Positions 1 to 64,000 of a stretch of 64,000 nucleotides of DNA are shown piece by piece. The notes beneath the pieces are model-generated. The model was not told where the DNA came from. It did not search any database and saw only the letters and a list, made by a program, of their open reading frames with translations. A program made the translations under genes and the position numbers. Position 1 is the first letter of the stretch, and each line of letters opens with the position of its first letter. Source of the DNA: Falsiroseomonas stagni DSM 19981 (GTDB lineage Bacteria; Pseudomonadota; Alphaproteobacteria; Acetobacterales; Acetobacteraceae). The stretch lies in assembly GCF_900114315.1 (NCBI RefSeq), contig NZ_FOSQ01000004.1, positions 135,725 through 199,724 on the forward strand, in the 5' to 3' direction.

Positions 1-93
1 GATGGCGGCGATGAGGCCGTATTCGAGGGCGGTCACGCCCTTCTCGTCCTGGCGGAGAGCGGCGACGAGGCGGCGGAAATCGGAGAACGACAT
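1..93 (-). CDS. flp: Flp/Fap-type pilin, N-terminal part (runs off the left edge)
   Basis: Only the first 31 residues are in the window; the gene continues to the left. The peptide starts MSFSDFRRLVAALRQDEKGV and runs into TALEYGLIAAI. This is the processing region of Flp type IVb pilins: a short basic leader, a Gly-Val cleavage zone, the Glu-Tyr pair and a hydrophobic helix. Prepilin peptidase would cleave it and the Tad machinery would assemble it into adhesive pili. A Shine-Dalgarno AAAGGGA (minus strand, 101-107) lies 7 bases before the ATG at 93. Neighbouring tad/cpa genes would be expected just outside the window. The family assignment is firm even though the protein is partial. Confidence 0.88.
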   Translation of the reverse strand, partial: MSFSDFRRLVAALRQDEKGVTALEYGLIAAI

Positions 94-203
94 GGGGTGA
101 TCCCTTTCTGGTCTGCCCCGCGGCCTTCGCCAGGGGTGGGTTGGTGGTTGCACCGCGGTCCCGGTTGGGCTGCGATGCGTGGCTTTATTGAGCCGGTAAC
201 GAA

Positions 204-232
204 TTTATGAGTTGTGCGCCCGTCGGTTGCAA
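204..232 (-). promoter_or_regulatory. Candidate sigma-70 promoter for flp
   Basis: On the minus strand a -35-like TTGCAA (227-232) is followed after exactly 17 bases by CATAAA (204-209), pointing toward the pilin start at 93. The surrounding AT-rich patch is unusual for this genome. The -10 match is only moderate, and the leader would be about 100 bases long. Confidence 0.35.
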
Positions 233-246
233 GACTAATTATAGTC
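233..246. promoter_or_regulatory. 14-bp perfect palindrome, possible operator upstream of flp
   Basis: GACTA-ATTA-TAGTC is a perfect inverted repeat with a 4-bp centre. It lies directly upstream of the candidate flp -35 element. That position suits an activator or repressor dimer site. No regulator can be named from the sequence. Confidence 0.35.
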
Positions 247-499
247 CTAATTTCTAGACGTTGTTGGATGTGCGCCAACGGCACATCAAAAAAGCCGCAG
301 CCGGCTGCGGGTCAGCCGATAACCCTCGCCGTCTCAACTTATGCGGATCATGGCCGCGATCCGGGTTGCGGCAATGACTACTCACGATTGCGTGATGTGG
401 CGTTTTACGAGCTTCGTCTAAAAAGAAGTTCCGTTCCTCTGGGCTTCCCGCCAGCGCGGCGCTGCCGCTACGCTCTCCGCCATCCCCGGAGGATCCCCC

Positions 500-2113
500 A
501 TGCTGCCAACCGTGACCCGCCGTGCCCTGCTCGCCACCGGCACCGCCGCCGGGGCCGCAACGGCCTTCCTGGCCCCGGGAATCGGGCCGGCCACCGCGCA
601 GTCCCCGCCCGGCGTCATCGTCATGGCCAAGCAGATCGACGACATCACCAGTCTCGATCCCGCGGAGGCATTCGAATATACCGGAACCGAAATCATCGGG
701 AATGTTTACCGTAAGCTGGTGACCACCCCGAACGACGATCCGGCGCGGCTGGTCGGCGACCTGGCCGAAAGCTGGGCCACGAGTGATAACCGGATCTTTA
801 CGTTCACCCTCAAGGCGGGCGCGAAATTCGCCTCCGGCGCGCCCGTGACGGCGGAGGATGCGGCCTTCTCGCTCCGCCGCGCCGCCATCCTCAACAAGTC
901 GCCCGCCTTCATCATCAACCAGTTCGGCTTCACCAGGGACAATGCGGAGGCGCGAATCCGCGCGACCGACGCCCGCACCCTGGTCCTCGAATGCGCCGCG
1001 CCGACCTCGCCCAGCTTCCTCTACTACTGCCTCTCCGCCGCGGTCGGATCGATCGTGGAAAAGGCGGTGGTCATGGCCCGCGCCCAGGGTGACGATCTCG
1101 GCAATGGCTGGCTGAAGCAGAATTCCGCCGGCGGCGGCGCCTATGTGCTCCGCCAGTGGCGGGCGAGCGAGAGCGTCATGCTCGACGCCAACCCGAATGC
1201 CGATCCCGCGCCGCGCACCCGCCGGATCATCATCCGCCACATGCTGGACAGCTCCGCCCAGCTGCTCGGCCTGCAGCGCGGCGACATCGACATCGCCCGC
1301 AATTTGGTGGCGGACCAGATCAACGCGCTGCGGTCCGACAGCCGCTTCCGTGTCATGCCCCAGCGCAAGGCCAGCCTGATGTATCTCAGCCTGTCCCAGC
1401 GCCACCCCGCCCTGGCCAGGCCGGAAGTCCGCCAGGCCATCAAGCTGGCGATCGACTATGAGGGCATCCAGCGCAACATCGTCTCCACCACCTATGCCGT
1501 CCACCAGGCCTTCCTGCCGGAGGGCCTGCCCGGCGCGCTGACGGAAAAGCCCTTCGCCCAGCGGCAGGAGGAAGCCCGCGCGCTGCTCCGCCAGGCCGGC
1601 TTCCCGAACGGGCTGGAGGTGGCGCTGGACTACAGCTCCGGCGCGCCGATCTCCGACATCGCCCAGGCCATCCAGGCGCAGCTCGGCGCCGTGGGCATCC
1701 GCCTGCGGATGGTGGCCGGGGAGATGCGGCAGGTCATCACCAAGACCCGCGCCCGGCAGCATGAGATGGCGATCGTCCGCTGGGGGTCCGACTATTTCGA
1801 CCCGCACAGCAATGCGGAAGCCTTCAGCATGAACCCGGACAATGGCGACAACGCCCGCAACCGGACGCTGGCCTGGCGCGCGAGCTGGGAGATCCCGGAC
1901 CTCACCGCCCGCACCGCCGCCGCGGTGACGGATACCGACGGGGCCCGCCGCGTCGCCACCTACCAGGCGCTGCAGCGCGAACACCAGCAGGTCTCCCCCT
2001 TCGTCATCCTGCTGCAGGAGATCGAGGTGGCGGTGACCCGCGCCAATGTCACCGGCCTCGAACTCGGGCCGATGAGCGACCGCACCAGCTTTTCCGGCAT
2101 TGTGAAGGCGTGA
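500..2113 (+). CDS. ABC transporter substrate-binding protein, family 5 (peptide/nickel type)
   Basis: A 537-residue periplasmic receptor of the SBP_bac_5 (DppA/OppA/NikA-like) family. The N-terminus carries a Tat-like leader with the twin arginine in TRRALLA, a hydrophobic stretch and an Ala-rich cleavage site near residue 34 (ATAQ). The mature part shows family signatures such as DDITSLDPAEAFEYTG near the start, and the family-typical peptide-receptor region follows to the C-terminus. The start at 500 has GGAGGA at 488-493 with a 6-base spacer. It is the first gene of a five-gene importer operon, and the first permease gene begins 10 bases after its stop. The ligand cannot be told from sequence; peptides, opines or amino-acid derivatives are possible. 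Confidence 0.9.
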   Translation: MLPTVTRRALLATGTAAGAATAFLAPGIGPATAQSPPGVIVMAKQIDDITSLDPAEAFEYTGTEIIGNVYRKLVTTPNDDPARLVGDLAESWATSDNRIFTFTLKAGAKFASGAPVTAEDAAFSLRRAAILNKSPAFIINQFGFTRDNAEARIRATDARTLVLECAAPTSPSFLYYCLSAAVGSIVEKAVVMARAQGDDLGNGWLKQNSAGGGAYVLRQWRASESVMLDANPNADPAPRTRRIIIRHMLDSSAQLLGLQRGDIDIARNLVADQINALRSDSRFRVMPQRKASLMYLSLSQRHPALARPEVRQAIKLAIDYEGIQRNIVSTTYAVHQAFLPEGLPGALTEKPFAQRQEEARALLRQAGFPNGLEVALDYSSGAPISDIAQAIQAQLGAVGIRLRMVAGEMRQVITKTRARQHEMAIVRWGSDYFDPHSNAEAFSMNPDNGDNARNRTLAWRASWEIPDLTARTAAAVTDTDGARRVATYQALQREHQQVSPFVILLQEIEVAVTRANVTGLELGPMSDRTSFSGIVKA

Positions 2114-2123
2114 GGCTGCCTCA

Positions 2124-3131
2124 GTGAGGTTGAAGGCGCTCGGCGCCACCCTGGTCACGGTGCCGATCACGCTGTTCGGCCTGGTGCTGGTGACCTTCCT
2201 GATCGGCCGGGTCGTCCCCATCGACCCGGTGCTCGCCATCGTCGGCGACCGCGCGCCGCAGGAGGTGGTGGAGAGGGCGAGACTCGAACTCGGCCTCGAC
2301 CGGCCCCTGATCGAGCAGTTTCTCAGATTCGTCGTGCAGATCGCGTCCGGCGACCTTGGGCGATCGGTGATGACGGCCAATCCCGTCACGCAGGATATCG
2401 CGCGCTTCTTTCCCGCCACCTTCGAACTGGCGACGGTCGCGATCATCCTGGCGAGTCTGGTCGGCGTGCCGCTCGGCGTGCTGGCGGCGGTGCGGCAGGG
2501 GGGCTGGCTCGACCAGTCCGTGCGGCTCTTCTGCCTGGCGGGGCACAGCCTGCCGGTCTTCGTGCTCGGCCTGCTGTCGCTGCTGCTGTTCTACGCCAAG
2601 CTCGGCTGGGCGCCGGGGCCGGGCCGCCAGGGCATCGCCTATGAGGATATGGTCGATGTCCGCACCGGCGTGCTGACGGTCGATGCCCTGCTGGCCGGGG
2701 ATTGGGGCGCCTTCTGGGACGCGCTGGCGCATCTGGCGCAGCCCGCGGGGGTGCTGGCCTTCTTCTCCCTCGCCTATATCGCCCGCATGGCCCGCGCCTT
2801 CATGCTGGCGGAGCTGTCATCGGAATACGTCACCACCGCCCGCGCCAAGGGGCTGTCGGAAACCCGCATCATCTGGCGCCACGCCTTCCGCAACATCGCC
2901 GTGCCGCTGGTGACGGTGCTGGTGCTGACCTATGCGGGGCTGCTGGAGGGCGCGGTGCTGACGGAGACGATCTTCTCCTGGCCCGGCCTCGGCCAATACC
3001 TGACCGTGTCCCTGCTGAACGCCGACATGAACGCCGTGCTGGGGGCGACGCTCGTGGTCGGGCTGATCTATGTCGTGCTCAACCTCTTCGCCGACCTGCT
3101 CTACCGCCTGCTGGACCCGAGGGTGCGATGA
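2124..3131 (+). CDS. Peptide-type ABC transporter permease (DppB-like)
   Basis: A 335-residue inner-membrane permease. The first membrane segment follows immediately after MRLKALGATLV, and about six hydrophobic segments can be seen. The cytoplasmic EAA-type loop that docks the ATPase is recognisable in SEYVTTARAKGLSETRII. Length and architecture fit DppB/OppB. Translation starts at a GTG at 2124 with GAGG 8 bases upstream, overlapping the end of the receptor gene; no ATG is better placed. It forms a heterodimer with the DppC-like permease whose ATG overlaps this stop codon by 4 bases. Confidence 0.9.
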   Translation: MRLKALGATLVTVPITLFGLVLVTFLIGRVVPIDPVLAIVGDRAPQEVVERARLELGLDRPLIEQFLRFVVQIASGDLGRSVMTANPVTQDIARFFPATFELATVAIILASLVGVPLGVLAAVRQGGWLDQSVRLFCLAGHSLPVFVLGLLSLLLFYAKLGWAPGPGRQGIAYEDMVDVRTGVLTVDALLAGDWGAFWDALAHLAQPAGVLAFFSLAYIARMARAFMLAELSSEYVTTARAKGLSETRIIWRHAFRNIAVPLVTVLVLTYAGLLEGAVLTETIFSWPGLGQYLTVSLLNADMNAVLGATLVVGLIYVVLNLFADLLYRLLDPRVR

Positions 3132-4021
3132 TTTCCTCGGATTGGCTTCTCTCATCTGAGCCTGCTTCGCGCAGGCAGGCCGCCTGGGGCCGGCGCTACC
3201 AGGCCTGGCTGGCGTTCCGGCGCAACCCGCTGGCGGTGGCGGGGCTGGCGGTGGCGCTGGCCATGCTGCTGATGGCGGTCTTCGCGCCGCTGCTCGCCAC
3301 CCATGATCCCGGCGCGCAGAACCTGGCGAACCGCCTGCAACCCCCCTCCGCCGCGCATTGGTTCGGCACGGATGAGCTGGGGCGGGACGTCTGGACGCGC
3401 ATCCTCTACGGCGCGCGCATCACGCTCGGCATGGTGGTCGCGGTGGTGCTGCTGGTGGCGCCCGTGGGGCTGCTGGTGGGCTGTGCCGCGGGCTATGCGG
3501 GCGGGTGGCTCGACCGCATCCTGATGCGCGTCACGGACGTCTTCCTCGCCTTCCCCCGGCTGATCCTCGCGTTGGCCTTCGTCGCCGCCATGAAGCCCGG
3601 CGTGGAGAGCGCGGTCGCCGCCATCGCGCTGACCGCCTGGCCGCCCTATGCAAGGCTCGCGCGGGCAGAGACGCTGCGCATCCGCGATGCCGATTTCATC
3701 GCCGCCGTGCGGATGGCCGGCGCCTCCCCCTGGCGGATCGTGCTGCGCCATGTCGCGCCGGTCTGCATCCCCTCGCTCATCGTTCGCGTCACGCTGGACA
3801 TGTCCTCCATCATCCTGACGGCGGCCGGGCTCGGCTTCCTGGGGTTGGGCGCGCAGCCGCCGCTGCCGGAATGGGGCACGATGATCGCCACGGCCCGGCG
3901 CTTCATCCTGGACCAGTGGTGGGTGCCGGTGATCCCGGGCATCGCGATCTTCCTGGCGTCGCTGTCGTTCAACCTTCTCGGCGACGGGCTGCGGGACGTG
4001 CTGGACCCGAAGCAGCGATGA
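3128..4021 (+). CDS. Peptide-type ABC transporter permease (DppC-like)
   Basis: A 297-residue partner permease. The start is the ATG at 3128 in an ATGA overlap with the preceding stop; the open frame extends further upstream but only antisense-like within dppB. The protein has the DppC/OppC N-terminal extension (FRRNPLAVAGLAVA) before the first membrane helix. It also has the characteristic HWFGTDELGRDVWTRILYG segment after it. The EAA loop reads DFIAAVRMAGASPWRIVLRH, and the C-terminus shows the typical NLLGDGLRDVLDP ending of the family. Translational coupling on both sides indicates one polycistronic unit with the receptor and ATPases. Confidence 0.92.
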   Translation: MISSDWLLSSEPASRRQAAWGRRYQAWLAFRRNPLAVAGLAVALAMLLMAVFAPLLATHDPGAQNLANRLQPPSAAHWFGTDELGRDVWTRILYGARITLGMVVAVVLLVAPVGLLVGCAAGYAGGWLDRILMRVTDVFLAFPRLILALAFVAAMKPGVESAVAAIALTAWPPYARLARAETLRIRDADFIAAVRMAGASPWRIVLRHVAPVCIPSLIVRVTLDMSSIILTAAGLGFLGLGAQPPLPEWGTMIATARRFILDQWWVPVIPGIAIFLASLSFNLLGDGLRDVLDPKQR

Positions 4022-4851
4022 CCAACCCTTTGGTTGAGATAAACGACCTCCGCGTCGATTTCCCCGGCCCGAACGGCTTCGTTCCCGCCGTGCGTGGCGT
4101 GTCGCTCACGATGGGGCGGGAGAAGCTCGGCATCGTCGGCGAAAGCGGCTCCGGCAAATCCGTCACCGGCCGCGCGCTGATGCGCCTGCTGCCGCCGCAG
4201 GCGCGCGTGGCAGGGTCGCTGCGCTTCGATGGCATCGACATCGCGGCCGCCACGCCCCGCGCCATGCGGGCGCTCCGCGGCGCCCGCATCGGCCTGGTGC
4301 TCCAGGACCCGAAATTCTCCCTGAACCCCATCATGACCGCCGGCGCGCAGATCGCGGAGGCCTGGGCCACGCACCGGCGCGGCTCCGCGAAAGAAGCCCG
4401 CGACGCCGCCATGTCCCTGCTGGACCAGGTGCTGATCCGCGATCCCAGGCGCGTCTATGATGCCTATCCGCATGAACTCTCCGGCGGCATGGGCCAGCGC
4501 GTGATGATCGCGATGATGCTGGCGCCGCAGCCGGACCTGCTGATCGCGGACGAGCCGACCAGCGCCCTCGATGCCACCGTGCAGGCCGAGATCCTGCGCC
4601 TGATCGATCGCCTCGTCACCGATCGCGGCATGGGCCTGATGCTCATCAGCCACGACCTCCCGCTCGTCTCCCGCTTCTGCGACCGCGTCGCCGTGATGTA
4701 TGCCGGCCGCATCGTCGAGGAGATCGCGGCGCGCGACCTGCACGCCGCGACGCATCCCTATACCCGCGGCCTGCTGGACTGCATGCCCCGCCTCGATGCC
4801 CCGCGTGCCCGGCTGCCCGTGCTGGCGCGCGATCCCCGGTGGCTCGCGTGA
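4018..4851 (+). CDS. Peptide-type ABC transporter ATP-binding protein (DppD-like)
   Basis: A 277-residue ATPase. Walker A is GESGSGKS at residues 41-48, the ABC signature is LSGGMGQR, Walker B is LLIADEPTSALD, and the H-loop lies in LISHDL. The start is the ATG of an ATGA overlap with the DppC-like gene. It is shorter than typical DppD/OppD (about 330 residues): the C-terminal oligopeptide/HPY extension with its Cys-rich FeS-like motif is absent, and the protein ends soon after the PYTRGLLDCMP motif. It powers import together with the next ATPase. Confidence 0.9.
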   Translation: MTNPLVEINDLRVDFPGPNGFVPAVRGVSLTMGREKLGIVGESGSGKSVTGRALMRLLPPQARVAGSLRFDGIDIAAATPRAMRALRGARIGLVLQDPKFSLNPIMTAGAQIAEAWATHRRGSAKEARDAAMSLLDQVLIRDPRRVYDAYPHELSGGMGQRVMIAMMLAPQPDLLIADEPTSALDATVQAEILRLIDRLVTDRGMGLMLISHDLPLVSRFCDRVAVMYAGRIVEEIAARDLHAATHPYTRGLLDCMPRLDAPRARLPVLARDPRWLA

Positions 4852-5582
4852 TCGAGGTTCAGGACCTCGATGTCCGCTTCGGCGCCGTGCACGCCGTGCG
4901 CGGCGTCTCCTTCGCCATCGCGGCCGGGGAGAGTTTCGGCCTGGTGGGCGAAAGCGGCTCCGGCAAATCCACCGTGCTGCGCGCGCTCGCGGGTCTGATC
5001 CCCGGCTGGACCGGCGCGATGAGCCTGCAGGGCAGGGCACTCGGCCCGAAGCGCGACCGCACCTTCTTCCGCAGCGTGCAGATGGTGTTCCAGGACCCCT
5101 ACGGGTCGCTGCATCCCCGCCAGACCGTGGACCGCATCCTGGCGGAGCCGCTTGCCATCCATGGCCTGGACGGGGCGGAGGCCCGGATCCGCCGCGCGCT
5201 GGAGGAAGTCTCCCTCTCTCCCATCGTCCGTTTCCGCTACCCGCACCAGCTCAGCGGCGGGCAGCGCCAGCGGGTCGCGATCGCGCGTGCGCTGATCGCG
5301 GACCCCTCCGTGCTGCTGCTGGATGAGCCGACCAGCGCGCTGGATGTGTCGGTGCAGGCGGAGGTGCTGAACCTCCTGGCCGACCTCCGCGCCGCCCGGC
5401 AGCTGACCTGCATCCTGGTCAGCCACAACCTCGCCGTGGTGGCGCATCTTTGCGAGCGCCTCGCGGTCATGCAGCAGGGGAAGGTGGTGGAGGCGCTGGA
5501 CGTCGCCGCGCTCCGCGCCGGCCAGGCCCAACACCCCCACACCCGCGACCTCATCGCGCTATCGCGCGACCTAGATGGCTGA
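4848..5582 (+). CDS. Peptide-type ABC transporter ATP-binding protein (DppF-like)
   Basis: A 244-residue ATPase if translation starts at the GTG at 4848, which forms a GTGA overlap with the previous stop; this matches the other junctions of the operon. An in-frame GTG at 4839 would add three residues. Walker A GESGSGKS is at residues 34-41, the signature is LSGGQRQRVAIARAL, and Walker B is LLLDEPTSALD. Like its partner it lacks the C-terminal oligopeptide extension usual in DppF/OppF. The stop codon sits inside a tandemly repeated palindromic segment (5555-5614) shared with the convergent PfpI-like gene. Confidence 0.88.
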   Translation: MIEVQDLDVRFGAVHAVRGVSFAIAAGESFGLVGESGSGKSTVLRALAGLIPGWTGAMSLQGRALGPKRDRTFFRSVQMVFQDPYGSLHPRQTVDRILAEPLAIHGLDGAEARIRRALEEVSLSPIVRFRYPHQLSGGQRQRVAIARALIADPSVLLLDEPTSALDVSVQAEVLNLLADLRAARQLTCILVSHNLAVVAHLCERLAVMQQGKVVEALDVAALRAGQAQHPHTRDLIALSRDLDG

Positions 5583-5614
5583 CCCGCGCTATCGCGCGAC
5601 CTGGAGGCTTAGCC
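5555..5614. repeat. Two tandem 30-bp units, each with a CGCGC-TATC-GCGCG palindrome, at the junction of two convergent genes
   Basis: Unit 1 (5555-5584) contains the last codons and TGA stop of the DppF-like gene. Unit 2 (5585-5614) is a near-copy and contains the TAA stop of the convergent PfpI-like gene (5609-5611). Each begins with a perfect 5-bp stem and 4-base loop (5555-5568 and 5585-5598). The segment could work as a bidirectional terminator. The duplication resembles those at 22191, 32977 and 35478. Confidence 0.75.
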
Positions 5615-6205
5615 CACCGCTTGCGTCGAACCCTGCTGGTCGTTCGCGCCACGGCGGTCATGCCGCCCCTCGCGGAACTCCTCGATCATCTTGCGGCAGA
5701 AGGCCGGGATGTCACCGGGGTTGCGGCTGGTGACGAGGCCCTGGTCGGTCACGACCGCCGAATCCTCCCAGATCGCGCCCGCATTCCGCAGATCCGTCTT
5801 CAGCGACGGCCAGGAGGTGATGCGCCGCCCGCGCACGCCATCGGCCTCGATCAGCGTCCAGGGGCCGTGGCAGATGGCGGCGATCGGCTTGCCGCTGGTC
5901 ACGAAGTGCCGCGTGAAGGCAACGGCCTTCTCCGTCATGCGCAGCGTGTCCGGGTTCATCACGCCGCCGGGCAGCACCAGCGCGTCGAAGCCCTCGGCCT
6001 TCGCCTCCTCCAGCGTCTGGTCCACCGCGACGCTGTCGCCCTTCTCGTCATGCCGGAAGCCCTGGATCGTGCCGGGCTTGAGGGAGACGATGGTCACGCT
6101 GGCGCCCGCGTCCCGCAGCGCGCGGACGGGCTCCGTCAGCTCCACCTGCTCATACCCATCGGTCGCCAGCACCGCGACCTTCTTCCCGTTCAGTTCACCA
6201 GCCAT
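5609..6205 (-). CDS. DJ-1/PfpI-family protein (YhbO/PfpI-like)
   Basis: A 198-residue member of the class I glutamine-amidotransferase-like DJ-1/PfpI family. The nucleophile elbow is AAICHGPW with Cys112 followed by His113. The family's early acidic residue is present in ATDGYEQVEL. Relatives act as stress-related deglycases/hydratases or intracellular proteases, and the exact reaction is not predictable. The chosen ATG at 6205 has GAGGAG about 9 bases upstream. An upstream extension of 49 codons in the same frame has no homologous look and is rejected. It is convergent with the DppF-like gene and shares the repeat at 5555-5614. Confidence 0.88.
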   Translation of the reverse strand: MAGELNGKKVAVLATDGYEQVELTEPVRALRDAGASVTIVSLKPGTIQGFRHDEKGDSVAVDQTLEEAKAEGFDALVLPGGVMNPDTLRMTEKAVAFTRHFVTSGKPIAAICHGPWTLIEADGVRGRRITSWPSLKTDLRNAGAIWEDSAVVTDQGLVTSRNPGDIPAFCRKMIEEFREGRHDRRGANDQQGSTQAVG

Positions 6206-6320
6206 GCCCGGATGCTCCTCGACGTGTTCCGGGGCAGAGCGCGCCGCACCCGCCGCGGTTCCCCGGGCCAGGCACAGCACCACCGCGGATCGCGCCGCGT
6301 CCGGGGAACAGGCGGTTGTC

Positions 6321-7361
6321 TCAGCCGGCCACGCGATACCGCACCACGCCATCGCCGCCGCGCGCCGCCACCAGCCGCCCGCGCGCCAGCAGCCAGTTGA
6401 GATGCGCCAGCCCCTCGCCGATCACGAACAGCATCTGGTCCATGTCGTAGTCCCGCTGGAACATCAGCCGCGCGGCCTCATAGGCCGTGCGCGGCGTGGC
6501 GCAGATGTCCTCCAGCAGCGCCAGCCGTTCCGCGTGATGCGCGGCCAGCACGGCAATGCGGTCATGCAGCCCGAAGAAGGGATCGCCGTGGGAGGGCAGG
6601 ACAAGCGTGCCTTCCGGGAGTGCCAGCAGGCGGCGGTTCGACTCGAGAAAATCGGAGAGCGGATCGGCCTCCGGCTCCGGCGGGAAGACGCCGACATAGG
6701 GGGAGATGCGCGGCAGCACCTGGTCGGCCGCGATCAGCACGCCCTGTGCCGCATCGTGCATCAGCATCATCTCCGGCGCATGGCCGCCGCCGCGATGCAG
6801 CGTCCAGTCGGTCTCCCCCACCCGCAGCACCTGCCCGGCGGCGATGCGCCGGTGGCGCAGCGGCAGGGGCACCACATCCGGGCGGTAGAAAGGGCGTCGC
6901 CCCAGCAGGTGCCGCAGGTACTCGGCCGGCGCCCCGGCGGCCTCCCCCAGCGCGGCCTGTTCCGCCAGCAGCGACTCCGGCGCCTCCAGCAGCAGCAGCC
7001 GGGCCTGGAGGTATTCGCTGCGCGCCATCAGCAGCGGCGCGCCCCAGCGGTCGCACATCCACCCGGCCAGCCCGACATGGTCGGCGTGGAAATGGGTGAC
7101 GAGCACGCGCGTCACCGGCAGGCCATCGAGGTGGGTGCCGAGGATCGCCTCCCAGGCCCGCCGCGTCTCCGGCCGGTCCAGCCCGGCATCGACCAGCAGC
7201 CAGCCGGGCCCGTCCCGCAGCAGCCAGCAGTTCACATGCCACGGCGGGCCGGCCAGCGGCATGCGGACCCAGAGCAGCCCGGTGCGGATCGCCACCGCCT
7301 CCCCGGGGGGCGGGGGATCGGGAAGCCGTGGGGCGGAAACCTCGCCGTCGGGAATGGTCAT
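6321..7361 (-). CDS. MBL-fold metallo-hydrolase
   Basis: A 346-residue metallo-beta-lactamase-fold protein. The metal-binding signature THFHADHVG gives His90, His92, Asp94 and His95. Further ligands fit His194 in GGGHAPE, Asp213 in AADQ and His258 in PSHGDP, so a complete dinuclear site is predicted. The C-terminal part (after about residue 265) fits the small winged-helix-like BLACT extension of LACTB2-type hydrolases. Candidate substrates are thioesters or lactones. The start MTIPDGE at 7361 is preceded by AGAGG; a longer frame upstream looks non-coding. It is divergent from the liv operon. Confidence 0.88.
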   Translation of the reverse strand: MTIPDGEVSAPRLPDPPPPGEAVAIRTGLLWVRMPLAGPPWHVNCWLLRDGPGWLLVDAGLDRPETRRAWEAILGTHLDGLPVTRVLVTHFHADHVGLAGWMCDRWGAPLLMARSEYLQARLLLLEAPESLLAEQAALGEAAGAPAEYLRHLLGRRPFYRPDVVPLPLRHRRIAAGQVLRVGETDWTLHRGGGHAPEMMLMHDAAQGVLIAADQVLPRISPYVGVFPPEPEADPLSDFLESNRRLLALPEGTLVLPSHGDPFFGLHDRIAVLAAHHAERLALLEDICATPRTAYEAARLMFQRDYDMDQMLFVIGEGLAHLNWLLARGRLVAARGGDGVVRYRVAG

Positions 7362-7648
7362 GGCCTCTTCATCTGCCGTTGTCCTGCCTACAGCCCGGGG
7401 CGGGCAGGGGCCACCCCGGCCATCGCGCCGGGCGTGACGCCGGCAGCCGTTCAACACCGGCCGGTAGCCTCCGGGCTTCCCACTGTTTCAGCCACATGCG
7501 CCCTTGCGTCGCGCGCCGCGCCCCTCCATGAATGCAGGCAGCGCACGGCGGGCATGCGCCGGGGGCATCCCGACCGGATCACCGGTCGGGCGCCCCCCGG
7601 CGCCCCACGACCTCGTCCGGCGCCAGGGGCAATGGGAGGCGTTCGAGG
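7362..7648. other. Divergent spacer between the MBL-fold gene and livG
   Basis: No gene is supported here. The right half forms the folded leader of the liv operon (two overlapping hairpins, separate entry) and the Shine-Dalgarno GGGAGG at 7634-7639. I do not see a clear promoter in the left half. In-frame extension of livG into this region is possible on paper but lacks homology to LivG N-termini. Confidence 0.5.
7569..7605 (+). promoter_or_regulatory. Two overlapping, mutually exclusive hairpins in the livG leader
   Basis: Hairpin A: CCCGACCGG (7569-7577), loop ATCA, CCGGTCGGG (7582-7590), a perfect 9-bp stem. Hairpin B: GGGCGCC (7588-7594), loop CCCC, GGCGCCC (7599-7605), a perfect 7-bp stem. 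They share bases 7588-7590, so they compete for full pairing. They end 43 bases before the GTG of livG. An attenuator-like or operator role is inferred. No U-tract follows hairpin B. Confidence 0.45.
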
Positions 7649-8425
7649 GTGTCCGACACGATCCTCGAGACCGAGGGAATGACGAAGGAGTTCCGCGGCT
7701 TTGTCGCGGTCAGCGACGTGCGCCTGCAGGTCAGGCGGGGCACGATCCACGGCCTCATCGGTCCCAACGGCGCGGGCAAGACCACCTGCTTCAACCTGCT
7801 GACCAAGTTCCTGCCGGTGACGCGAGGGAAGATCATCTATGAAGGCCGCGACATCACCAACCTGAAGCCCGCGGACATCGCGCGGCTCGGCCTGGTGCGG
7901 TCCTTCCAGATCTCGGCGGTGTTTCCCCACCTGACGGTGCTGGAGAATGTGCGCCTCGCGCTGCAGCGCGCGCGGGGCAATTCCTTCGATTTCTGGCGGC
8001 CGGAATCGCTGCTGAAGCGCTACGACAGCCGCGCCATGGAATTGCTGGAGGATGTGGGCCTGACCGAGTACGCCCGCCACAACGCCGGCGAACTCTCCTA
8101 CGGCCGCAAGCGCGCGCTGGAGATCGCGACCACGCTGGCGCTGGAGCCCACCATGATGCTGCTGGACGAACCGACGGCCGGCATGACGCATGACGACGTC
8201 GATCGCATCGTGGCCCTGGTGCGCCGCGTCGCCGCGGGGCGGACGGTGCTGCTGGTCGAACACAATCTGAAGGTCGTCGAGGGTCTCTGCGACACCATCA
8301 CCGTCCTGGCGCGCGGCAGCGTGCTGGCGCAGGGGGACTACGCCACGGTGTCGCGCAACCCCGACGTCCAGGCCGCCTATCTCGGCACCGATCCCGGCAT
8401 CTCGGGGGGTACCGCCCATGGCTGA
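7649..8425 (+). CDS. livG: Branched-chain amino-acid-type ABC transporter ATP-binding protein LivG
   Basis: A 258-residue ATPase, the usual LivG length. Walker A GPNGAGKT is at residues 38-45. The signature is a degenerate LSYGRKRALEIA, as is common in LivG, and Walker B is MMLLDEPTAGM. The C-terminal LivG-type tail reads LGTDPG. The start is the GTG at 7649, giving MSDTILETEGM, with GGGAGG 9 bases upstream. Its stop overlaps the livF start by 8 bases. First gene of the G-F-receptor-H-M operon. HAAT-family systems import amino acids, short amides, urea or aromatic acids; the ligand here is unknown. Confidence 0.92.
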   Translation: MSDTILETEGMTKEFRGFVAVSDVRLQVRRGTIHGLIGPNGAGKTTCFNLLTKFLPVTRGKIIYEGRDITNLKPADIARLGLVRSFQISAVFPHLTVLENVRLALQRARGNSFDFWRPESLLKRYDSRAMELLEDVGLTEYARHNAGELSYGRKRALEIATTLALEPTMMLLDEPTAGMTHDDVDRIVALVRRVAAGRTVLLVEHNLKVVEGLCDTITVLARGSVLAQGDYATVSRNPDVQAAYLGTDPGISGGTAHG

Positions 8426-9128
8426 CGCCACCGCGATGCTGCAAGTGCGCGACCTGGAAGCCTGGTATGGCGAAAGCCATGTCCTCCACGGGATGAATAT
8501 CGACATCCGGCAGGGGGAGGTGGTGACGCTGCTCGGCCGGAACGGCGCGGGCAAGACCTCCACGCTCCGCGCCATCATGGGCCTCACCGGCCGCCGCACC
8601 GGGTCCATCAAGTTCGAGGGGCGGGAGATGCTGACCCTCCGCCCCGACCTGATCGCCCGCGCCGGCATCGCCTATTGCCCGGAGGAGCGCGGCATCTTCG
8701 CCTCGCTCGACGTGACGGAGAATCTGATGCTGCCCCCGGTGATCGCGCCGGGCGGCCTGAGCCTGGAGGAGATCTACACCCTCTTCCCCAACCTCAAGGA
8801 ACGCGCGCGCAGCCAGGGCACGAAGCTGTCGGGCGGCGAACAGCAGATGCTCGCCATCGCGCGCATCCTGCGCACCGGCGCGCGGCTGCTGCTGCTGGAC
8901 GAACCTTCGGAAGGCCTCGCCCCCGTCATCGTCCAGCAGATCGGCGCCATGATCCGCAACATCAAGCAGCGCGGCTTCACCGTGCTGCTGGTGGAGCAGA
9001 ATTTCCGCTTCGCGCAGACCGTCGCGGACCGGCACTATGTCGTCGAACACGGGCGCGTCGTGGATGAGGTGGCGAACCATGAACTCACCGCCAGCCTCGA
9101 CCGCCTGCACGAATACCTGGGCGTGTAA
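8418..9128 (+). CDS. livF: Branched-chain amino-acid-type ABC transporter ATP-binding protein LivF
   Basis: A 236-residue ATPase of normal LivF length. Walker A reads GRNGAGKT, the signature LSGGEQQMLAIARIL and Walker B LLLLDEPSEGL. The family-typical segment YCPEERGIFASLDVTENL follows the first half. The ATG at 8418 overlaps the end of livG. The TAA stop lies in the loop of a small perfect hairpin (9117-9134). It pairs with LivG to energise import through LivH and LivM. Confidence 0.93.
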   Translation: MADATAMLQVRDLEAWYGESHVLHGMNIDIRQGEVVTLLGRNGAGKTSTLRAIMGLTGRRTGSIKFEGREMLTLRPDLIARAGIAYCPEERGIFASLDVTENLMLPPVIAPGGLSLEEIYTLFPNLKERARSQGTKLSGGEQQMLAIARILRTGARLLLLDEPSEGLAPVIVQQIGAMIRNIKQRGFTVLLVEQNFRFAQTVADRHYVVEHGRVVDEVANHELTASLDRLHEYLGV

Positions 9129-9134
9129 GCCCAG
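9117..9134 (+). terminator. Stop-codon-enclosing hairpin at the end of livF
   Basis: CTGGGC (9117-9122) pairs perfectly with GCCCAG (9129-9134). The 6-base loop GTGTAA contains the TAA stop. No T-tract follows, so read-through into the receptor gene is expected. Its role may be mRNA processing or stability. It belongs to the series of stop-spanning palindromes in this window. Confidence 0.4.
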
Positions 9135-9173
9135 TCGGCCGGTTCACCTGGACCCCCATCGGAGGAAGCAAGC

Positions 9174-10424
9174 ATGAGTCTCGACCGCCGTTCCATCATC
9201 AAGGGTGCCGTCGGCGCCGCCACGCTGCCGGCCCTCGGTGGCCTGCCCTATCGCAGCGCCCGCGCGCAGGCCGCGAACACCATCCGCATCGGCGTGCTGA
9301 ACGACCAGTCCGGCCTCTATCGCGACATCTCCGGCCCGGGCTCCACCCACGCCGTGCAGATGGCGGTGCGGGAATCCGGCATCACCCAGCGCGGCATCAA
9401 TGTCGAAGTCGTGCAGGCGGACCACCAGAACCGCCCCGATGTCGGCTCCACCGTCGCGCGCCAGTGGTACGACCAGAACGGCATCGACGTGATCGTCGAT
9501 GTGCCGACCTCCTCCGTGGCGCTCGCCGTCAGCACCATCACGCGGGAGAAGAACAAGCTCTTCATCAATTCCGGCGCCGCGACGTCGGACCTGACGGGCT
9601 CCGCCTGCTCCCCCAACACCATCCACTGGACCTACGACACCTACATGCTCGCCAAGGGCACGGGTGGCGCCATGGTGGCGGCGGGCGGCCGGACCTGGTT
9701 CTTCATCACGGCGGACTACGCCTTCGGCCATGCGCTGGAACGTGACACGACCGCCTTCGTCAACGCCGCCGGGGGCCGCGTGCTGGGTGGCGTCCGCACG
9801 CCCTTCCCGGGCACGACGGACTTCTCCTCCTTCCTCCAGCAGGCGCAGCGGTCCCGCGCCAATGTCATCGGCCTGGCCAATGCGGGCGGTGACACGATCA
9901 ACTCCATCAAGCAGGCGGCGGAATTCCGCATCACCCGCGGCGGCACCAAGCTCGCCGGCCTGCTGGTCTTCGTGACCGACGTCCACTCGCTGGGCCTCGA
10001 AGTCGCGCAGGGCCTGGTCGTGACGGAAAGCTTCTACTGGGATCTGAACGACCGCACCCGCGCCTTCACCCAGCGCCTCGGCGCCACGCCGGGCAACCTC
10101 CGCCCCTCCATGGTGCAGGCCGGCTGCTATTCCGGCGTGCTGCATTACCTGAAGGCAGTGGCGGATATGGGCGTCGCGGCCGCCAAGGCCAGCGGCGCGG
10201 AAGCCGCTAACCGCATGAAGGCGATGCCGACCAGCGACGATGCCTTCGGCGAAGGCACGGTCCGCCCCGACGGCCGCAAGGTCCACCCGGCCTATCTGTT
10301 CGAGGTGAAGACCCCCGCCGAAAGCCGCGGCGCCTGGGACTACTACAAGCTGGTCTCCACCATCCCGGCGAACGAGGCCTTCCGCCCGATCACCGAGGGT
10401 GGCTGCAGCCTCGTCCGGTCCTGA
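9174..10424 (+). CDS. Branched-chain amino-acid-type ABC transporter substrate-binding protein (LivJ/LivK family)
   Basis: A 416-residue periplasmic receptor of the type I fold (Peripla_BP_6). A Tat-like leader with DRRSIIKG and a cleavage site after about residue 33 (ARAQA) precedes the mature start IRIGVLNDQSGLYRDISGPG, which is the canonical ligand-loop start of the family. GGAGGAAGCAAGC precedes the ATG. The C-terminus has VKTPAESRGAWDYYKLVST, seen in receptors of the urea/short-chain-amide branch; a ligand other than branched-chain amino acids is therefore quite possible. A strong terminator 8 bases after the stop probably gives it an excess of transcript over the permeases. Confidence 0.9.
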   Translation: MSLDRRSIIKGAVGAATLPALGGLPYRSARAQAANTIRIGVLNDQSGLYRDISGPGSTHAVQMAVRESGITQRGINVEVVQADHQNRPDVGSTVARQWYDQNGIDVIVDVPTSSVALAVSTITREKNKLFINSGAATSDLTGSACSPNTIHWTYDTYMLAKGTGGAMVAAGGRTWFFITADYAFGHALERDTTAFVNAAGGRVLGGVRTPFPGTTDFSSFLQQAQRSRANVIGLANAGGDTINSIKQAAEFRITRGGTKLAGLLVFVTDVHSLGLEVAQGLVVTESFYWDLNDRTRAFTQRLGATPGNLRPSMVQAGCYSGVLHYLKAVADMGVAAAKASGAEAANRMKAMPTSDDAFGEGTVRPDGRKVHPAYLFEVKTPAESRGAWDYYKLVSTIPANEAFRPITEGGCSLVRS

Positions 10425-10432
10425 TGCCGACC

Positions 10433-10456
10433 GCCCCGGGGGTGATCCCCCGGGGC
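10433..10456 (+). terminator. Intra-operon terminator between the liv receptor and livH
   Basis: GCCCCGGGGG (10433-10442), loop TGAT, CCCCCGGGGC (10447-10456): a perfect 10-bp stem followed by CTTCCTGTCTG. It lies inside the operon, so partial termination would raise receptor level relative to LivHM. This is a common stoichiometry device in ABC import operons. Confidence 0.65.
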
Positions 10457-10495
10457 CTTCCTGTCTGACCACCTGAGCGGGGCAAGCGCTGCGGT

Positions 10496-11380
10496 ATGGA
10501 AGACCTGCTGTTCGAAATCCAACTGGCCATGCCGCAGGTCGTCCTCGGCGTGATCAACGGTGCCTTCTACGCGCTGCTGTCGCTCGGCCTCGCCGTCATC
10601 TTCGGCATGCTCAACGTCATCAACTTCGCCCATGGCGCGCAGTTCACGCTGGGCGCCTTCGTCGCCTGGATGCTGCTGTCCTGGCTCGGCGTGGGCTACT
10701 GGCCGGCGCTCATCCTCGCGCCCCTGATCGTCGGCGCGATCGGCGTCGCGATGGAACGCACGATGATCGCGCGATTGTATCGCATCGATCATCTCTACGG
10801 CCTGCTGCTGACCTTCGGCTGCGCCCTGGTGATCGAGGGCCTGCTCCGCAACAGTTTCGGCTCCTCCGGCCAGCGCTACGCGCCGCCGCGTGAATTCGCC
10901 GCCCTCGACCTCGAACTCGGGGATTTCTTCCTGCCGGGCTATCGCGTCTGGGTGCTGATCGCCGCCAGCACCGTCTGCCTTGCCACCTGGCTGATCATCG
11001 AGAAGACGAAGGTCGGCAGCTACCTCCGCGCCGCCACCGAACGGCCCCAACTCGTGCAGGCCTTCGGCATCAACGTGCCCCTGATGATGACGCTGACCTA
11101 CGGCGCGGGCGTGGCGCTGGCCGCCTTCGCGGGCGTGCTGGCCGCGCCCATCTATTCCGTCAGCCCCGCCATGGGCGCCAACTTCATCATCACCGTCTTC
11201 GCCGTCGTCGTCATCGGCGGCATGGGCTCCATCGCGGGCTCCATCGTCACCGGCTTCATGCTGGGCCTCATCCAGGGCATCACGGAGGTGTTCTGGCCGG
11301 AAGCCTCGCAGACCGTCGTCTTCGTCATCATGGCCGTGGTGCTGCTGACGCGCCCCGCCGGCCTGTTCGGGAGGGCCTGA
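10496..11380 (+). CDS. livH: Branched-chain amino-acid-type ABC transporter permease LivH
   Basis: A 294-residue inner-membrane permease with about eight hydrophobic segments. The LivH hallmark GAFYALLSLGLAVIFGMLNV and the following NFAHG motif are near the N-terminus. The family loop IIEKTKVGSYLRAATE, the ATPase contact region, is central, and GGMGSIAGSIVTGF is near the C-terminus. The ATG at 10496 follows the internal terminator by about 40 bases. The livM start lies 2 bases beyond its stop. It dimerises with LivM. Confidence 0.93.
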   Translation: MEDLLFEIQLAMPQVVLGVINGAFYALLSLGLAVIFGMLNVINFAHGAQFTLGAFVAWMLLSWLGVGYWPALILAPLIVGAIGVAMERTMIARLYRIDHLYGLLLTFGCALVIEGLLRNSFGSSGQRYAPPREFAALDLELGDFFLPGYRVWVLIAASTVCLATWLIIEKTKVGSYLRAATERPQLVQAFGINVPLMMTLTYGAGVALAAFAGVLAAPIYSVSPAMGANFIITVFAVVVIGGMGSIAGSIVTGFMLGLIQGITEVFWPEASQTVVFVIMAVVLLTRPAGLFGRA

Positions 11381-11381
11381 C

Positions 11382-12377
11382 ATGGCCGAGGGCAGCATCG
11401 CCACCGCGCCATCGCCCGGCGCCCCTTCCGTGGACGAGGAGGTGTTCTTCGGCTTCACCCGCCCGCAGGCCGCCGCCTTCCTGGCGCTGGTCGTGATCGT
11501 CGTGGCCAGCCCCTTCGTCATCTACCCCTTCTTCCTGATGAAGCTGCTGTGCTTCGCGCTGTTCGCCTGCGCCTTCAACCTGCTGATCGGCTATGTCGGG
11601 CTGCTCAGCTTCGGCCACGCCGCCTATTTCGGCATGGGCGCCTATGTCAGCGGCTATGCCGCCAAGGAATGGGGCGTGACGCCGGAGGTCGCCATCCTGC
11701 TCGGCGGCGCCACCGGCGCGCTGCTCGGCATCCCCTTCGGTTGGCTCGCTATCCGCCGCACCGGCATCTACTTCGCCATGATCACCCTGGCGCTGGCCCA
11801 GATGGTCTATTTCTTCTGCGTCCAGGCCCCCTTCACGGGGGGCGAGGACGGCATCCAGGCCATCCCGCGCCGTTCGCTGTTCGGCGTATTCAGCCTCGAC
11901 AGTGATTTCGCGATGTACTGGGTGGTGGCCGGCGTCTTCCTCGGCGGCTTCCTGCTGATCCACCGCGTCGTCCATTCCCCCTTCGGCCAGGTGCTGAAGG
12001 CGATCCGGGACAATGAACCGCGCGCCATCTCGCTCGGCTACCGCACTGACGACTACAAGCTGATGGCCTTCGTCCTCTCCGCCGGCATCGCCGGCCTGGC
12101 CGGCGCGGTGAAGGCGCTGGCCATGAAGATCGCGACGCTGACCGACGTGCTCTGGACCATGTCCGGAGAGGTCGTGCTGATGTCCCTCGTCGGCGGCCTC
12201 GGCACCATCTTCGGCCCTGTCGCGGGCGCGGCCTTCATCGTCACCATGCAGACCTACCTGGCGGAATTCGGCGCCTGGGTGCTGGTGATCCAGGGCGTCA
12301 TCTTCATCGCCGCCGTGCTCGCCTTCCGCCGCGGCCTGGTGGGTGAGGTCGGGCACCTGCTCAAGGTGAAGCTGTAG
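11382..12377 (+). CDS. livM: Branched-chain amino-acid-type ABC transporter permease LivM
   Basis: A 331-residue permease. After a hydrophilic N-terminus of about 25 residues come the membrane segments and the family motif [20 protein letters not shown]. The cytoplasmic contact loop reads [20 protein letters not shown], and a [14 protein letters not shown] segment is near the end. Length and order match LivM. The start ATG is one base after the livH stop. The stop codon is embedded in a perfect 9-bp-stem hairpin at 12372-12394, the probable operon end. Confidence 0.93.
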
Positions 12378-12394
12378 GGCCGGCAGCCCTACAG
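12372..12394 (+). terminator. Terminator-like hairpin enclosing the livM stop codon
   Basis: CTGTAGGGC (12372-12380), loop CGGCA, GCCCTACAG (12386-12394): a perfect 9-bp stem. The TAG stop of livM (12375-12377) is in the left arm and its mirror CTA in the right. Only a weak A/T stretch follows. This is the clearest single-copy example of a stop-spanning palindrome here. Confidence 0.6.
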
Positions 12395-12450
12395 CAACGG
12401 TTAAGACTTCCGGTGCAAGGCTGCATCCCAGACCCCTGGGGTGCATCACG

Positions 12451-14430
12451 ATGCCGCGATTTTTCCGGACGCTCGCCGCGAGGATCCAGATCGTCCTGGT
12501 CCTGCTTGCCCTCTGTGGCGTTGGGGGTGGCGTCGCCGCGCTCTACATCGTCACGGGCTACAATGGCGATGTGGAGGAGATGGAGGTGGCCCTCGCCCGC
12601 GCCCGGCTGACGGCGCAGCTGGATGGCCAGGTCTATGCCGCGGTGATGGAAAGCCGCGGCCTCTACCTCAGCAAGGACATGGCGGAGGTCAACCGCTTCG
12701 CCGCCGGGCTTCGCCGCCACCTCGCCAACCTCGACCGCCACCTGAAGGAGCTGGAGGCGAAGACGCCCCCCGGCGACCCCACCGTGGCGCCCGTCGCCGC
12801 CTCACTCCGCGAGTTCATGCGCTTCCGGGAGGAGATGGTAAGGGTCGCGCTGGTCGAAGGGGCCGCCGGCGCCGACCGGCTCGGCAACAACGAAGCCAAC
12901 CGCGCCAACCGCAGTGCGGTGAACCGAGCCCTCGATGCCGCGACGCAGCGCTTCATGGCGGAAGCCGATGCGCTGACGGCGGAGATCAAGCACCATGGCA
13001 GCACGCTCGGCCTGACCGCGCTGCTGGTGATCGGCGGCCTGTCCGTCCTGGCCGGCCTGGCCGCCATCCTGCTGCTGCGCCGCCAGGTCATCCGCCCGCT
13101 CTCCCGCCTGACCGGTGCGATGGAGCGTTTGGCGGAAGGCAGCCTCGACATCGCGGTGCCAGAGGCCGGCCGCCGGGATGAGGTCGGCGCCATGGCCGCG
13201 GCGCTGGAAGTGCTGAAGCAGCGCAGCCGCGACGCCGTGCGCCTCCGCGACGAACAGGACGCCATCCGGGAAGCCGCCCATGCCGCCGAGACCCGCTCGC
13301 TCCGCGCCATGGCGGACCGGGTGGAGGCGGAGGCCCGCACGGCGGCGGAAGCCATGGGCCACCAGGTCGCGCAGGTCGCCGCCGATGCCGATGCGATGAG
13401 CGACCGCGCCGCCGCCGCCGCCGGCACCACCGCGGAAGTCGGCGCCGCCGCCCGCGCCGTGCTGGAGAATGCGGAGAACGGCGCCGCCGCGACCGAGCAG
13501 ATGACCGCCAGCATCCAGAGCATCGCCTCCCAGGTGAAGGCCGCCGCCACCGCCACCGGCCGCGCGGTGCGGGAGACGGAGGCCGGCACCCAGGCCATCG
13601 CCGGGCTGCAGCAGGCGGTGGCGCGCATCGGCGACGTCGCCCGCCTGATCGGCGACATCGCCGGCCAGACCAACCTGCTGGCGCTCAACGCGACGATCGA
13701 GGCCGCCCGCGCCGGCGACGCCGGCAAGGGCTTCGCGGTCGTAGCCTCCGAGGTGAAGTCCCTGGCGACGCAGACCGCCCGCAGCACGGAGGAGATCGCC
13801 CGCCACATCCAGGAAGTCGGCACCGCGACAGAGGCCGCCGTCGGCGCCGTGCGGGCGACGCTCGGCACCATCGCCGAACTCGACACCATCGCGGGCAGCA
13901 TCGCGACCGCCATGGCGCAGCAGCAGGGCGCGACGACGGATATCGCTCGCACCGTCTCCTCCACCGCCACGGCGGCGCGGGACATGGCGGGGCGCATCGC
14001 CGCCGTCGGCGATGCCAGCCGGGAACTCGGCGACCGCGCGGCGACGGTGAATGGCGCGGCTGCCAGCGTGGCCGATGGCATGGGCGCGCTGCGCCGCGCG
14101 CTGGTGGACGCCGTGCGCGGATCGGCCGATGCGGTGGATCGCCGGGGCGCGCCGCGCTTCCCCGCGGATCTGCCGGCCGTGCTGCGGGAAGGGGGGCGCG
14201 TCCATGCCGTGCGGGTGGAGAACATCGCCCGGGGCGGCGCCGCGCTGCGCCAGGCCCCCGCGCTGCCCGCCGGCACGCAGGCGTCGCTGGAGATGCCGGC
14301 CATCGGCCGCGCCTTGGCGGTGCGCGTGCTGGGCCAGGAAGCCGGGCAACTCCGCCTGGCCTTCGCCGCCGCGCTGACGGAGGCGGAGGTGGAGTCCCTG
14401 GCCGGCAGCGGCATGCCCATCGCCGCCTGA
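12451..14430 (+). CDS. Methyl-accepting chemotaxis protein with C-terminal PilZ domain
   Basis: A 659-residue chemoreceptor. Membrane helix 1 is at about residues 12-34, followed by a periplasmic four-helix-like ligand domain with a [11 protein letters not shown] motif, as in MCP_signal-type sensors. Helix 2 is at about 187-209, followed by HAMP at about 210-262. The signalling hairpin includes [21 protein letters not shown] PilZ-like domain occupies about residues 563-655: RRGAPR gives the RxxxR part, but the second motif is NIARGG, with Ala in place of the usual Ser, so c-di-GMP affinity may be altered. A single gene, not overlapping its neighbours. Signals would go to CheA/CheW encoded elsewhere. 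Confidence 0.9.
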
Positions 14431-14453
14431 TATCGGCGGGTTCTGCTGACGAC

Positions 14454-14493
14454 CGGGGCAGCTTGTCCGGTCATTGGGCAGTTTCCTGCCCCG
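14454..14493 (+). terminator. Possible terminator after the chemoreceptor gene
   Basis: CGGGGCAG (14454-14461) and CTGCCCCG (14486-14493) form a perfect 8-bp stem with a 24-base loop. It starts 24 bases after the chemoreceptor stop. The long loop and lack of a T-tract make it a weak candidate. Confidence 0.35.
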
Positions 14494-14515
14494 TGACGCG
14501 CCAAGGGGCTGGGAT

Positions 14516-14541
14516 ACAGGCTTGCGTCCACGCAAGTCTGT
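14516..14541 (+). promoter_or_regulatory. Inverted repeat 15 bases before the DUF1028 gene
   Basis: ACAGGCTTGCGT (14516-14527) and ACGCAAGTCTGT (14530-14541) form 12-bp arms with one mismatch around a 2-bp centre. It sits between the promoter region and the first gene of the second peptide importer operon. It could be a repressor operator or an RNA hairpin near the ribosome site. Symmetry without a loop favours a protein-binding site. Confidence 0.45.
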
Positions 14542-14556
14542 GTCACATGACCGCCC

Positions 14557-15278
14557 ATGACCTGGTCCATCCTTGCGCGTGACGCGGCGACGGGCGAACT
14601 CGGCGTGGCCGTGGCCAGCCGCTTCCTGGCCGTGGGCGCCCTCTGCCCCCGCGTGGAGGGCGGCGTCGGCGCCGCGGCCACCCAGGCCCTGGTGAACCCC
14701 TGGATCGCGCCGCGCGCCCTCGCGGCGCTGAAGGCGGGGCAGGGGGCGGAAGACGCCCTCGGCAGCCTCATCGCCGCCGATGCCGGCCGCGCCACCCGCC
14801 AGGCGCATGTGCTTTCCGCCGATGGCCGTTCCGCGCGCCACACCGGCGCGGATTGCATCGGCTGGTGCGGCCATGTCGCGGCGCAGGATGTCTCCGTCGC
14901 CGGCAACATGCTGGCCGGCCCGCAGGTGATCGAGGCGACTCGCGACGCCTTCCTCGGCAGCGCCGGCCTGCCGCTGGCCGAACGCCTGATGCTGGCGATG
15001 GAAGCCGGGGAGGCTGCGGGCGGCGACAAGCGCGGGCGGCAATCGGTCGCGCTCCAGGTGGCGTCCGATGGCCCGATCCCCGACCTCGACCTGCGGGTGG
15101 ATGACCATGCGGACCCGCTGGCGGAACTGCGGCGCATCTACCGCGTGTGGCACGGCTACACGCGCCATTTCCGGCGCTTCCTGCCCAGCGTAGACCAGTG
15201 GGGCGCCGACCACCCCGGCGTCTTCGACCGCGCCGTGATCCAGGCGGCGATCAGCGCCGCCCAGGCGGAGCAGGAATA

Positions 15279-15279
<1 letters not shown>
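14557..15279 (+). CDS. DUF1028 family protein (Ntn-hydrolase-like), operon partner of a peptide importer
   Basis: A 240-residue protein of the DUF1028 family. The N-terminus MTWSILARDAATGELGVAVA is the family signature. Further typical segments are GVGAAATQALVNP and the C-terminal DLDLRVDDHADPLAELRR. The fold is Ntn-hydrolase-like; in relatives the enzymatic role is unproven but the gene is repeatedly found beside peptide ABC transporters, suggesting a peptidase or amidohydrolase acting on the imported compound. The TAG stop overlaps the GTG of the next gene by one base (TAGTG), so it heads the operon 14557-22207. Confidence 0.88.
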
Positions 15280-16264
<985 letters not shown>

Positions 16265-16268
<4 letters not shown>

Positions 16269-17317
16269 CCGCGCCGATGCTGGAACTCCGCGACGTCGTC
16301 CGCGCCTTCCCCGTGCGCGATGCGCTCGGCCGGTCGAAGGGCGCGGTGCGCGCGGTGGATGGCGTTTCGCTGAGCGTGCCGCGCGGCAGCGTGCTCGCCA
16401 TCGTCGGCGAATCCGGCTGCGGGAAATCGACGCTCGGCCGCCTGGCGCTGCGCCTGATCGAACCCGATTCGGGACAGATCCTGTTCGAGGGCGAGGACCT
16501 TCGCAGCCTCTCCCCCGCCGCGCTGCGCGCCCGGCGGCGCGACATGCAGCTGATCTTCCAGGACCCCTTCGCCAGCCTCGACCCGCGCATGACGGTGGAG
16601 CAGGCGGTGGCGGAACCGCTGCGCCTGCACGGCATCGTGCCGCGGGCGAAGGAACGCGACCGCGTGGCGGAGTTGCTCTCCCGCGTCGGGCTCCGCCCCG
16701 AACTCGCGCGGCGCTGGCCGCATGAATTCTCCGGCGGCCAGCGCCAGCGCATTGCCATCGCCCGCGCGCTCGCCTCCGGCCCCCGGCTGATCGTCGGCGA
16801 CGAACCGGTCTCCGCGCTGGATGTCTCGGTGCAGGCGCAGGTCATCAACCTGTTGCAGGACCTCATCCGCGAACTCGGCCTGACCTTCGTGCTGATCAGC
16901 CACGACCTCGGCGTGGTGCGCCACATCGCGGATCGCGTCGCCGTCATGTATCTCGGCCGCATCGTGGAGGAAGGCCCCACCGCGGAGGTTTTCTCGAACC
17001 CGAAGCACCCCTACACCCGCGCGCTGCTCGCCGCCGTGCCGGGGCAGGGCCACACCAAGGGCGCGGCCGCGCTGCTGGAAGGCGATGCGCCGAGCCCGAT
17101 CGATCCGCCCAGCGGCTGCCGCTTCCGTACGCGCTGCCCCCATGCCGAGGCGATCTGCGCCGCGCAGATACCTCCCCTGGCGGATCACGGGCACCGCGCC
17201 GCCTGCCACCGGCAGGCGGAACTGCCCCCCGCCGCCGCGCGGCATGAACGCGATGCCGGCGGCGAACGCCTCAAGCGCCTGCAAGCCTTCTTCAGCGACC
17301 AACGAACGGGAGAATGA
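16265..17317 (+). CDS. Peptide-type ABC transporter ATP-binding protein (DppF/OppF-like)
   Basis: A 350-residue ATPase. Walker A GESGCGKS is at residues 48-55, the signature is [15 protein letters not shown] (Phe instead of Leu at the first position), and Walker B reads [12 protein letters not shown]. The C-terminal Cys-containing oligopeptide motif [10 protein letters not shown] is complete, followed by an unusual extra tail of about 40 residues ending near the receptor gene. Translation is coupled to the upstream ATPase by an ATGA overlap. Confidence 0.92.
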
Positions 17318-17322
17318 CGGCA

Positions 17323-18834
17323 ATGATCCGCAAGACCCTCGCCATGGGCCTCGTCGCCCTGGCCGCCCTTTCCGCCGCGCCCGCCGCGCAGGCGCAGAAC
17401 ATCCGCATCGGCCTGCGCGAGGACCCCGATATCCTCGACCCCACCCTGGCCCGCACCTTCGTCGGCCGCATCGTCTTCGCCGGCCTCTGCGACAAGCTCT
17501 TCGACATCAATGAGAAGCTGGAGATCGTCCCCCAGCTCGCCACCGGCTATCGCTGGGAAGACCCGCAGAGCCTGCTCATCACCATCCGCCAGGGCGTGAA
17601 GTTCCACGATGGCGACACGATGACGGCGGAGAGCGTCGTCTATTCGCTGACCCGGCACCTGACCATGCAGGGCAGCTTCCGCCGTGGCGAGATCAACTCC
17701 ATGACCTCGGCCGAGGTGGTGGACCCCCAGACCGTCCGCGTGCGCCTGCGCGAACCCTTCGCGCCCTTCGTGTCGCAGCTCACCGACCGCGCCGGCATGA
17801 TCGTGAGCCCCCGCGCCGCGGAGGCCGCCGGCCGCAATTTCGGCAACCGCCCCGTCTGCGCCGGCCCGATGCGCTTCGTGGAACGGATCGCCCAGGACCG
17901 CATCGTGCTGGAACGTTTTCCTGAGTACTGGGACGCGTCGCGCATTCACATCAACCGCGTGACCTACCTGCCGATCCCGGACAACACCGTCCGCCTGGCC
18001 AATCTGCAATCCGGCTCGCTGGAACTGGTGCAGACGATCGAGCCCGATGACCTCCGCCAGGTGAACCGCAATTCGCGGCTCCGCGTCAGCGTCTCCGACG
18101 AACTCGGCTACCAGGGCATCACCATCAATGTCGGCAATGGCGCCCGCGCGCAGACGCCGATGGGGCAGGACCCCCGGGTGCGCCGCGCCTTCGAACTCGC
18201 CATCGACCGCGCCGCCATCAACCAGGTGGTCTATGAGGGCCAGTACACGCCGACCGCCCAGGCCGTGCCGCCCTCCAACCCCTATCACGCCCGCTCCATC
18301 ACCGCGCCCGCGCGCGATGTCGCCCGCGCCCGCGCCCTGCTGGCCGAGGCCGGCGTACGCACGCCCGTCCAGGTGGAGATGACCATCCCCAACAACCCGG
18401 ATCTCCGCCAGGTCGGCGAGGTCATCCAGGCCATGGTGCGCGAAGCCGGCTTCGAGCTGCGGCTGAACGCGATGGAATTCGCCTCCTCCCTCCAGGCCGC
18501 GACGCGCGGTGAGTTCGAGACCTATCTGCTCGCCTGGTCGGGCCGCGCGGACCCCGATGGCAACATCTTCACCTTCATCCACAGCCAGGGCCCGCAGAAT
18601 GACGGCAAGTATTCCAACCCCGAGGTCGATCGCCTGATCGCCGCCGCGCGGGTGGAATCCGACCAGGCCCGCCGCGCTGCGCTGTATGAGCAGATGTGGC
18701 GCGCCCGGGCGCAGGACCTCGGCCTGATCTACCTCTGGCACCGCAAGAACATCGTCGGCCACACCACGCGGCTGACGGGCTTCGTGCCGGTGCCGGACGG
18801 GCTGATCCGCCTGCAGGGCATGCGCCTGAACTGA
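17323..18834 (+). CDS. ABC transporter substrate-binding protein, family 5 (first of two tandem paralogs)
   Basis: A 503-residue receptor with a Sec-type signal peptide (about 25 residues, ending AAQAQ) before IRIGLREDPDILDPTLARTF. The ATG at 17323 is preferred: GGGAGA (17308-17313) lies 9 bases away, while an in-frame ATG at 17314 overlaps the previous stop but has the same SD only one base away. The next gene encodes a close paralog sharing long blocks (for example the PQLATG, HLTMQGSFRRGE and SDRAGMI/TDRAGMI segments). Both are followed by the permeases, so one transporter probably uses two receptors with different ligand preference. Confidence 0.9.
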   Translation: MIRKTLAMGLVALAALSAAPAAQAQNIRIGLREDPDILDPTLARTFVGRIVFAGLCDKLFDINEKLEIVPQLATGYRWEDPQSLLITIRQGVKFHDGDTMTAESVVYSLTRHLTMQGSFRRGEINSMTSAEVVDPQTVRVRLREPFAPFVSQLTDRAGMIVSPRAAEAAGRNFGNRPVCAGPMRFVERIAQDRIVLERFPEYWDASRIHINRVTYLPIPDNTVRLANLQSGSLELVQTIEPDDLRQVNRNSRLRVSVSDELGYQGITINVGNGARAQTPMGQDPRVRRAFELAIDRAAINQVVYEGQYTPTAQAVPPSNPYHARSITAPARDVARARALLAEAGVRTPVQVEMTIPNNPDLRQVGEVIQAMVREAGFELRLNAMEFASSLQAATRGEFETYLLAWSGRADPDGNIFTFIHSQGPQNDGKYSNPEVDRLIAAARVESDQARRAALYEQMWRARAQDLGLIYLWHRKNIVGHTTRLTGFVPVPDGLIRLQGMRLN

Positions 18835-18845
18835 GGAAGCGACCG

Positions 18846-20348
18846 ATGCGCGGTGTCCTGACGCTTCTCGCGCTTCTCGCGGCGGTCGCACCCGCCGCGG
18901 GACAGCCGCTGCGCATCGGCCTGAAGGACGACCCCGACATATTGGACCCGACGCTGGCGCGCACCTTCGCCAGCCGCACGGTCTTCATCGGGCTCTGCGA
19001 CAAGCTGTTCGATGTGGATGACAAGCTGGGGCTGGTGCCCCAGCTCGCCACCGGCTGGTCCTGGGCGGACCAGCGAACGCTGCGCATCACGCTCCGCCCC
19101 GGCGTCACCTTCCATGACGGCCGCCCGATGGATGCGGAGGCCGTGCGCCATTCGCTGCATCGCCACCTGACCATGCAGGGCAGCTTCCGCCGCGGCGAAC
19201 TCACCAACCTCCAGGCGATCGAGGTGGTGGACCCGCTGACCATCCTGCTCCGCCTCGATGCCCCCTCCGGCGCCTTCCTGTCCCAGCTCTCCGACCGCGC
19301 CGGCATGATCCTGAGCCCCGCGGCGACGGAATCCATGGGTCGTGAATTCGGCCGCGCCCCCGTCTGCGCCGGCCCCTTCCGCTTCGTGGAACGCATCGCC
19401 CAGGACCGCATCGTCCTCGACCGCTTCCCGCAATACTGGGACGCGGCCCGCATCCACATCCCGCGCGTGACCTTCCAGGCCATCCCGGACAACACCGCGC
19501 GCCGTGCCAACCTCCAGGCCGGCGCGCTCGATGTCGCGATGCAGGTGGAGCCGGATGACGTGCCCGCGCTCCGCCGCAACGCGCGCCTCCGCATCGCCCA
19601 GGCCGAGGAACTCGGCTACCAGGTCATCACCTTCAACATCGCCAACGGCCCGCGGTCCCGCACGCCCTTCGGCCAGGATGCCCGGATCCGCGCGGCGTTC
19701 GAGGCCGCGATCGACCGGCAGGCCATCAACCAGGTGGTCTATGGCGGCCAGTACACGCCCACCGTCCAGCCCGTGCCACCGGCCTCCCCCTACCACCTCC
19801 GTGCCATCGGGCCGGTGCCGGGCAGGGACCTCGACCGCGCCCGCGCGCTTCTGCGCGAAGCCGGCGCCACGACACCCGTCTCCCTCTCGCTGACCGTCCC
19901 CAACAGCCCGGACCTGCGGCAGGTGGGGGAGATGATCCAGGCCATGGTGCGGGAAGCGGGCTTCGACCTCCGCCTCAACGCCATGGAATACGCCTCCGGC
20001 CTCGCCGCCTCGAACCGCGGGGATTTCGAGGCTTCGCTGACCGCCTGGTCCGGCCGCCCCGATCCCGATGGCAACATCTACCACGGCGCCCACAGCCGGG
20101 GTGCCACCAACGAGGGCAAGTACGCGGACCCCGAGGTGGACCGCCTGCTGGACGAAGCGCGCGCGGAGACCGATCCGCCGAAGCGCCTCGCGCTCTATGA
20201 CGCCGCCTGGCGCATCGCCATCGGGCGGGACCGCAGCCGGATGTATCTCTGGCACCGCATGAACATCACCGCCTACAGCGCCCGTGTCCGCGGCTTGCAG
20301 GCGCATCCCGATGGCCTCATCCGCCTGCAGGATGTTCGCCTTGACTGA
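18846..20348 (+). CDS. ABC transporter substrate-binding protein, family 5 (second tandem paralog)
   Basis: A 500-residue receptor starting at the ATG at 18846, 11 bases after the stop of its paralog. The signal peptide is short (about 20 residues, ending APAAGQ). Mature start LRIGLKDDPDILDPTLARTF matches the paralog almost residue for residue, and similarity continues to the C-terminus (PDGLIRLQ). It therefore arose by tandem duplication rather than independent recruitment. The divergent patches between the copies lie in what should be ligand-facing loops, but this would need a structural model. Confidence 0.9.
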   Translation: MRGVLTLLALLAAVAPAAGQPLRIGLKDDPDILDPTLARTFASRTVFIGLCDKLFDVDDKLGLVPQLATGWSWADQRTLRITLRPGVTFHDGRPMDAEAVRHSLHRHLTMQGSFRRGELTNLQAIEVVDPLTILLRLDAPSGAFLSQLSDRAGMILSPAATESMGREFGRAPVCAGPFRFVERIAQDRIVLDRFPQYWDAARIHIPRVTFQAIPDNTARRANLQAGALDVAMQVEPDDVPALRRNARLRIAQAEELGYQVITFNIANGPRSRTPFGQDARIRAAFEAAIDRQAINQVVYGGQYTPTVQPVPPASPYHLRAIGPVPGRDLDRARALLREAGATTPVSLSLTVPNSPDLRQVGEMIQAMVREAGFDLRLNAMEYASGLAASNRGDFEASLTAWSGRPDPDGNIYHGAHSRGATNEGKYADPEVDRLLDEARAETDPPKRLALYDAAWRIAIGRDRSRMYLWHRMNITAYSARVRGLQAHPDGLIRLQDVRLD

Positions 20349-20375
20349 CCATCTGACCCAAAGGATCGCCTGACC

Positions 20376-21319
<944 letters not shown>

Positions 21320-21323
<4 letters not shown>

Positions 21324-22207
21324 GCACCACCGTCGCCACCAAGGCGCCGCCGCTGGAGCGCGGCCAATCCCCCGCCCGCCGCGCCGTCCGCCGTTTCCTG
21401 CGCCACAAGCTGGCGGTGGCGGGCCTGGTGGTGGTGCTGTCCTTCATCCTGATCGCGGCGCTGGCCCCCTGGATCGCGCCCTACGACCCCATCGCCACCA
21501 GCTGGTCCAACATCCGCAAGCCGCCCTCAGCGCTGCACTGGTTCGGCACGGATGAGAACGGGCGGGACGTGCTGTCGCGCCTGATCTGGGGGGCGCGGGC
21601 GTCCCTCATGGCCGGCGTCATCTCCGTGCTCGGCGCGGTGCTGATCGGCGTGCCCATCGGCCTGCTTGCGGGCCTGGCGGGGGGCTGGGTGGATGCGACG
21701 ATCTCCCGCATCGCGGATGCCATGCTCTCCGTCCCCTTCCTGATCCTGGCGATCGCGCTGGCGGCCTTCCTCGGCCCGGCGCTGGAGAATGCGATGATCG
21801 CCATCGCCATCACCGCCAGCCCCGTCTTCGTCCGCCTGGCCCGCGGGATGGCGCTGGATGCGAAGAGCACGGATTGGGTGGAGGCATCGCGCGCGCTCGG
21901 CAACCCGCCCTGGCGCATCGCCTTCGTCCACGTCCTGCCCAACATCATCCCGCCCCTGCTGGTGCAATCCACGCTGGCGATCGCGGAGGCGATCATCGCC
22001 GAGGCTTCCCTCAGTTTCCTCGGCCTCGGCCAGCAGCCGCCGGCGCCGTCCTGGGGGTCGATGCTCAACAGCGCCCAGCGTTTCCTCGATGGCGCGCCCT
22101 GGCTCGCCATCGCGCCGGGCGCTGCCATCTTCATCGTGGTGCTCGCCTTCAACCTGGTCGGCGACGGGCTGCGGGATGCGCTGGATCCCCGCGCCGACAG
22201 GCGCTGA
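21320..22207 (+). CDS. Peptide-type ABC transporter permease (DppC-like)
   Basis: A 295-residue permease starting at the ATGA overlap at 21320. A hydrophilic N-terminus with RRFLRHKLAVAGLVVV precedes helix 1. HWFGTDENGRDVLSRLIWG is the family signature, the contact loop reads DWVEASRALGNPPWRIAF, and the C-terminus ends NLVGDGLRDALDPRADRR. The last five codons and stop form the first unit of a four-copy tandem repeat (22191-22282), so the coding end itself has been amplified. Confidence 0.93.
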
Positions 22208-22282
22208 AGGCAAGGGCGCCGACAGGCGCTGACGGCAAGGGCGCCGACAGGCGCTGAAGTCAAAGGCGCCGACAGGCGCTGA
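22191..22282 (+). repeat. Four tandem copies (period 25 bp) of the stop-spanning palindrome of the permease gene
   Basis: The 17-bp core GCGCCGACAGGCGCTGA occurs at 22191-22207, 22216-22232, 22241-22257 and 22266-22282. GCGCC and GGCGC form a 5-bp stem with loop GACA, and TGA follows in each copy. The first copy is the actual end of the gene. Because 25 is not a multiple of 3, successive copies place TGA in different frames. A tandem terminator or translational safety stop is possible. Confidence 0.85.
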
Positions 22283-22296
22283 GGGGCGGGGGGCGC

Positions 22297-22824
22297 TCAG
22301 CCCCCCAGCCTTGCGGCATAGTCCTGCTTCAGCCGCAGCCACCCCGGCCAGAAGGGCGGCGGCAGCCGCTCCTCCGCCACCGCGACCAGCACATCCAGAT
22401 GGGCGTGCCAGCCCGCGCTGACATTCAGCAGCGTCGCGCGCTCCGCCACCCGGCGATGCGTCAGGGTCAGCAGCACATGGCCCCCGGCAGGTTCCAGCAG
22501 GAAGGTCACGCCGCCCGTGCTGCCCCATTCGATGGCCAGCAGCCGAGGCGCTTCCAGCGCCGTGATGCGGCTCCGCATCCGGTGCTCCGCCGGGAAGCCT
22601 TCCGGCCGGGCGCCGGCGCCGCCGCTGAGGTCGTCGTTCCGCCAGACGAATTCGAACTCGGCGCCGACGCGCATCTCCATCTCGCCGGCCGCCAGCCATT
22701 GCCGGCGCAACGCGCCCTCCGTCAGATAGGCCCAGACCCGTTCGATGGGGCCGGGGAGCAGGCGCTGGATCGTCAGCGTGGAATCGGCATCCACTACGCC
22801 ATGGGTATCGAGCAGGTCGCTCAT
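22297..22824 (-). CDS. SRPBCC-fold (AHSA1-like) protein
   Basis: A 175-residue START/Bet v1-like protein of the AHSA1 branch. Typical features are RLLPGPIERVWAYLTEG near the N-terminus and the VGAEFEFVWRND segment of the cavity strand. The C-terminal helix includes LNVSAGWHAHLDVL, which is common in ArsR-partnered members. The ATG at 22824 overlaps the ArsR stop (ATGA), so the two are co-translated. Such ArsR/AHSA1 pairs are widespread; the lipophilic ligand or reaction is unknown. A longer frame upstream is antisense-like within arsR. Confidence 0.88.
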   Translation of the reverse strand: MSDLLDTHGVVDADSTLTIQRLLPGPIERVWAYLTEGALRRQWLAAGEMEMRVGAEFEFVWRNDDLSGGAGARPEGFPAEHRMRSRITALEAPRLLAIEWGSTGGVTFLLEPAGGHVLLTLTHRRVAERATLLNVSAGWHAHLDVLVAVAEERLPPPFWPGWLRLKQDYAARLGG

Positions 22825-23186
22825 CCTTCGTCTCCCTTCGGGGTCCGGTTGCGCATCGCCTCCTCCTCCCGGAGCAGGCGTTCGAGCACGTCGAGCCGGC
22901 CGGTCCAGAAGCCCTCGTAGAAGGCCAGCCAGCGATGGGCGGAAGCCAGCGGCCCGGGCGCCAGCCGGCACCAATGGGTGCGGCCCCGGACCTCACGGTG
23001 GATCAGCCCGGCCCGTCCCAGCGCCTGGATGTGCCTGGACGCGGCGGCGAGGGACATGGCAGCCGGCGCGGCCAGGTCGCCGACCGTCCGCTCCCCCGCC
23101 GCCAGGTCCTGCAGCATCCGGCGCCGCGTGGCATCGCCAAGGGCGCGGAAGACGCTGTCGAGGGCTGCCGGTTCTGATTCAACCAT
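22821..23186 (-). CDS. ArsR-family winged-helix repressor
   Basis: A 121-residue regulator if started at the ATG at 23186 (MVESEPAALDSVFRALGDAT). The helix-turn-helix region is AAPAAMSLAAASRHIQALGR, and GRTHWCRLAPGPL follows, the region of the wing and effector side. No thiolate metal site of the ArsR/SmtB type is apparent, as in the SdpR/YgaV-like subgroup coupled to AHSA1 proteins. A TTG at 23222 would add 12 residues but has its SD-like AAAGG immediately adjacent. The ATG lies inside an operator and about 7 bases after a good -10, suggesting leaderless translation. Confidence 0.85.
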   Translation of the reverse strand: MVESEPAALDSVFRALGDATRRRMLQDLAAGERTVGDLAAPAAMSLAAASRHIQALGRAGLIHREVRGRTHWCRLAPGPLASAHRWLAFYEGFWTGRLDVLERLLREEEAMRNRTPKGDEG

Positions 23187-23236
23187 GTAGTTGAATATCG
23201 GCTGCGCCGATCTGTCAGTCAACCTTTATGTTGACT
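23177..23236 (-). promoter_or_regulatory. Autoregulated arsR promoter with two palindromic operators 40 bp apart
   Basis: Operator 1 (23177-23196): ATTCAAC and GTTGAAT arms with a 6-bp centre, covering the arsR ATG. Operator 2 (23217-23236): AGTCAAC and GTTGACT arms with a 6-bp centre. Minus-strand -35 TTGACT (23217-23222) lies in operator 2 and -10 GATATT (23194-23199) in operator 1, separated by 17 bp. The expected transcription start falls at or next to the ATG. Both promoter elements would be covered by bound repressor. Confidence 0.7.
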
Positions 23237-23246
23237 ATCAGCGGCA

Positions 23247-25166
23247 CTACCGCGCCGTCGCCTCCGCCACCGCGGACTGGATCGCGGGGTGCAGGTCCCG
23301 CAGCCGCATGGGCTTGGCCAGCAGCCCCGCCAGCCCCGCCGCCCCGCAGCGTTCGCGCAGCGCCGGGTCGGGCTGTTCGGAGGTGCCGATGATCGGCACC
23401 GCCGCCCGCCGCGCCGTGATGCCGCGCAGCCGCGATGCCATCTCCCACCCATCCGGCGCGTCGAGGTCCAGCATCACCACGTCGAAGGGATGGTCCCGCA
23501 GCGCCGCGGCCGCCGCTTCCCCGTCGCCCACGGCGGTGACGGCATGGTCCAGCTGCCGCAGCAGGGCGCCCGCCGCGGTGCGGTGGCTCGGCAGCGTCTC
23601 CACCACCAGCACGCGCCGCCCGCCCGACGCCTCCATCCGCGCCTGCGCCGGCAGGCCGAGCGGCAGTTCGAACCAGAAGGTGCTGCCAAGGCCGGGCTGG
23701 CTGTCGAAGCCGATCCGCCCCCCCATCAGCTCCACCAATTGGCGGGAGATCGCGAGGCCGAGGCCGGAGCCGCCATAGCGCCGCGTCGTCGACATCTCCG
23801 CCTGGGCGAAGCGTTCGAAGAGCTGGGGCCAGGATTCCCGCGGGATGCCGATCCCGGTATCGGCCACCTCCACCCGCAGCCTGCCGCCGGCGGGCAGCGG
23901 GATCCACCGCGCGCGGATGCGGATCTCCCCCTGTTCCGTGAACTTCACCGCATTGCCGGCCAGGTTCACCAGCACCTGCGCCACCCGCATCCGGTCCGCC
24001 AGCATCTGCCGCGGCAGGTCGGGCGCCATCTCCACCGTCCAGCCCACGCCCTTGCGCAGCGCGGCGGCGGCCAGGGCGGATAGCGGCTGGGACAGCATCG
24101 GCACAGTCTCCACCGGCGCGGCATCGATCTTCACGCGCCCGGATTCCAGGCGGGAGATATCAAGGATGTCGTTGATGATGCCGAGCAGCAGGTTCCCGCT
24201 GTCGAGGATCACCTGCACCGCCTCCCGGTCCGCCTCGTTCAGCTCGGAGGTCGAGAGGATCTGCGCCATGCCGAGGATGCCGTTCAGCGGCGTGCGCACC
24301 TCGTGGCTCATATTGGCCAGGAACTCGCTCTTCGCGCGGGTCGCGACCTCCGCCTGCTCCTTGGCGTTGCGCAGCAGCACCTCCCGCAGCCTCGCTTCCT
24401 CCAGCAGGGCGCGCTGCCGCGCCTCGCTGGCCGACAGGGCTTCCAGCCTCTCCCGCATCGCGGTCGCCATGGCGATGAAGGTGCTGCCGAGCCGCGCGAT
24501 CTCGTCGCCCGCGCCCTCCCGCGCCGGATGGGCGCGCAGCGCGTGGGGGTTGAGCGGCGTGTCGTAGTCGCCCGCGCGGATCGCCGCCGCCGCCGCCTCC
24601 AGCCGCCGCAGCGGCCGGAACAGCCAGCGGGAGCCCAGCTCCACCACCGGCACCATCAGCGCCACGCAGAGGATCGCCGCCACCACGCCCCCGGTGACGA
24701 GGGCCGCGTGCGCGGCCTCGATCGGCGCCAGCGACATGCCGAAATGCACGGTGCCGAGCTGCTGCCCCGCCATGGTCACCGCCGTCTCGTACACCATCCG
24801 GGTATCGCCATCCGGCATGGCCAGCGGCCTGGCCTGGTGCCGGGGCGTGCCATCCCGGGCCACATCCCAGCCTGCCGCCGCCACCGGCTGCCCGCCCGCA
24901 TCCAGCAGCACCATATGCGCGAAGCTGCCGGCGTTGACGCTTTCCGTGATGATGGCCTGGATGGTGGCGAAGTCCCGCTCCGCCAGCGGCGCCGCCAGCG
25001 CCGCCTGCAGGATCGGCCGGGCGGCCACCGCGCGGCTTTCGAACTGCGCTTCCAGCACCCGCAGCACCAGGCGGTCCTGGATCATGGTCAGGGCCGCCGC
25101 CAGTGCCACCAGCGCGCAGGCCGCCAGCGTGAACAGCTTCAGGCGGAAGGGGATGCTCCGCAGCAT
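23247..25166 (-). CDS. Hybrid sensor histidine kinase with degenerate receiver domain
   Basis: A 639-residue membrane kinase. Helix 1 is at about 9-29, a periplasmic sensor of about 120 residues follows, helix 2 is at about 153-175, then HAMP. The H-box is FLANMSHEVRTPLNG with His288. The ATPase shows NLAGNAVKFTEQG (N-box), VADTGIGIP (G1) and GGSGLGLAIS (G2). A C-terminal receiver domain has the phosphoacceptor Asp567 in MLDLDAP and Lys618, but the usual acidic pair near its start is VVET, leaving one acid. The start is the ATG at 25166; upstream starts would overlap the receptor gene. Downstream of a PhnD-like receptor by 28 bases, a plausible ligand-sensing partner. Confidence 0.87.
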   Translation of the reverse strand: MLRSIPFRLKLFTLAACALVALAAALTMIQDRLVLRVLEAQFESRAVAARPILQAALAAPLAERDFATIQAIITESVNAGSFAHMVLLDAGGQPVAAAGWDVARDGTPRHQARPLAMPDGDTRMVYETAVTMAGQQLGTVHFGMSLAPIEAAHAALVTGGVVAAILCVALMVPVVELGSRWLFRPLRRLEAAAAAIRAGDYDTPLNPHALRAHPAREGAGDEIARLGSTFIAMATAMRERLEALSASEARQRALLEEARLREVLLRNAKEQAEVATRAKSEFLANMSHEVRTPLNGILGMAQILSTSELNEADREAVQVILDSGNLLLGIINDILDISRLESGRVKIDAAPVETVPMLSQPLSALAAAALRKGVGWTVEMAPDLPRQMLADRMRVAQVLVNLAGNAVKFTEQGEIRIRARWIPLPAGGRLRVEVADTGIGIPRESWPQLFERFAQAEMSTTRRYGGSGLGLAISRQLVELMGGRIGFDSQPGLGSTFWFELPLGLPAQARMEASGGRRVLVVETLPSHRTAAGALLRQLDHAVTAVGDGEAAAAALRDHPFDVVMLDLDAPDGWEMASRLRGITARRAAVPIIGTSEQPDPALRERCGAAGLAGLLAKPMRLRDLHPAIQSAVAEATAR

Positions 25167-25194
25167 GCCAGGCGCAGCCAGGACAGCGCCGAAA

Positions 25195-26049
25195 TCAGGC
25201 GCTGCGCAGGAGGGTGCGGGTCTCCTCCACCACGTCATCCACCTCCGCCAAATCGGCATCGGTCACCGGGCGGATGCCGCGGAAGCCCGTCAGCTCGAAG
25301 AACTGGCGCGCGGCATCGCTGCCGGGGAAGCGGCCGATGCAGGTGGTGATCCGGCGCGCCTCCTCCGGCGGGGTCCCGGCGCCCAGCAGCATCAGGAAGG
25401 CCGGCACGGCGGCGAATTGCTGCCAGACCACCAGCGTGTCCCGCACCGCGGGGCCGATGGCGTTGAACTCGCCCCGGCTCATCACCGCCAGCGGCGTGGC
25501 GGGGCCGGTGAGGAGCTGCGCCAGGCTGTCCTCGTTCCGCGCATGCACGGCGCTGGCGTCCTGCCCGATGCGGATGCCGCGGTCGCGCGCCCAGTGGACG
25601 AACTTCAGCGCCACCAGCGATTGCGGGTTGGTCATGGCGACCTGCCGGCCCCGGATCGCGCCGATGTCGGTGACCGGCCGGTCCCGGTGCGCCACCAGCA
25701 GGCCGGGGATGCGCGGTTCGTAGATCGCGAAGGGGCGCAGCCCCGCATCCTGCTGCGCGACGCGGCCGAGATTGGCCGCCGTCACCACCAGCCCATAGGC
25801 GCCGGCGACCGTCCGTTCATGGAAGGGCGCCAGCCCCGGTGCCGTCACCACCTCCACCGGCCGGGCGAGGTCCTGTTCCAGGAAGGCACGGAAGGGCTGG
25901 TACTGCGTCAGCAGCACGCGGGGGCTGACATTGGGCATGACGCCGAATTGCAGGGGCGCCGACTGCGCGCTGGCCGGGCCGGCCAGCAGGGCCGGCGCGC
26001 CCAGCAGGGCAGCGGCGCCGACCGCCCGTCTTGTCAGGTTCTGGGTCAC
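25195..26049 (-). CDS. PhnD-like periplasmic substrate-binding protein, likely sensor partner of the histidine kinase
   Basis: A 284-residue secreted protein with a Tat-like leader (TRRAVG) and a cleavage site near residue 29 (ASAQ). It starts PLQFGVMPNVSPRVLLTQYQ, the pattern of phosphate/phosphite/phosphonate receptors (PhnD/Phosphonate-bd family). No transporter genes are adjacent; instead a hybrid histidine kinase follows directly in the same direction. Comparable receptor-kinase pairs use the liganded receptor to modulate the kinase's periplasmic domain. The oxyanion specificity cannot be told. Confidence 0.82.
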   Translation of the reverse strand: MTQNLTRRAVGAAALLGAPALLAGPASAQSAPLQFGVMPNVSPRVLLTQYQPFRAFLEQDLARPVEVVTAPGLAPFHERTVAGAYGLVVTAANLGRVAQQDAGLRPFAIYEPRIPGLLVAHRDRPVTDIGAIRGRQVAMTNPQSLVALKFVHWARDRGIRIGQDASAVHARNEDSLAQLLTGPATPLAVMSRGEFNAIGPAVRDTLVVWQQFAAVPAFLMLLGAGTPPEEARRITTCIGRFPGSDAARQFFELTGFRGIRPVTDADLAEVDDVVEETRTLLRSA

Positions 26050-26229
26050 TGCCCTGCGTCTCCCTCCGCTGCCGTCCTGGTCCGGCGATCATTCTGGCAC
26101 GCAATCGGCCCGGACGCAGCCATTCTCGCGCCGCCGCCTTTCCGAGGTCAAAACAGGGCCTGTCCTGCCCGCAACTTGCCGCAAGCGGGGCTTGATGCCG
26201 CCTGGCGAAGGGGCGATCTCTGGGACGCC
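26050..26229. other. Divergent spacer between the PhnD-like gene and the small membrane protein gene
   Basis: About 180 bases containing both promoters in principle. I see only a short CTTG-CCG-CAAG symmetry and no strong -35/-10 pair. No gene is supported. Confidence 0.4.
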
Positions 26230-26406
26230 ATGCGCGACACCGCCCCCCCTCCCGATGCCACCCGAGGCCTGGAAGCCCGCCCGCGCCGCCTGGCGCGGCC
26301 GCGTATCCTGCTGCCCGCCATTCCCTGGCCGGTCCGGCGGGTGGCGGGCATGTGGCTGCTCGGCCTGACGCTCTGGATGGCCTGCATCCTGGCGCTGTTC
26401 CGATGA
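26230..26406 (+). CDS. Small single-span membrane protein heading the XpaC/TelA operon
   Basis: A predicted 58-residue protein: a basic, Pro/Arg-rich N-terminal half, then one hydrophobic helix (about residues 40-57, AGMWLLGLTLWMACILALF). The stop overlaps the ATG of the XpaC-like gene (ATGA), which argues that it is a real first cistron. The ribosome site is weak (GGGA 4 bases before the ATG, AAGGGG further upstream). I do not recognise a family. It could anchor or regulate the two downstream proteins at the membrane. Confidence 0.55.
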   Translation: MRDTAPPPDATRGLEARPRRLARPRILLPAIPWPVRRVAGMWLLGLTLWMACILALFR

Positions 26407-27173
26407 ACCAGGCGGGCCCCGGCTGGCACCGCCCGGATGCCTGGCGCGATGCGCGCGCGAAGCTGGAAGACCAGGCCGGGCGCTTCCGCGCCGGCACGCG
26501 CGGCCTGCTGCTGCCGCTCTTCACCTGGCCGCTGCTGCCGGATGCGGTGATCGAGATCGCGCGCGGCAACACGCGGGGCGTCGTTGCCGCCGCGCTCGGG
26601 GTCGGCCTGCCGCTTCTGGCGGTGCGGATTCTGCGGCGGGGCAGGGCAGGGGATACGCGCCGCGCCGCCGTGATCGTCGCGGTCGCCACCGGCCTCATCG
26701 CCGGGCTGGGCGCGCAGATGGCCGCGCCGCTGGCCGTGCTGCTGGCCGCCGGTGCCTGGGCCGGCACCCGCCTGTTGTATGACGGCGCGGTGCCGGAAGT
26801 GGAGGCGCCGGAACCCCCCGCCGCCCCCGGCCCGCTGGACGATGCCCGCGCCCGCCTGGCCCGCATCGCCGCGGTGCCGAGCCTGGCCGGCGTCACCGGC
26901 GCCATCGCCGCCGTGCTGGATGACCTCGATGCCCGGCCGGACCGGCTGCCGCTGGCCCGCCGTTTCCTGGCCGTCCACCTCGATGGGCTGGACCGGATCG
27001 CCGACCGCCTGGAGGCCGGCGCCGAGCCGCCGCCCGGCATGGCGCCCCTGCTGGCGGACCTCCAGACCGCCGCGGAGGACCTCCGCGCCCGGCTGCGCGC
27101 GGAGGAGAGTGCGGCCCTCGAGATCCAGGTGAAGGTGCTGGCCGACCGGCTGCGCCAGGAAGGATACGCATGA
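26403..27173 (+). CDS. XpaC-like protein (5-bromo-4-chloroindolyl phosphate hydrolysis family)
   Basis: A 256-residue protein with an N-terminal hydrophilic part, about two to four hydrophobic segments between residues 40 and 140, and a C-terminal cytoplasmic helical region with RFLAVHLDGLDRIADRLE. That C-terminal pattern and the position directly before a TelA gene match the XpaC family. In other bacteria XpaC and TelA genes are paired and linked to toxic-anion and envelope stress; no enzymatic activity is established. Coupled by ATGA overlaps to both neighbours. Confidence 0.7.
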   Translation: MNQAGPGWHRPDAWRDARAKLEDQAGRFRAGTRGLLLPLFTWPLLPDAVIEIARGNTRGVVAAALGVGLPLLAVRILRRGRAGDTRRAAVIVAVATGLIAGLGAQMAAPLAVLLAAGAWAGTRLLYDGAVPEVEAPEPPAAPGPLDDARARLARIAAVPSLAGVTGAIAAVLDDLDARPDRLPLARRFLAVHLDGLDRIADRLEAGAEPPPGMAPLLADLQTAAEDLRARLRAEESAALEIQVKVLADRLRQEGYA

Positions 27174-28252
27174 GCACCACCCAGCCGACCGCGACGCCCG
27201 CCCCCGGCACGCCGGCTCCCGCGATCGAGGATCTGGCCCGCCAGATCGACCTCTCCGACCCCGGCTCCATCCTCCGCTTCGGGCAGCAGACGCAGACGCG
27301 CGCCCAGGCCGCGGCGGATGCGATGCTGGAAGGGGCGAGGAACCAGGAGACGGGGGAGGCCGGGCGCACCCTGTCCTCCCTGCTCGCGACCCTGCGCGGC
27401 TTCGATGTCACCAGGCTCGACGAACGCCCCGGCTTCTTCGCCCGCGTCTTCACCAAGGCCGGCGCGGAAGTCACCGGCATCATCCAGAAGTATGAGACGG
27501 TGAAGGGCCAGATCGAGGGGATCGGCGACAGGCTCGACACCCATCGCACCCGGCTGCTGGAGGATGTGGAGCGGCTGGAACGCCTCTACCAGGCGACGCT
27601 CGAATGGTTCCATGCCCTCGGCGACCACGTCCAGGCCGGAGAGGCCGTGCTGGCCCGCACCGACCAGGAAGCGATCCCGGCCATGGAAGCCGCGCTCGCC
27701 GCCAATCCCGGCGACGATCTGGGGCCGCAACGGCTGCGGGACCTGCGCGGCGCGCGGGACGAGTTGGACCGCCGCGTGCATGACCTGCGCCTGACCCGCC
27801 AGGTGGCGATGCAGGCGCTGCCCTCGATCCGGCTGATCCAGGAGAATGACAAGGCGCTGGCCAGCAAGATCCACTCCGTGCTGGCCAATACCGTGCCGCT
27901 GTGGCGCCAGCAGCTCGCCCAGGCGTTGGCCATCCACCGGATGCGCGAAGCCGGCGCCGCCGTGAAGCAGGCCACCGACCTGACCAACCAGCTGCTGACC
28001 GCGAATGCGGAGACGCTGCGCCGCGGCAATGCGGAGGCGCGGACGGAGCTGGAGCGCGGGATCTTCGACCTGGCCGCCGTGCAGAAGGCCAATGCCGCGC
28101 TGGTCGCGACCATCGAGGATTCGCTCCGCATCGCCGATGAGGCCCGCGGCCAGCGCGCCCGCGCGGCGGAGGAACTGGCCAAGCTGGAAGGCGACATCCG
28201 CCGCGTGCTGGTCCAGGCCAAGGCCGGCGCGCCGGTCACGCGGCCGGTCTAA
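27170..28252 (+). CDS. telA: TelA-family protein (toxic anion resistance family)
   Basis: A 360-residue mostly helical cytoplasmic protein. Family features include IDLSDPGSILRFGQQTQ near the N-terminus, VTGIIQKYETVKGQIEGI in the middle, and the conserved SIRLIQENDKAL and VPLWRQQLAQALA segments. Length matches TelA. It forms a unit with the XpaC-like gene (ATGA overlap) and the small membrane protein. TelA was named from tellurite resistance plasmids, but the general role appears to be in envelope or antimicrobial tolerance, so the name should not be read as proof of tellurite resistance. Confidence 0.85.
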   Translation: MSTTQPTATPAPGTPAPAIEDLARQIDLSDPGSILRFGQQTQTRAQAAADAMLEGARNQETGEAGRTLSSLLATLRGFDVTRLDERPGFFARVFTKAGAEVTGIIQKYETVKGQIEGIGDRLDTHRTRLLEDVERLERLYQATLEWFHALGDHVQAGEAVLARTDQEAIPAMEAALAANPGDDLGPQRLRDLRGARDELDRRVHDLRLTRQVAMQALPSIRLIQENDKALASKIHSVLANTVPLWRQQLAQALAIHRMREAGAAVKQATDLTNQLLTANAETLRRGNAEARTELERGIFDLAAVQKANAALVATIEDSLRIADEARGQRARAAEELAKLEGDIRRVLVQAKAGAPVTRPV

Positions 28253-28389
28253 CGGGCGTCCGGGGCGTGGCCTGCGCCACGTCGCCCGGCCCGTCGGTCA
28301 ACCTCCCCCGGCGCCGCGCGAATGCGCGTTGCGCCCTCGTGCCTTCCCGGGCCAGATGGCGGGCAAGAACACCAGGGAGGATCACCGTC

Positions 28390-29358
28390 ATGACGCATCT
28401 CTCGCGCCGCGCGCTGCTGGCTGCCGCCGGCGCCACGCTCGCCCTGCCGGCCCTTGCGCAATCCTGGCCGAGCGGCCCGGTCCGCATCGTCGTGCCCTTT
28501 CCGCCGGGCGGGTCCACCGATGCGCTGTCCCGCCTGCTGCAACCCCATCTCCAGGCCGCGCTCGGCCAGCCCATCGTGGTGGAGAACCGGGCAGGGGCCT
28601 CCGGCGCGCTCGGCACCGCGCTGGTCGCGCGCAGCGCGCCGGATGGCAACAACTGGGTGCTGGTCTTCGACACCCATGCGGTGAACCCGGCGCTGATCCC
28701 GACCATCGGCTTCGACACGGAGCGCGACCTGACGCCGCTGCTGCTGTTCGGCACCGCGCCCATGGTGCTGACCGCGCATCGCACCCGCCCCTGGCGCAGC
28801 TTCGCCGCCATGGCGGAAGCCGCGAAGGCGCGCCCCGACACGCTGACCTACGGCACCATCGGCAACGGGTCGCTGGCCCACCTGACCATGGCGCTGGTCG
28901 GCAAGGCGGCCGGGCTGCAGCTGGTGCATGTGCCCTATCGCGGCGGCGGCCCGCTTTCCGTCGCCGCCGTGGCCGGGGAGGTCGACATGCCCATCGCCAC
29001 CCGCCCCGCCATCGGCGTCCATATCGACAGCGGCGCCTTGATGCCCCTGGCCCAGACCGGGGCCACGCGCTCGCCCTCCATGCCCGACATCCCGACTCTG
29101 GTGGAATCCGGCGTCCCTGGCATCGATGCCCGCGCCTTCTGGGGCTTCCTCGGCCCCGCCGGGCTGCCCGCCGCGATCCGCCAGCGGATGGAGGCGGCGC
29201 TGCGCAGCGCGCTTGCCATCCCGGAGGTCCGCGCCCGCGTCATCGGCCTCGGCATCGACCTGGACCCGCAGGGGGAGGCCGTCTTCGGCCCCTTCCTCTC
29301 CGCCCAGATCGCCACCTGGGGCCGCGTGGTGCGGGACAACGCGATCCGGCCGGATTAG
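28390..29358 (+). CDS. Bug-type tripartite tricarboxylate (TTT) substrate receptor
   Basis: A 322-residue periplasmic receptor of the TctC/Bug family. The Tat-like leader SRRALLAAAG is followed by cleavage near ALAQ at residue 24. The mature signature is RIVVPFPPGGSTDALSR, then VENRAGASGALGTALVAR and VPYRGGGP, all canonical. AGGGAGG ends 9 bases before the ATG at 28390. No TctAB membrane genes are nearby, so this is an orphan receptor, typical for genomes with large Bug repertoires. Ligand likely a carboxylate. Confidence 0.9.
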   Translation: MTHLSRRALLAAAGATLALPALAQSWPSGPVRIVVPFPPGGSTDALSRLLQPHLQAALGQPIVVENRAGASGALGTALVARSAPDGNNWVLVFDTHAVNPALIPTIGFDTERDLTPLLLFGTAPMVLTAHRTRPWRSFAAMAEAAKARPDTLTYGTIGNGSLAHLTMALVGKAAGLQLVHVPYRGGGPLSVAAVAGEVDMPIATRPAIGVHIDSGALMPLAQTGATRSPSMPDIPTLVESGVPGIDARAFWGFLGPAGLPAAIRQRMEAALRSALAIPEVRARVIGLGIDLDPQGEAVFGPFLSAQIATWGRVVRDNAIRPD

Positions 29359-29362
29359 GTTT

Positions 29363-29767
29363 TCAGCCCCGCCGCCCCAGCCCGAAGGGCGAGAGCAGGT
29401 CATCCGGCTCCGCCTGTGGCAGGTCCTCGTCCCGCATCGGCAGGCGCCCCCGGGGCGCCTGCCGGTCCACCATCCCCGGCAGGCCGCGGCCTAGGCGGGA
29501 CAGGATGTCGTCCTGGCCCTCGCCGGTCGCGGCGGCGACCTGGTCCAGCGCCCCCGGCCGGATGGCGCGGCGCAGTTCATCCGGGGTCAGCGCCGCATTC
29601 GGCCCGTCCTGCACCCAGCTATCCACGCGGTCGCCGAGCCCGGCGCCGCGCAACTGCTCCGTCAGGCTGGCCAGCCCCCGCGCGCCGCCCTGGCCCCGCA
29701 TGAGGGTGGCGAGCAACGCCATCAGCGCCATGCCCTTCATGCCGCCCAGCCCGCCGCCCGACGGCAT
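29363..29767 (-). CDS. yidB: YidB family protein (DUF937)
   Basis: A roughly 134-residue protein. The YidB signature is clear: a Gly-rich N-terminus, then LTEQLRGAGLGDRVDSWV, a GPNAALTPDELRRAI segment, and GLPGMVDRQAPRGRLP near the end. An acidic tail of about 25 residues follows. The start is uncertain: the ATG at 29767 or the internal ATG at 29740 are both weakly supported, and the GC-rich extension further upstream is probably not translated. Function unknown; convergent with the Bug receptor, 4 bases between stops. Confidence 0.75.
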   Translation of the reverse strand: MPSGGGLGGMKGMALMALLATLMRGQGGARGLASLTEQLRGAGLGDRVDSWVQDGPNAALTPDELRRAIRPGALDQVAAATGEGQDDILSRLGRGLPGMVDRQAPRGRLPMRDEDLPQAEPDDLLSPFGLGRRG

Positions 29768-29975
29768 CGGGGATGCCGCGCCCCCGGATCGCCCCGCCTC
29801 CCCACCCCGCAGGCGGGGCCTTCCGCGCGGCGAACCCCCCGGGGCAACGCCGCCCTTGGCGCGGGGTTCGGCATCCCCGCACCCCGCGGGCAAACGCCTG
29901 ATTCAGGCTTTTCGGCGATGCTGGCGGCCACGCCCCGCGCCTCCGGCGGCGGGCCGGATGGTGAGGAGGCACGGC

Positions 29976-30458
29976 ATGGGAAGGGTGGGCGTGCTCGCGC
30001 TCGCGATGCTGCTGGCCTGCGCGGCCGTGGCGGCGGCGCAGACCCACCGGCAGCAATTCGTCGGCCGGGCCGGTCACGCCGCGATCATCCGGGTGTTCGA
30101 GAATGGCGTCTTCCAGCGCTGCGCCGCCAGCAATGGCAGCGTCACCGCCCTGATGCGCATCGCCTTCACGCGCGACCGCGCCTTTTCCATCAGCGTCCCC
30201 GCCATCCCCCCGCTGCAGGCGCCGCATGTGCTGACGGTCTTCACCGCCGCTGGGCGACGCGAGTTGCCCGGTGCCGCCAGCGGGGATCGCGCCTGGGCGG
30301 AACTCGATGCCCGGACGGCGGAGGCGCTGATGGCCTCCCGCGGGCCGCTCGTCATCGAATACGGGCGGCACCGCTACAGTTGGGAGGCCGGGATGCCGAT
30401 GCGCGACATCATGCTGGCGCTGGAAGCCTGCACCAGCCGCGCGCTCGGCCTGCGCTGA
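29976..30458 (+). CDS. Secreted protein of unknown function
   Basis: A 160-residue protein with a clear signal peptide (MGRVGVLALAMLLACAAVAA, cleavage near AAAQT). GAGGAGG (29963-29969) is 6 bases before the ATG. The mature part has two Cys (in QRCAAS and LEACTSR) that could form a disulfide, and mixed beta-like segments. I do not recognise the family. A much longer open frame upstream in the same frame is an artefact of high GC. Its TGA abuts the stop of the convergent monooxygenase gene to form TGATCA. Confidence 0.7.
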   Translation: MGRVGVLALAMLLACAAVAAAQTHRQQFVGRAGHAAIIRVFENGVFQRCAASNGSVTALMRIAFTRDRAFSISVPAIPPLQAPHVLTVFTAAGRRELPGAASGDRAWAELDARTAEALMASRGPLVIEYGRHRYSWEAGMPMRDIMLALEACTSRALGLR

Positions 30459-31748
30459 TCAGAAGGCCAGCAGGTTATCCCGGAATGTCGCGTGCTCGTA
30501 GCGCCGCCGGGTCAGGCCGCGGCGCTGCAATTCGGGCACCAGCCCGTCGCAGATCTCCGCGATGTAGCGGCGCGTGAAATCGGCATGGACGATCAGGAAA
30601 CCGTCGCCGCCGGCCTCCTGCATCGCCTCCGCCATCATCCCCGCCACCTGGCCCACCGTGCCGGTGAAGCGGATGCCGAGTTCCGCCCGCCCCGCCACCT
30701 GCCGCGGCGTCAGCCCGACGAAGCGATCCACCACCGATTGGTGGCCGTTGCTTGTCAGTTTCGGCAACGGCTCATCCAGCGGAAAGCGCGAAAAATCGAT
30801 CCCGCTGAGCCGCGAGGCGGAGGCCAGGTGCTGGTCCACATGCAGCGCCACATCGGCTTCCAGGATGCGCCGGCGATGCTCCGCGGCTTCCGGGCTGTGG
30901 TCCACCAGCGGGTCGATCAGGAACAGCACCTTGATGCCATCGGGGTCGCGCCCCATCGCCACTGCATCGGCGCGGATGCGATCCCGCGTCGCGCGCATCG
31001 AAGCCACATCCTTCGCCGAGGTGATGATCGTGTCCGACCAGCGCGCCGCGAATTGCCGCCCGCGCGGCGATCCGCCCGCCTGGCACAGCACCGGCCGCAC
31101 CTGCGGCGATCGTGGCGCGCTGAGCGGCCCGCGCACCTGGTGGAAGCGCCCCTTGTAGTGCAGCGCCTGCACCTTGGCGCCATCCGCGAACAACGGCGCC
31201 TCCCGATCCATCACCACCGCATCCGGCGCCCAGCTTTCCCAGAGCCGCGTGACGATCTCGACGAACTCATCCGCGCGGTCATAGCGCTCATCATGCTCGA
31301 ACTGCCGGTCCAGGCCGTAATTCTGGGCGCCGCCATCATTGCTGCCCGTCACCATGTTCCAGCCGACGCGGCCTTCGGTGACGTGGTCCAGCGTGTTCAC
31401 CAGGCGGGCCAGCAGGAAGGGCGGGTATTCGGTGGTGGACATCGTCGTCACCAGCCCGATCCGCTTCGTCGCCATCGCCATGTAGGGAACGAGCACCGCG
31501 GGATCGAGCTTCGGCGTCGCCATCGCGTATTTCAGGTAGTCGTCATGCGTGCCCTTGTGCGTGTAGGGGACGTTCGAACTGTCCTCCATCATCACATAGT
31601 CGAAGCCCGCGCGTTCCATCGACACGGCAAGGTCGACGAAGAGGTCCGGCATCATCCAGCGGGACTGGTCGCCGCCCCATTCATACCGCCAGGCCTTGGG
31701 ACCGTAGCCGCGGGAGACGAACCAGGCGAGGTGAAACGGGCGGTCCAT
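30459..31748 (-). CDS. LLM-class flavin-dependent monooxygenase (NtaA/SnaA/DszA family)
   Basis: A 429-residue two-component FMNH2-dependent monooxygenase. The N-terminus HLAWFVSRGYGPKAWRYEW and DLAVSMERAGFDYVMMEDSS are characteristic, as are GRVGWNMVTGSNDGGAQNYG and QVRPVLCQAGGSPRGRQFAA. Relatives oxidise nitrilotriacetate, sulfur heterocycles or alkanesulfonates using reduced flavin supplied by a separate reductase. The ATG at 31748 has AAAGG upstream; an in-frame extension lacks homology. Divergent from the zinc alcohol dehydrogenase, with a palindrome between them. Confidence 0.9.
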   Translation of the reverse strand: MDRPFHLAWFVSRGYGPKAWRYEWGGDQSRWMMPDLFVDLAVSMERAGFDYVMMEDSSNVPYTHKGTHDDYLKYAMATPKLDPAVLVPYMAMATKRIGLVTTMSTTEYPPFLLARLVNTLDHVTEGRVGWNMVTGSNDGGAQNYGLDRQFEHDERYDRADEFVEIVTRLWESWAPDAVVMDREAPLFADGAKVQALHYKGRFHQVRGPLSAPRSPQVRPVLCQAGGSPRGRQFAARWSDTIITSAKDVASMRATRDRIRADAVAMGRDPDGIKVLFLIDPLVDHSPEAAEHRRRILEADVALHVDQHLASASRLSGIDFSRFPLDEPLPKLTSNGHQSVVDRFVGLTPRQVAGRAELGIRFTGTVGQVAGMMAEAMQEAGGDGFLIVHADFTRRYIAEICDGLVPELQRRGLTRRRYEHATFRDNLLAF

Positions 31749-31850
31749 GCGCAGCCTTTCGCGGGTTGACGCGACCGGCGGTGTTCCATCCCCCGCGGCG
31801 CTTCCTGATCCGCGCCGGCAGCGCCAGTGGGCCAAGCCGCGCGCGCCCCT

Positions 31851-31862
31851 GTCAAGCTTGAC
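31851..31862. promoter_or_regulatory. 12-bp perfect palindrome between divergent monooxygenase and dehydrogenase genes
   Basis: GTCAAGCTTGAC is fully symmetric and contains TTGAC in both orientations, so it could overlap -35 elements for both genes and serve as a shared operator. I could not find convincing -10 elements at the right distance on either side. Confidence 0.35.
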
Positions 31863-31915
31863 CCCGATGGGCCCCGGTGCTGGCCTGCCGCTGAAGCGTG
31901 AGGAGGGAATGCGCC

Positions 31916-32995
31916 ATGCGGGCCTGGGCCGTGGTCGAGACGGGAAAGCCGTTGCAGGAGATCGAACTGCCGACGCCGGTGCCGACCGGCAAGCAGGTGC
32001 TGCTGGAAGTCACCCATGCCGGCGTCTGCCATTCCGACCTGCATATCTGGGAAGGCGAATACGACCTCGGCAGCCGGGGCAAGATGAAGCTCTCCGACCG
32101 CGGCGTGAAGCTGCCGCTGGCCATGGGGCATGAAACGGTGGGCCGCGTGCTGTCCTGGGGGCCGGAGGCGGAGGGCCAAAAGGGGGGTGAAGGGCTGGAA
32201 GTCGGCCAGACCCGCATCGTCTTCCCCTGGGTGGGCTGCGGCACCTGCGCCCGCTGCCGGGCGGAGGAAGACAATATGTGCGCCAATGGGCGTTCCCTCG
32301 GCGTCTTCCAGAATGGCGGCTACGCCACGCATATCCTGGTGCCGGAACCGCGCCACCTCGTCGATCCCGGCAATCTCGACCTCGCCTTGGCCGCGACCTA
32401 TGCGTGTTCCGGCATCACCGTCTATTCCGCCATCAACAAGCTGATGCCGATGGAGCCGGACGATCCCATCGTGCTGGTCGGCGCCGGGGGCCTCGGCCTG
32501 CAGGCCATCGCGGTGCTGAGGGCGATGGGGCATCGCCGCATCGTCTCCGTCGATATCGGCGCGGAGAAGCTGGAGGCCGCGAAGGCAGCCGGCGCGACCG
32601 ATACCGTCGATGCCCGCGGCGACAACGTCGCGGCGAAACTCGTGGAAGTCTGTGGCGGGCCGGTGATGGCGGTGGTGGACCTGGTGAACGGCAGCGCCAC
32701 CGCGCGCTTCGCCTTCGATGCGCTGGGCAAGGGCGGCAAGCTGGTGCAGGTCGGGCTGTTCGGCGGCGAATTGTCGCTGCCCCTGCCGCTGATGGCCATG
32801 CGCGCCGTCACCATCCAGGGCAGCTATGTCGGCAATCCCAAGGAACTGCGCGCCCTGGTCAGGATCGCGCAATCCGGCAGCCTGCCCGGCATCCCCATCA
32901 CCCGCGAACCCTTCCCGCAGGCCGACAGCGCGCTGATGCGGCTGCGGGCCGGGCAGGTGACGGGGCGGATCGTCCTGACGGCGGAGGCCGTCTAA
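31916..32995 (+). CDS. Zinc-dependent alcohol dehydrogenase (MDR family)
   Basis: A 359-residue medium-chain dehydrogenase. Catalytic zinc ligands fit Cys in THAGVCHSDLH, His-Glu in MGHETVG and the later Cys/Asp region. The structural-zinc lobe is GCGTCARCRAEEDNMC with four cysteines. The Rossmann motif is VGAGGLGLQAI, followed by the acidic VDIG that favours NAD. GAGGAGGGA precedes the ATG at 31916; a GTG at 31898 is possible but overlaps the SD. The last codons and stop are the first unit of a three-copy repeat. Confidence 0.9.
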   Translation: MRAWAVVETGKPLQEIELPTPVPTGKQVLLEVTHAGVCHSDLHIWEGEYDLGSRGKMKLSDRGVKLPLAMGHETVGRVLSWGPEAEGQKGGEGLEVGQTRIVFPWVGCGTCARCRAEEDNMCANGRSLGVFQNGGYATHILVPEPRHLVDPGNLDLALAATYACSGITVYSAINKLMPMEPDDPIVLVGAGGLGLQAIAVLRAMGHRRIVSVDIGAEKLEAAKAAGATDTVDARGDNVAAKLVEVCGGPVMAVVDLVNGSATARFAFDALGKGGKLVQVGLFGGELSLPLPLMAMRAVTIQGSYVGNPKELRALVRIAQSGSLPGIPITREPFPQADSALMRLRAGQVTGRIVLTAEAV

Positions 32996-33047
32996 AGCGG
33001 CCCGACGGCGGAGGCCGTCTGAAACGGATCTGACGGCGGAGGCCGTC
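32977..33047 (+). repeat. Three tandem copies of a stop-spanning palindrome at the end of the dehydrogenase gene
   Basis: GACGGCGGAGGCCGTC occurs at 32977-32992, 33004-33019 and 33032-33047 (spacings 27 and 28). GACGGC and GCCGTC form a perfect 6-bp stem with loop GGAG. Each copy is followed by a stop codon (TAA 32993, TGA 33020, TGA 33048). The first is the gene's own end. Possible tandem terminator. Confidence 0.85.
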
Positions 33048-33114
33048 TGACCAGGACCGCCGGGCGGACCGGCCCGGGCATGGTGCGGCGCGAAATCCGT
33101 CCTACAATCGCGCC

Positions 33115-34497
33115 ATGCCCGGCATCGCCGCCTCACCGCCGCCCTTCACGCCGCCTTTCCCGGCCCGGCCCCCGCGGCTGCCGCCGATCCGGCGATTCCT
33201 CGCCCTCGCCCGGCGCAACTGGCTGTCCGTCTTCCCGCCCAGCGCCTTCAAGGCCGATGTCATCTTCCGCCGGATCCTGTTCCGCCAGCTGGTGATCTGC
33301 AACAGCCCCGCGACGGTGGCCGAGGCCTTCGTGGACCAGCATGAGGCCTTCCAGCGCAAATCCGCCCCGCATCGCCGCGCCCTGATCCCGCTGCTGGCCG
33401 ACGGGCTCTTCGTCTCCGACGGCCCGCTCTGGCGCGAGAGGCGTCGCGTCGTCGCCCCCGTCACCCACGCGACGCGCCTGCCCGAACTCGCCCCCGCCAT
33501 CACGGAAGCCGCCACCGCCCGTGCGGAGGCCTGGCGCCGCCTGCCCCCCGGCACGTCCATCGATGCGCTGGCCGCGATGGGCCAGCTCACCGCCGAGATC
33601 ATCTGCCGCACCATCTTCGGCCGCGGGCTGGGGGCGGAAGCCGCGGCGGATGTCGTCGCCGCCTTCGCCGAATACCAGGCGCTGGTGGACCAGATCGACC
33701 TCGCCTCCTTCCTCGGCCTGCCGGCCTGGCTGCCGCGCTTCACCGGCGGCCGCACCCGCCGCGCGGCGCGGCGCATCCATGCCGTGGTCGATGGGCTGAT
33801 CGCCGGAATCCTGGACGGGGACGCGCAGGAGGCCTCCCTCATCCGCTCCATGGCGGAGGCCCGCATCCCCGGCACCGGCCTGCCGATGGACCGCCGCGCC
33901 TTCCGGAACGAGGCGATCGTGCTGTTCATGGCGGGGCACGAGACCACAGCCAATGTCATGGCCTGGGCACTGTTCATCCTGAGCCAGGACCAGGCCAGCG
34001 CCGCCCGGCTCGACGCCGAACTCGCCGCGGTATTGGGCGGCCGCCCGGCGGTGCTGGAGGATCTGCCGAACCTCCCCTTCACCCGCGCGGTGCTGGAGGA
34101 GACGATGCGCCTCTACCCCCCCGTGCCCCTGTTGACGCGGGAGGCGATCGCCCCCGGCCGCATCGCCGGGCGGGAGGTCGCGCGCGGCACCATGCTGCTG
34201 GTCGCGCCCTGGCTGCTGCACCGCAAGCCCGGCCTCTGGGACCAGCCGGACGCCTTCATCCCGGATCGCTTCATGCCCGGCGCGCCGCGCCCCTCCCGCC
34301 ACGCCTATATCCCCTTCAGCGTCGGGCCCCGCGTCTGCACCGGCCAGCAGCTGGGCCTGGCGGAGGCGATGATCTGCCTCGCCACGCTCCGCCAGGCGGC
34401 ACGGCTGGAACTGGTGGAGGGGACGGTGGTGGAGGCGGTGGCCCGCCTGACGCTCCGCCCGGGTGAGACGCTGCCGATGCGCGTATGGCCGGCGTGA
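33115..34497 (+). CDS. Cytochrome P450
   Basis: A 460-residue soluble P450. The oxygen-activation helix I motif is AGHETT (273-278), the K-helix ExxR is E329-x-x-R332 in EETMRLYPP, and the heme loop FSVGPRVCTG places the axial Cys at 408. An N-terminal Pro-rich segment resembles the CYP4/fatty-acid-hydroxylase-like bacterial branch. The start ATG at 33115 precedes MPGIAASPPPFTPP. It overlaps the LpxL-like acyltransferase gene by 13 bases, which suggests a joint role in lipid modification. Redox partners are not encoded here. Confidence 0.93.
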   Translation: MPGIAASPPPFTPPFPARPPRLPPIRRFLALARRNWLSVFPPSAFKADVIFRRILFRQLVICNSPATVAEAFVDQHEAFQRKSAPHRRALIPLLADGLFVSDGPLWRERRRVVAPVTHATRLPELAPAITEAATARAEAWRRLPPGTSIDALAAMGQLTAEIICRTIFGRGLGAEAAADVVAAFAEYQALVDQIDLASFLGLPAWLPRFTGGRTRRAARRIHAVVDGLIAGILDGDAQEASLIRSMAEARIPGTGLPMDRRAFRNEAIVLFMAGHETTANVMAWALFILSQDQASAARLDAELAAVLGGRPAVLEDLPNLPFTRAVLEETMRLYPPVPLLTREAIAPGRIAGREVARGTMLLVAPWLLHRKPGLWDQPDAFIPDRFMPGAPRPSRHAYIPFSVGPRVCTGQQLGLAEAMICLATLRQAARLELVEGTVVEAVARLTLRPGETLPMRVWPA

Positions 34498-35489
34498 AGC
34501 CGCCGCCGGACCCGGCGCGGGACAGCCGCGCGCTGGATGTCCTCTACCCGCCGCCGCCCTGGCGCTGGGACCAGCGCCGCGCGCTGTGGCGGCACTGGGT
34601 CCGCGACCCCGCCTGGGGCCTGCTGGACTACAGCGTCCATCACCTCATGCGCCTGCTGCCGAGCCAGGCCGTCTCCTCCATGGGCGCCACACTGGGGCAT
34701 CATCTCGGCCGCAGGCGTCCCGCCGACCGCGCCCGCGCCCTGCTTCGGCACCTGCGGCCCGAGGCGGCGGATGCGGAGATCGAGCGCCTGCTCGATGCGC
34801 ATTGGGTCCATATCGGCCGCTGCTTTGCCGAATTCTCCGCCCAGTACCGTTTCCTGTTGGAAGACCGCATCGAGATCGAGGGGCGGGAGGTGATCGACTG
34901 CCTTCGCCAGGCCGGGCGGCCGATCATCGTCGCGGGGCTGCATGTCGGGAACTGGGAGATGGTGCATCTCGGCCTCGCCAAGGTTGGCCTGCCCTTCCAT
35001 GCCATCTTCCAGCGCCTGCCCAACCGCTTCCGGATGCGGATCGCCTTCAGGATGCGCAACCTTGGCCGCCGCTTCGCCGACGCGCCCATCTCCAACCCCA
35101 TCCTGCCGACGCTGGATGCTGCCTTCCACGCCCACCGCCTGCTGGCCGGCGGTCATTCCGCGCTGCTCTACTACGTCGACGAATACTGGGAAGGGCGGGT
35201 CCATGCGCCGCGGTTCGGGCGGGCGCCGAAGCCGGACGGGAACATCATGCGGGCCGTGCGCCTGGCCGCGCATACCGGCGCCGCCATCGTGCCGTGCTAC
35301 GCGCTCCGCATCGCGGAGGGGCCCCGCTTCCGCCTGACCTTCCTGCCCCCGGTGGACGTCGGACCGCCCGGCCGTGGCCGCCAGGGGATGCTGGACGACA
35401 TGGCGCTGCTGGATGCGGCGATCGAACCCGTGGTGCGCGCCCATCCCGAGCAATGGTTCATGCTGCACGCGTTTCGCTTCGACCGCTGA
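34485..35489 (+). CDS. LpxL/HtrB-like lysophospholipid or lipid A acyltransferase
   Basis: A 334-residue member of the LpxL/HtrB (Lip_A_acyltrans) family. The catalytic HxxxxE box is present in AGLHVGNWEM. The core runs from about residue 45 to 320. Unlike classical LpxL no strong N-terminal membrane anchor is obvious, only a weakly hydrophobic stretch near residues 50-75. The start is either the ATG at 34485 (13-bp overlap) or the GTG at 34494 (GTGA overlap) within the P450 end. Likely adds an acyl chain to a lipid, possibly a product of the P450. The stop lies in the loop of a 7-bp palindrome that is repeated. Confidence 0.82.
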   Translation: MAGVKPPPDPARDSRALDVLYPPPPWRWDQRRALWRHWVRDPAWGLLDYSVHHLMRLLPSQAVSSMGATLGHHLGRRRPADRARALLRHLRPEAADAEIERLLDAHWVHIGRCFAEFSAQYRFLLEDRIEIEGREVIDCLRQAGRPIIVAGLHVGNWEMVHLGLAKVGLPFHAIFQRLPNRFRMRIAFRMRNLGRRFADAPISNPILPTLDAAFHAHRLLAGGHSALLYYVDEYWEGRVHAPRFGRAPKPDGNIMRAVRLAAHTGAAIVPCYALRIAEGPRFRLTFLPPVDVGPPGRGRQGMLDDMALLDAAIEPVVRAHPEQWFMLHAFRFDR

Positions 35490-35541
35490 GCGGTCGGGGG
35501 AGGTTCGACCGCTGAGCGGTCGGGGGAGGTTCGACCGCTGA
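35478..35541 (+). repeat. 2.5 tandem copies (period 26 bp) of a palindrome with the stop codon as its loop
   Basis: CGACCGC-TGA-GCGGTCG is a perfect 7-bp stem with TGA, the real stop (35487-35489), as the loop at 35480-35496. A second full copy is at 35506-35522, and a third copy is cut after TGA (35530-35541). The unit includes the linker GGGGAGG. This is the most symmetric member of the series. Confidence 0.85.
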
Positions 35542-35547
35542 CCCGCG

Positions 35548-36060
35548 TCACGCCGCCGGATAGGGCGCGCCCGTCACGGGATCGCAGGGCGGGTCCGGCG
35601 TGGCGGGGATGGCATGGGCGGCTTTCGCGGCCTCCCCGGGCCGTCCCGTGAACTGCTCCGGCGGATCGCCCGGGGGATAGGCGCCCACCACCAGCAGCCG
35701 GGCGGAGGCGCCGAGGTTGCGGTGCCCCGTCCCCGCCGGCAGCACCACCACATCCCCCGCCTGCAGGTCGATCGTCACGCCGGGATCGCCGCCGAGCCGG
35801 ACGCGCACCGCCCCCTCCACGATGGCCAGGGCCTCATGCGCGTTGGGGTGGTAGTGGTGGAAATCGTAGATGCCGTTGCGCCAGGCCGGCGGCCAGCCAT
35901 GGCGGGCGAACAGCGCCTCCGCCGCCGCCGGATCGCCGGCGCGCACCGCGCCGCGATGCAGCAGCACCGGCAGGCGCGGATTGTTGGGAATGGTGCCGTT
36001 TTCGCAGGCCCCCTCCGGCAGCAGCAACCGCTCCGCCCCATCTCCGCCGCGTTCATGCAT
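35548..36060 (-). CDS. Cupin-domain protein (YjlB-like)
   Basis: A 170-residue single cupin. Motif 1 fits YDFHHYHPNAHEALAIVEG, with His and Glu metal ligands, and motif 2 is VVVLPAGTGHRNL. The pattern of a long N-terminal arm before the barrel and the YHPNAHE box matches YjlB-type cupins of unknown function. A Pro-rich C-terminal tail follows. The start MHERGGDG at 36060 is chosen over an upstream ATG at 36093. Convergent with the acyltransferase. Confidence 0.82.
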   Translation of the reverse strand: MHERGGDGAERLLLPEGACENGTIPNNPRLPVLLHRGAVRAGDPAAAEALFARHGWPPAWRNGIYDFHHYHPNAHEALAIVEGAVRVRLGGDPGVTIDLQAGDVVVLPAGTGHRNLGASARLLVVGAYPPGDPPEQFTGRPGEAAKAAHAIPATPDPPCDPVTGAPYPAA

Positions 36061-36120
36061 CGCCCGATCCTCCCATCCTTGCTGGCGCATCATGCCAGCA
36101 GGCCGGGGGAAGCGGGCAAA

Positions 36121-37071
36121 CTACTCCGCGAAGAGCTGCGACGTCAGGCGCATATGCTGCGCGACATGGGGGGAGGGCGCGCCCTCCGCCACTTCCTGGT
36201 AGGCCGGCGCGCGCGCTTCCATCATGCGGCCGCCGCCATGGGCCGGGCGGTTGTAGATGAAGCCATGCGTGGAATAGGTGCGGCCGAAGGCGTCGTCATG
36301 ATGCCCGACCTGCACGCGCACCGCCGTCCAGTCATTCCGGTCGGAAGCATCGATCACGACGACGCCGCGCATCACGGCGCCGCGGCGGATGCCGGGGCCG
36401 CCCCAATTGGCGTGGTCGATATGGATGGTGCGGGAATTCACCACCCGGCTGACCACGGCGACATGCCCGCGCGACATGCCGCCGGAGGCGGTGAAGGCCA
36501 GGACGGAGCCGCGTTCCGGCGCATTGCCGCGGGCATAGGTGCCGGCGGCGTTGTGCCACCACATGCGGGCATCGCCGCTGATGTTCATGCCCGTCGCCAT
36601 CCGGGCGAAGGGCACGCAGGACAGGCCGCCGCTGATGGAGACCGGCAGGATGGGCGTGCCGCCCAGGCCGATGGCGGGGCTGGCGATCGCCGGGCGGATC
36701 ACGCCGACCGAGGCCAGTCGCACCGGCGCGGGCTGCGCGGTGGCGGGCGCGCGGCTGGCCGGCATCTCGTTCAGCACGCGCACGCGCGGCGCGGGGGCGG
36801 GCGGCGGGGGTGGCGGCAGCGCGGCCATCTGGGTGCCGCGCGGCGGCGTGGCGGCGGCCTGGCGGCTGGCGGGCTGGGCGGGCTTGGCGGCGGCGGTGCG
36901 GGTTGCGGCCTGGGTCGCGGGGGGGCGGGGCGGGGTCACGGCCACCTGGCCCGGGCGCGCCTGCTTCTGGGCCGTGCGCGGGTTGCGCTCCGTCGCCTGA
37001 GCCGTGTCCGCGCTGAAGGCCGCCGTCCCGAACAGGACGCAGAATACAGCCAGCGTGCCCGTCGCCCGCAT
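36121..37071 (-). CDS. Secreted CHAP-domain peptidoglycan hydrolase
   Basis: A 316-residue protein with a signal peptide (MRATGTLAVFCVLFGTAAFS, cleavage near residue 22-26), an Ala/Pro-rich linker (about 30-130) and a C-terminal CHAP amidase/peptidase domain. Catalytic Cys152 is in GGLSCVPFAR, His203 in SRGHVAVVS, and the third position in HIDHANWG. It is predicted to cleave peptidoglycan amide bonds in the periplasm, for example in cell separation. The ATG at 37071 directly begins a good leader; 43 upstream codons in frame are rejected. Its long leader region carries promoter-like elements. Confidence 0.88.
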   Translation of the reverse strand: MRATGTLAVFCVLFGTAAFSADTAQATERNPRTAQKQARPGQVAVTPPRPPATQAATRTAAAKPAQPASRQAAATPPRGTQMAALPPPPPPAPAPRVRVLNEMPASRAPATAQPAPVRLASVGVIRPAIASPAIGLGGTPILPVSISGGLSCVPFARMATGMNISGDARMWWHNAAGTYARGNAPERGSVLAFTASGGMSRGHVAVVSRVVNSRTIHIDHANWGGPGIRRGAVMRGVVVIDASDRNDWTAVRVQVGHHDDAFGRTYSTHGFIYNRPAHGGGRMMEARAPAYQEVAEGAPSPHVAQHMRLTSQLFAE

Positions 37072-37229
37072 GAGTGATCCCCCGATTTGCCTGCCCTCCG
37101 GGCACCGACTGGCGCTCCGTGACAACGGCGGTACCCGGCACCTGGAGGAGGGACAACCCGATCCTTTGTTACCCCGCGAAATCCGGCGTGATTCGCTCAT
37201 CGAGCGTCCGTGAATGCCGCGCGAAACAG

Positions 37230-37235
37230 ATTATC
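37230..37235 (-). promoter_or_regulatory. Candidate -10 element for the CHAP gene
   Basis: Minus-strand GATAAT (5 of 6 to consensus) lies in an AT-rich patch. No good -35 is found 17 bases upstream; the GTTTCGT direct repeats occupy that position, which would fit an activator-dependent promoter. The leader would be about 150 bases. Confidence 0.3.
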
Positions 37236-37420
37236 ATCCTAGAACGAAACCTGACGAAACACGACGACACAGTGTTGCGGCATTTTTGTCACGGTTCTGG
37301 GGCCTTCGCGCCGCCGGTCGTGACTCCGTAACATGACAGTCATGCCATCCAGGAATATGCCCCCGCGGCGGGGGTATTTCGGGCCGCCTCCGGAGCAGGC
37401 GGCGCCCACCGAGGGCCCAA

Positions 37421-37458
37421 GAGAAAGGGCGGCGCCGGGGTTCACCCGACGCCGCCCC
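37421..37458 (-). terminator. Rho-independent terminator of ridA
   Basis: On the minus strand GGGCGGCG and CGCCGCCC arms, extended by TCGGG/CCCCGG around a short TGAA-type loop, are followed by TTTCTCTT. It begins about 20 bases after the ridA stop. This is the best canonical intrinsic terminator in the window. Confidence 0.75.
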
Positions 37459-37479
37459 GGCAGGCCCGGACCCGCTGCC

Positions 37480-37830
37480 TCAGCGGCAGGCCGTGACCAT
37501 GATCTCCACCAGGTGGCGCGGATCGGCCATGTTGGCCTCCACGCAGGCGCGCACCGGGCGGCCGGCATCGCCCAGCCACTCCACCCACACCTTGTTCATG
37601 GCGTCGCGGTCGCGGATGTCCTTCAGCCAGATCTGCGTCTGCAGCAGGCGGGTGTTGTCCGTGCCGTTGGCTTCCAGCGCGGCATCGATCTTGGCCAGCA
37701 CCTGGCGGGTCTGGCCCGTGATGTCCTGGGACAGGTCATCGGCCGTCATGCCGGCCAGGTAGACGAAGTTGTGGTACTCCACCGAGGAGGACAGGATGGG
37801 GTTGCTGCCCTGGCGGGTGATCTTGGACAT
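37480..37830 (-). CDS. RidA/YjgF/UK114-family protein
   Basis: A 116-residue RidA-like protein. Motifs include YHNFVYLAGMTADD and QTRQVLAKIDAALEANGTD, and the C-terminal RPVRACVEANMADPRHLVEI contains the Arg and acidic region that in RidA binds and deaminates 2-aminoacrylate-type enamines. The Arg105-equivalent appears to be the one in RPVRACVEA. The start at 37830 has GAGGAG upstream. Monocistronic, with a strong terminator. It may belong to an Rid subfamily other than RidA proper. Confidence 0.85.
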   Translation of the reverse strand: MSKITRQGSNPILSSSVEYHNFVYLAGMTADDLSQDITGQTRQVLAKIDAALEANGTDNTRLLQTQIWLKDIRDRDAMNKVWVEWLGDAGRPVRACVEANMADPRHLVEIMVTACR

Positions 37831-37877
37831 CGCGCATTGCTCCTCGAGCGGTTTGGCGCCCATCTCCTAGGCGGGCC

Positions 37878-38228
37878 ATGACAGACGGGCAAGACGGTGC
37901 CGCGCGCGGCATCAAGGTGATGCCGGACTACCGATGCTGGCCGCTGTGGCGGGATGGGGGGGAGCCCGGGAACATCGACCCCGCCGCCCTGCCGATCCCG
38001 CCTGCCCTGGTCGCGGCGCTGCTCGCCTGGGCAGACGCCTTCGAAGCTGGCTTCGATTGGAACGACCCCGCCGCATCCCCGGCCATGCCGGATCCCGAGG
38101 GGTTCGAGGCCGAGGGACGGCACCTGGCCGCGTGGCTCGCCGCCGAACTCGGGCCGGGATGGCGCGTCCGCTACTGGCGGGATCAGCCCCCTTCGGATCA
38201 GCCCGGGATGGGCCGGTTCTCCCCGTGA
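37878..38228 (+). CDS. Hypothetical cytoplasmic protein
   Basis: A 116-residue acidic, Trp-rich protein (MPDYRCWPLWRDGG, then a helix PPALVAALLAWADAFEAGFDW and a second region EAEGRHLAAWLAAEL). It has no signal peptide or membrane segment. The sequence has a protein-like residue balance and good codon usage, so I believe it is real, but I do not recognise the family. Divergent from ridA (47 bases between starts) and overlapping the 3' end of the convergent gene by 31 bases. Confidence 0.65.
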   Translation: MTDGQDGAARGIKVMPDYRCWPLWRDGGEPGNIDPAALPIPPALVAALLAWADAFEAGFDWNDPAASPAMPDPEGFEAEGRHLAAWLAAELGPGWRVRYWRDQPPSDQPGMGRFSP

Positions 38229-38500
38229 TCCGCGGCGCCGGCCACGCCGCAGCCGCAGAAGGGGCAGCGCGCCAGGCGGGCCAGTTGCGGGTCGATCGGC
38301 GCGGGCAGGGGGCGGCCTTCCAGCAGCCGGTCCAGCTCCGCGCGCAGCGCCTCATGCACCTGCTGCTCCGCGCAGGCGCCTTCCCCGTATTCCGCCGCCA
38401 CCGCGGCGCCCGGCGCTTCCAGCCGGAAGGCGAGGGCCGGGCTGGCGACCAGGGTCGCGACCGGGAGGCAGGAGAGAAGGCTGCGGCGGGGCGTGCTCAT
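38198..38500 (-). CDS. Small secreted or Tat-exported protein with a Cys cluster
   Basis: A 100-residue protein. MSTPRRSLLSCLPVATLVAS is a Tat-like or lipoprotein-like leader, followed by a helical region (EQQVHEALRAELDRLLEG) and a C-terminal CPFCGCG cluster of three Cys that could bind metal or form a disulfide. No family recognised. The start at 38500 places the leader directly at the N-terminus. It overlaps the convergent hypothetical gene by 31 bases, so one of the two ends may be misassigned. Confidence 0.55.
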   Translation of the reverse strand: MSTPRRSLLSCLPVATLVASPALAFRLEAPGAAVAAEYGEGACAEQQVHEALRAELDRLLEGRPLPAPIDPQLARLARCPFCGCGVAGAADHGENRPIPG

Positions 38501-38541
38501 GCGCCGATCATAACGCATCCGCGCGCCGCGCCGCCACGCCC

Positions 38542-39519
38542 TTATGCCACCACGGCGTAGGTGCTGCCCGAATTCGCGGCACCGATCATTGCCTCGAACA
38601 CCGCCACGCCATGGATCGCGTCCTCGACGGGCAGGGGATAGGCCGGGCCGCCGGCCACCGCCGCTGCAAATGCTGCAAGTTCAGCGGCTTCGATATCGGT
38701 CTTCGGAAACTCCTTCACCCAACCCTGGCCCTCCCGCGGCGTCCAGGTCAGGTGCTCATGCCCTTGCAGCGCCAGGATGCCCTCCGTCCCGAACAGCGCC
38801 ACGCGCCAGAAGCTGGGGGACAGGGACAGGGTGGCGAAGCCGACGGTCGCGCCGCGCTCCAGCAGCGCCAGCATCGCCGTGGTGTCGTCGATGGTCTGGC
38901 TGACCTGCGCATGGCTGCGCACCGTCACCTCCTTGAAGCGGCCCGCCAGGTTGATGATGGCGTCGATCATGTGGATGCCCATGCCGCCCATGCCGCCGAG
39001 CGGGCTTTCCGCCCGGTCCGCCCGCCACATGCCCGGCACATAGGCGCGCGCGCCCGGCCCGCTGAACTGCCCTTCCACATGCAGCAGCGTGCCGAGCGCG
39101 CCATCCGCCAGCATCGCCTTCATGATTTGGATCGCCGGCAGGAAGCGCCGGTTGTGGCCCAGCGCCATGACAACGCCCGCCTCCCGGCAGGCCGCGACGG
39201 CGGCGGCGGCCGAGGCCCGGTCCAGCGTGAAGGGCTTCTCGACAAAGACGTGCTTGCCGGCGCGGGCGGCGGCGATGACCTGCTCCGCATGCTGCCCATG
39301 CGGCGTGGCGAGGACCACCGCCTTCACGGCGGGGTCCGCCAGCACCGCCTCGTAGTCCGGCAACAGTCGGATTCCCTTCTCGGCGGCCCAGGCCTCGGCC
39401 TTGGCCGGCGTCCGGGTGCAGCCGGAGACGAAGCGGATCCCCGCATCGTTCTTCCCCTGCACGCTGTTGGCCAGCACCTGGCCCCAGCGCCCCATGCCCA
39501 CGATGGCGGCGTCCAGCAT
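38542..39519 (-). CDS. Gfo/Idh/MocA-family oxidoreductase
   Basis: A 325-residue NAD(P)-dependent dehydrogenase. The N-terminal Rossmann motif is AIVGMGRWGQVLAN. The EKPFTLDR segment supplies the conserved Lys of the EKP motif. The C-terminal substrate domain has GGMGGMGIHMIDAIINLAGR with the family His-Asp pair. Substrates in this family are sugars, inositols or related hydroxy compounds. The MFS exporter gene lies immediately upstream, 19 bases from its stop to this start, so the two are probably co-transcribed. Confidence 0.9.
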   Translation of the reverse strand: MLDAAIVGMGRWGQVLANSVQGKNDAGIRFVSGCTRTPAKAEAWAAEKGIRLLPDYEAVLADPAVKAVVLATPHGQHAEQVIAAARAGKHVFVEKPFTLDRASAAAAVAACREAGVVMALGHNRRFLPAIQIMKAMLADGALGTLLHVEGQFSGPGARAYVPGMWRADRAESPLGGMGGMGIHMIDAIINLAGRFKEVTVRSHAQVSQTIDDTTAMLALLERGATVGFATLSLSPSFWRVALFGTEGILALQGHEHLTWTPREGQGWVKEFPKTDIEAAELAAFAAAVAGGPAYPLPVEDAIHGVAVFEAMIGAANSGSTYAVVA

Positions 39520-39538
39520 CGATCCCGTTTCCCTATCT

Positions 39539-40792
39539 CTATCGGTTGGCCGAGGAGGCTGACTGGCCCTCCAGCGCCGCCTCGATCGTCTTCAGCTTCG
39601 TCATGCCCCAGGCGAAGACGCCAAGGAACAGCAGCGCGGCCGCGAATGTCGGCAGCCGCAGCCCGAACAATTCACCCAGCCCCCCCAGGATCAGCGCCCC
39701 CAGCGCCGGGAAGGCCCGCGTGATCAGCCCCCAGAGGCTCAGCATCCGCCCGCGATAGGCCGGGTCGGCCGCGCTTTGCAGCAGCGTCTGCACGCTGATG
39801 CCATGCATCGATGCCACCGCCCCGATCAGCGCCCCGCACAGCATGCCCAGCGGAAACCACCCCGTGGCGACGAAGCCCACCGTCGCCACCGCCTGGGCCA
39901 GCGCCGCGAAGATCGCGATCCGCACCGTCCCCTCCAGCCGCCCGCGCGACGCCACCCACAACCCGGCGCACAACGCGCCGACGCCGAAGCAGGCGGTCAG
40001 CACCGCCAGGCTCTCCGCCCCCCGCCCGAACAGCCGTTCCACGAAGGGGGGCAGGATCTCCTGCACGCCCCGCATCAGCAGCGCGCCCATGGCGGCGTAG
40101 AGCAGCAGCGGACCCAGCCCCGGATGCCGCCAGGCATAGCCGATGCCGCCCGTCACCTCCCGCCACAGGCTGGCGGAGGCCGGGTGCCCGCGGCGTTCCC
40201 GCGCATCGACGCGCAGCAGGGCGATGGACAGGCAGGCGAAGCCGTAGCCCACCGCATTGGCGGCGATGGCCGGCACCACCCCCCAGGCCGCGATGACCGG
40301 CCCCGCGATGGCCGGGCCGGTGAAGCGCGCGACCGCGAAGCACAGCGAATTGGCCGCCACCGCGGCCGGCAGGTCCGCCCGCGCCACGATCCCCGGCATC
40401 AGCGTCTGCCGCGCCGGCTGCGCGAAGCTGGCGGCGACGCCGCCCACGACCTCCAGCACCAGCAGGATGGCGATGGTCATGTGCCCGCTGGCGGTGATGG
40501 CCGCGACGGCCGCCGCCTGGAGCGCGATCGCCACCTGCGTCCAGATCGCCAGTTGCACCCGGTCCACCCGGTCCGCGATCGCCCCGGCGATGGGGCTGAT
40601 CAGCACCGCCGGCGCCAGGTCGCAGAAGGCCACCATGCCGACCCAGAAGGCATTGCCCGTCAATTCCCAGGCGAGCCAGGAGACGGCGATCCGCTGCATC
40701 CACAGGCCCGTCCAGGCCACCATGGAGCCGGAGAAGAAAAGTCGCGAATCCCGGGTGGTGAGCGCGCGGCCGAGGGCGCCGAGCGACGCCAC
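39539..40792 (-). CDS. MFS transporter (MFS_3, EntS-like exporter)
   Basis: A roughly 417-residue 12-helix transporter. The N-terminus fits the MFS_3 pattern: SRLFFSGSMVAWTGLWMQRIAVSW is the first helix, and ISPIAGAIADRVDRV is the loop 2-3 motif. The GTG at 40792 is the best start in the frame; an upstream His/Ala-rich extension lies antisense-like within the lipoprotein gene and is rejected. Related proteins export siderophores or drugs. It precedes the Gfo/Idh/MocA gene in the same direction. Confidence 0.82.
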   Translation of the reverse strand: MASLGALGRALTTRDSRLFFSGSMVAWTGLWMQRIAVSWLAWELTGNAFWVGMVAFCDLAPAVLISPIAGAIADRVDRVQLAIWTQVAIALQAAAVAAITASGHMTIAILLVLEVVGGVAASFAQPARQTLMPGIVARADLPAAVAANSLCFAVARFTGPAIAGPVIAAWGVVPAIAANAVGYGFACLSIALLRVDARERRGHPASASLWREVTGGIGYAWRHPGLGPLLLYAAMGALLMRGVQEILPPFVERLFGRGAESLAVLTACFGVGALCAGLWVASRGRLEGTVRIAIFAALAQAVATVGFVATGWFPLGMLCGALIGAVASMHGISVQTLLQSAADPAYRGRMLSLWGLITRAFPALGALILGGLGELFGLRLPTFAAALLFLGVFAWGMTKLKTIEAALEGQSASSANR

Positions 40793-40803
40793 CGGCTTGC
40801 CCG

Positions 40804-41265
40804 TCAGCGCCCCCCGGCGCCCGGCGGCGGCAGCGCGCGGCTGGTGGCGGGCCGGCGCGTGCCGGTCGTGGTGGCGCTGTCGGTCGTGGTGGTCGTGGTG
40901 GTCGTCGCGGCCGCCTGGCCCGGCCCGCGCACCGGATCGGGGCTGGCCCGCAGGCATTCCGCCACCAGCCGGTCGCGGTCGATCTGCGCGGCCCCGCGGT
41001 CATTGTCCACGCGCATCATGGGGGAGACGCCCATGGTGCCGCGGCCCGACTCGGTCTCGTCGCTGCGCATCAACTGGCCGCGCTCGCGATACTGCACCAC
41101 CCGCGTCGCCTGTTCCCGGCATGCCTCGTAGCGCGCATCGCGTTCCCCCCGCGGCACCGGCGCCGGCGCCGTGATGGGCGAGACCGACGGCAGCGGCGCC
41201 CCGCAGGCCGCAAGGGCCGCGATCGGCGCGATGACCAGGAGGCGGAGCGGGAGGCGGCTTGGCAT
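40804..41265 (-). CDS. Predicted lipoprotein with a poly-Thr tract
   Basis: A 153-residue protein with a lipobox (AALAACG, lipidated Cys at about residue 21). After a Pro-rich linker there is a short conserved-looking region with two Cys (YEACREQATRVVQYRERGQ and LVAECLRASP). A low-complexity segment with eight consecutive Thr follows near residue 120 and a Pro/Gly-rich tail. The Thr run is encoded by mixed codons, so it is not a simple slippage microsatellite. Function unknown; likely outer-membrane anchored. Confidence 0.7.
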   Translation of the reverse strand: MPSRLPLRLLVIAPIAALAACGAPLPSVSPITAPAPVPRGERDARYEACREQATRVVQYRERGQLMRSDETESGRGTMGVSPMMRVDNDRGAAQIDRDRLVAECLRASPDPVRGPGQAAATTTTTTTTDSATTTGTRRPATSRALPPPGAGGR

Positions 41266-41286
41266 GGAATCACTCTCTCGGGCAGG

Positions 41287-41856
41287 TCACGCCGGCATGC
41301 GCGCGGGCAAGGCGCGCGACAATAGCCCCCGAAGCGCCTCCGCGTCGAACCTCGCCGCGGAATCGAGCGGCATGGTCGCCGCGGCGCGCAGCAAGGCGGG
41401 GTGCAGCTCCACCCCCTCCGCCGTCACGCTGAACAGCCCCGCGAGCCAGGCCGAACGCCCCATCACCTCGACCAGCGCCAGCAGCCGCAGGCAGAGCGCC
41501 AGGCCCCCGATGGTGGAGAGGTCCGCCCGGCGGTCCACCGCCTCCGCCCAGCTCCGCGCATCCCGGTCGGCGATGGCGAGTCGCGTTGCGCCGCCATCGG
41601 CGCGGCGGAACAGCAATTCGCGCGGCGGCCCCCAGCAGCCCTGGTGCGCGCGCGCGCGGGCGGCATCCCAGGCACCGAGCAGCGCGGTGGGGGTGACGGC
41701 GGGCAGCGATTCTGGCGGCACGGCGATGGCATAGCTCAGGCTGCCATCGGCGCTGCCGGCGACGCGGATCGGGTTGTCGCGGGCGACACGGATCGGGTTG
41801 TCGCGGGCGACACGGATCTGGTTGCCGCGAGCGACACGGGCCGGGTTATCAGGCAT
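41287..41856 (-). CDS. Hypothetical protein with four N-terminal octapeptide repeats
   Basis: A 189-residue protein starting at the ATG at 41856. Residues 2-33 consist of four octads of the type R-[DG]-N-[PQ]-I-R-V-A, the coding product of a 24-bp tandem repeat. The remainder (YAIAVPPESLPAVTPTALLG onward) is an alpha-helical domain with Trp residues and no membrane segment; I do not recognise the family. The repeat probably extends a disordered N-terminus. An alternative start downstream of the repeat is not obvious, so the repeats may be truly translated. Confidence 0.6.
   Translation of the reverse strand: MPDNPARVARGNQIRVARDNPIRVARDNPIRVAGSADGSLSYAIAVPPESLPAVTPTALLGAWDAARARAHQGCWGPPRELLFRRADGGATRLAIADRDARSWAEAVDRRADLSTIGGLALCLRLLALVEVMGRSAWLAGLFSVTAEGVELHPALLRAAATMPLDSAARFDAEALRGLLSRALPARMPA
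41758..41853 (-). repeat. Tandem 24-bp repeat (about four units) inside the 5' end of a coding region
   Basis: Units at 41758-41781, 41782-41805, 41806-41829 and a degenerate one at 41830-41853. Each junction creates the palindrome TGTCGC-GG-GCGACA or a variant. Because 24 is divisible by 3 the frame is kept, unlike the repeats at gene ends. It is the only coding member of the palindrome-repeat series. Confidence 0.85.
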
Positions 41857-41931
41857 CTCCCCCAGATAGGCGCGCCGCCGCCGGTTGCGCCACCCCTTCG
41901 CAAGCGGGCCTGACCATGGCGTGATGCGGGC

Positions 41932-43200
41932 ATGACCGATCCCAGCCGCCTGACCGCCACCGAGGCTTCCCGCGCCATCGCCGCCGGCACCCTCTCCCCC
42001 GCCGCCCTCATGGAGGCCTGCCTGGACCGCGCCGCGGCGCGGGAGGGCGTGACCCGCGCCTTCGCCTGGCTGGACGCCCCCGCCGCCCGCCGCGCCGCCG
42101 CCGCCGCGCGGCCGGGGCTGCTGCATGGCATCCCCTTCGGCGTGAAGGACGTGCTGGATACCGCCGATCTGCCGACGGGCTATGGCAGCCCGATCTGGGC
42201 CGGCCACCGGCCGAGGGGCGATGCGGCCGCCGTCGCCGCCGCCCGCGCCGCCGGCGGCGCGCTGATGGGCAAGACCGTCACCACCGAATTCGCCACCCGC
42301 AACCCCGGCGCCACCACCAATCCGCACAATGCCGCGCATACGCCGGGCGGCTCCTCCTCCGGCTCCGCCGCCGCGGTCGCGGATTTCATGGTGCCCTTCG
42401 CCTTCGGTACCCAGACCGCCGGCAGCATCGTGCGCCCGGCCGCCTATTGCGGCGTGGTCGGCTACAAGCCCTCCTTCGGCACGCTCCATCGCGGTGGCAT
42501 GAAGGTGTGTTCCGAAAGCCTCGACACCATCGGGATCATGGCCCGCAGCGTCGCCGATTGCGCGCTGGCCATGGGGGCGATGACGGGCCGCGACCTCGGC
42601 GACCCCGATGCGAAGCCTGGCCGCGCGCCGCGCCTCGGCCTCACCGTCGGGCATGACGCCTCCTCCGCCACGCCGGAGACGCTGGCCCTGCTGGACCGCG
42701 CCGCCGAAGCCGCCCGCCGCGCGGGGGCGGAGGTGGTGCCCTTCGCCCTGCCGCCCGCACTGCTGCGCGCGGCCGAGTTGCACGGCCACATGATGAACAT
42801 GGAAACGCGCCAGGCCCTGGCCTGGGAATACGCGCATTGCCGCCCGCAGCTGTCGGCCGTGCTGCTGGATCGCCTGGACTGGTCCGGCACCCAGCCCCCC
42901 GCGATGCTGGATGAGGCCCGCGCCGCGGCCGCCGCCGCCCGCGCCGCCTTCGCGGCGGCGACCGAGGGCCTGGACGCCATCCTGACCCCCTCCGCCCCTG
43001 GCGAGGCCCCGGAAGGGCTGAGCTACACCGGCGACGCCACCTTCAACCTGCTCTGGACCCTGCTCTGGGGCCCGAATGTCACGGTGCCCGTGGCGACGGG
43101 GCCGAAGGGCCTGCCCATGGGCGTGCAGGTCGCGGGCCGGATGGGGGACGACCGCCAGGTGCTGGCCGTGGCGCGCTGGGTGCAGGCTGCGATGGGGTAG
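41932..43200 (+). CDS. Amidase (amidase signature family)
   Basis: A 422-residue amidase. The Ser-cisSer-Lys triad is visible: Lys72 in GIPFGVKDVLD, the cis-Ser in GGSSSGSAA (about 142-143), and nucleophile Ser165 in GTQTAGSIVRPA. The core is complete, slightly shorter than GatA-type enzymes. The substrate is unknown; it could hydrolyse aliphatic or aryl amides. ATG at 41932, divergent from the repeat-containing gene. The stop lies in one arm of a hairpin shared with the convergent chemoreceptor gene. Confidence 0.92.
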   Translation: MTDPSRLTATEASRAIAAGTLSPAALMEACLDRAAAREGVTRAFAWLDAPAARRAAAAARPGLLHGIPFGVKDVLDTADLPTGYGSPIWAGHRPRGDAAAVAAARAAGGALMGKTVTTEFATRNPGATTNPHNAAHTPGGSSSGSAAAVADFMVPFAFGTQTAGSIVRPAAYCGVVGYKPSFGTLHRGGMKVCSESLDTIGIMARSVADCALAMGAMTGRDLGDPDAKPGRAPRLGLTVGHDASSATPETLALLDRAAEAARRAGAEVVPFALPPALLRAAELHGHMMNMETRQALAWEYAHCRPQLSAVLLDRLDWSGTQPPAMLDEARAAAAAARAAFAAATEGLDAILTPSAPGEAPEGLSYTGDATFNLLWTLLWGPNVTVPVATGPKGLPMGVQVAGRMGDDRQVLAVARWVQAAMG

Positions 43201-43227
43201 CGGGCCGGCGGGGGAGGTGGCCGCTAC
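43197..43227. terminator. Shared bidirectional hairpin containing both convergent stop codons
   Basis: GTAGCGG (43197-43203) pairs with CCGCTAC (43221-43227), a perfect 7-bp stem. The left arm holds the TAG of the amidase, the right arm the TAG of the chemoreceptor on the other strand. The 17-base loop is G-rich. No T-tracts on either side. Confidence 0.45.
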
Positions 43228-44774
43228 GCCGCCTCCCGCAGCCCCAGCCTGCCCAGCCCCGCCTCCAGCGCCGCCGCCGTCGCCGTCGGCATCGCCAGGA
43301 AGCGCAGGCGCAGCGCATCCCCCGCCAGGCCGTTCTCCGCCTGCACGACCTCCGCGCGGAGCGAGAGCCCCGGCGCCACCACATCGGCCAGCAGCGTCAC
43401 GGTGCTGCCCACCTGCACCGGCGGCGCGCCGGGCTCGAAGCGGCAGCCGCCGATCGAGATGTCGGCCAGCACCGCCGCCGCCGGGCCTTCCGGCGCGCCG
43501 GTATCGACCCGCACGGGCAGCGGCTTCGCCAGCCGAGGATGGGCGCGGCGCTGCGCTTCCGGCGCGGATTCCCGCACCGCCCGCACCAGGTTCCGTCGCA
43601 ACTCCCCCACCCCCGTCCGCGCGTCGGACGCCGCGGAATTGACCTGCATCGCGCGCTCCACCGCGCCCGAGGTCTCCGTCGCCACGATGTCGATGCGTTC
43701 CGTCACGGCGTCGGTGGCGCTCGTCGTCTCCGCGACGGATTGCACGATCCGCCGCGTCGCCTCGCTCTGGCGTTCCATCGCGCTGGCGATGGCGGCGGCG
43801 GCGGCGTCGACCTCCGCCACCGCATCGGCCATGTCGCCCACCACCGTCACGGCGCGGGTGGTGGCCTGCGTCACCTCCTCCACCTGGCGGGCGATTTCCG
43901 TCGTCGCCTTGGCGGTCTCGGCCGCCAGGCTCTTCACCTCATTCGCCACCACCGCGAAGCCCTTGCCAGCCTCCCCCGCGCGGGCGGCCTCGATCGTCGC
44001 GTTCAGCGCCAGCAGGTTGGTCTGTCCGGCGATGCCCGCGATCAGCCGCGCCACGCCGCCGATCCGCGCCACCTCCTGCGCCAGGGCATCGATGCTCTCC
44101 CGCCCCTGGATGCCGCTGCGGGAGGCGCGGCCGGTGGCGTTCGTCGCCTCCCCGATCCGGGCACTGATCTCGCTGATCGCGGTGCTGAGGTCCTCGGTCG
44201 CGGCTGCCACCGCCTCCACGTTCCGGCGGGCCGCCGCCGCCGCTTCTGCCACATCGGCGCAGTTGACGGAGACGGTGGCCGCGGACCCCGCCATCGCCTC
44301 CGCCTCATCCGCCATACGGTCCATGTTCCGCGCTACCAGGTCCACCGCGGCGCCGGTCGCGGTCTCCACGCGGTCGGCCATGTCCCGGATGGTCTTGGCC
44401 CGCGCGGCATCCGCGGAGAGGCGGGCGGCGGCCTCGGCCTCCCGCCGCGCCGCATCCTCCCGCAGCGCCAGGCGCAGTCTCTCCAGCGCCCGCGCCGCCG
44501 CACCCCATTCATCGGCGCGCCCGATGCCGGGCATGGCGGTGTCGAGCCGCCCTTCGGCCAGGTCCCGCATCGCCGCCGTCATGGCCCGCACCCGCACCGC
44601 CAGCCGCCACCCGGCCAGCCCGGCCAGCACCACCGCCACCAGGGCCAGCGCCGCCTCCAACCCCCATGGCTGCCCGTCGGCGAGCAGCACGGGCAGCAGC
44701 ATCACCCCCGTCAACAGCAGGAAGGTCGGCGCGATGCCGACCAGGGCTGTCCGCGTGGAGTCGGGAAGGGGCAT
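43224..44774 (-). CDS. Methyl-accepting chemotaxis protein without ligand domain, with C-terminal PilZ domain
   Basis: A 516-residue chemoreceptor. Two membrane helices (about 9-30 and 37-59) are separated by only a few residues, so there is no periplasmic ligand domain. HAMP follows (about 60-112), then a signalling domain whose tip reads [20 protein letters not shown]. The C-terminal PilZ domain keeps both c-di-GMP motifs, RRAHPR and DISIGG. It therefore could sense membrane state or c-di-GMP directly and link second-messenger level to chemotaxis. Start at 44774 after rejecting an antisense-like extension. Confidence 0.9.
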
Positions 44775-45089
44775 GGGGCAACCTCGAAGACCCGCGGAAG
44801 GCGGGGCGCTCCCAATTTCGCCGCAAAGGATTGAGCGACGGTTAGGGTCCAAACCCACTCATCGGCCGGGCGCCTGGTCGGTCGCGCGCGGCATCCCCGG
44901 CGTCAGGCTGCTTGCCGATGCAGCCCGCATCGGCGGCGCGTCCTTCCTTGCGGCCTGCCACGCGATCCTCGGCCATCCGTCTGGGATCTGATTGGGTTTG
45001 GACCCTCACGCGCCCCGCAGCCGCCCCGTTTCTATACGATATGGAAATAAGATCCAGTCTACAGCGGCCCATCCGACGGAGGACTGCCC
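44775..45089. promoter_or_regulatory. Divergent chemoreceptor spacer with a long-range 18-bp inverted repeat
   Basis: Left arm 44844-44861 and right arm 44989-45006 are reverse complements at 17 of 18 positions; the core is AGGGTCCAAACCCA. Each arm also has internal symmetry (GGGT-4-ACCC), as expected for a dimeric protein site. 127 bases separate them. The right end of the spacer (about 45030-45060) is AT-rich with TATACGATAT, a probable promoter for the rightward gene. No gene is convincing inside. Confidence 0.6.
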
Positions 45090-46556
45090 TTGTTCATCCG
45101 CCCCGCCCGCATCGACCGCGCCGCCGAACGCCTGGCCGCGCTCGACCATCTCCGGGCCCGCATCATGATCGCCGATCCCGCCCTCACCATCACCTACATG
45201 AACGCCTCCGTCATCGCGATGCTGCGTGAGGCGGAGGCGGAGCTGGCGCGCGAACTGCCGCGCTTCAGCATGGACAGGCTGCTGGGCAGCAACATCGACG
45301 TCTTCGACAAGGTGCGCGACCCGGGGCGCCCCCTGCTGGCCGCGCTGGACAGGCCCCAGGCGGCCACCATCGCGATCGGCTCCCGCGCCTTCGACCTGGT
45401 GGCGACACCGCTGCTGGAAGCGGGCCGGCGCAGCGGCTTCGTGGTGGAGTGGGAGGATGCCCGCCCGCGCCTGCTGGGCCTGGATAACGCCGCGAAGGCC
45501 GCCGCCATCAGCCGCGCCAAGGCCGTGATCGAATTCACCCCGGACGGCACCATCCTGAAGGCGAATGAGAATTTCCTCGCCGTCATGGGCTACCGGGCGG
45601 AGGAGATCGTCGGCCGCCACCACCGCCTCTTCGTCGATGACGCGACCGGCCGGTCGCAGGAATACGCGGCCTTCTGGCAGAAGCTCGCCGCCGGCACGCC
45701 GGCGACGGCGGAGGGAAGGCGCATCGCCAAGGGCGGCCGCGTCGTCTGGATCGACGGGTCCTACAACCCCATCCTCGACGAGGATGGCCGGGTGACGAAG
45801 GTGGTGAAGTTCGCCTCCGACGTCACGGCGCAGAAGGAACTCCTCGGCAGGCTCCGGGGCTACATCGACAGCGTCGATACCGCCGTCGGCCGATCCAACC
45901 GCGAAGCCGAAGCCGCCCGCGGCGCCGCCGGCACCGCGACGGGGGATGTGCAATCGGTCGCCGGCAATGCCGAAGCGCTGGCCGCCTCCATCCACGCCAT
46001 CGCCGGCAACATGGAAACCTCCCGCGGCGCCACCGATGCCGCCTTCGCCCAGGCCGAGGCCGTGGGCACGGACACGCAGGGCCTGGCCGGCGCCGCCCAG
46101 GCGATGGGCGGCATCGTCGCCCTGATCCGCGACATCGCCAGCCAGATCAACCTCCTCGCCCTCAACGCCACGATCGAGGCCGCGCGTGCCGGGGAGGCCG
46201 GCAAGGGCTTCGCCGTCGTGGCCGGGGAGGTGAAGAACCTGGCCGTCCAGGCCGCCCGCGCGACGGAACAGATCACGCGGGAGATCGATGGCCTCCAGGC
46301 CCGCTCCGCCAGCGTCGCCAAGGCCATGGCCAGCATCCGCGAACAGGTGACGACGGTGCGGGAGGAAGTGGGCCGCGCCGCCGGCGCCGTCAGCGAACAG
46401 GCCGCCGTGACGCAGGCGATGTCGGCCAGCGCCCGATCCGCCGCCACCGCCGTCTCCGCCGTGCTGTCATCCGTGGAGGAGATCTCCACCGCCGTCCGCG
46501 ACGTCTCCGACACGGTCGGGCAGACGATGGAGGCCGCCCAGGCCCTGGTGAGCTGA
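45090..46556 (+). CDS. Cytoplasmic PAS-domain methyl-accepting chemotaxis protein
   Basis: A 488-residue soluble receptor without membrane helices. Residues about 20-125 form a degenerate PAS-like domain ([21 protein letters not shown]). Residues about 140-250 form a second PAS with [20 protein letters not shown] and the closing [12 protein letters not shown]. The signalling domain tip is [20 protein letters not shown]. It resembles Aer/BdlA-like cytosolic redox or energy sensors; a flavin or heme ligand is not proven. It starts at TTG 45090, supported by GGAGGA (45078-45083) with a 6-base spacer. Stop TGA abuts the convergent gene's stop. Confidence 0.9.
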
Positions 46557-47366
46557 TCAGCCCGCCAGGTCCCGCAGGATGGATGCCGTCGCCTCATCCG
46601 CGGGGTAGAAGGCCTCGATCGCCAGCTCCGCCAGCGTCACCTCCACCGGCGTGCCGAAGACGGTGGTGGTGGACATCAGCGCCAGCCGCCCCGCCGGCAC
46701 ATCCAGCACCAGCGGCACGGCGATGCCGCCGGGCACCAAGGCGGGCGATCCCGCCACGCGATCCTCGGCCGCCGGCAGCGCGGAAAGCTCCGCCAGCAGC
46801 GCCGCCAGCACCGGATCGGCGCCGGCCGCCACCTGGCGGCGCAGCCTTTCCAGGATATGCGCCCGCCATTCCGCGGCATTGGCGATCATCGGCAGCAGCC
46901 CGCGCGGATGCAGGCTGAGCCGCAGCACATTCACCGGCGGCGTCAGCAGCGCCCGGTTCTCCACCCCCGCCAGCAGCGCCCCCACCGTGTCATTCGCCGC
47001 CAGCATCACCCAGTGCCGGTCCACCGCCAGCGCCGGGAAGGGCGCATGGGCGCGCAGGATCGCCTGCACCACGCCGCGCGCCGCGCCCAGCGCGGGGTCG
47101 TCCAGCGGGCGTTCGGGGAAGGCCGGCGCGTAGCCCGCGGCCAGCAGCAGCGCGTTGCGGTCGCGCAGCGGCACCGCCAGCTCCTCCGCGATCCGCAGCA
47201 CCATGTCCCGGCTCGGGGTGGCGCGGCCGCCCTCCACATAGCTGAGGTGCCGCTGGCTGATCCCCGCCTCCAGCGACAGATCCATCTGGCTCCGCCGCCG
47301 CCTTTCGCGCCAGGCGCGCAGCAGGGGGCCGACGGCGGGGGCGGGCAGGGGCTGGTGCGTCCTCAT
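46557..47366 (-). CDS. XRE-family regulator with MmyB-type ligand domain
   Basis: A 269-residue regulator. The N-terminal helix-turn-helix includes QMDLSLEAGISQRHLSYVEG (about 28-47). Residues about 95-265 form the MmyB-like PAS-fold ligand domain with VDRHWVMLAANDTV and VLRLSLHPRGL, which in relatives binds a fatty-acid-like ligand. ATG 47366 has AGGA 8 bases upstream; an ATG at 47375 is less well placed. Such regulators are usually divergent from the oxidoreductase or hydrolase they control, as here. Confidence 0.88.
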   Translation of the reverse strand: MRTHQPLPAPAVGPLLRAWRERRRRSQMDLSLEAGISQRHLSYVEGGRATPSRDMVLRIAEELAVPLRDRNALLLAAGYAPAFPERPLDDPALGAARGVVQAILRAHAPFPALAVDRHWVMLAANDTVGALLAGVENRALLTPPVNVLRLSLHPRGLLPMIANAAEWRAHILERLRRQVAAGADPVLAALLAELSALPAAEDRVAGSPALVPGGIAVPLVLDVPAGRLALMSTTTVFGTPVEVTLAELAIEAFYPADEATASILRDLAG

Positions 47367-47400
47367 GCCCCGCATCCTACCGGCGCCCCGTCCCGCCTTC

Positions 47401-47419
47401 GATGACCTCCCACGTCATC
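47401..47419. promoter_or_regulatory. Palindromic operator candidate between the MmyB-type regulator and its divergent operon
   Basis: GATGAC and GTCATC arms with the 7-bp centre CTCCCAC. The site lies 35 bases from the regulator start and 59 bases from the divergent gene, in the only non-coding gap between them. That is the expected position for an autoregulated repressor site. Confidence 0.55.
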
Positions 47420-47477
47420 GCCCCGTGACCGCCCCCGGGTGTTGGCTGCCGTCGTCCGAAGCAGAAGGAGGACGAGG

Positions 47478-47885
47478 ATGTTCACCACCAGGCTGATGCC
47501 CACCCGTTTCCTGCGCCTGTCCCTGCTGGCCGATGCCGCGGCCAGCGGCGCCACCGGCCTGCTGCTGGCCGCCGGCGCCGATGCGCTGGCCGCGCCCTTC
47601 GGCCTGCCCGCACCGCTGCTGCGCGGGGTCGGCCTGTTCTTCCTGCCCTGGGCCGCGCTGGTCGCCTGGCTCGGCCTGGCCGCCGCCCCGCCCTGCAACG
47701 CGGTGCGGCTGGTCGTCTGGCTGAACCTGGCCTGGGTGGCGGAAAGCGGGCTGGGGATCGCGCTGCTCGGCCCCACCACGCTGGGCACAGCCTTCATCGC
47801 CGTCCAGGCCGCCGCCGTGCTCGGCCTTGCCATCGCGCAGGCCGCCGCGCTGCGCCAGGCCAAGCGGGCGGAGGCGCTGGCATGA
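47478..47885 (+). CDS. Small four-helix membrane protein
   Basis: A 135-residue integral membrane protein. AGGAGGACGAGG precedes the ATG at 47478. Four hydrophobic helices are apparent (about 15-35, 42-65, 75-95, 102-125), with little outside them. It resembles small DUF-type membrane proteins often found with MmyB-type regulators, but I cannot name the family. Its stop overlaps the start of the hydrolase gene (ATGA), so both are co-expressed and probably under the divergent regulator. Confidence 0.75.
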   Translation: MFTTRLMPTRFLRLSLLADAAASGATGLLLAAGADALAAPFGLPAPLLRGVGLFFLPWAALVAWLGLAAAPPCNAVRLVVWLNLAWVAESGLGIALLGPTTLGTAFIAVQAAAVLGLAIAQAAALRQAKRAEALA

Positions 47886-48712
47886 GCGCGCTGCTCCCGA
47901 CGGGCCCCATCGTCACCCGCGACGGCGTGGCCCTGTTCACCCGGGCGGCGGGCGCCGGCCCGCCCGTGGTCCTGCTGGCGAGTTGGTCGCTCTCCTCCCT
48001 CTCCTGGGGGCCGGTCATGGCGCGGCTGGCGGCGCAGGGGTTCCGTGCGCTGGCCCATGACCGCCGTGGCCATGGCCGCTCGGCCGATCCGGGCGGTGGC
48101 ATGGATTACGACACGCTCGCCGAGGATTTGGCCGATGTGCTGGCGGCGCATGACCTGCACGCCGTCACCCTCGTCGCCATGTCCGGCGCGGCCGGGGAGG
48201 CCGTGCGATACCTGACGCGCCACGGTGCATCGCGCATCGCGCGCCTGGTCCTCATCGGCCCCACCACGCCGCTGCTGGTCCAGCGCCCCGACAATCCCCT
48301 CGGCATCCCGGCAGAGGCGCTGGCGGCGCTGCGCGCCACCCTCCTCGACGATTTCCCGCGCTGGCTGGCGGAGAATGCCCGCCCCTTCGGCGGCCCCGAT
48401 GCCTCCGACGCGCGGCTCGACGCGCTACGCGCCGATGCGCTCACCGCCTCTCTCCCCGCGCTGCTGGCTTTTCATCAATCCCTGGCCGAGATCGATTTCC
48501 GCGCCGAACTCGCGACCCTCGGCCTGCCGCTGCTGGTCATCCAGGGCGCTGCGGATGCGACCTGCCCCCTCGACCTCACCGGCCGTCCCACCACGGCCCT
48601 GGTGCGGGGCGCAGGGCTGCTGGTGGTGCCGGGCGGCACCCTTGGCCTGGTCGCGAGCCATCCGGCGCTGGTGGCGGCGGAGATCGCGGCCTTCGCAAGG
48701 GGGGAGGGGTAG
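47882..48712 (+). CDS. Alpha/beta-fold hydrolase
   Basis: A 276-residue alpha/beta hydrolase. Oxyanion-side motif ASWSLSSLSWGPV, then the conserved DRRGHGRS. The nucleophile elbow is VAMSGAAGE with Ser101 and Ala before it where Gly is usual. The acid is probably in QGAADATCPLD and the His in GLVASHPALV. Closest in layout to haloperoxidase/esterase-like members. Coupled to the upstream membrane protein by an ATGA overlap. End of the operon; the GC content falls sharply immediately after it. Confidence 0.87.
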   Translation: MSALLPTGPIVTRDGVALFTRAAGAGPPVVLLASWSLSSLSWGPVMARLAAQGFRALAHDRRGHGRSADPGGGMDYDTLAEDLADVLAAHDLHAVTLVAMSGAAGEAVRYLTRHGASRIARLVLIGPTTPLLVQRPDNPLGIPAEALAALRATLLDDFPRWLAENARPFGGPDASDARLDALRADALTASLPALLAFHQSLAEIDFRAELATLGLPLLVIQGAADATCPLDLTGRPTTALVRGAGLLVVPGGTLGLVASHPALVAAEIAAFARGEG

Positions 48713-48733
48713 CGGAGATCGTTTCGATTGTTC

Positions 48734-48763
48734 TTGATTTATCCCCAAAAATAGGCATATAGT
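48734..48763 (+). promoter_or_regulatory. Promoter of the muramidase/secreted-paralog islet
   Basis: TTGATT (48734-48739), 18-bp spacer, TATAGT (48758-48763). The 60 bases 48721-48780 contain 24 G+C (40 percent by my count), far below the flanks. GGGAG (48779-48783) is the ribosome site, 7 bases before the ATG at 48791. It is the most consensus-like promoter in the window and marks the left edge of the accessory islet. Confidence 0.7.
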
Positions 48764-48790
48764 CCGCATCAACCTTCTGGGAGTTTTGGG

Positions 48791-49591
48791 ATGCCGACGC
48801 TGCCCATCAACGAAGCCGCCTTGCGCGAAGCCATGCGCGATCGCCGCTACTGGCAGCCCGGCCATCCCGAACGGGAACGCTACGGTGCCTGGGTGACGGA
48901 GGGTTGGCAGGCGCTCGTCGCCGCGCCGGACCAGGGCGCCGACACCGTCGTCCATGTTCGCGCCTACGAACGTCGCGGGCCGGATGGCGACGTCATCCAG
49001 GTCCAGGCCCACACCCGCGGCGCGCCGCCAAGGCCCTGGGAGAACCAGCCCAATCCGGAATGGCGGGCGCAGATCGCGCGGGAGGAAAGCGACAGGGATG
49101 GCGGTGACCATGGCTATGGTCTCCGGGGACGGACGAACCTGGACGCGCTCGGGCGGTATCAAATGACTCCGGTAGCTTTGCGAGCAGCGAGGTGGCGGGA
49201 CAGCCAGAACCGCTGGTCTGCGCGAGCACGCGCGGCGGGTGTCGCCAGTGATGCCGACTTTCTCGCCAACCCCTCGGCGCAGGAGGCCGCCCTCAACGAC
49301 TATCTGCGCGACAACGAAAGTCAGATGCGTGCTCTGGGTGTATGGTCACGCATCGGTGGAAGTGTGGAGGGCATGCGTGACGGTCCCGTTCCCATCACGG
49401 CGAGCGGGCTGGCCGCCGCTGCGCACCGCGAAGGACCCGAAACCGTCCGCAGGTATCTTGCGCATCGAGATCAGCGACTACCGATCCCGCCATCCGTCAC
49501 TGGGCGCGGCGATCTGTCAAAATTCAACCAGGTCGAGGCGCGGCTGCGAAATTTCGCCGCTACGCCCTTCGGCGGTGGCCTGTCTCGATGA
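48791..49591 (+). CDS. Lysozyme-fold (muramidase-like) protein without signal peptide; candidate secreted effector
   Basis: A 266-residue protein. Residues about 1-78 form an N-terminal module (LREAMRDRRYWQPGHPERER, then VVHVRAYERR and VQAHTRG) that resembles segments next to phage or secretion-associated enzymes. The lysozyme-like domain follows: Glu98/Glu99 in AREESD as candidate catalytic acid, LDALGRYQM (118-125) like the GRYQ box of goose-type/transglycosylase folds, NPSAQEAALNDYL, and GLAAAAHREG. No Sec or Tat leader is present, so it would need a dedicated secretion route, lysis, or act inside. First cistron of the islet, coupled by ATGA to a secreted protein. Muramidase identity is inferred from motif pattern. 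Confidence 0.65.
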   Translation: MPTLPINEAALREAMRDRRYWQPGHPERERYGAWVTEGWQALVAAPDQGADTVVHVRAYERRGPDGDVIQVQAHTRGAPPRPWENQPNPEWRAQIAREESDRDGGDHGYGLRGRTNLDALGRYQMTPVALRAARWRDSQNRWSARARAAGVASDADFLANPSAQEAALNDYLRDNESQMRALGVWSRIGGSVEGMRDGPVPITASGLAAAAHREGPETVRRYLAHRDQRLPIPPSVTGRGDLSKFNQVEARLRNFAATPFGGGLSR

Positions 49592-50157
49592 GGTGCAGCG
49601 CCGTCGCCCTCCTCGCCACATTCACCCTCATCGCCGCCACACCCGCCGGCGCGTCCGATCGGCTTCGCTGGCAGGTCGTCCCCCCATTGGTCGTGGAGGC
49701 GCTTGAGGCACTCCGCAACTCGGATGAAAGCCTGGGCGAGGCGATCACGCGCAACCTGGATGGCCCTGTCACCGGCCGGGACACGGAGGCCGGACGCTCG
49801 CTGAACTTCGACCCATCATCGCAATTGAGCTGGGCTGTGACCGACCTCAATGGCGATGGCCGCGCAGAGGTATTCCTGCTGTTCTTCATCCCCACCGGGA
49901 CGGCAGCGCCACCGGGCGTGGTCATGCAGCGCCACGGCGATGGCTGGCGGGTCGCGTGCGAAATCGCCGATCCCGGCCTGATCAGCCGCGGAAGCCACGC
50001 CGTTCCGGGCCTGATCCAGCTGCTGCCCGCCCGCACACAGGGTTGGCGCCATTTCCGCGTCTTCTCCGGCAGCTATGGCTGGTACCCCGCGCCCGACGCG
50101 CCGGGCGCCATGAACTGCGCGCCGCTGCCATTGGGGACGGAGATGCGGCGACGATGA
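49588..50157 (+). CDS. Secreted protein, paralog 1; candidate periplasmic immunity protein
   Basis: A 189-residue protein with a Sec signal peptide (MRCSAVALLATFTLIAATPA, cleavage near GASD). A DLNGDGRAE loop (86-94) matches a DxNxDGxxE calcium-binding or FG-GAP-like turn. Cys124 (VACEI) and Cys177 (MNCAP) are conserved in the paralogs and probably form a disulfide. GWRHFRVFSGSYGW (152-165) is the most conserved block. It starts inside the stop of the lysozyme-like gene (ATGA) and is followed by two further paralogs. A role as inhibitor of the lysozyme-like protein is inferred from order and compartment only. Confidence 0.6.
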   Translation: MRCSAVALLATFTLIAATPAGASDRLRWQVVPPLVVEALEALRNSDESLGEAITRNLDGPVTGRDTEAGRSLNFDPSSQLSWAVTDLNGDGRAEVFLLFFIPTGTAAPPGVVMQRHGDGWRVACEIADPGLISRGSHAVPGLIQLLPARTQGWRHFRVFSGSYGWYPAPDAPGAMNCAPLPLGTEMRRR

Positions 50158-50729
50158 TCCGGCTGGCCCGCATCTCTGTCTGCATCGTGGCAATGACCAT
50201 CCAGCCCGCCTCCGCGCAACGCCTTCCCTGGTTCGGCGTCGATCCGCTCGTCGCCGATGCTCTTGGTGCCTTGCGCGAGACCGATCACTGGATCGCTACC
50301 GCCATCAAGCCTTTCCACCCTCCAACCGTGATTGAGGGCCGGGATGATGGTGCGGCAATTCCCTCATTCGATCCCACCCAGCATCTGCGCTACCGATTGG
50401 TTGACATGCGGCCAGGCACGCCGCGCGCCGTGTTCCTTCTCCTTGCCTGGCACAGCATCTCCGGCAACGGCCCATCCCCCGGCGTGATCATGCAACAGGT
50501 GGTGACAGCCGCCGGCCGACGCTGGCACATCGCCTGCGAGTTCCGGGACTACGGCCTTTCCCTCACGCTCCTTGATCGCCGCAGCCATGGCTGGCGGCAT
50601 TTCCGCGTGGCCTCGGGCGAATACGGCTGGCGCCCCGCCACCTTCACGCCGGACGCGCCGTTGCCGGGAGGGGCCCCAGAAGGGGCCATGGAATGCGTTC
50701 CCCTGGTTCTGACGGAGTTCCCGCCATGA
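50154..50729 (+). CDS. Secreted protein, paralog 2; candidate periplasmic immunity protein
   Basis: A 191-residue protein coupled by ATGA to paralog 1. Signal peptide MIRLARISVCIVAMTIQPAS, cleavage near SAQR. It shares the QRLPW start with paralog 3, the FDP box, the HGWRHFRVASG block and Cys128/Cys181 with both relatives. It has lost the calcium-type loop (VDMRPGTPR in its place). Residues 52-71 show no identity to paralog 3 in an otherwise gap-free alignment, a candidate specificity surface. The sequence beyond residue 124 is almost the same as in paralog 3. Confidence 0.6.
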   Translation: MIRLARISVCIVAMTIQPASAQRLPWFGVDPLVADALGALRETDHWIATAIKPFHPPTVIEGRDDGAAIPSFDPTQHLRYRLVDMRPGTPRAVFLLLAWHSISGNGPSPGVIMQQVVTAAGRRWHIACEFRDYGLSLTLLDRRSHGWRHFRVASGEYGWRPATFTPDAPLPGGAPEGAMECVPLVLTEFPP

Positions 50730-51306
50730 TGGCGACGGCCGCCGTCTTCCGCGCCGCACTTGCCCTGTCACTGGCCATCCCGCCCGCCGCCGCCCAGCGC
50801 CTCCCCTGGTCCAGCATCGACCCGAAAGCCGCCGTCGCGCTCCGCGCCTTTCGCCAGACCGATCATTGGGTGGCCGAGGCGTTGGAAGACAACTACGATG
50901 GCGAACGGCTGGGCCGGCACACGGAAGAACGCCGGTCGTACAATTTTGACCCCGCCTCCGATCTCCGCTACCGCGTGGTCGGGATGCGGCAAGGCGCGCC
51001 GCCCGCCGTCTTCCTTCTGTTCGAATGGTCGCCAGTACGCGGCAATGCGAGGCCCCTGGCTTCGTCATGCAGGAAATCGTGACGGCGACCAGCCGACGAT
51101 GGCACATCGCCTGCGAGTTCCCGGACTACGGCCTCTCCCTGACGCTCCTCGACCGCCGCAGCCATGGCTGGCGGCATTTCCGCGTGGCCTCGGGCGAACA
51201 CGGCTGGCGCCCCGCCACCTTCACGCCGGGCGCGCCGTTGCCGGAAGGGGCCTTAGAAGGGACCATGGAATGCATCCCCCTGGTCCTGACGGAATTCCCG
51301 CCGTGG
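50726..51306 (+). pseudogene. Secreted protein, paralog 3, broken by a frameshift and stop-codon loss
   Basis: Starts by ATGA overlap at 50726 with a signal peptide ending AAAQR. The reading frame is intact to about residue 107 (GNA at 51041-51049). One base is missing there relative to paralog 2: the first frame then ends at 51082 while the homologous C-terminal half (PGFVMQEIV onward) continues in another frame. At the family end EFPP the TGA of paralog 2 is TGG here (51304-51306), so that frame runs on, antisense into the mocA-type gene. Both lesions argue for a decaying copy; a sequencing error could explain only the first. Confidence 0.75.
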
Positions 51307-51313
51307 CGCCCGC

Positions 51314-52960
51314 CTACTTCTTCCCCGCGAATTCCGGCAGCCCCTTCAGGCTCTCCGTCGTGTCGAAGTCGCGCAGCACCGCGTCATTCGCCATCTCCAC
51401 ATCCACCAGGCGATCGGCATGCTTGCCCGCCAGGTGCCGCGCGCCGACATCGCCGGAGATCGCCAGCATCTGCGGCAGGAATTCCCGGCTCCACAGCATC
51501 GGGTTGCCCTGCTTGCCGCGATAGGTCGGCTGCACGATGGCGCGGCCTTCCTCCGGATCGAAGGCGTTCAGCAGCCGGTCCAGCATCGGCGCCGTCACCA
51601 GCGGCATGTCGCCGAGGCAGACCAGAACCCCCTCCGCATCCGGCGGCACCGCCGCCAGCCCGGCCTTGAGGCTGGCGGACAGCCCCTCGGAATACCCTTC
51701 CGCATGGGCGAACAGCACCGGGCGCCCCGCCAGCGCCTCCTCGATCCGCTCCCGCTCATGCCCCGTCACGACGATGACCGGGGAGGCATGGGACGCCAGC
51801 GCATTGTCCACCACGCGCAGGATCATCGGCAGGCCCTTGGTATCGGGCACCAGCAGCTTGTTCAGCGGCGCCATGCGGCGCGAACGCCCGGCCGCCAGCA
51901 CCAGCGCGCAGACCTTGCGCGCGCGGCGCGGCGCCGTCGCGGGCGGCGTCACGCGGGGCGCATCGGCGCGGGGCAGGGGGCGGGCCTCGATCTCCTTCAG
52001 CAGGCCGCCGACCCCCATGCCCATCACCTCCCGCGCCGTCACGCGGCGGCCGGCGAAGATGCGCGCCAGCACCCAGTCGAAGCCGTTCAGCTTCGGGCTG
52101 CGCGCGCAGCCCGGCAGCACCAGCGCCGGGATGTCGCCGATCCGGCCGAGGCAGATCAAATTCCCCGGATCGACCGGCATGCCGAAATGCTCGATCACGC
52201 CGCCGGCGCGGACGATCGCCGCCGGCCCGATATCCCGCCGGTCCACCACGGCCGACGCCCCGGCCACCAGCAGCAAATCGGCCCCCGCCTTGCGCAGCCG
52301 CGTCAGCGCTTCCGCGACCGGCCCTTCCTCATGCCGCACGCGTTCCACCGGCAGCATGGTGCCGAGCAAGCCCTTGATGCGCGCCTCGGTCGCCTCGACC
52401 GCGCCCTCCATCACGCTTTCCTTGATGCCCGGCAGTTCCGTCAGCACCAGGCCGACGGAGAGCGGCTGGAAGGGATGGATGGCGATGCCGGCGCGGCCGC
52501 GGGCCATCGCCTCGACGACCTGAAGCACGCGCCCGGGGCTGGAGAAGGGGATGACCTTGATGGTGGCCAGCATCTCCTTCGCTGCCACCACGGAATTATT
52601 GGGCAGGGTGGCGACGGTGACGCTTTCATCCACCGCGTTGATGCGGTCGATGAGGCCCGCATCCACGGTGAACAGCCCGGCGCTTTCCGCAAACAGGTTA
52701 ACCCGCCCCGTCGCCGCGCGGGACTTGGCGACAAGGGGCGCCATCAGCGCATCCGCCACGCGGTCCGCGGCCTCATCCTCCGGCACATCGCCGGCTTCCA
52801 TGCGGGCGGCGATGACGTCGCGCTTGCCGGCTTCCCGCAGGGCCGCGATCGCGCCCTCATCCAGCACCGTGCCCTTCTTCAGGACGCGGCCCGCCAGGCG
52901 GACGGTATGCGCCAGCACGGCGCCCTTCGCTTCATCCAGCGGTGTCGGCCCGAAGATCAT
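51314..52960 (-). CDS. MoeA-like / MocA-type fusion: molybdenum cofactor cytidylyltransferase
   Basis: A 548-residue fusion. The N-terminal part (about 1-335) is a molybdopterin-binding, MoeA/CinA-like domain (starts FGPTPLDEAKGAVLAHTVRL, contains LLLVAGASAVVDRRDIGPA). The C-terminal part (about 345-548) is a MocA/MobA NTP-transferase starting ALVLAAGRSRRMAPLNKLL, with GDMPLV as the metal/nucleotide motif and GNPMLW. It would attach CMP to molybdopterin for xanthine-oxidase-family enzymes. Last gene of the cox-type maturation operon; starts in an ATGA overlap with the XdhC Rossmann gene. Confidence 0.88.
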   Translation of the reverse strand: MIFGPTPLDEAKGAVLAHTVRLAGRVLKKGTVLDEGAIAALREAGKRDVIAARMEAGDVPEDEAADRVADALMAPLVAKSRAATGRVNLFAESAGLFTVDAGLIDRINAVDESVTVATLPNNSVVAAKEMLATIKVIPFSSPGRVLQVVEAMARGRAGIAIHPFQPLSVGLVLTELPGIKESVMEGAVEATEARIKGLLGTMLPVERVRHEEGPVAEALTRLRKAGADLLLVAGASAVVDRRDIGPAAIVRAGGVIEHFGMPVDPGNLICLGRIGDIPALVLPGCARSPKLNGFDWVLARIFAGRRVTAREVMGMGVGGLLKEIEARPLPRADAPRVTPPATAPRRARKVCALVLAAGRSRRMAPLNKLLVPDTKGLPMILRVVDNALASHASPVIVVTGHERERIEEALAGRPVLFAHAEGYSEGLSASLKAGLAAVPPDAEGVLVCLGDMPLVTAPMLDRLLNAFDPEEGRAIVQPTYRGKQGNPMLWSREFLPQMLAISGDVGARHLAGKHADRLVDVEMANDAVLRDFDTTESLKGLPEFAGKK

Positions 52961-53655
52961 GCCTCAGCCCTCTTCTTCGGCCCGCCACGACGGGCGGAGA
53001 CGATCTGCGCCAGGATGGACACCGCGATCTCCGGTGCCGTCACCGCCCCGATATCCAGGCCCACCGGCGCGGCGATGCGCGCGATCTCGGCCTCGCTCAG
53101 CCCCGCTTCCGTCAGCCGCGCCACGCGCTTGGCGTGCGTCTTCCGGCTGCCGAGGGAGCCCACATAGAAGGCCGGGCTGCGCAGCGCCACTTCCAGCGCC
53201 GGGTCATCCAGCTTCGGATCATGCGTCAGCGTCACGACGGCGGTGCGCGCATCGGGCTTCAGCGCCACCATCGCCTCATCCGGCCAGTCGGAGGAGATGG
53301 TGACGCGGTCGCCCATCCGTTCCCCGGTCGCGAAGGCACGGCGGGGGTCCACAACCGTCACCGCGAAACCCAGCGGCAGCGCCATCGGCACCAGCGCCTG
53401 CGCGATGTGCACGGCGCCGACGATGATGAGGCGCAGCGGCGGGTTCTCCGGCGCGATGAACCAGGTCTCGTTGCCGATGGTGACGTTGCGCGCCGCATCG
53501 GCGCGGATCGCGGCCTCGGCCTCCGCCGCCAGCGCCGCCGGCACATCATCCCCGGGCAGCAGGGCCTGCGCCCCATCCGGCAGGCGCGTCAGCAGGGCGA
53601 GGGGCGTCTTCGCCGCCCGCGCCGCCATCAGCCGTTCAAGAAGATCGGCCTTCAC
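52957..53655 (-). CDS. xdhC: XdhC-family protein, C-terminal Rossmann half (split XdhC)
   Basis: A 232-residue protein corresponding to the XdhC C-terminal Rossmann domain. LRLIIVGAVHIAQALVPMA is the nucleotide-binding start, DPRRAFATGERM the following strand, and GSLGSRKTHAKRV near the end is the family hallmark. The usual N-terminal XdhC/CoxI domain is missing here and is encoded by the preceding gene. The GTG start at 53655 overlaps that gene's stop (GTGA). XdhC binds sulfurated cofactor and delivers it to the apo-hydroxylase. Confidence 0.88.
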   Translation of the reverse strand: MKADLLERLMAARAAKTPLALLTRLPDGAQALLPGDDVPAALAAEAEAAIRADAARNVTIGNETWFIAPENPPLRLIIVGAVHIAQALVPMALPLGFAVTVVDPRRAFATGERMGDRVTISSDWPDEAMVALKPDARTAVVTLTHDPKLDDPALEVALRSPAFYVGSLGSRKTHAKRVARLTEAGLSEAEIARIAAPVGLDIGAVTAPEIAVSILAQIVSARRGGPKKRAEA

Positions 53656-53981
53656 CCGAGGCGCTCCACGAAGACCTTGAGCTTGCCGCCGCAGGCGAGC
53701 CCCACTTCCCAGGCGCGTTCGTCGCTGATGCCGAAATCCAGCAGCTGCGGCGTGCCGCTGGCCATGGTCTGCCGCGCCACCTCCGCCACCGCCCCCTCGA
53801 TGCACCCGCCGGAGACGCTGCCCGCGATGCGCCCGGATTCCGTCACCGCCAGGCGGGACCCGGCGGGGCGGGGGGAGGACCCCCAGGTCTCCACCACGGT
53901 GGCGATCGCGACCGTCTCGCCCTCCCCGGCCCAGCGGGCGGCGGTGGCCAGGATATCCTCGGAATCGGTGGTGGTGCTCAT
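53652..53981 (-). CDS. XdhC/CoxI N-terminal domain protein (split XdhC)
   Basis: A 109-residue protein equal to the XdhC_CoxI domain. Typical motifs are TVVETWGSSPRPAGSRLAV and GSVSGGCIEGAVAEVA, the latter containing the conserved Cys thought to hold or donate the sulfurated cofactor. LACGGKLKVFVE ends the domain. It works together with the Rossmann protein encoded by the next gene. Overlaps coxE by 4 bases at its start. Confidence 0.9.
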   Translation of the reverse strand: MSTTTDSEDILATAARWAGEGETVAIATVVETWGSSPRPAGSRLAVTESGRIAGSVSGGCIEGAVAEVARQTMASGTPQLLDFGISDERAWEVGLACGGKLKVFVERLG

Positions 53982-55201
53982 GCGGCACTCCCCATTCGGC
54001 CGGCGCGCGGGTCGCTGAGGACGGCCACCAGGTCACGCAGGCTCGCGAGATTATGGACCGGGCGAAACTCGTCGACATGCGGCAGCATCGCCCGGATGCC
54101 CTGGGATTTGGGCTGGAAGCCGGCGTAACGCAACAGCGGGTTCAGCCAGATCAACCGCCGGCATGATTTCCGGAGGCGATCCGTCGCCTCCGCCAGGCCC
54201 TTTGCCCCCTCCCGGTCGAGCCCGTCGGTGATCAGCAGCACCACCGCCCCCTGGCCCAGCACCCGGCGCGACCAGGCCTTGTTGAACAATTCCAGCGATT
54301 CGCCGATCCGCGTGCCGCCGGACCAGTCCGGCACCGCATGGGCCACCATCTCGAACGCCACCTCGGCATCCCGGTATTTCAGCTGGCGCGTGACGTTGGT
54401 CAGGCGGGTGCCGAAGAGGAAGGTGTGCACGCGGTCCCGGTCATTCGCGACGGCGTGCAGGAAATGCACCAGGATCTGCGCATAGCGCGCCATGCTGCCG
54501 GAGATGTCGCACAGCGCCACCAGCGGCGGCGGCCGCACCACGCGGCGGCGGCGGGATATGTCCATGATCTCCCCCCCGGTGCGCAGCCCTTCGCGGATGG
54601 TGGCGCGGAGGTCGGTGTAGGGCCCGGCATGGTCCGGCCGGAAGCGGCGGGTGGGGCGCGCATCCAGCGGCAGCACCAGGCGGCGGATCTCCTTCTTCGC
54701 GGCATTCAGCTCGGCCGCCGACATCGCCTCGAAATCCATGGTCTGGAGGCGCTCGCGCTCGCTGACCGTGAAGGTCATGTCGATGCGGTCCTCCGGCGGC
54801 TCCTCCGGCGGGCGGGGAGGCTTCGGCTTGTCGCCCTGCAAGGCCTCCGCCATGCGGCGGGATGCCGGCGTCGGCTTGGGCTGTTCCTTCATCCCGTCCA
54901 TCAGCGCCATGGCCGCGGCATGGGCGCCGGCCTCGGGATCGCGCCAGAACAGGCTGAAGGCGTGGTCGAACAGGAAGAAATGCTCGTGCTTGTGGACCAT
55001 CGTGGCGCGCAGCGCGGCGTGGAACTGCGCCTTGTCCCCGATCTCGATCGCCTCCAGCGCCGCCGCCCCCGCCAGCAGCTCCGCGGGGCCGATCGGCAGG
55101 CCGGCGCGCCGCAGCAGCCGCCCGAAGGCCACCAGGTTGTTGCCCATTGCCCCGCCGCCCGCATGGGACGGCAGCAGCATCGCGGTCTTGGGGGGGATCA
55201 T
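53978..55201 (-). CDS. coxE: CoxE-like VWA-domain protein
   Basis: A 407-residue protein. The N-terminal half is helical and basic with a Pro-rich patch near 125-140. The C-terminal von Willebrand A domain has the MIDAS motif DISGS at 232-236, SGGTRIGESL and LLITDGLDREGA. CoxE works with the AAA+ ATPase CoxD to mature the copper-molybdenum or related active site. The start at 55201 is tentative; MGNNLVAFG at residue 19 is a second possibility. 19 bases separate it from coxD upstream. Confidence 0.9.
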   Translation of the reverse strand: MIPPKTAMLLPSHAGGGAMGNNLVAFGRLLRRAGLPIGPAELLAGAAALEAIEIGDKAQFHAALRATMVHKHEHFFLFDHAFSLFWRDPEAGAHAAAMALMDGMKEQPKPTPASRRMAEALQGDKPKPPRPPEEPPEDRIDMTFTVSERERLQTMDFEAMSAAELNAAKKEIRRLVLPLDARPTRRFRPDHAGPYTDLRATIREGLRTGGEIMDISRRRRVVRPPPLVALCDISGSMARYAQILVHFLHAVANDRDRVHTFLFGTRLTNVTRQLKYRDAEVAFEMVAHAVPDWSGGTRIGESLELFNKAWSRRVLGQGAVVLLITDGLDREGAKGLAEATDRLRKSCRRLIWLNPLLRYAGFQPKSQGIRAMLPHVDEFRPVHNLASLRDLVAVLSDPRAGRMGSAA

Positions 55202-55220
55202 GCGGGGTCCGCCACCCCCC

Positions 55221-56117
55221 TCACGCCGCCGCCTGCTTCGCTTCCGTCACCAGCCGCGCGGCCTCCGCGCCCCGGATCTTGGCGATGTCGTCCTGGTATT
55301 TCAGCAGCGCGCCCAGCGTCTCATCCACCAAAGCGGGCTCCAGCTCCTTCGCATCCAGCGCGGAGAGCGCTTGCGCCCAGTCGATGGTCTCCGCCACCCC
55401 CGGCGGCTTGAAGGTATCGGCGCCCCGCACCGCCTGCACGAAGGCCACCACCTGGGCGGAGAGCCTGTCGCTGACCTGCGGCGCCCGGATCTTCAGGATC
55501 GCCCGTTCCCGCGCCGCATTGGGGTAGTCCACCCAGTGATACAGGCACCGCCGGCGGATCGCGTCATGCACCTCCCGCGTCCGGTTCGAGGTGATGACCA
55601 CCACGGGCGGCGTCGCGGCCTTCACCGTGCCGAGTTCCGGGATCGTCACCTGGAAATCCGCCAGGATCTCCAGCAGGAAGGCCTCGAAGGGCTCGTCCGC
55701 GCGGTCGAGTTCGTCGATCAGCAGCACGGCGGGTTCCCCCTCCAGCGCCTGCAGCAGCGGCCGGGCCTGGAGGAAGCGGCGGTCATAGATGCCCCGCTCC
55801 AGGCTGCCCTTGTCCCCCGCCTCCCCACTGGCTTCCGCCAGCCGGATCGCCATCAGCTGCCTGGCGTGGTTCCACTCATAGGCGGCGGAGGCCAGATCCA
55901 TGCCGTCATAGCATTGCAGCCGCACCAGGCGGCGCGGCAGCTGCGCGGCCAGGACCTTGGCGATCTCCGTCTTGCCCGTCCCCGGCTCGCCTTCCAGCAT
56001 GATGGGCCGGCCCATCTTCAGCGCCAGGTGGATGGTGGTGGCCAGCTGGCGGTCGGCGACATAGCCGCCTTCCCCCAGCAGGCGCTGCGTGGCGGCGACG
56101 TCGGCGGGCGTCGTCAC
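55221..56117 (-). CDS. coxD: CoxD-like MoxR-family AAA+ ATPase
   Basis: A 298-residue AAA+ ATPase. Walker A GEPGTGKT is at residues 43-50, Walker B is VLLIDELDRADE, sensor 1 is VVITSNRTREV, and the arginine finger region RRRCLYHWVDYP is typical for the CoxD branch. It is the chaperone partner of the VWA protein encoded downstream. It lies 2 bases after the coxG stop, indicating co-transcription. Confidence 0.93.
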   Translation of the reverse strand: MTTPADVAATQRLLGEGGYVADRQLATTIHLALKMGRPIMLEGEPGTGKTEIAKVLAAQLPRRLVRLQCYDGMDLASAAYEWNHARQLMAIRLAEASGEAGDKGSLERGIYDRRFLQARPLLQALEGEPAVLLIDELDRADEPFEAFLLEILADFQVTIPELGTVKAATPPVVVITSNRTREVHDAIRRRCLYHWVDYPNAARERAILKIRAPQVSDRLSAQVVAFVQAVRGADTFKPPGVAETIDWAQALSALDAKELEPALVDETLGALLKYQDDIAKIRGAEAARLVTEAKQAAA

Positions 56118-56119
56118 GC

Positions 56120-56776
56120 TCAGCGCACCAGGAACAGCAGCGCCAGGATCACGACCATGGCCCCGCCGCCCAGCCAGACCTGCGGCGGGAAGCCCATGAA
56201 ATCCTGCGTCAGCAGCCGCCCGGCCTTGGCGAAGATGTCGTCTCCGGCCGGTGCCGGGGCGGCGGCCCGGGCGGGGGCGGCGGGCGCGGCGCCCTCGACC
56301 GCCGCCGGGGCCTCGGCCACCGGCTCCGGCACCGCCGGCGTCAGCTGCGCGGCGAAGCGGTCGAAGAACTGGTCGGCCATGGACTTGGCCGTGCTGTCGA
56401 TCAGCCGCGCGCCGAGCTGCGCCATCTTGCCGCCGACCTGCGCCTTCACGTTGTAGCGCAGCACCGTCTCGCTGGGCCCGACCTCATCCAGCGCGACATC
56501 CGCGCCGCCCTTGGCGAAGCCCATGGCGCCGCCCGTGCCTTCCCCCGAAATGGTGTAGGAGGCCGGCGGGTTGATGTTGGACAGCGTGACCTTGCCGCCG
56601 AACTTGGCCGACATCGGGCCGAGCTTCATGGACACCTTGGCCTGGAACTGGTCGTCCCCGATCCGCTCCACGCTCTCGCAGCCCGGAATCGCTTCCTTCA
56701 GCACGGCGGGGTCGTTCAGCGCGGCCCAGACCGCTTCGCGGGGTGCGCCGATGCGCCGTTCGCCAGTCATTTCCAT
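56120..56776 (-). CDS. coxG: CoxG-like SRPBCC protein with C-terminal membrane anchor
   Basis: A 218-residue protein. Residues 1-145 form the CoxG-type SRPBCC domain (GERRIGAPREAVWAALNDP, PGCESVERIGDDQF, MADQFFDRFAAQL). An Ala/Pro-rich linker follows, then a C-terminal hydrophobic helix (about 197-216) that would anchor the protein in the inner membrane. CoxG has been linked to membrane attachment of CO-dehydrogenase-type enzymes. The ATG at 56776 has GGAG upstream. First gene of the leftward maturation operon. Confidence 0.92.
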   Translation of the reverse strand: MEMTGERRIGAPREAVWAALNDPAVLKEAIPGCESVERIGDDQFQAKVSMKLGPMSAKFGGKVTLSNINPPASYTISGEGTGGAMGFAKGGADVALDEVGPSETVLRYNVKAQVGGKMAQLGARLIDSTAKSMADQFFDRFAAQLTPAVPEPVAEAPAAVEGAAPAAPARAAAPAPAGDDIFAKAGRLLTQDFMGFPPQVWLGGGAMVVILALLFLVR

Positions 56777-56935
56777 GGGGATCACTCCGTCTGTCGGCGG
56801 CGAAGTTAGGCCCGGCGGGCGCGGGCGGAAAGGGCAGGGGGCGGGGGAGGCGCCCGGAAGGCCGCGCCGGACAGGATCGTGACGGCGGCGATGGTTGCCT
56901 GTATGCGCAATCCCGGGGTCTGGGGAGACAGGGGA

Positions 56936-58345
56936 ATGGGGACGGAGCGCCTGCTGCGCCATCTGGGACTGGCCGTGCTGCTGGCCGCGCTGCCGGCGCC
57001 GGCCTGGGCGGCCGGCGTGCCGGGGGCGGAACTCTCCCTGGCCTGGACCATCCCCTTCGTGGGCATCCTGCTCTCCATCGCGCTGATGCCCTTGTTCGCC
57101 GCGGGGTTGTGGCACCACCACTACGGCAAGATCGCCGCCGGCTGGGCGGCGCTGTTCCTGCTGCCCTTCGCCGCATTCTTCGGCCCCGGCGCCGCCTGGT
57201 ATGAATTCAGCCATGTGGCGGTGCTGGAATACATCCCCTTCATCGCCCTGCTCACCGCGCTCTACACCGCGGGCGGTGGCGTCATGCTCAAGGGATCGCT
57301 GGTCGGCACCCCCGGCACCAATGTCGCGCTGCTGGCCATCGGCACCGTGCTCGCCAGCCTGATGGGCACCACCGGCGCCGCCATGGTGATGATCCGCCCC
57401 GTGCTGCGCGCCAACGCCTTCCGCCGCAACAAGACCCACACCTTCGTCTTCTTCATCTTCCTGGTCGCCAATATCGGCGGCAGCCTGACCCCCGTCGGCG
57501 ACCCGCCCCTCTATCTCGGCTTCCTCCGCGGCGTGTCCTTCTTCTGGCCGACGACGCACATGTTCGGCGAATTCCTGCTCTGCGCCGTCGTGCTGCTCGC
57601 CCTCTACTGGGTCTTCGATACCATCGCCTGGAACCGGGAGAAGCCGGTGCCGCCCGTGACCACGACGAAGGAGCCGCTTTCCATCGAGGGCTGGCTGAAT
57701 GTCGGCCTGCTCGGCGCCATCGTCGCCGTCGTCATCGCCATGGGCTACGTCAAGCTCGGCGTCGTCCCCGTCCTCGGCCACCCGATGGAGGTCGAGAAGC
57801 TGGTCGGCATCGCCCTCTTCGCCGCCATCACCCTGGTCTCCGTCTTCGGCACCACCCCCGCGCTCCGCGAAGCCAACGGCTTCGCCTGGGGCGCGATCCT
57901 GGAAGTGGCGAAACTCTTCGCCGCCATCTTCCTCACCATGGCGCCGGTGCTGGCGATCCTCCGCGCCGGCAGCGCGGGGGCGGCGGCGGGCCTGGTGGCG
58001 CTGACGTCCGACGCCAATGGCGCACCCATCCCCTGGGTCTATTTCTGGATGTCGGGGGCGCTGTCCTCCTTCCTCGACAACGCGCCGACCTACATCGTCT
58101 TCTTCGAACTGGCCGGCGGCGATCCGGCCTACCTGATGACGCAGGGCGCGCTGGTGCTCGCCGCCATCTCCTGCGGCGCGGTGTTCATGGGCGCCAACAG
58201 CTATATCGGCAACGCGCCCAACTTCATGGTGAAGGCCATCGTGGAGGAGAATGGCGAACGCATGCCATCCTTCTTCGGCTACTGCGCCTGGGCCGCCTGC
58301 ATCCTGCTGCCCTTGTTCGTGCTGGTGACGCTGATCTTCTTCTGA
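56936..58345 (+). CDS. Putative sodium:proton antiporter / CitMHS_2-type transporter
   Basis: A roughly 469-residue membrane protein with about 11-12 helices and a possible cleavable leader (ends AWAAGVPG). Ion-transporter superfamily features include NIGGSLTPVGDPPLYLGFLR and SGALSSFLDNAPTYIVFFEL, the paired hairpin motifs. The pattern fits the family annotated as sodium:proton antiporter or putative citrate transporter. The ATG at 56936 is preferred with GGGGAG 8 bases upstream; ATGs at 56903 and 56879 are possible. Divergent from coxG. Confidence 0.85.
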   Translation: MGTERLLRHLGLAVLLAALPAPAWAAGVPGAELSLAWTIPFVGILLSIALMPLFAAGLWHHHYGKIAAGWAALFLLPFAAFFGPGAAWYEFSHVAVLEYIPFIALLTALYTAGGGVMLKGSLVGTPGTNVALLAIGTVLASLMGTTGAAMVMIRPVLRANAFRRNKTHTFVFFIFLVANIGGSLTPVGDPPLYLGFLRGVSFFWPTTHMFGEFLLCAVVLLALYWVFDTIAWNREKPVPPVTTTKEPLSIEGWLNVGLLGAIVAVVIAMGYVKLGVVPVLGHPMEVEKLVGIALFAAITLVSVFGTTPALREANGFAWGAILEVAKLFAAIFLTMAPVLAILRAGSAGAAAGLVALTSDANGAPIPWVYFWMSGALSSFLDNAPTYIVFFELAGGDPAYLMTQGALVLAAISCGAVFMGANSYIGNAPNFMVKAIVEENGERMPSFFGYCAWAACILLPLFVLVTLIFF

Positions 58346-58363
58346 GGTCGCTGGCTTCGCCAT

Positions 58364-58389
58364 CGGGCGCGCGTTGACAGGCGCGCCCG
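58364..58389 (+). terminator. Terminator-like hairpin after the antiporter gene
   Basis: CGGGCGCGC (58364-58372) and GCGCGCCCG (58381-58389) form a perfect 9-bp stem with an 8-base loop GTTGACAG. It starts 18 bases after the stop. No T-tract. The loop contains TTGACA, so the site might also include the -35 of the next gene. Confidence 0.5.
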
Positions 58390-58427
58390 GCGCGGCAGGA
58401 TGCCCGCGACGACAGGAACGAAGGCGG

Positions 58428-59417
58428 ATGACGGCCATGCTCTCGCGACGCCTTGCGCTGACGGCCCTCGGCGCCGCCGCCCTGCCGGGCAGCGCCGCCC
58501 TGGCGCAGCCCGCCTACCCCGCGCGCCCCATCCGGATCATCATCCCCTTCGCCGCCGGCGGGCCGACCGACATCGTCGCCCGCCTGATCGCGGACCGCAT
58601 GGCGGCGCGCCTCGGCCAGCCCGTCGTGGTCGATGCCCGCCCCGGCGCGGGCGGCGCCATCGCGGCGGAAGCGGTGGCCCGCGCGGCGCCGGACGGCCAC
58701 ACCCTGCTGATCGGCACCGCCACCACCCATGCCGTCAACCCGACGCTTCAGGATGGCAGGCTGCCCTTCCACCCCATCCGCGATTTCGCGCCGATCGCGC
58801 AGATCGCCCGCGTGCCCATCGTGCTGGTCACGCATCCCGGCCTGCCGGCGCGGGACCTGCCGGAATTCATCGCCCTGCTGCGCGCCAGGCCCGGCCAGAT
58901 GAACTACGGCTCCTCCGGCACCGGTTCCATGGGCCACCTGGCGGCCGTGCTGCTGATGCAGCAGCTCGGCACCCAGGCCACCCACATCCCCTATCGCGGC
59001 TCCGCGCCCATGGCGGCCGATCTCCTCGCCGGCCGGGTCGATTTCGCCACCGATGCGCTCGCCTCCGTCGTCCCCTTCGTGCAGGACAACCGCATCCGCG
59101 CGCTGGCCATCGCGACGCCGGACCGCGCCGCCGCCCTGCCCAGCCTGCCGACCTTCGCGGAAGCCGGGATGCCGGGGTTCGAGGCCTATACCTGGAACGT
59201 CGTCTTCGCCCCCGCCGGCACGCCCGCGCCCATCATCCAGCTCCTCAACACCACCCTGAACGCGGTGGTCGGGGAGGCCGAAGTCGCGCAGCGCCTGTCG
59301 GAGATGGGCCAGCCCGCCGTCACCGGCACCACGCCGCAGGGCACCGCCGCCTTCGTGCAGGCCGAACTCACGAAATGGGAACCCGTGGTCCGCGCCTCCG
59401 GCGCCACCCCGAGCTGA
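58428..59417 (+). CDS. Bug-type TTT substrate receptor
   Basis: A 329-residue periplasmic receptor. Leader with SRRLALTALG and cleavage near ALAQP. Family motifs: RIIIPFAAGGPTDIVARL, VVDARPGAGGAIAAEAVA, IPYRGSAPMAADLLAG. Start at 58428 or the internal ATG at 58437; both give a functional leader. No membrane TctAB genes are nearby. It is followed at 11 bases by a PNPOx-like gene and then a deaminase, suggesting a catabolic cluster. Confidence 0.9.
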   Translation: MTAMLSRRLALTALGAAALPGSAALAQPAYPARPIRIIIPFAAGGPTDIVARLIADRMAARLGQPVVVDARPGAGGAIAAEAVARAAPDGHTLLIGTATTHAVNPTLQDGRLPFHPIRDFAPIAQIARVPIVLVTHPGLPARDLPEFIALLRARPGQMNYGSSGTGSMGHLAAVLLMQQLGTQATHIPYRGSAPMAADLLAGRVDFATDALASVVPFVQDNRIRALAIATPDRAAALPSLPTFAEAGMPGFEAYTWNVVFAPAGTPAPIIQLLNTTLNAVVGEAEVAQRLSEMGQPAVTGTTPQGTAAFVQAELTKWEPVVRASGATPS

Positions 59418-59428
59418 GGCGGCACCGC

Positions 59429-60022
59429 ATGGACGATCTCCGGTCGATCTACCCCGAGCCCACGGCGCTGGCCGTCGCGAAGCAGTTCGACACGCTCGAT
59501 GACTTCGCGCGCCTCTTCATCGCCCGCTCCCCCTTCCTGGTGATGGCGACCGCGGATGCGGCGGGGAATTGCGATGCCTCCCCCCGCGGCGATGCGCCCG
59601 GCTTCGTCGTGGTGCTGGACGACAGGCGCCTGCTGATCCCCGACCGGCCCGGCAACAACCGCGTGGACAGCCTCCAGAACCTGGCCGCCAACCCGAAGCT
59701 CGGGCTGCTGTTCTTCGTGCCGGGGGTGCTGGAGACGCTGCGCGTCAACGGCAGCGCAACCCTGGTGACGGATACCGCCACGCTGGGCGGCCTGGCTGCG
59801 CAGGACCGCCTGCCGAAAAGCGCCCTGCTGGTCACGGTGGAGGAGGTCTTCTTCCACTGCGGCAAGTCCCTCAAGCGCAGCGCCCTCTGGGACCCCGCCC
59901 GCCACGCCACACCAGGCGAGATCCCGAGCCTCGGCCGCATCCTGGCCCGCCAGACCGGCCGGATCGGGGAGCAGGAGGCCGAGACGCGCGTGGCCCATGC
60001 CTATGAGGCGCATCTCTACTGA
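59429..60022 (+). CDS. Pyridoxamine 5'-phosphate oxidase-like FMN-binding protein
   Basis: A 197-residue split-barrel flavoprotein of the PNPOx-like group (MSMEG_1061-type layout). Motifs are SPFLVMATADAAGNCDASPR, then DRPGNNRVDSLQNL, which fits the FMN phosphate side, and FFHCGKSLKRSALW near the C-terminus. Probably a reductase or oxidase using FMN or F420; substrate unknown. The ATG at 59429 lies 11 bases after the Bug receptor stop. The deaminase gene follows after 16 bases. Confidence 0.87.
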   Translation: MDDLRSIYPEPTALAVAKQFDTLDDFARLFIARSPFLVMATADAAGNCDASPRGDAPGFVVVLDDRRLLIPDRPGNNRVDSLQNLAANPKLGLLFFVPGVLETLRVNGSATLVTDTATLGGLAAQDRLPKSALLVTVEEVFFHCGKSLKRSALWDPARHATPGEIPSLGRILARQTGRIGEQEAETRVAHAYEAHLY

Positions 60023-60038
60023 CGGAGGCGACACGCCC

Positions 60039-60491
60039 ATGGACGACGCCGGCTTCATGGCCCTGGCCCTCGCGGAGGCCCAGCGCGGCTTCGACGAAGG
60101 CGGCGTGCCCGTCGGCGCCGTCCTCGTCGGCGTGGAGGGCCGCCTCCTCGGCGGCGGCCACAACCGCCGCGTCCAGGATGGCGACCCCATCGCGCATGGG
60201 GAGATGGATTGCCTCCGCCGCGTCGGCCGGATGCGGAGCTATGCCGGCACCACCCTCTACACCACGCTGACGCCCTGCATGATGTGCACCGGCACCATCA
60301 TCCAGTTCGGCATTTCGCGGGTCGTCATCGGGGAGAACCGGAGCTTCGACGGCAACGAGGACTTTCTTCAGTCGCGCGGCGTCGCCGTCACCGTGCTGGA
60401 CGATCCCGCCTGCGTGGCGCTGATGCAGCGCTTCCAGCGGGAGAAGCCGGCAGTCTGGGCGGAGGATATCGGGGTGGATCCGCCGGGCTGA
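60039..60491 (+). CDS. Cytosine-deaminase-like (Fcy1-type) zinc deaminase
   Basis: A 150-residue zinc-dependent deaminase. The catalytic motif is AHGEMD with His53 and Glu55, and the second zinc motif PCMMC gives Cys80 and Cys83. The sequence around them (TTLYTTLTPCMMCTG, FGISRVVIGENRSF and the ending KPAVWAEDIG) follows the yeast cytosine deaminase pattern more closely than TadA or guanine deaminases. Product would be uracil from cytosine, or a related amidine/pyrimidine. GGAGG lies about 11 bases before the ATG. Confidence 0.87.
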   Translation: MDDAGFMALALAEAQRGFDEGGVPVGAVLVGVEGRLLGGGHNRRVQDGDPIAHGEMDCLRRVGRMRSYAGTTLYTTLTPCMMCTGTIIQFGISRVVIGENRSFDGNEDFLQSRGVAVTVLDDPACVALMQRFQREKPAVWAEDIGVDPPG

Positions 60492-60645
60492 ACTGGCCCA
60501 GCGGATTTCGCCGATTCCGCGCGAAGCACCGGGCCAGTCGGTCCTGTCGGCGGGTCTGCCATGGCCCCCTTGCCGGGCTGGCCGTCTGGCCGGGGTGGCG
60601 CTTCCGGTGCCACACTGGCCCGAACCCGAGATCACGGAGCCGTCC
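60492..60645. other. Spacer between the deaminase and the PrpB-like gene
   Basis: About 150 bases with only short GC-rich symmetries (for example GCCGGGCTGGCC). CACGGAGCC ahead of 60646 provides the ribosome site of the lyase. No gene supported. Confidence 0.4.
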
Positions 60646-61569
60646 ATGCCCTATGTTGTCGCCGATGACCTGCCCGATGCCCCCGCCGGCGTGCGCTTCC
60701 GCGCCCTGCTGGACCGGCCGCAGATCCTCCAGATGCCCGGCGCGCATCTCGGCATCGCCGCGCTGCTGGCCAGGAAGCAGGGGTTCGAGGCGCTCTACAT
60801 GTCCGGCGCCGCCATGTCCGCCACCATGGGCCTGCCCGACCTCGGCATGATCACGGTGGATGAAGTGGCCGCCTATATCCGCCAGGTCACCCGCGCCGCC
60901 GGCCTTCCCACGCTGGTCGATGGCGACACCGGCTATGGGGAAGCGCTGAACGTCATGCACATGGTCCGCGTGTTCGAGGAAGCCGGCGCCGGCGCCGTGC
61001 ACCTGGAAGACCAGCTGCTGCCCAAGAAGTGCGGGCACCTCAACGACAAGAAGCTGGCCGATGCCCGTGACATGGCCGCCAAGGTCGCCGCCGCCCGCAA
61101 GGCCCGCCGCCACCTCTACATCATCGCCCGCACCGATGCGGCGGCGAGCGAGGGCATGGACGGCGCCGTCGCCCGCGCCAAGCTGTATCTGGAAGCCGGC
61201 GCCGACGCCGTGTTCCCGGAGGCGCTGACGACGCGGGAGATGTTCGCCGAATTCGCGAAGCGGATGCCCGGCGTGAAGCTGCTGGCCAACATGACCGAAT
61301 TCGGCCGCACGCCCTTCCTGACGGCCAAGGAGTTCGAGGACCTCGGCTACAACATGGTGATCTGGCCGGTCAGCCACCTCCGCGTCGCGGCCCGCGCGAT
61401 GGAGACGCTCTACGCCGCGATCCGCAGCGATGGCGGCACCCAGAACCAGTTGGACCGCATGCAGACCCGCGCCCAGCTCTACGAGACCATCGGCTACCAC
61501 GACTACGAGGCGCTGGATTCGTCCCTGGTCAAGACCATCATCCCGACCGGCATGCCGCAGGGCAAGTGA
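60646..61569 (+). CDS. PrpB-like isocitrate lyase / PEP mutase family enzyme
   Basis: A 307-residue TIM-barrel enzyme. The catalytic loop is LLPKKCGH with Cys129, as in methylisocitrate lyase. Metal ligands fit DGDTGYGEALNV. LEDQLLPKKCGHL and IARTDAAASEG are family hallmarks. Alternatives within the family are oxaloacetate decarboxylase or 2,3-dimethylmalate lyase, since no prpC/D genes are adjacent. A strong terminator follows the stop. Confidence 0.88.
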   Translation: MPYVVADDLPDAPAGVRFRALLDRPQILQMPGAHLGIAALLARKQGFEALYMSGAAMSATMGLPDLGMITVDEVAAYIRQVTRAAGLPTLVDGDTGYGEALNVMHMVRVFEEAGAGAVHLEDQLLPKKCGHLNDKKLADARDMAAKVAAARKARRHLYIIARTDAAASEGMDGAVARAKLYLEAGADAVFPEALTTREMFAEFAKRMPGVKLLANMTEFGRTPFLTAKEFEDLGYNMVIWPVSHLRVAARAMETLYAAIRSDGGTQNQLDRMQTRAQLYETIGYHDYEALDSSLVKTIIPTGMPQGK

Positions 61570-61578
61570 CCGTCAACT

Positions 61579-61604
61579 CCCTCCCCCGCGCTTGCGGGGG
61601 AGGG
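61579..61604 (+). terminator. Strong terminator hairpin after the PrpB-like gene
   Basis: CCCTCCCCCGC (61579-61589), loop GCTT, GCGGGGGAGGG (61594-61604): a perfect 11-bp stem, followed by TCGGGGTGGGGGTTTG. This CTCCCCCGC...GCGGGGGAG type of palindrome is a common interspersed intergenic element in alphaproteobacterial genomes. It lies between two convergent genes and can serve both. Confidence 0.75.
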
Positions 61605-61627
61605 TCGGGGTGGGGGTTTGCGCCCCC

Positions 61628-62602
61628 TCAGCTATCCAGCGTGATCCCCAGCTCCCGGATCAGCGGCGCCCAGACCGCCGTCTCGCTCGCGATCAGCCCG
61701 GCAAAGTCGGCGCCTGTCCCCGGAAACGGTTCCAGGCTGATCGACCGCAGCCGCGCCGCCACGGCTTCCGTCCGCAGCGCCCGGTCCAGCTCCGCCTGCA
61801 ACCGCGCCGCGATCGGCTCCGGCGTCGCCGCCGGCACCACCACGCCCTGCCAGGAATAGATATCCGCCCCCGTCAGCCCCTGTTCCGCCAGCGTCGGCAC
61901 ATCCGGCAGCAGGCCGAGGCGCTGCGGCGCCGGGATGCCGATGGCGCGGACGGCGCCGGAGGCGATGTGCGGCGCGCCGGAGGCATAGTCGATGAACATC
62001 GCCTGCACGACGCCGGTGACCAGGTCCTGCACCGCCGGCGCGCCGCCGCGATACGCCACATGGGCCACCTGCGTGCCCGTGCTGCGCATGAAGCGCTCCG
62101 TCGCCAGGTGGCTCGGCGTGCCGACGCCGGGGCTGCCGACATTCAGCGCCCCCGGCCGGGCCCGCGCCCAGGCCACCAGCTCCGGCCCCGTCCGCACCGG
62201 CAGATCGGGATGCACCACCAGCACGAAGGGGAAGCGCGCGATCGGCGCCACCGGCCGAAAATCCCGGATGGGATCATAGGGCAGGCGCCGCGCCATCGCC
62301 GGCGTGATGACCAGCGCCGTCAGATCGGCCGAGAGCAGCGTGTAGCCATCCGGCGCCGCCCGCGCCGTCGCCTCGCTGGCCGGGATGGTGGCGCCGCCGG
62401 GACGGTTATCCACCGTCACCGCCTGGCCGAGCGGCCCGCTGATCGCCGCCGCCAGACTGCGCGCCAGGAAGTCGGAGCCTCCGCCGGGCGCATAGGGCAC
62501 GATCCAGCGCAGCGGGCGGGACGGCCAGGGCGCCTGCGCCAGGGCAGGCGAGGCAAGGCAAGCTGCCGCCATCGCCGTGAAGCCGCGTCGTGTGAAGGTC
62601 AT
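61628..62602 (-). CDS. Bug-type TTT substrate receptor
   Basis: A 324-residue periplasmic receptor. Tat-like leader MTFTRRGFTAMAAACLASPA, cleavage near ALAQA. Motifs: LRWIVPYAPGGGSDFLARSL, VDNRPGGATIPASEATAR, VAYRGGAPAVQDLV. GAGGAA is about 7 bases before the ATG at 62602. A GC-rich in-frame extension upstream is not credible. Third orphan Bug receptor of the window; ligand unknown. Confidence 0.9.
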   Translation of the reverse strand: MTFTRRGFTAMAAACLASPALAQAPWPSRPLRWIVPYAPGGGSDFLARSLAAAISGPLGQAVTVDNRPGGATIPASEATARAAPDGYTLLSADLTALVITPAMARRLPYDPIRDFRPVAPIARFPFVLVVHPDLPVRTGPELVAWARARPGALNVGSPGVGTPSHLATERFMRSTGTQVAHVAYRGGAPAVQDLVTGVVQAMFIDYASGAPHIASGAVRAIGIPAPQRLGLLPDVPTLAEQGLTGADIYSWQGVVVPAATPEPIAARLQAELDRALRTEAVAARLRSISLEPFPGTGADFAGLIASETAVWAPLIRELGITLDS

Positions 62603-62856
62603 GTTCGTTCCTCGATACCGCGTGCGCATTGCGCACCGGATTCGACGACGCCGCAAGCGCCCCGCCGGCGCGCGGAAAAGCTCGCTTCCGGTTTCAGTTC
62701 CTGATACGTTCTCTGCTACCAACCCGCCCCCATGCCCGCAGCGCCCCTTCCGCGCCCCCCTGGGAAGCAACGCGCCGTGGCAGGGGGCGGGAAGGTGCCG
62801 CGAAAAACGGTGCTAAACGCGGCTAATCGGCATAATCGGCTTAAACGGGTTAGTGG
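62603..62856. other. Spacer with TTTAGCC-type degenerate repeats
   Basis: About 250 bases, AT-richer than the genes, between two leftward genes. Near the right end (about 62800-62868, minus strand) TTTAGCC-like or TTTAAGCC-like words recur several times after the hydrolase stop. Only the first forms a clean hairpin (62853-62868). The left part carries the promoter region of the Bug receptor without a clear -35/-10 pair. Confidence 0.45.
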
Positions 62857-62868
62857 CTAAAAAGCCAC
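62853..62868 (-). terminator. Stop-spanning hairpin with T-rich loop at the end of the alpha/beta-fold gene
   Basis: On the minus strand GTGGCT, loop TTTT, AGCCAC: a perfect 6-bp stem. The TAG stop (62857-62859) spans the loop and right arm. Degenerate copies follow downstream. It is another member of the stop-enclosing palindrome series. Confidence 0.45.
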
Positions 62869-63771
62869 GGATGCACATTCCCGCGCCAGGAATCCCCGCA
62901 CCAGCGCGGCGAAACCCGCCGGATTGTCCTGCGTCAGCCGGTGGTTGGCGCCGGCCAGCACCTCCAGCCGCGCCTGCGGGATCGCCTCCCGCGCGCGCGC
63001 CATCGCGGCGGGGCCGATCACGGTGCAATGCTCGCCGCCGAACAGCAGGGTGGGCTGGGCCACATCGATGTCGCGCCAGAAATCGGCGGTCAGCGCCCGC
63101 TGGGTTTCCGTGATGCCGGCCACGTCATAGCGCCAGCGCAGCCGCCCATCCGGGCAGTCCATCAGCGCGGTATCGAGCCAGTGCTCGGCCACGGCGTCGG
63201 TCCAGGCCTCCCGGAACGGCGTCTCCGCCAGCGCCTCCGCCCGCGTCGCGAAGCCGCGGTCATGGCGCTCCACCTGGTCGAGGAACAGGGCAAAGACATC
63301 GTCGCGCAGCCCGATGGCGGGATCGCCGGCCGCCACCGCCACCACGCCTTCCGGCAGCCTGGTCGCCAGCAGCAGCGCCAGCGTCGCCCCCGTCGCCTGC
63401 CCCACCACCGCGAAGCGCTTCCACCCCAGCGCGCGGGTCAGCGCCACCAGGTCCTCCCGGTGCTCCTCCAGCCGGAACAGCGATCCCGCCGGCGCGTCGC
63501 TCTCGCCGAGGCCCCGGTAATCCGGCACCAGCACCGGGTTGGGCAGGTCGAGTTCGGCCAGCACGAAGTCGAAGATGCGGCGCGTTGTGCGGTTGGCCGT
63601 CAGGAACAGGATCGGCAGGCCGGCGCCGGGCCTGTAGGTGAAGGCCATGGTCACGCCGGTCGGCAGGGTCATCCGCCGCATGGCGTAGGACGGATCGAGC
63701 GGCGGCCGCAGGCCGACGCCCGCGAAATCCTCGCCGGGCAGGAAGCTGGCGCTGGCCTTGGTGCTGAGCAT
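62857..63771 (-). CDS. Alpha/beta-hydrolase-fold protein lacking the nucleophile serine
   Basis: A 304-residue protein with alpha/beta-hydrolase architecture: VLVPDYRGLGESD (DxRGxG motif), nucleophile elbow region VVGQATGATL, acid/His region LAGANHRLTQDNP. At the nucleophile position there is Ala126 (codon GCG) rather than Ser, Cys or Asp. The His is present. It may be a non-hydrolytic member, use another residue, or have a binding role. Start at 63771; ATGs at residues 31 and 34 are alternatives. Follows the partial gene at the right edge in the same direction by about 10 bases. Confidence 0.8.
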   Translation of the reverse strand: MLSTKASASFLPGEDFAGVGLRPPLDPSYAMRRMTLPTGVTMAFTYRPGAGLPILFLTANRTTRRIFDFVLAELDLPNPVLVPDYRGLGESDAPAGSLFRLEEHREDLVALTRALGWKRFAVVGQATGATLALLLATRLPEGVVAVAAGDPAIGLRDDVFALFLDQVERHDRGFATRAEALAETPFREAWTDAVAEHWLDTALMDCPDGRLRWRYDVAGITETQRALTADFWRDIDVAQPTLLFGGEHCTVIGPAAMARAREAIPQARLEVLAGANHRLTQDNPAGFAALVRGFLARECASVAF

Positions 63772-63780
63772 GGGGCGAGC

Positions 63781-64000
63781 CTATCCCCCCGCCCGCGCCA
63801 CCCGCAACGCCGCATGCGCCATGGCGTCCAGCGCATTGAGGAAGCGGGACTTGTCCGCCCCCGCCATGGGCGGCGGCCCGCCACCCATGCCGAGTTCCCG
63901 CAGATGCTGCGACACCGCCCGCCCGGCCAAAGCGGAGCCGATGTTGTTCTGCGTCCAGGGATGGCCCTTGAAGTTGAGGCAGAAGGCCGTCTTGTCCAGG
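63781..64000 (-). CDS. C-terminal part of an unidentified protein (runs off the right edge)
   Basis: The last 72 residues are visible, from LDKTAFCLNFKGHPWTQNNI through GSALAGRAVSQHLREL to a Gly/Pro-rich stretch and the ending AHAALRVARAGG. The stop TAG (63781-63783) is 9 bases before the alpha/beta-fold gene start, so the two are probably co-transcribed. The composition and codon usage are gene-like. I do not recognise the family from this fragment. Confidence 0.65.
   Translation of the reverse strand, partial: LDKTAFCLNFKGHPWTQNNIGSALAGRAVSQHLRELGMGGGPPPMAGADKSRFLNALDAMAHAALRVARAGG

Follow-up and report, generated by a model that had tools for sequence, protein, structure and literature searches.

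A candidate lysozyme-fold toxin of Falsiroseomonas stagni with an N-terminal domain resembling the presumed scaffold tail of a podovirus-like gene cluster

The closest published system known to us is that of the MuF toxins of temperate phages, in which polymorphic domains, Ntox50 among them, are fused to a head-morphogenesis module, small presumed immunity ORFs lie mostly downstream, and delivery by the phage particle has been proposed, according to the part of the account on which we draw (Jamet et al. 2017, PMC5576092). In phage P22, the C-terminal helix-turn-helix of the scaffolding protein anchors it on the coat at the inner side of the procapsid, and cargo fused to the scaffold is encapsulated in vivo (PMC9965877, PMC9962691). 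The gene transfer agents (GTAs) of Alphaproteobacteria are phage-derived particles released by lysis (PMC9662315, PMC6821227, PMC9632790); in the portion of one survey used here, RcGTA-like clusters were recorded in 0 of 34 Acetobacterales OTUs (PMC6821227).

The protein described here, E of Falsiroseomonas stagni DSM 19981, resembles the MuF toxins, as far as the cited account describes them, in the polymorphic domains of its family (again including Ntox50), in a module of head-assembly type, in adjoining immunity-like ORFs and in a proposed delivery by particles. It differs from what that account conveys in that its module consists of a scaffold-tail-like segment and a second conserved part, in that most genes of the family lie away from the particle cluster, and in that the particle looks domesticated. 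E is not itself a MuF toxin: it carries no MuF domain (PF04233/PF06152), no Pfam family being matched up to an E-value of 10, and its locus lies outside any phage-like cluster rather than directly downstream of a portal gene in a temperate phage. Two cassettes of its family that do lie within a cluster sit between scaffold and coat, not directly after the portal.

The window, by which we mean the whole stretch of 64,000 nucleotides analysed (G000:C27:135725-199724), belongs to a genome of 6.38 Mb in 44 contigs (G000); the features of the islet around E are listed in Table 1. A first-pass annotation had described a low-GC patch, a 266-residue protein without signal peptide and, coupled to its gene by ATGA overlaps, three signal-peptide-bearing paralogs, and most of this stands: the upstream patch is AT-rich (GC 0.436), E has no leader, the overlaps lie at 49588, 50154 and 50726, and I1 and I2 look intact and bear Sec-type leaders, all leaders in this analysis being judged by eye. 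The exception is the third paralog, I3, which is not an intact gene, as the frame from 50726 stops at 51082 and the second half continues in another frame. Since the equivalent C-terminus has no stop, this second frame runs into the convergent gene at 51314-52960. An intact relative is present in Roseomonas ponticola (L094:7241-7885).

Table 1. Features of the islet around E (positions in the window)
Feature	Position	Strand	Remarks
AT-rich upstream patch	48713..48790	+	LexA-type box, degenerate by two mismatches, about 61 bases 5' of the start codon
E, putative polymorphic toxin, 266 aa	48791..49591	+	N-terminal domain (proposed address) and predicted lysozyme-fold domain
E residues 8-45	48812..48925	+	Match to the C-terminal tail of the cluster's presumed scaffolding protein
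E residues 54-79	48950..49027	+	Second half of the N-domain, conserved; modelled with two strands
E residues 80-261	49028..49573	+	Predicted Slt/lysozyme-fold domain with Glu99 and GRYQ box
I1, secreted immunity candidate, 189 aa	49588..50157	+	ATGA overlap with E
I2, secreted immunity candidate, 191 aa	50154..50729	+	ATGA overlap with I1
I3, first piece	50726..51082	+	Leader and N-terminal half of the third, broken copy
I3, second piece	about 51025..51306	+	C-terminal half in a different frame; no stop at the expected end

In the structure model of E, an N-terminal domain of about residues 1-79 precedes a C-terminal domain of lysozyme/Slt fold, and among 41 aligned sequences (E included) the GRYQ box (121-124) is invariant and Glu99 nearly so. 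The lysozyme- or transglycosylase-type protein first proposed is thereby supported through fold and conserved residues; Pfam gave nothing (see above) and Foldseek no match at an E-value of 0.001 or better. Judged by the model, E is predicted to adopt a GH23/Slt-like fold of the lysozyme superfamily with a catalytic Glu, and to cleave peptidoglycan. It would thus share fold, Glu and GRYQ-type box with the lytic transglycosylases MltE and Slt (GH23), from which it differs by its lack of a Pfam match, by being leaderless and by its toxin context.

The two intact partners, I1 and I2, are 38% identical and do not match PF07007, the family of LprI-type lysozyme inhibitors; a protein search with I2 returned four homologues only, and its structure model is weak. 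The co-occurrence of the enzyme with secreted partners is seen elsewhere, as relatives of I1 and I2 adjoin lysozyme-type N-domain genes in L093 and L094 and also in G237 (L074), there as a single secreted ORF made up of two fused copies; a further instance is P0047, on a contig equal in length to that of P0005. Very probably, E and I1/I2 form a toxin-immunity module, in which E would be toxic and its partners would neutralise it.

The islet is not the isolated enzyme-immunity pair that it had seemed to be at first; E belongs to an extensive family of polymorphic toxins. A search with E revealed three further genes in its own genome which share only about residues 2-87 with it and differ in their C-termini. 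The first (L005) encodes a GH24 lysozyme (Phage_lysozyme, E-value 7e-30) that scores with Pesticin too and is followed by a secreted LprI-family protein (E-value 4e-10), a lysozyme-inhibitor pairing in line with the original proposal; the others (L006 and L007) have different C-terminal domains without Pfam match and are followed by leaderless ORFs, two at L006 and one at L007. About 3 kb downstream of the toxin gene at L006, the end of an ORF (about 8800-9228) resembles a type VI-type amidase, with a likeness to BPSL0067-like proteins. With a profile of 11 N-domains (A1; E-value 1e-10) the N-domain was detected in 27 of 397 genomes of the Acetobacteraceae, a count that includes weak or fragmentary cases (G011, G102, G204), and by label also outside this family, in L096 (Hyphomonadaceae, a 3 kb MAG contig) and in L102 and L103 (Alphaproteobacteria MAGs). 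At L079, L081, L090, L102 and L103 the pattern search found no ORF, and the matches come from the profile or tblastn.

The C-terminal domains of these genes are diverse. Besides GH24, we found Ntox50 (L096, E-value 2e-13), a lipase-like domain that shows a GHSWG motif, gives Pfam matches below cut-off and has lipoprotein-like partners alongside, a 'YRLxDGR...RY' type that is called nuclease-like by eye only and is partnered by an immunity-like family of about 210 aa in up to three tandem copies (L108), and further types among the loci read. GH24 and Ntox50 are the two that pass Pfam cut-offs, the rest being assigned by eye, by weak matches or, for E, by fold. An immunity-like gene follows the toxin gene in most N-domain loci read and, by eye, lysozyme-type toxins have secreted partners and nuclease-like toxins leaderless ones. 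Some N-domain genes are truncated, and such toxin genes often have no immunity gene. At L041:6060-7913 (G000:C30), an N-domain match without its first part (profile positions 25-77) is followed by two immunity-like ORFs. E and its homologue in L093 share 95% identity in the N-domain (pS 0.18) and 73% in the C-domain (pS 0.68), the mosaic expected of polymorphic toxins. The family thus combines a common N-terminal domain with unrelated C-terminal toxin domains and adjacent immunity genes suited to the site of action, for which neutralisation is predicted. Going by its sequence, E almost certainly belongs to such a family, its toxic activity being putative.

A type VI secretion effector of the Tge/Tae kind, which the first-pass annotation had cited as an example, would agree with a leaderless E and secreted partners, the N-domain then being a trafficking marker and I1/I2 periplasmic immunity. 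Type VI systems are known to include muramidase effectors accompanied by tandem immunity genes, and the genome itself has a type VI cluster (L042; G000:C30:675000-694900), in which VgrG-, Hcp-, ClpV- and sheath-like genes were recognised by eye, and two VipB matches. The link is not borne out in related genomes, however, where VipB occurs in 13 of the 27 N-domain genomes against a baseline of 79 of 150 (Fisher p 0.68; the samples share some genomes). Four near-complete genomes (G322, G236, G361 and G095) possess the N-domain without VipB, and G095 keeps a toxin-immunity pair in which an LprI-like ORF overlaps the GH24 toxin gene. Among the genes listed around L043 and L045-L048, inspection by eye revealed none for type VI structural proteins, although L048 includes a ClpB-like gene. 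MIX, FIX, RIX, PAAR or another type VI module did not emerge among Pfam matches of E, not all of these markers being known to have Pfam models. A type VI effector appears unlikely.

The weaker matches of profile A1 correspond to the C-terminal tail of a protein whose gene, in a podovirus-like cluster, stands between those for portal and coat. When the N-domains (22 retained out of 24) were compared with 16 scaffolds by hhalign, residues about 8-45 of E matched columns 215-255 of 256 of the scaffold (probability 97.8, E-value 1e-12 for one comparison). We call this protein a scaffold because of its gene position between portal and coat; it matches phrog_3742 (PHROG 3742), whose function is not known. 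A homologue in a Pelagibacter phage has a similar end, and in Dunaliella virus SI2 the gene that precedes the coat gene is without one. The N-domain is proposed to imitate a C-terminal scaffold tail that presumably binds the coat; if the analogy with P22 applies, toxins would be directed to the procapsid by this tag. Its proposed role is similar to that of the coat-anchoring scaffold end and the packaged scaffold-cargo fusions of P22; in contrast to those fusions, the tail-like segment is N-terminal here and occurs in natural toxins.

In the genome of E this cluster is compact (L040:1254-15025; G000:C22) and has a divergent S24-type repressor. Genes for coat, head-tail adaptor, large terminase, tail, internal virion proteins and endolysin are named by PHROGs, the coat matching the major head PHROGs 3437 and 267. 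As far as genes were found, their order equals that of this cluster in all 24 other loci, some of which have no holin, hydrolase or DUF952 match, and one of which (L108) is cut short. Inspection by eye of the genes listed for L040, L073, L075 and L108 revealed no integrase or replication gene. The coat occurs in 111 of the 397 family genomes, two of them with a second copy at an E-value of 1e-60; at a looser cut-off, two more of 150 genomes (G044, G047) show a second, distant match. Among IMG/VR coat contigs (best 80 of 225 loci), 33 of 80 measure 11.8-13.9 kb and the maximum is 21.5 kb, lengths that agree better with a short element than with a complete phage. Within the genus, pN/pS of the cluster genes ranges from 0.03 to 0.45 (8 genes, 3 comparisons, rough 5' trimming). 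A compact, conserved structural cluster is also what characterises the GTAs of Alphaproteobacteria, from which this one, known from its genes alone, differs in a coat related to those of Pelagibacter and Vibrio phages at less than 60% identity.

All 27 N-domain genomes carry this coat, a far higher share than in the family overall. Counted by genus, it is present in 9 of 9 N-domain genera versus 23 of 102 (naive probability 4e-7), but coat-positive genera may be one clade, so that independent events are few and the co-occurrence is confounded by phylogeny. At the threshold used, 84 of the 111 coat-positive genomes have no N-domain, and all 13 sampled members of the genus of E carry the coat. 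Scaffold and coat are separated by 7-419 bases in 22 of 24 loci; the two exceptional gaps hold toxin-immunity cassettes, one in G237 (L073/L101), where the contig matches Neoroseomonas nitratireducens PWR1, and one in an IMG/VR contig (L108/L211). Such in-cluster cassettes are thus known from one of the 27 N-domain genomes and one viral contig, most N-domain genes lying, like E, away from the cluster. Both scaffold and coat were measured in 74 of the best 80 of 225 IMG/VR coat loci, and an N-domain cassette is present in one of these, L211, whose contig is that of L108. In two of the 74 (L198 and L200), the stretch from scaffold to coat contains a GNAT-like acetyltransferase ORF, at the place that toxin cassettes take in two other records, and the gap may therefore be an insertion site for cargo genes. 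A lipase-like N-domain gene with a lipoprotein-like partner was also seen in the tail-gene region of a different prophage type (L107:4728-6292), on a viral contig with the same IMG genome number as coat contig L191.

Cluster and toxins share a promoter motif. The published Caulobacter LexA box, GTTCN7GTTC (PMC12700426, as given in the part consulted), occurs in exact form in 18 of the 25 promoters of the cluster and upstream of 9 of the 24 toxin genes, where shuffled sequences gave means of 0.08 and 0.15, respectively. Of 121 control genes, 2 have it, both from one common site beside a UvrD-like gene. The 24 toxin promoters are those with a start codon placed (L079, L081, L084, L090, L102 and L103 being left out) and are not independent, because several are orthologues. 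E has no exact box, only the degenerate one of Table 1, and neither in-cluster cassette has an exact one to itself. Boxes upstream of several toxin genes would also suit an SOS-induced soluble bacteriocin of pesticin or colicin type, released by lysis without any particle and using the N-domain for uptake, as would the paired immunity and the Pesticin score of the GH24 member. Yet some 80 residues are short for both receptor binding and translocation, and an uptake domain leaves aside the match to the scaffold tail, the coat in every N-domain genome and the cassettes within the cluster; we regard this explanation as decidedly unlikely.

Two other roles would keep the link to a capsid. Podoviruses carry internal transglycosylases, such as gp16 of T7, and E with its predicted fold and proposed capsid address could serve inside the virion as a hydrolase that eases passage of the particle across the cell wall, I1 and I2 protecting the producer during assembly. 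Against this, the same tag is borne by Ntox50, lipase-like and nuclease-like domains with other partners, and the loci are found mostly away from the cluster and in no more than a minority of the genomes that have the coat, which makes a particle helper very improbable. The likeness to a presumed coat-binding element, together with the occurrence of the tag on Ntox50, a domain of other toxins, could alternatively point to a defence in which the tag senses the coat of an incoming phage and the toxin triggers abortive infection, with I1/I2 as antitoxins. The secretion of I1 and I2 implies a periplasmic target, though, which a leaderless lysozyme could not reach in the same cell, and tandem and broken immunity copies suggest competition; capsid sensing is accordingly the most improbable role considered.

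We therefore favour, as on balance the probable explanation, that E is a peptidoglycan-cutting polymorphic toxin whose N-domain mimics the scaffold tail of a domesticated podovirus-like cluster and which is delivered by its particle; delivery of toxins by this particle is, taken by itself, fairly probable. The evidence comprises the domain architecture, the variable C-termini and the lysozyme-type domains beside secreted partners, as well as the scaffold-tail similarity, the coat co-occurrence, the two in-cluster cassettes and the common LexA-type boxes. DNA damage would induce the cluster and several of the toxins through the SOS response, and the tag, by binding the coat, would place the toxin inside assembling procapsids. 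The producer would be lysed by the holin-like and hydrolase genes of the cluster, whereupon particles would bind to a neighbour and inject the toxin to cut peptidoglycan in the neighbour's periplasm; related cells would survive by virtue of periplasmic I1 and I2.

The scaffold-tail-like tag suggests that these bacteria load toxins into a domesticated virus-like particle. In part of the Acetobacteraceae this particle may even be a programmable toxin-delivery machine, with SOS control of the particle and many toxins, in which any protein with an N-terminal scaffold-tail address would be packaged, C-termini would be swapped and immunity would accumulate in tandem arrays, a picture for which we see the chances as evenly poised. 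If true, the finding would join two questions, namely the purpose of domesticated phage particles that are kept and the exit route of toxin-immunity cassettes without evident secretion system. The scaffold-tail-like segment would constitute a short address tag that is open to testing, and GTA-like particles would carry weapons as well as, or instead of, DNA.
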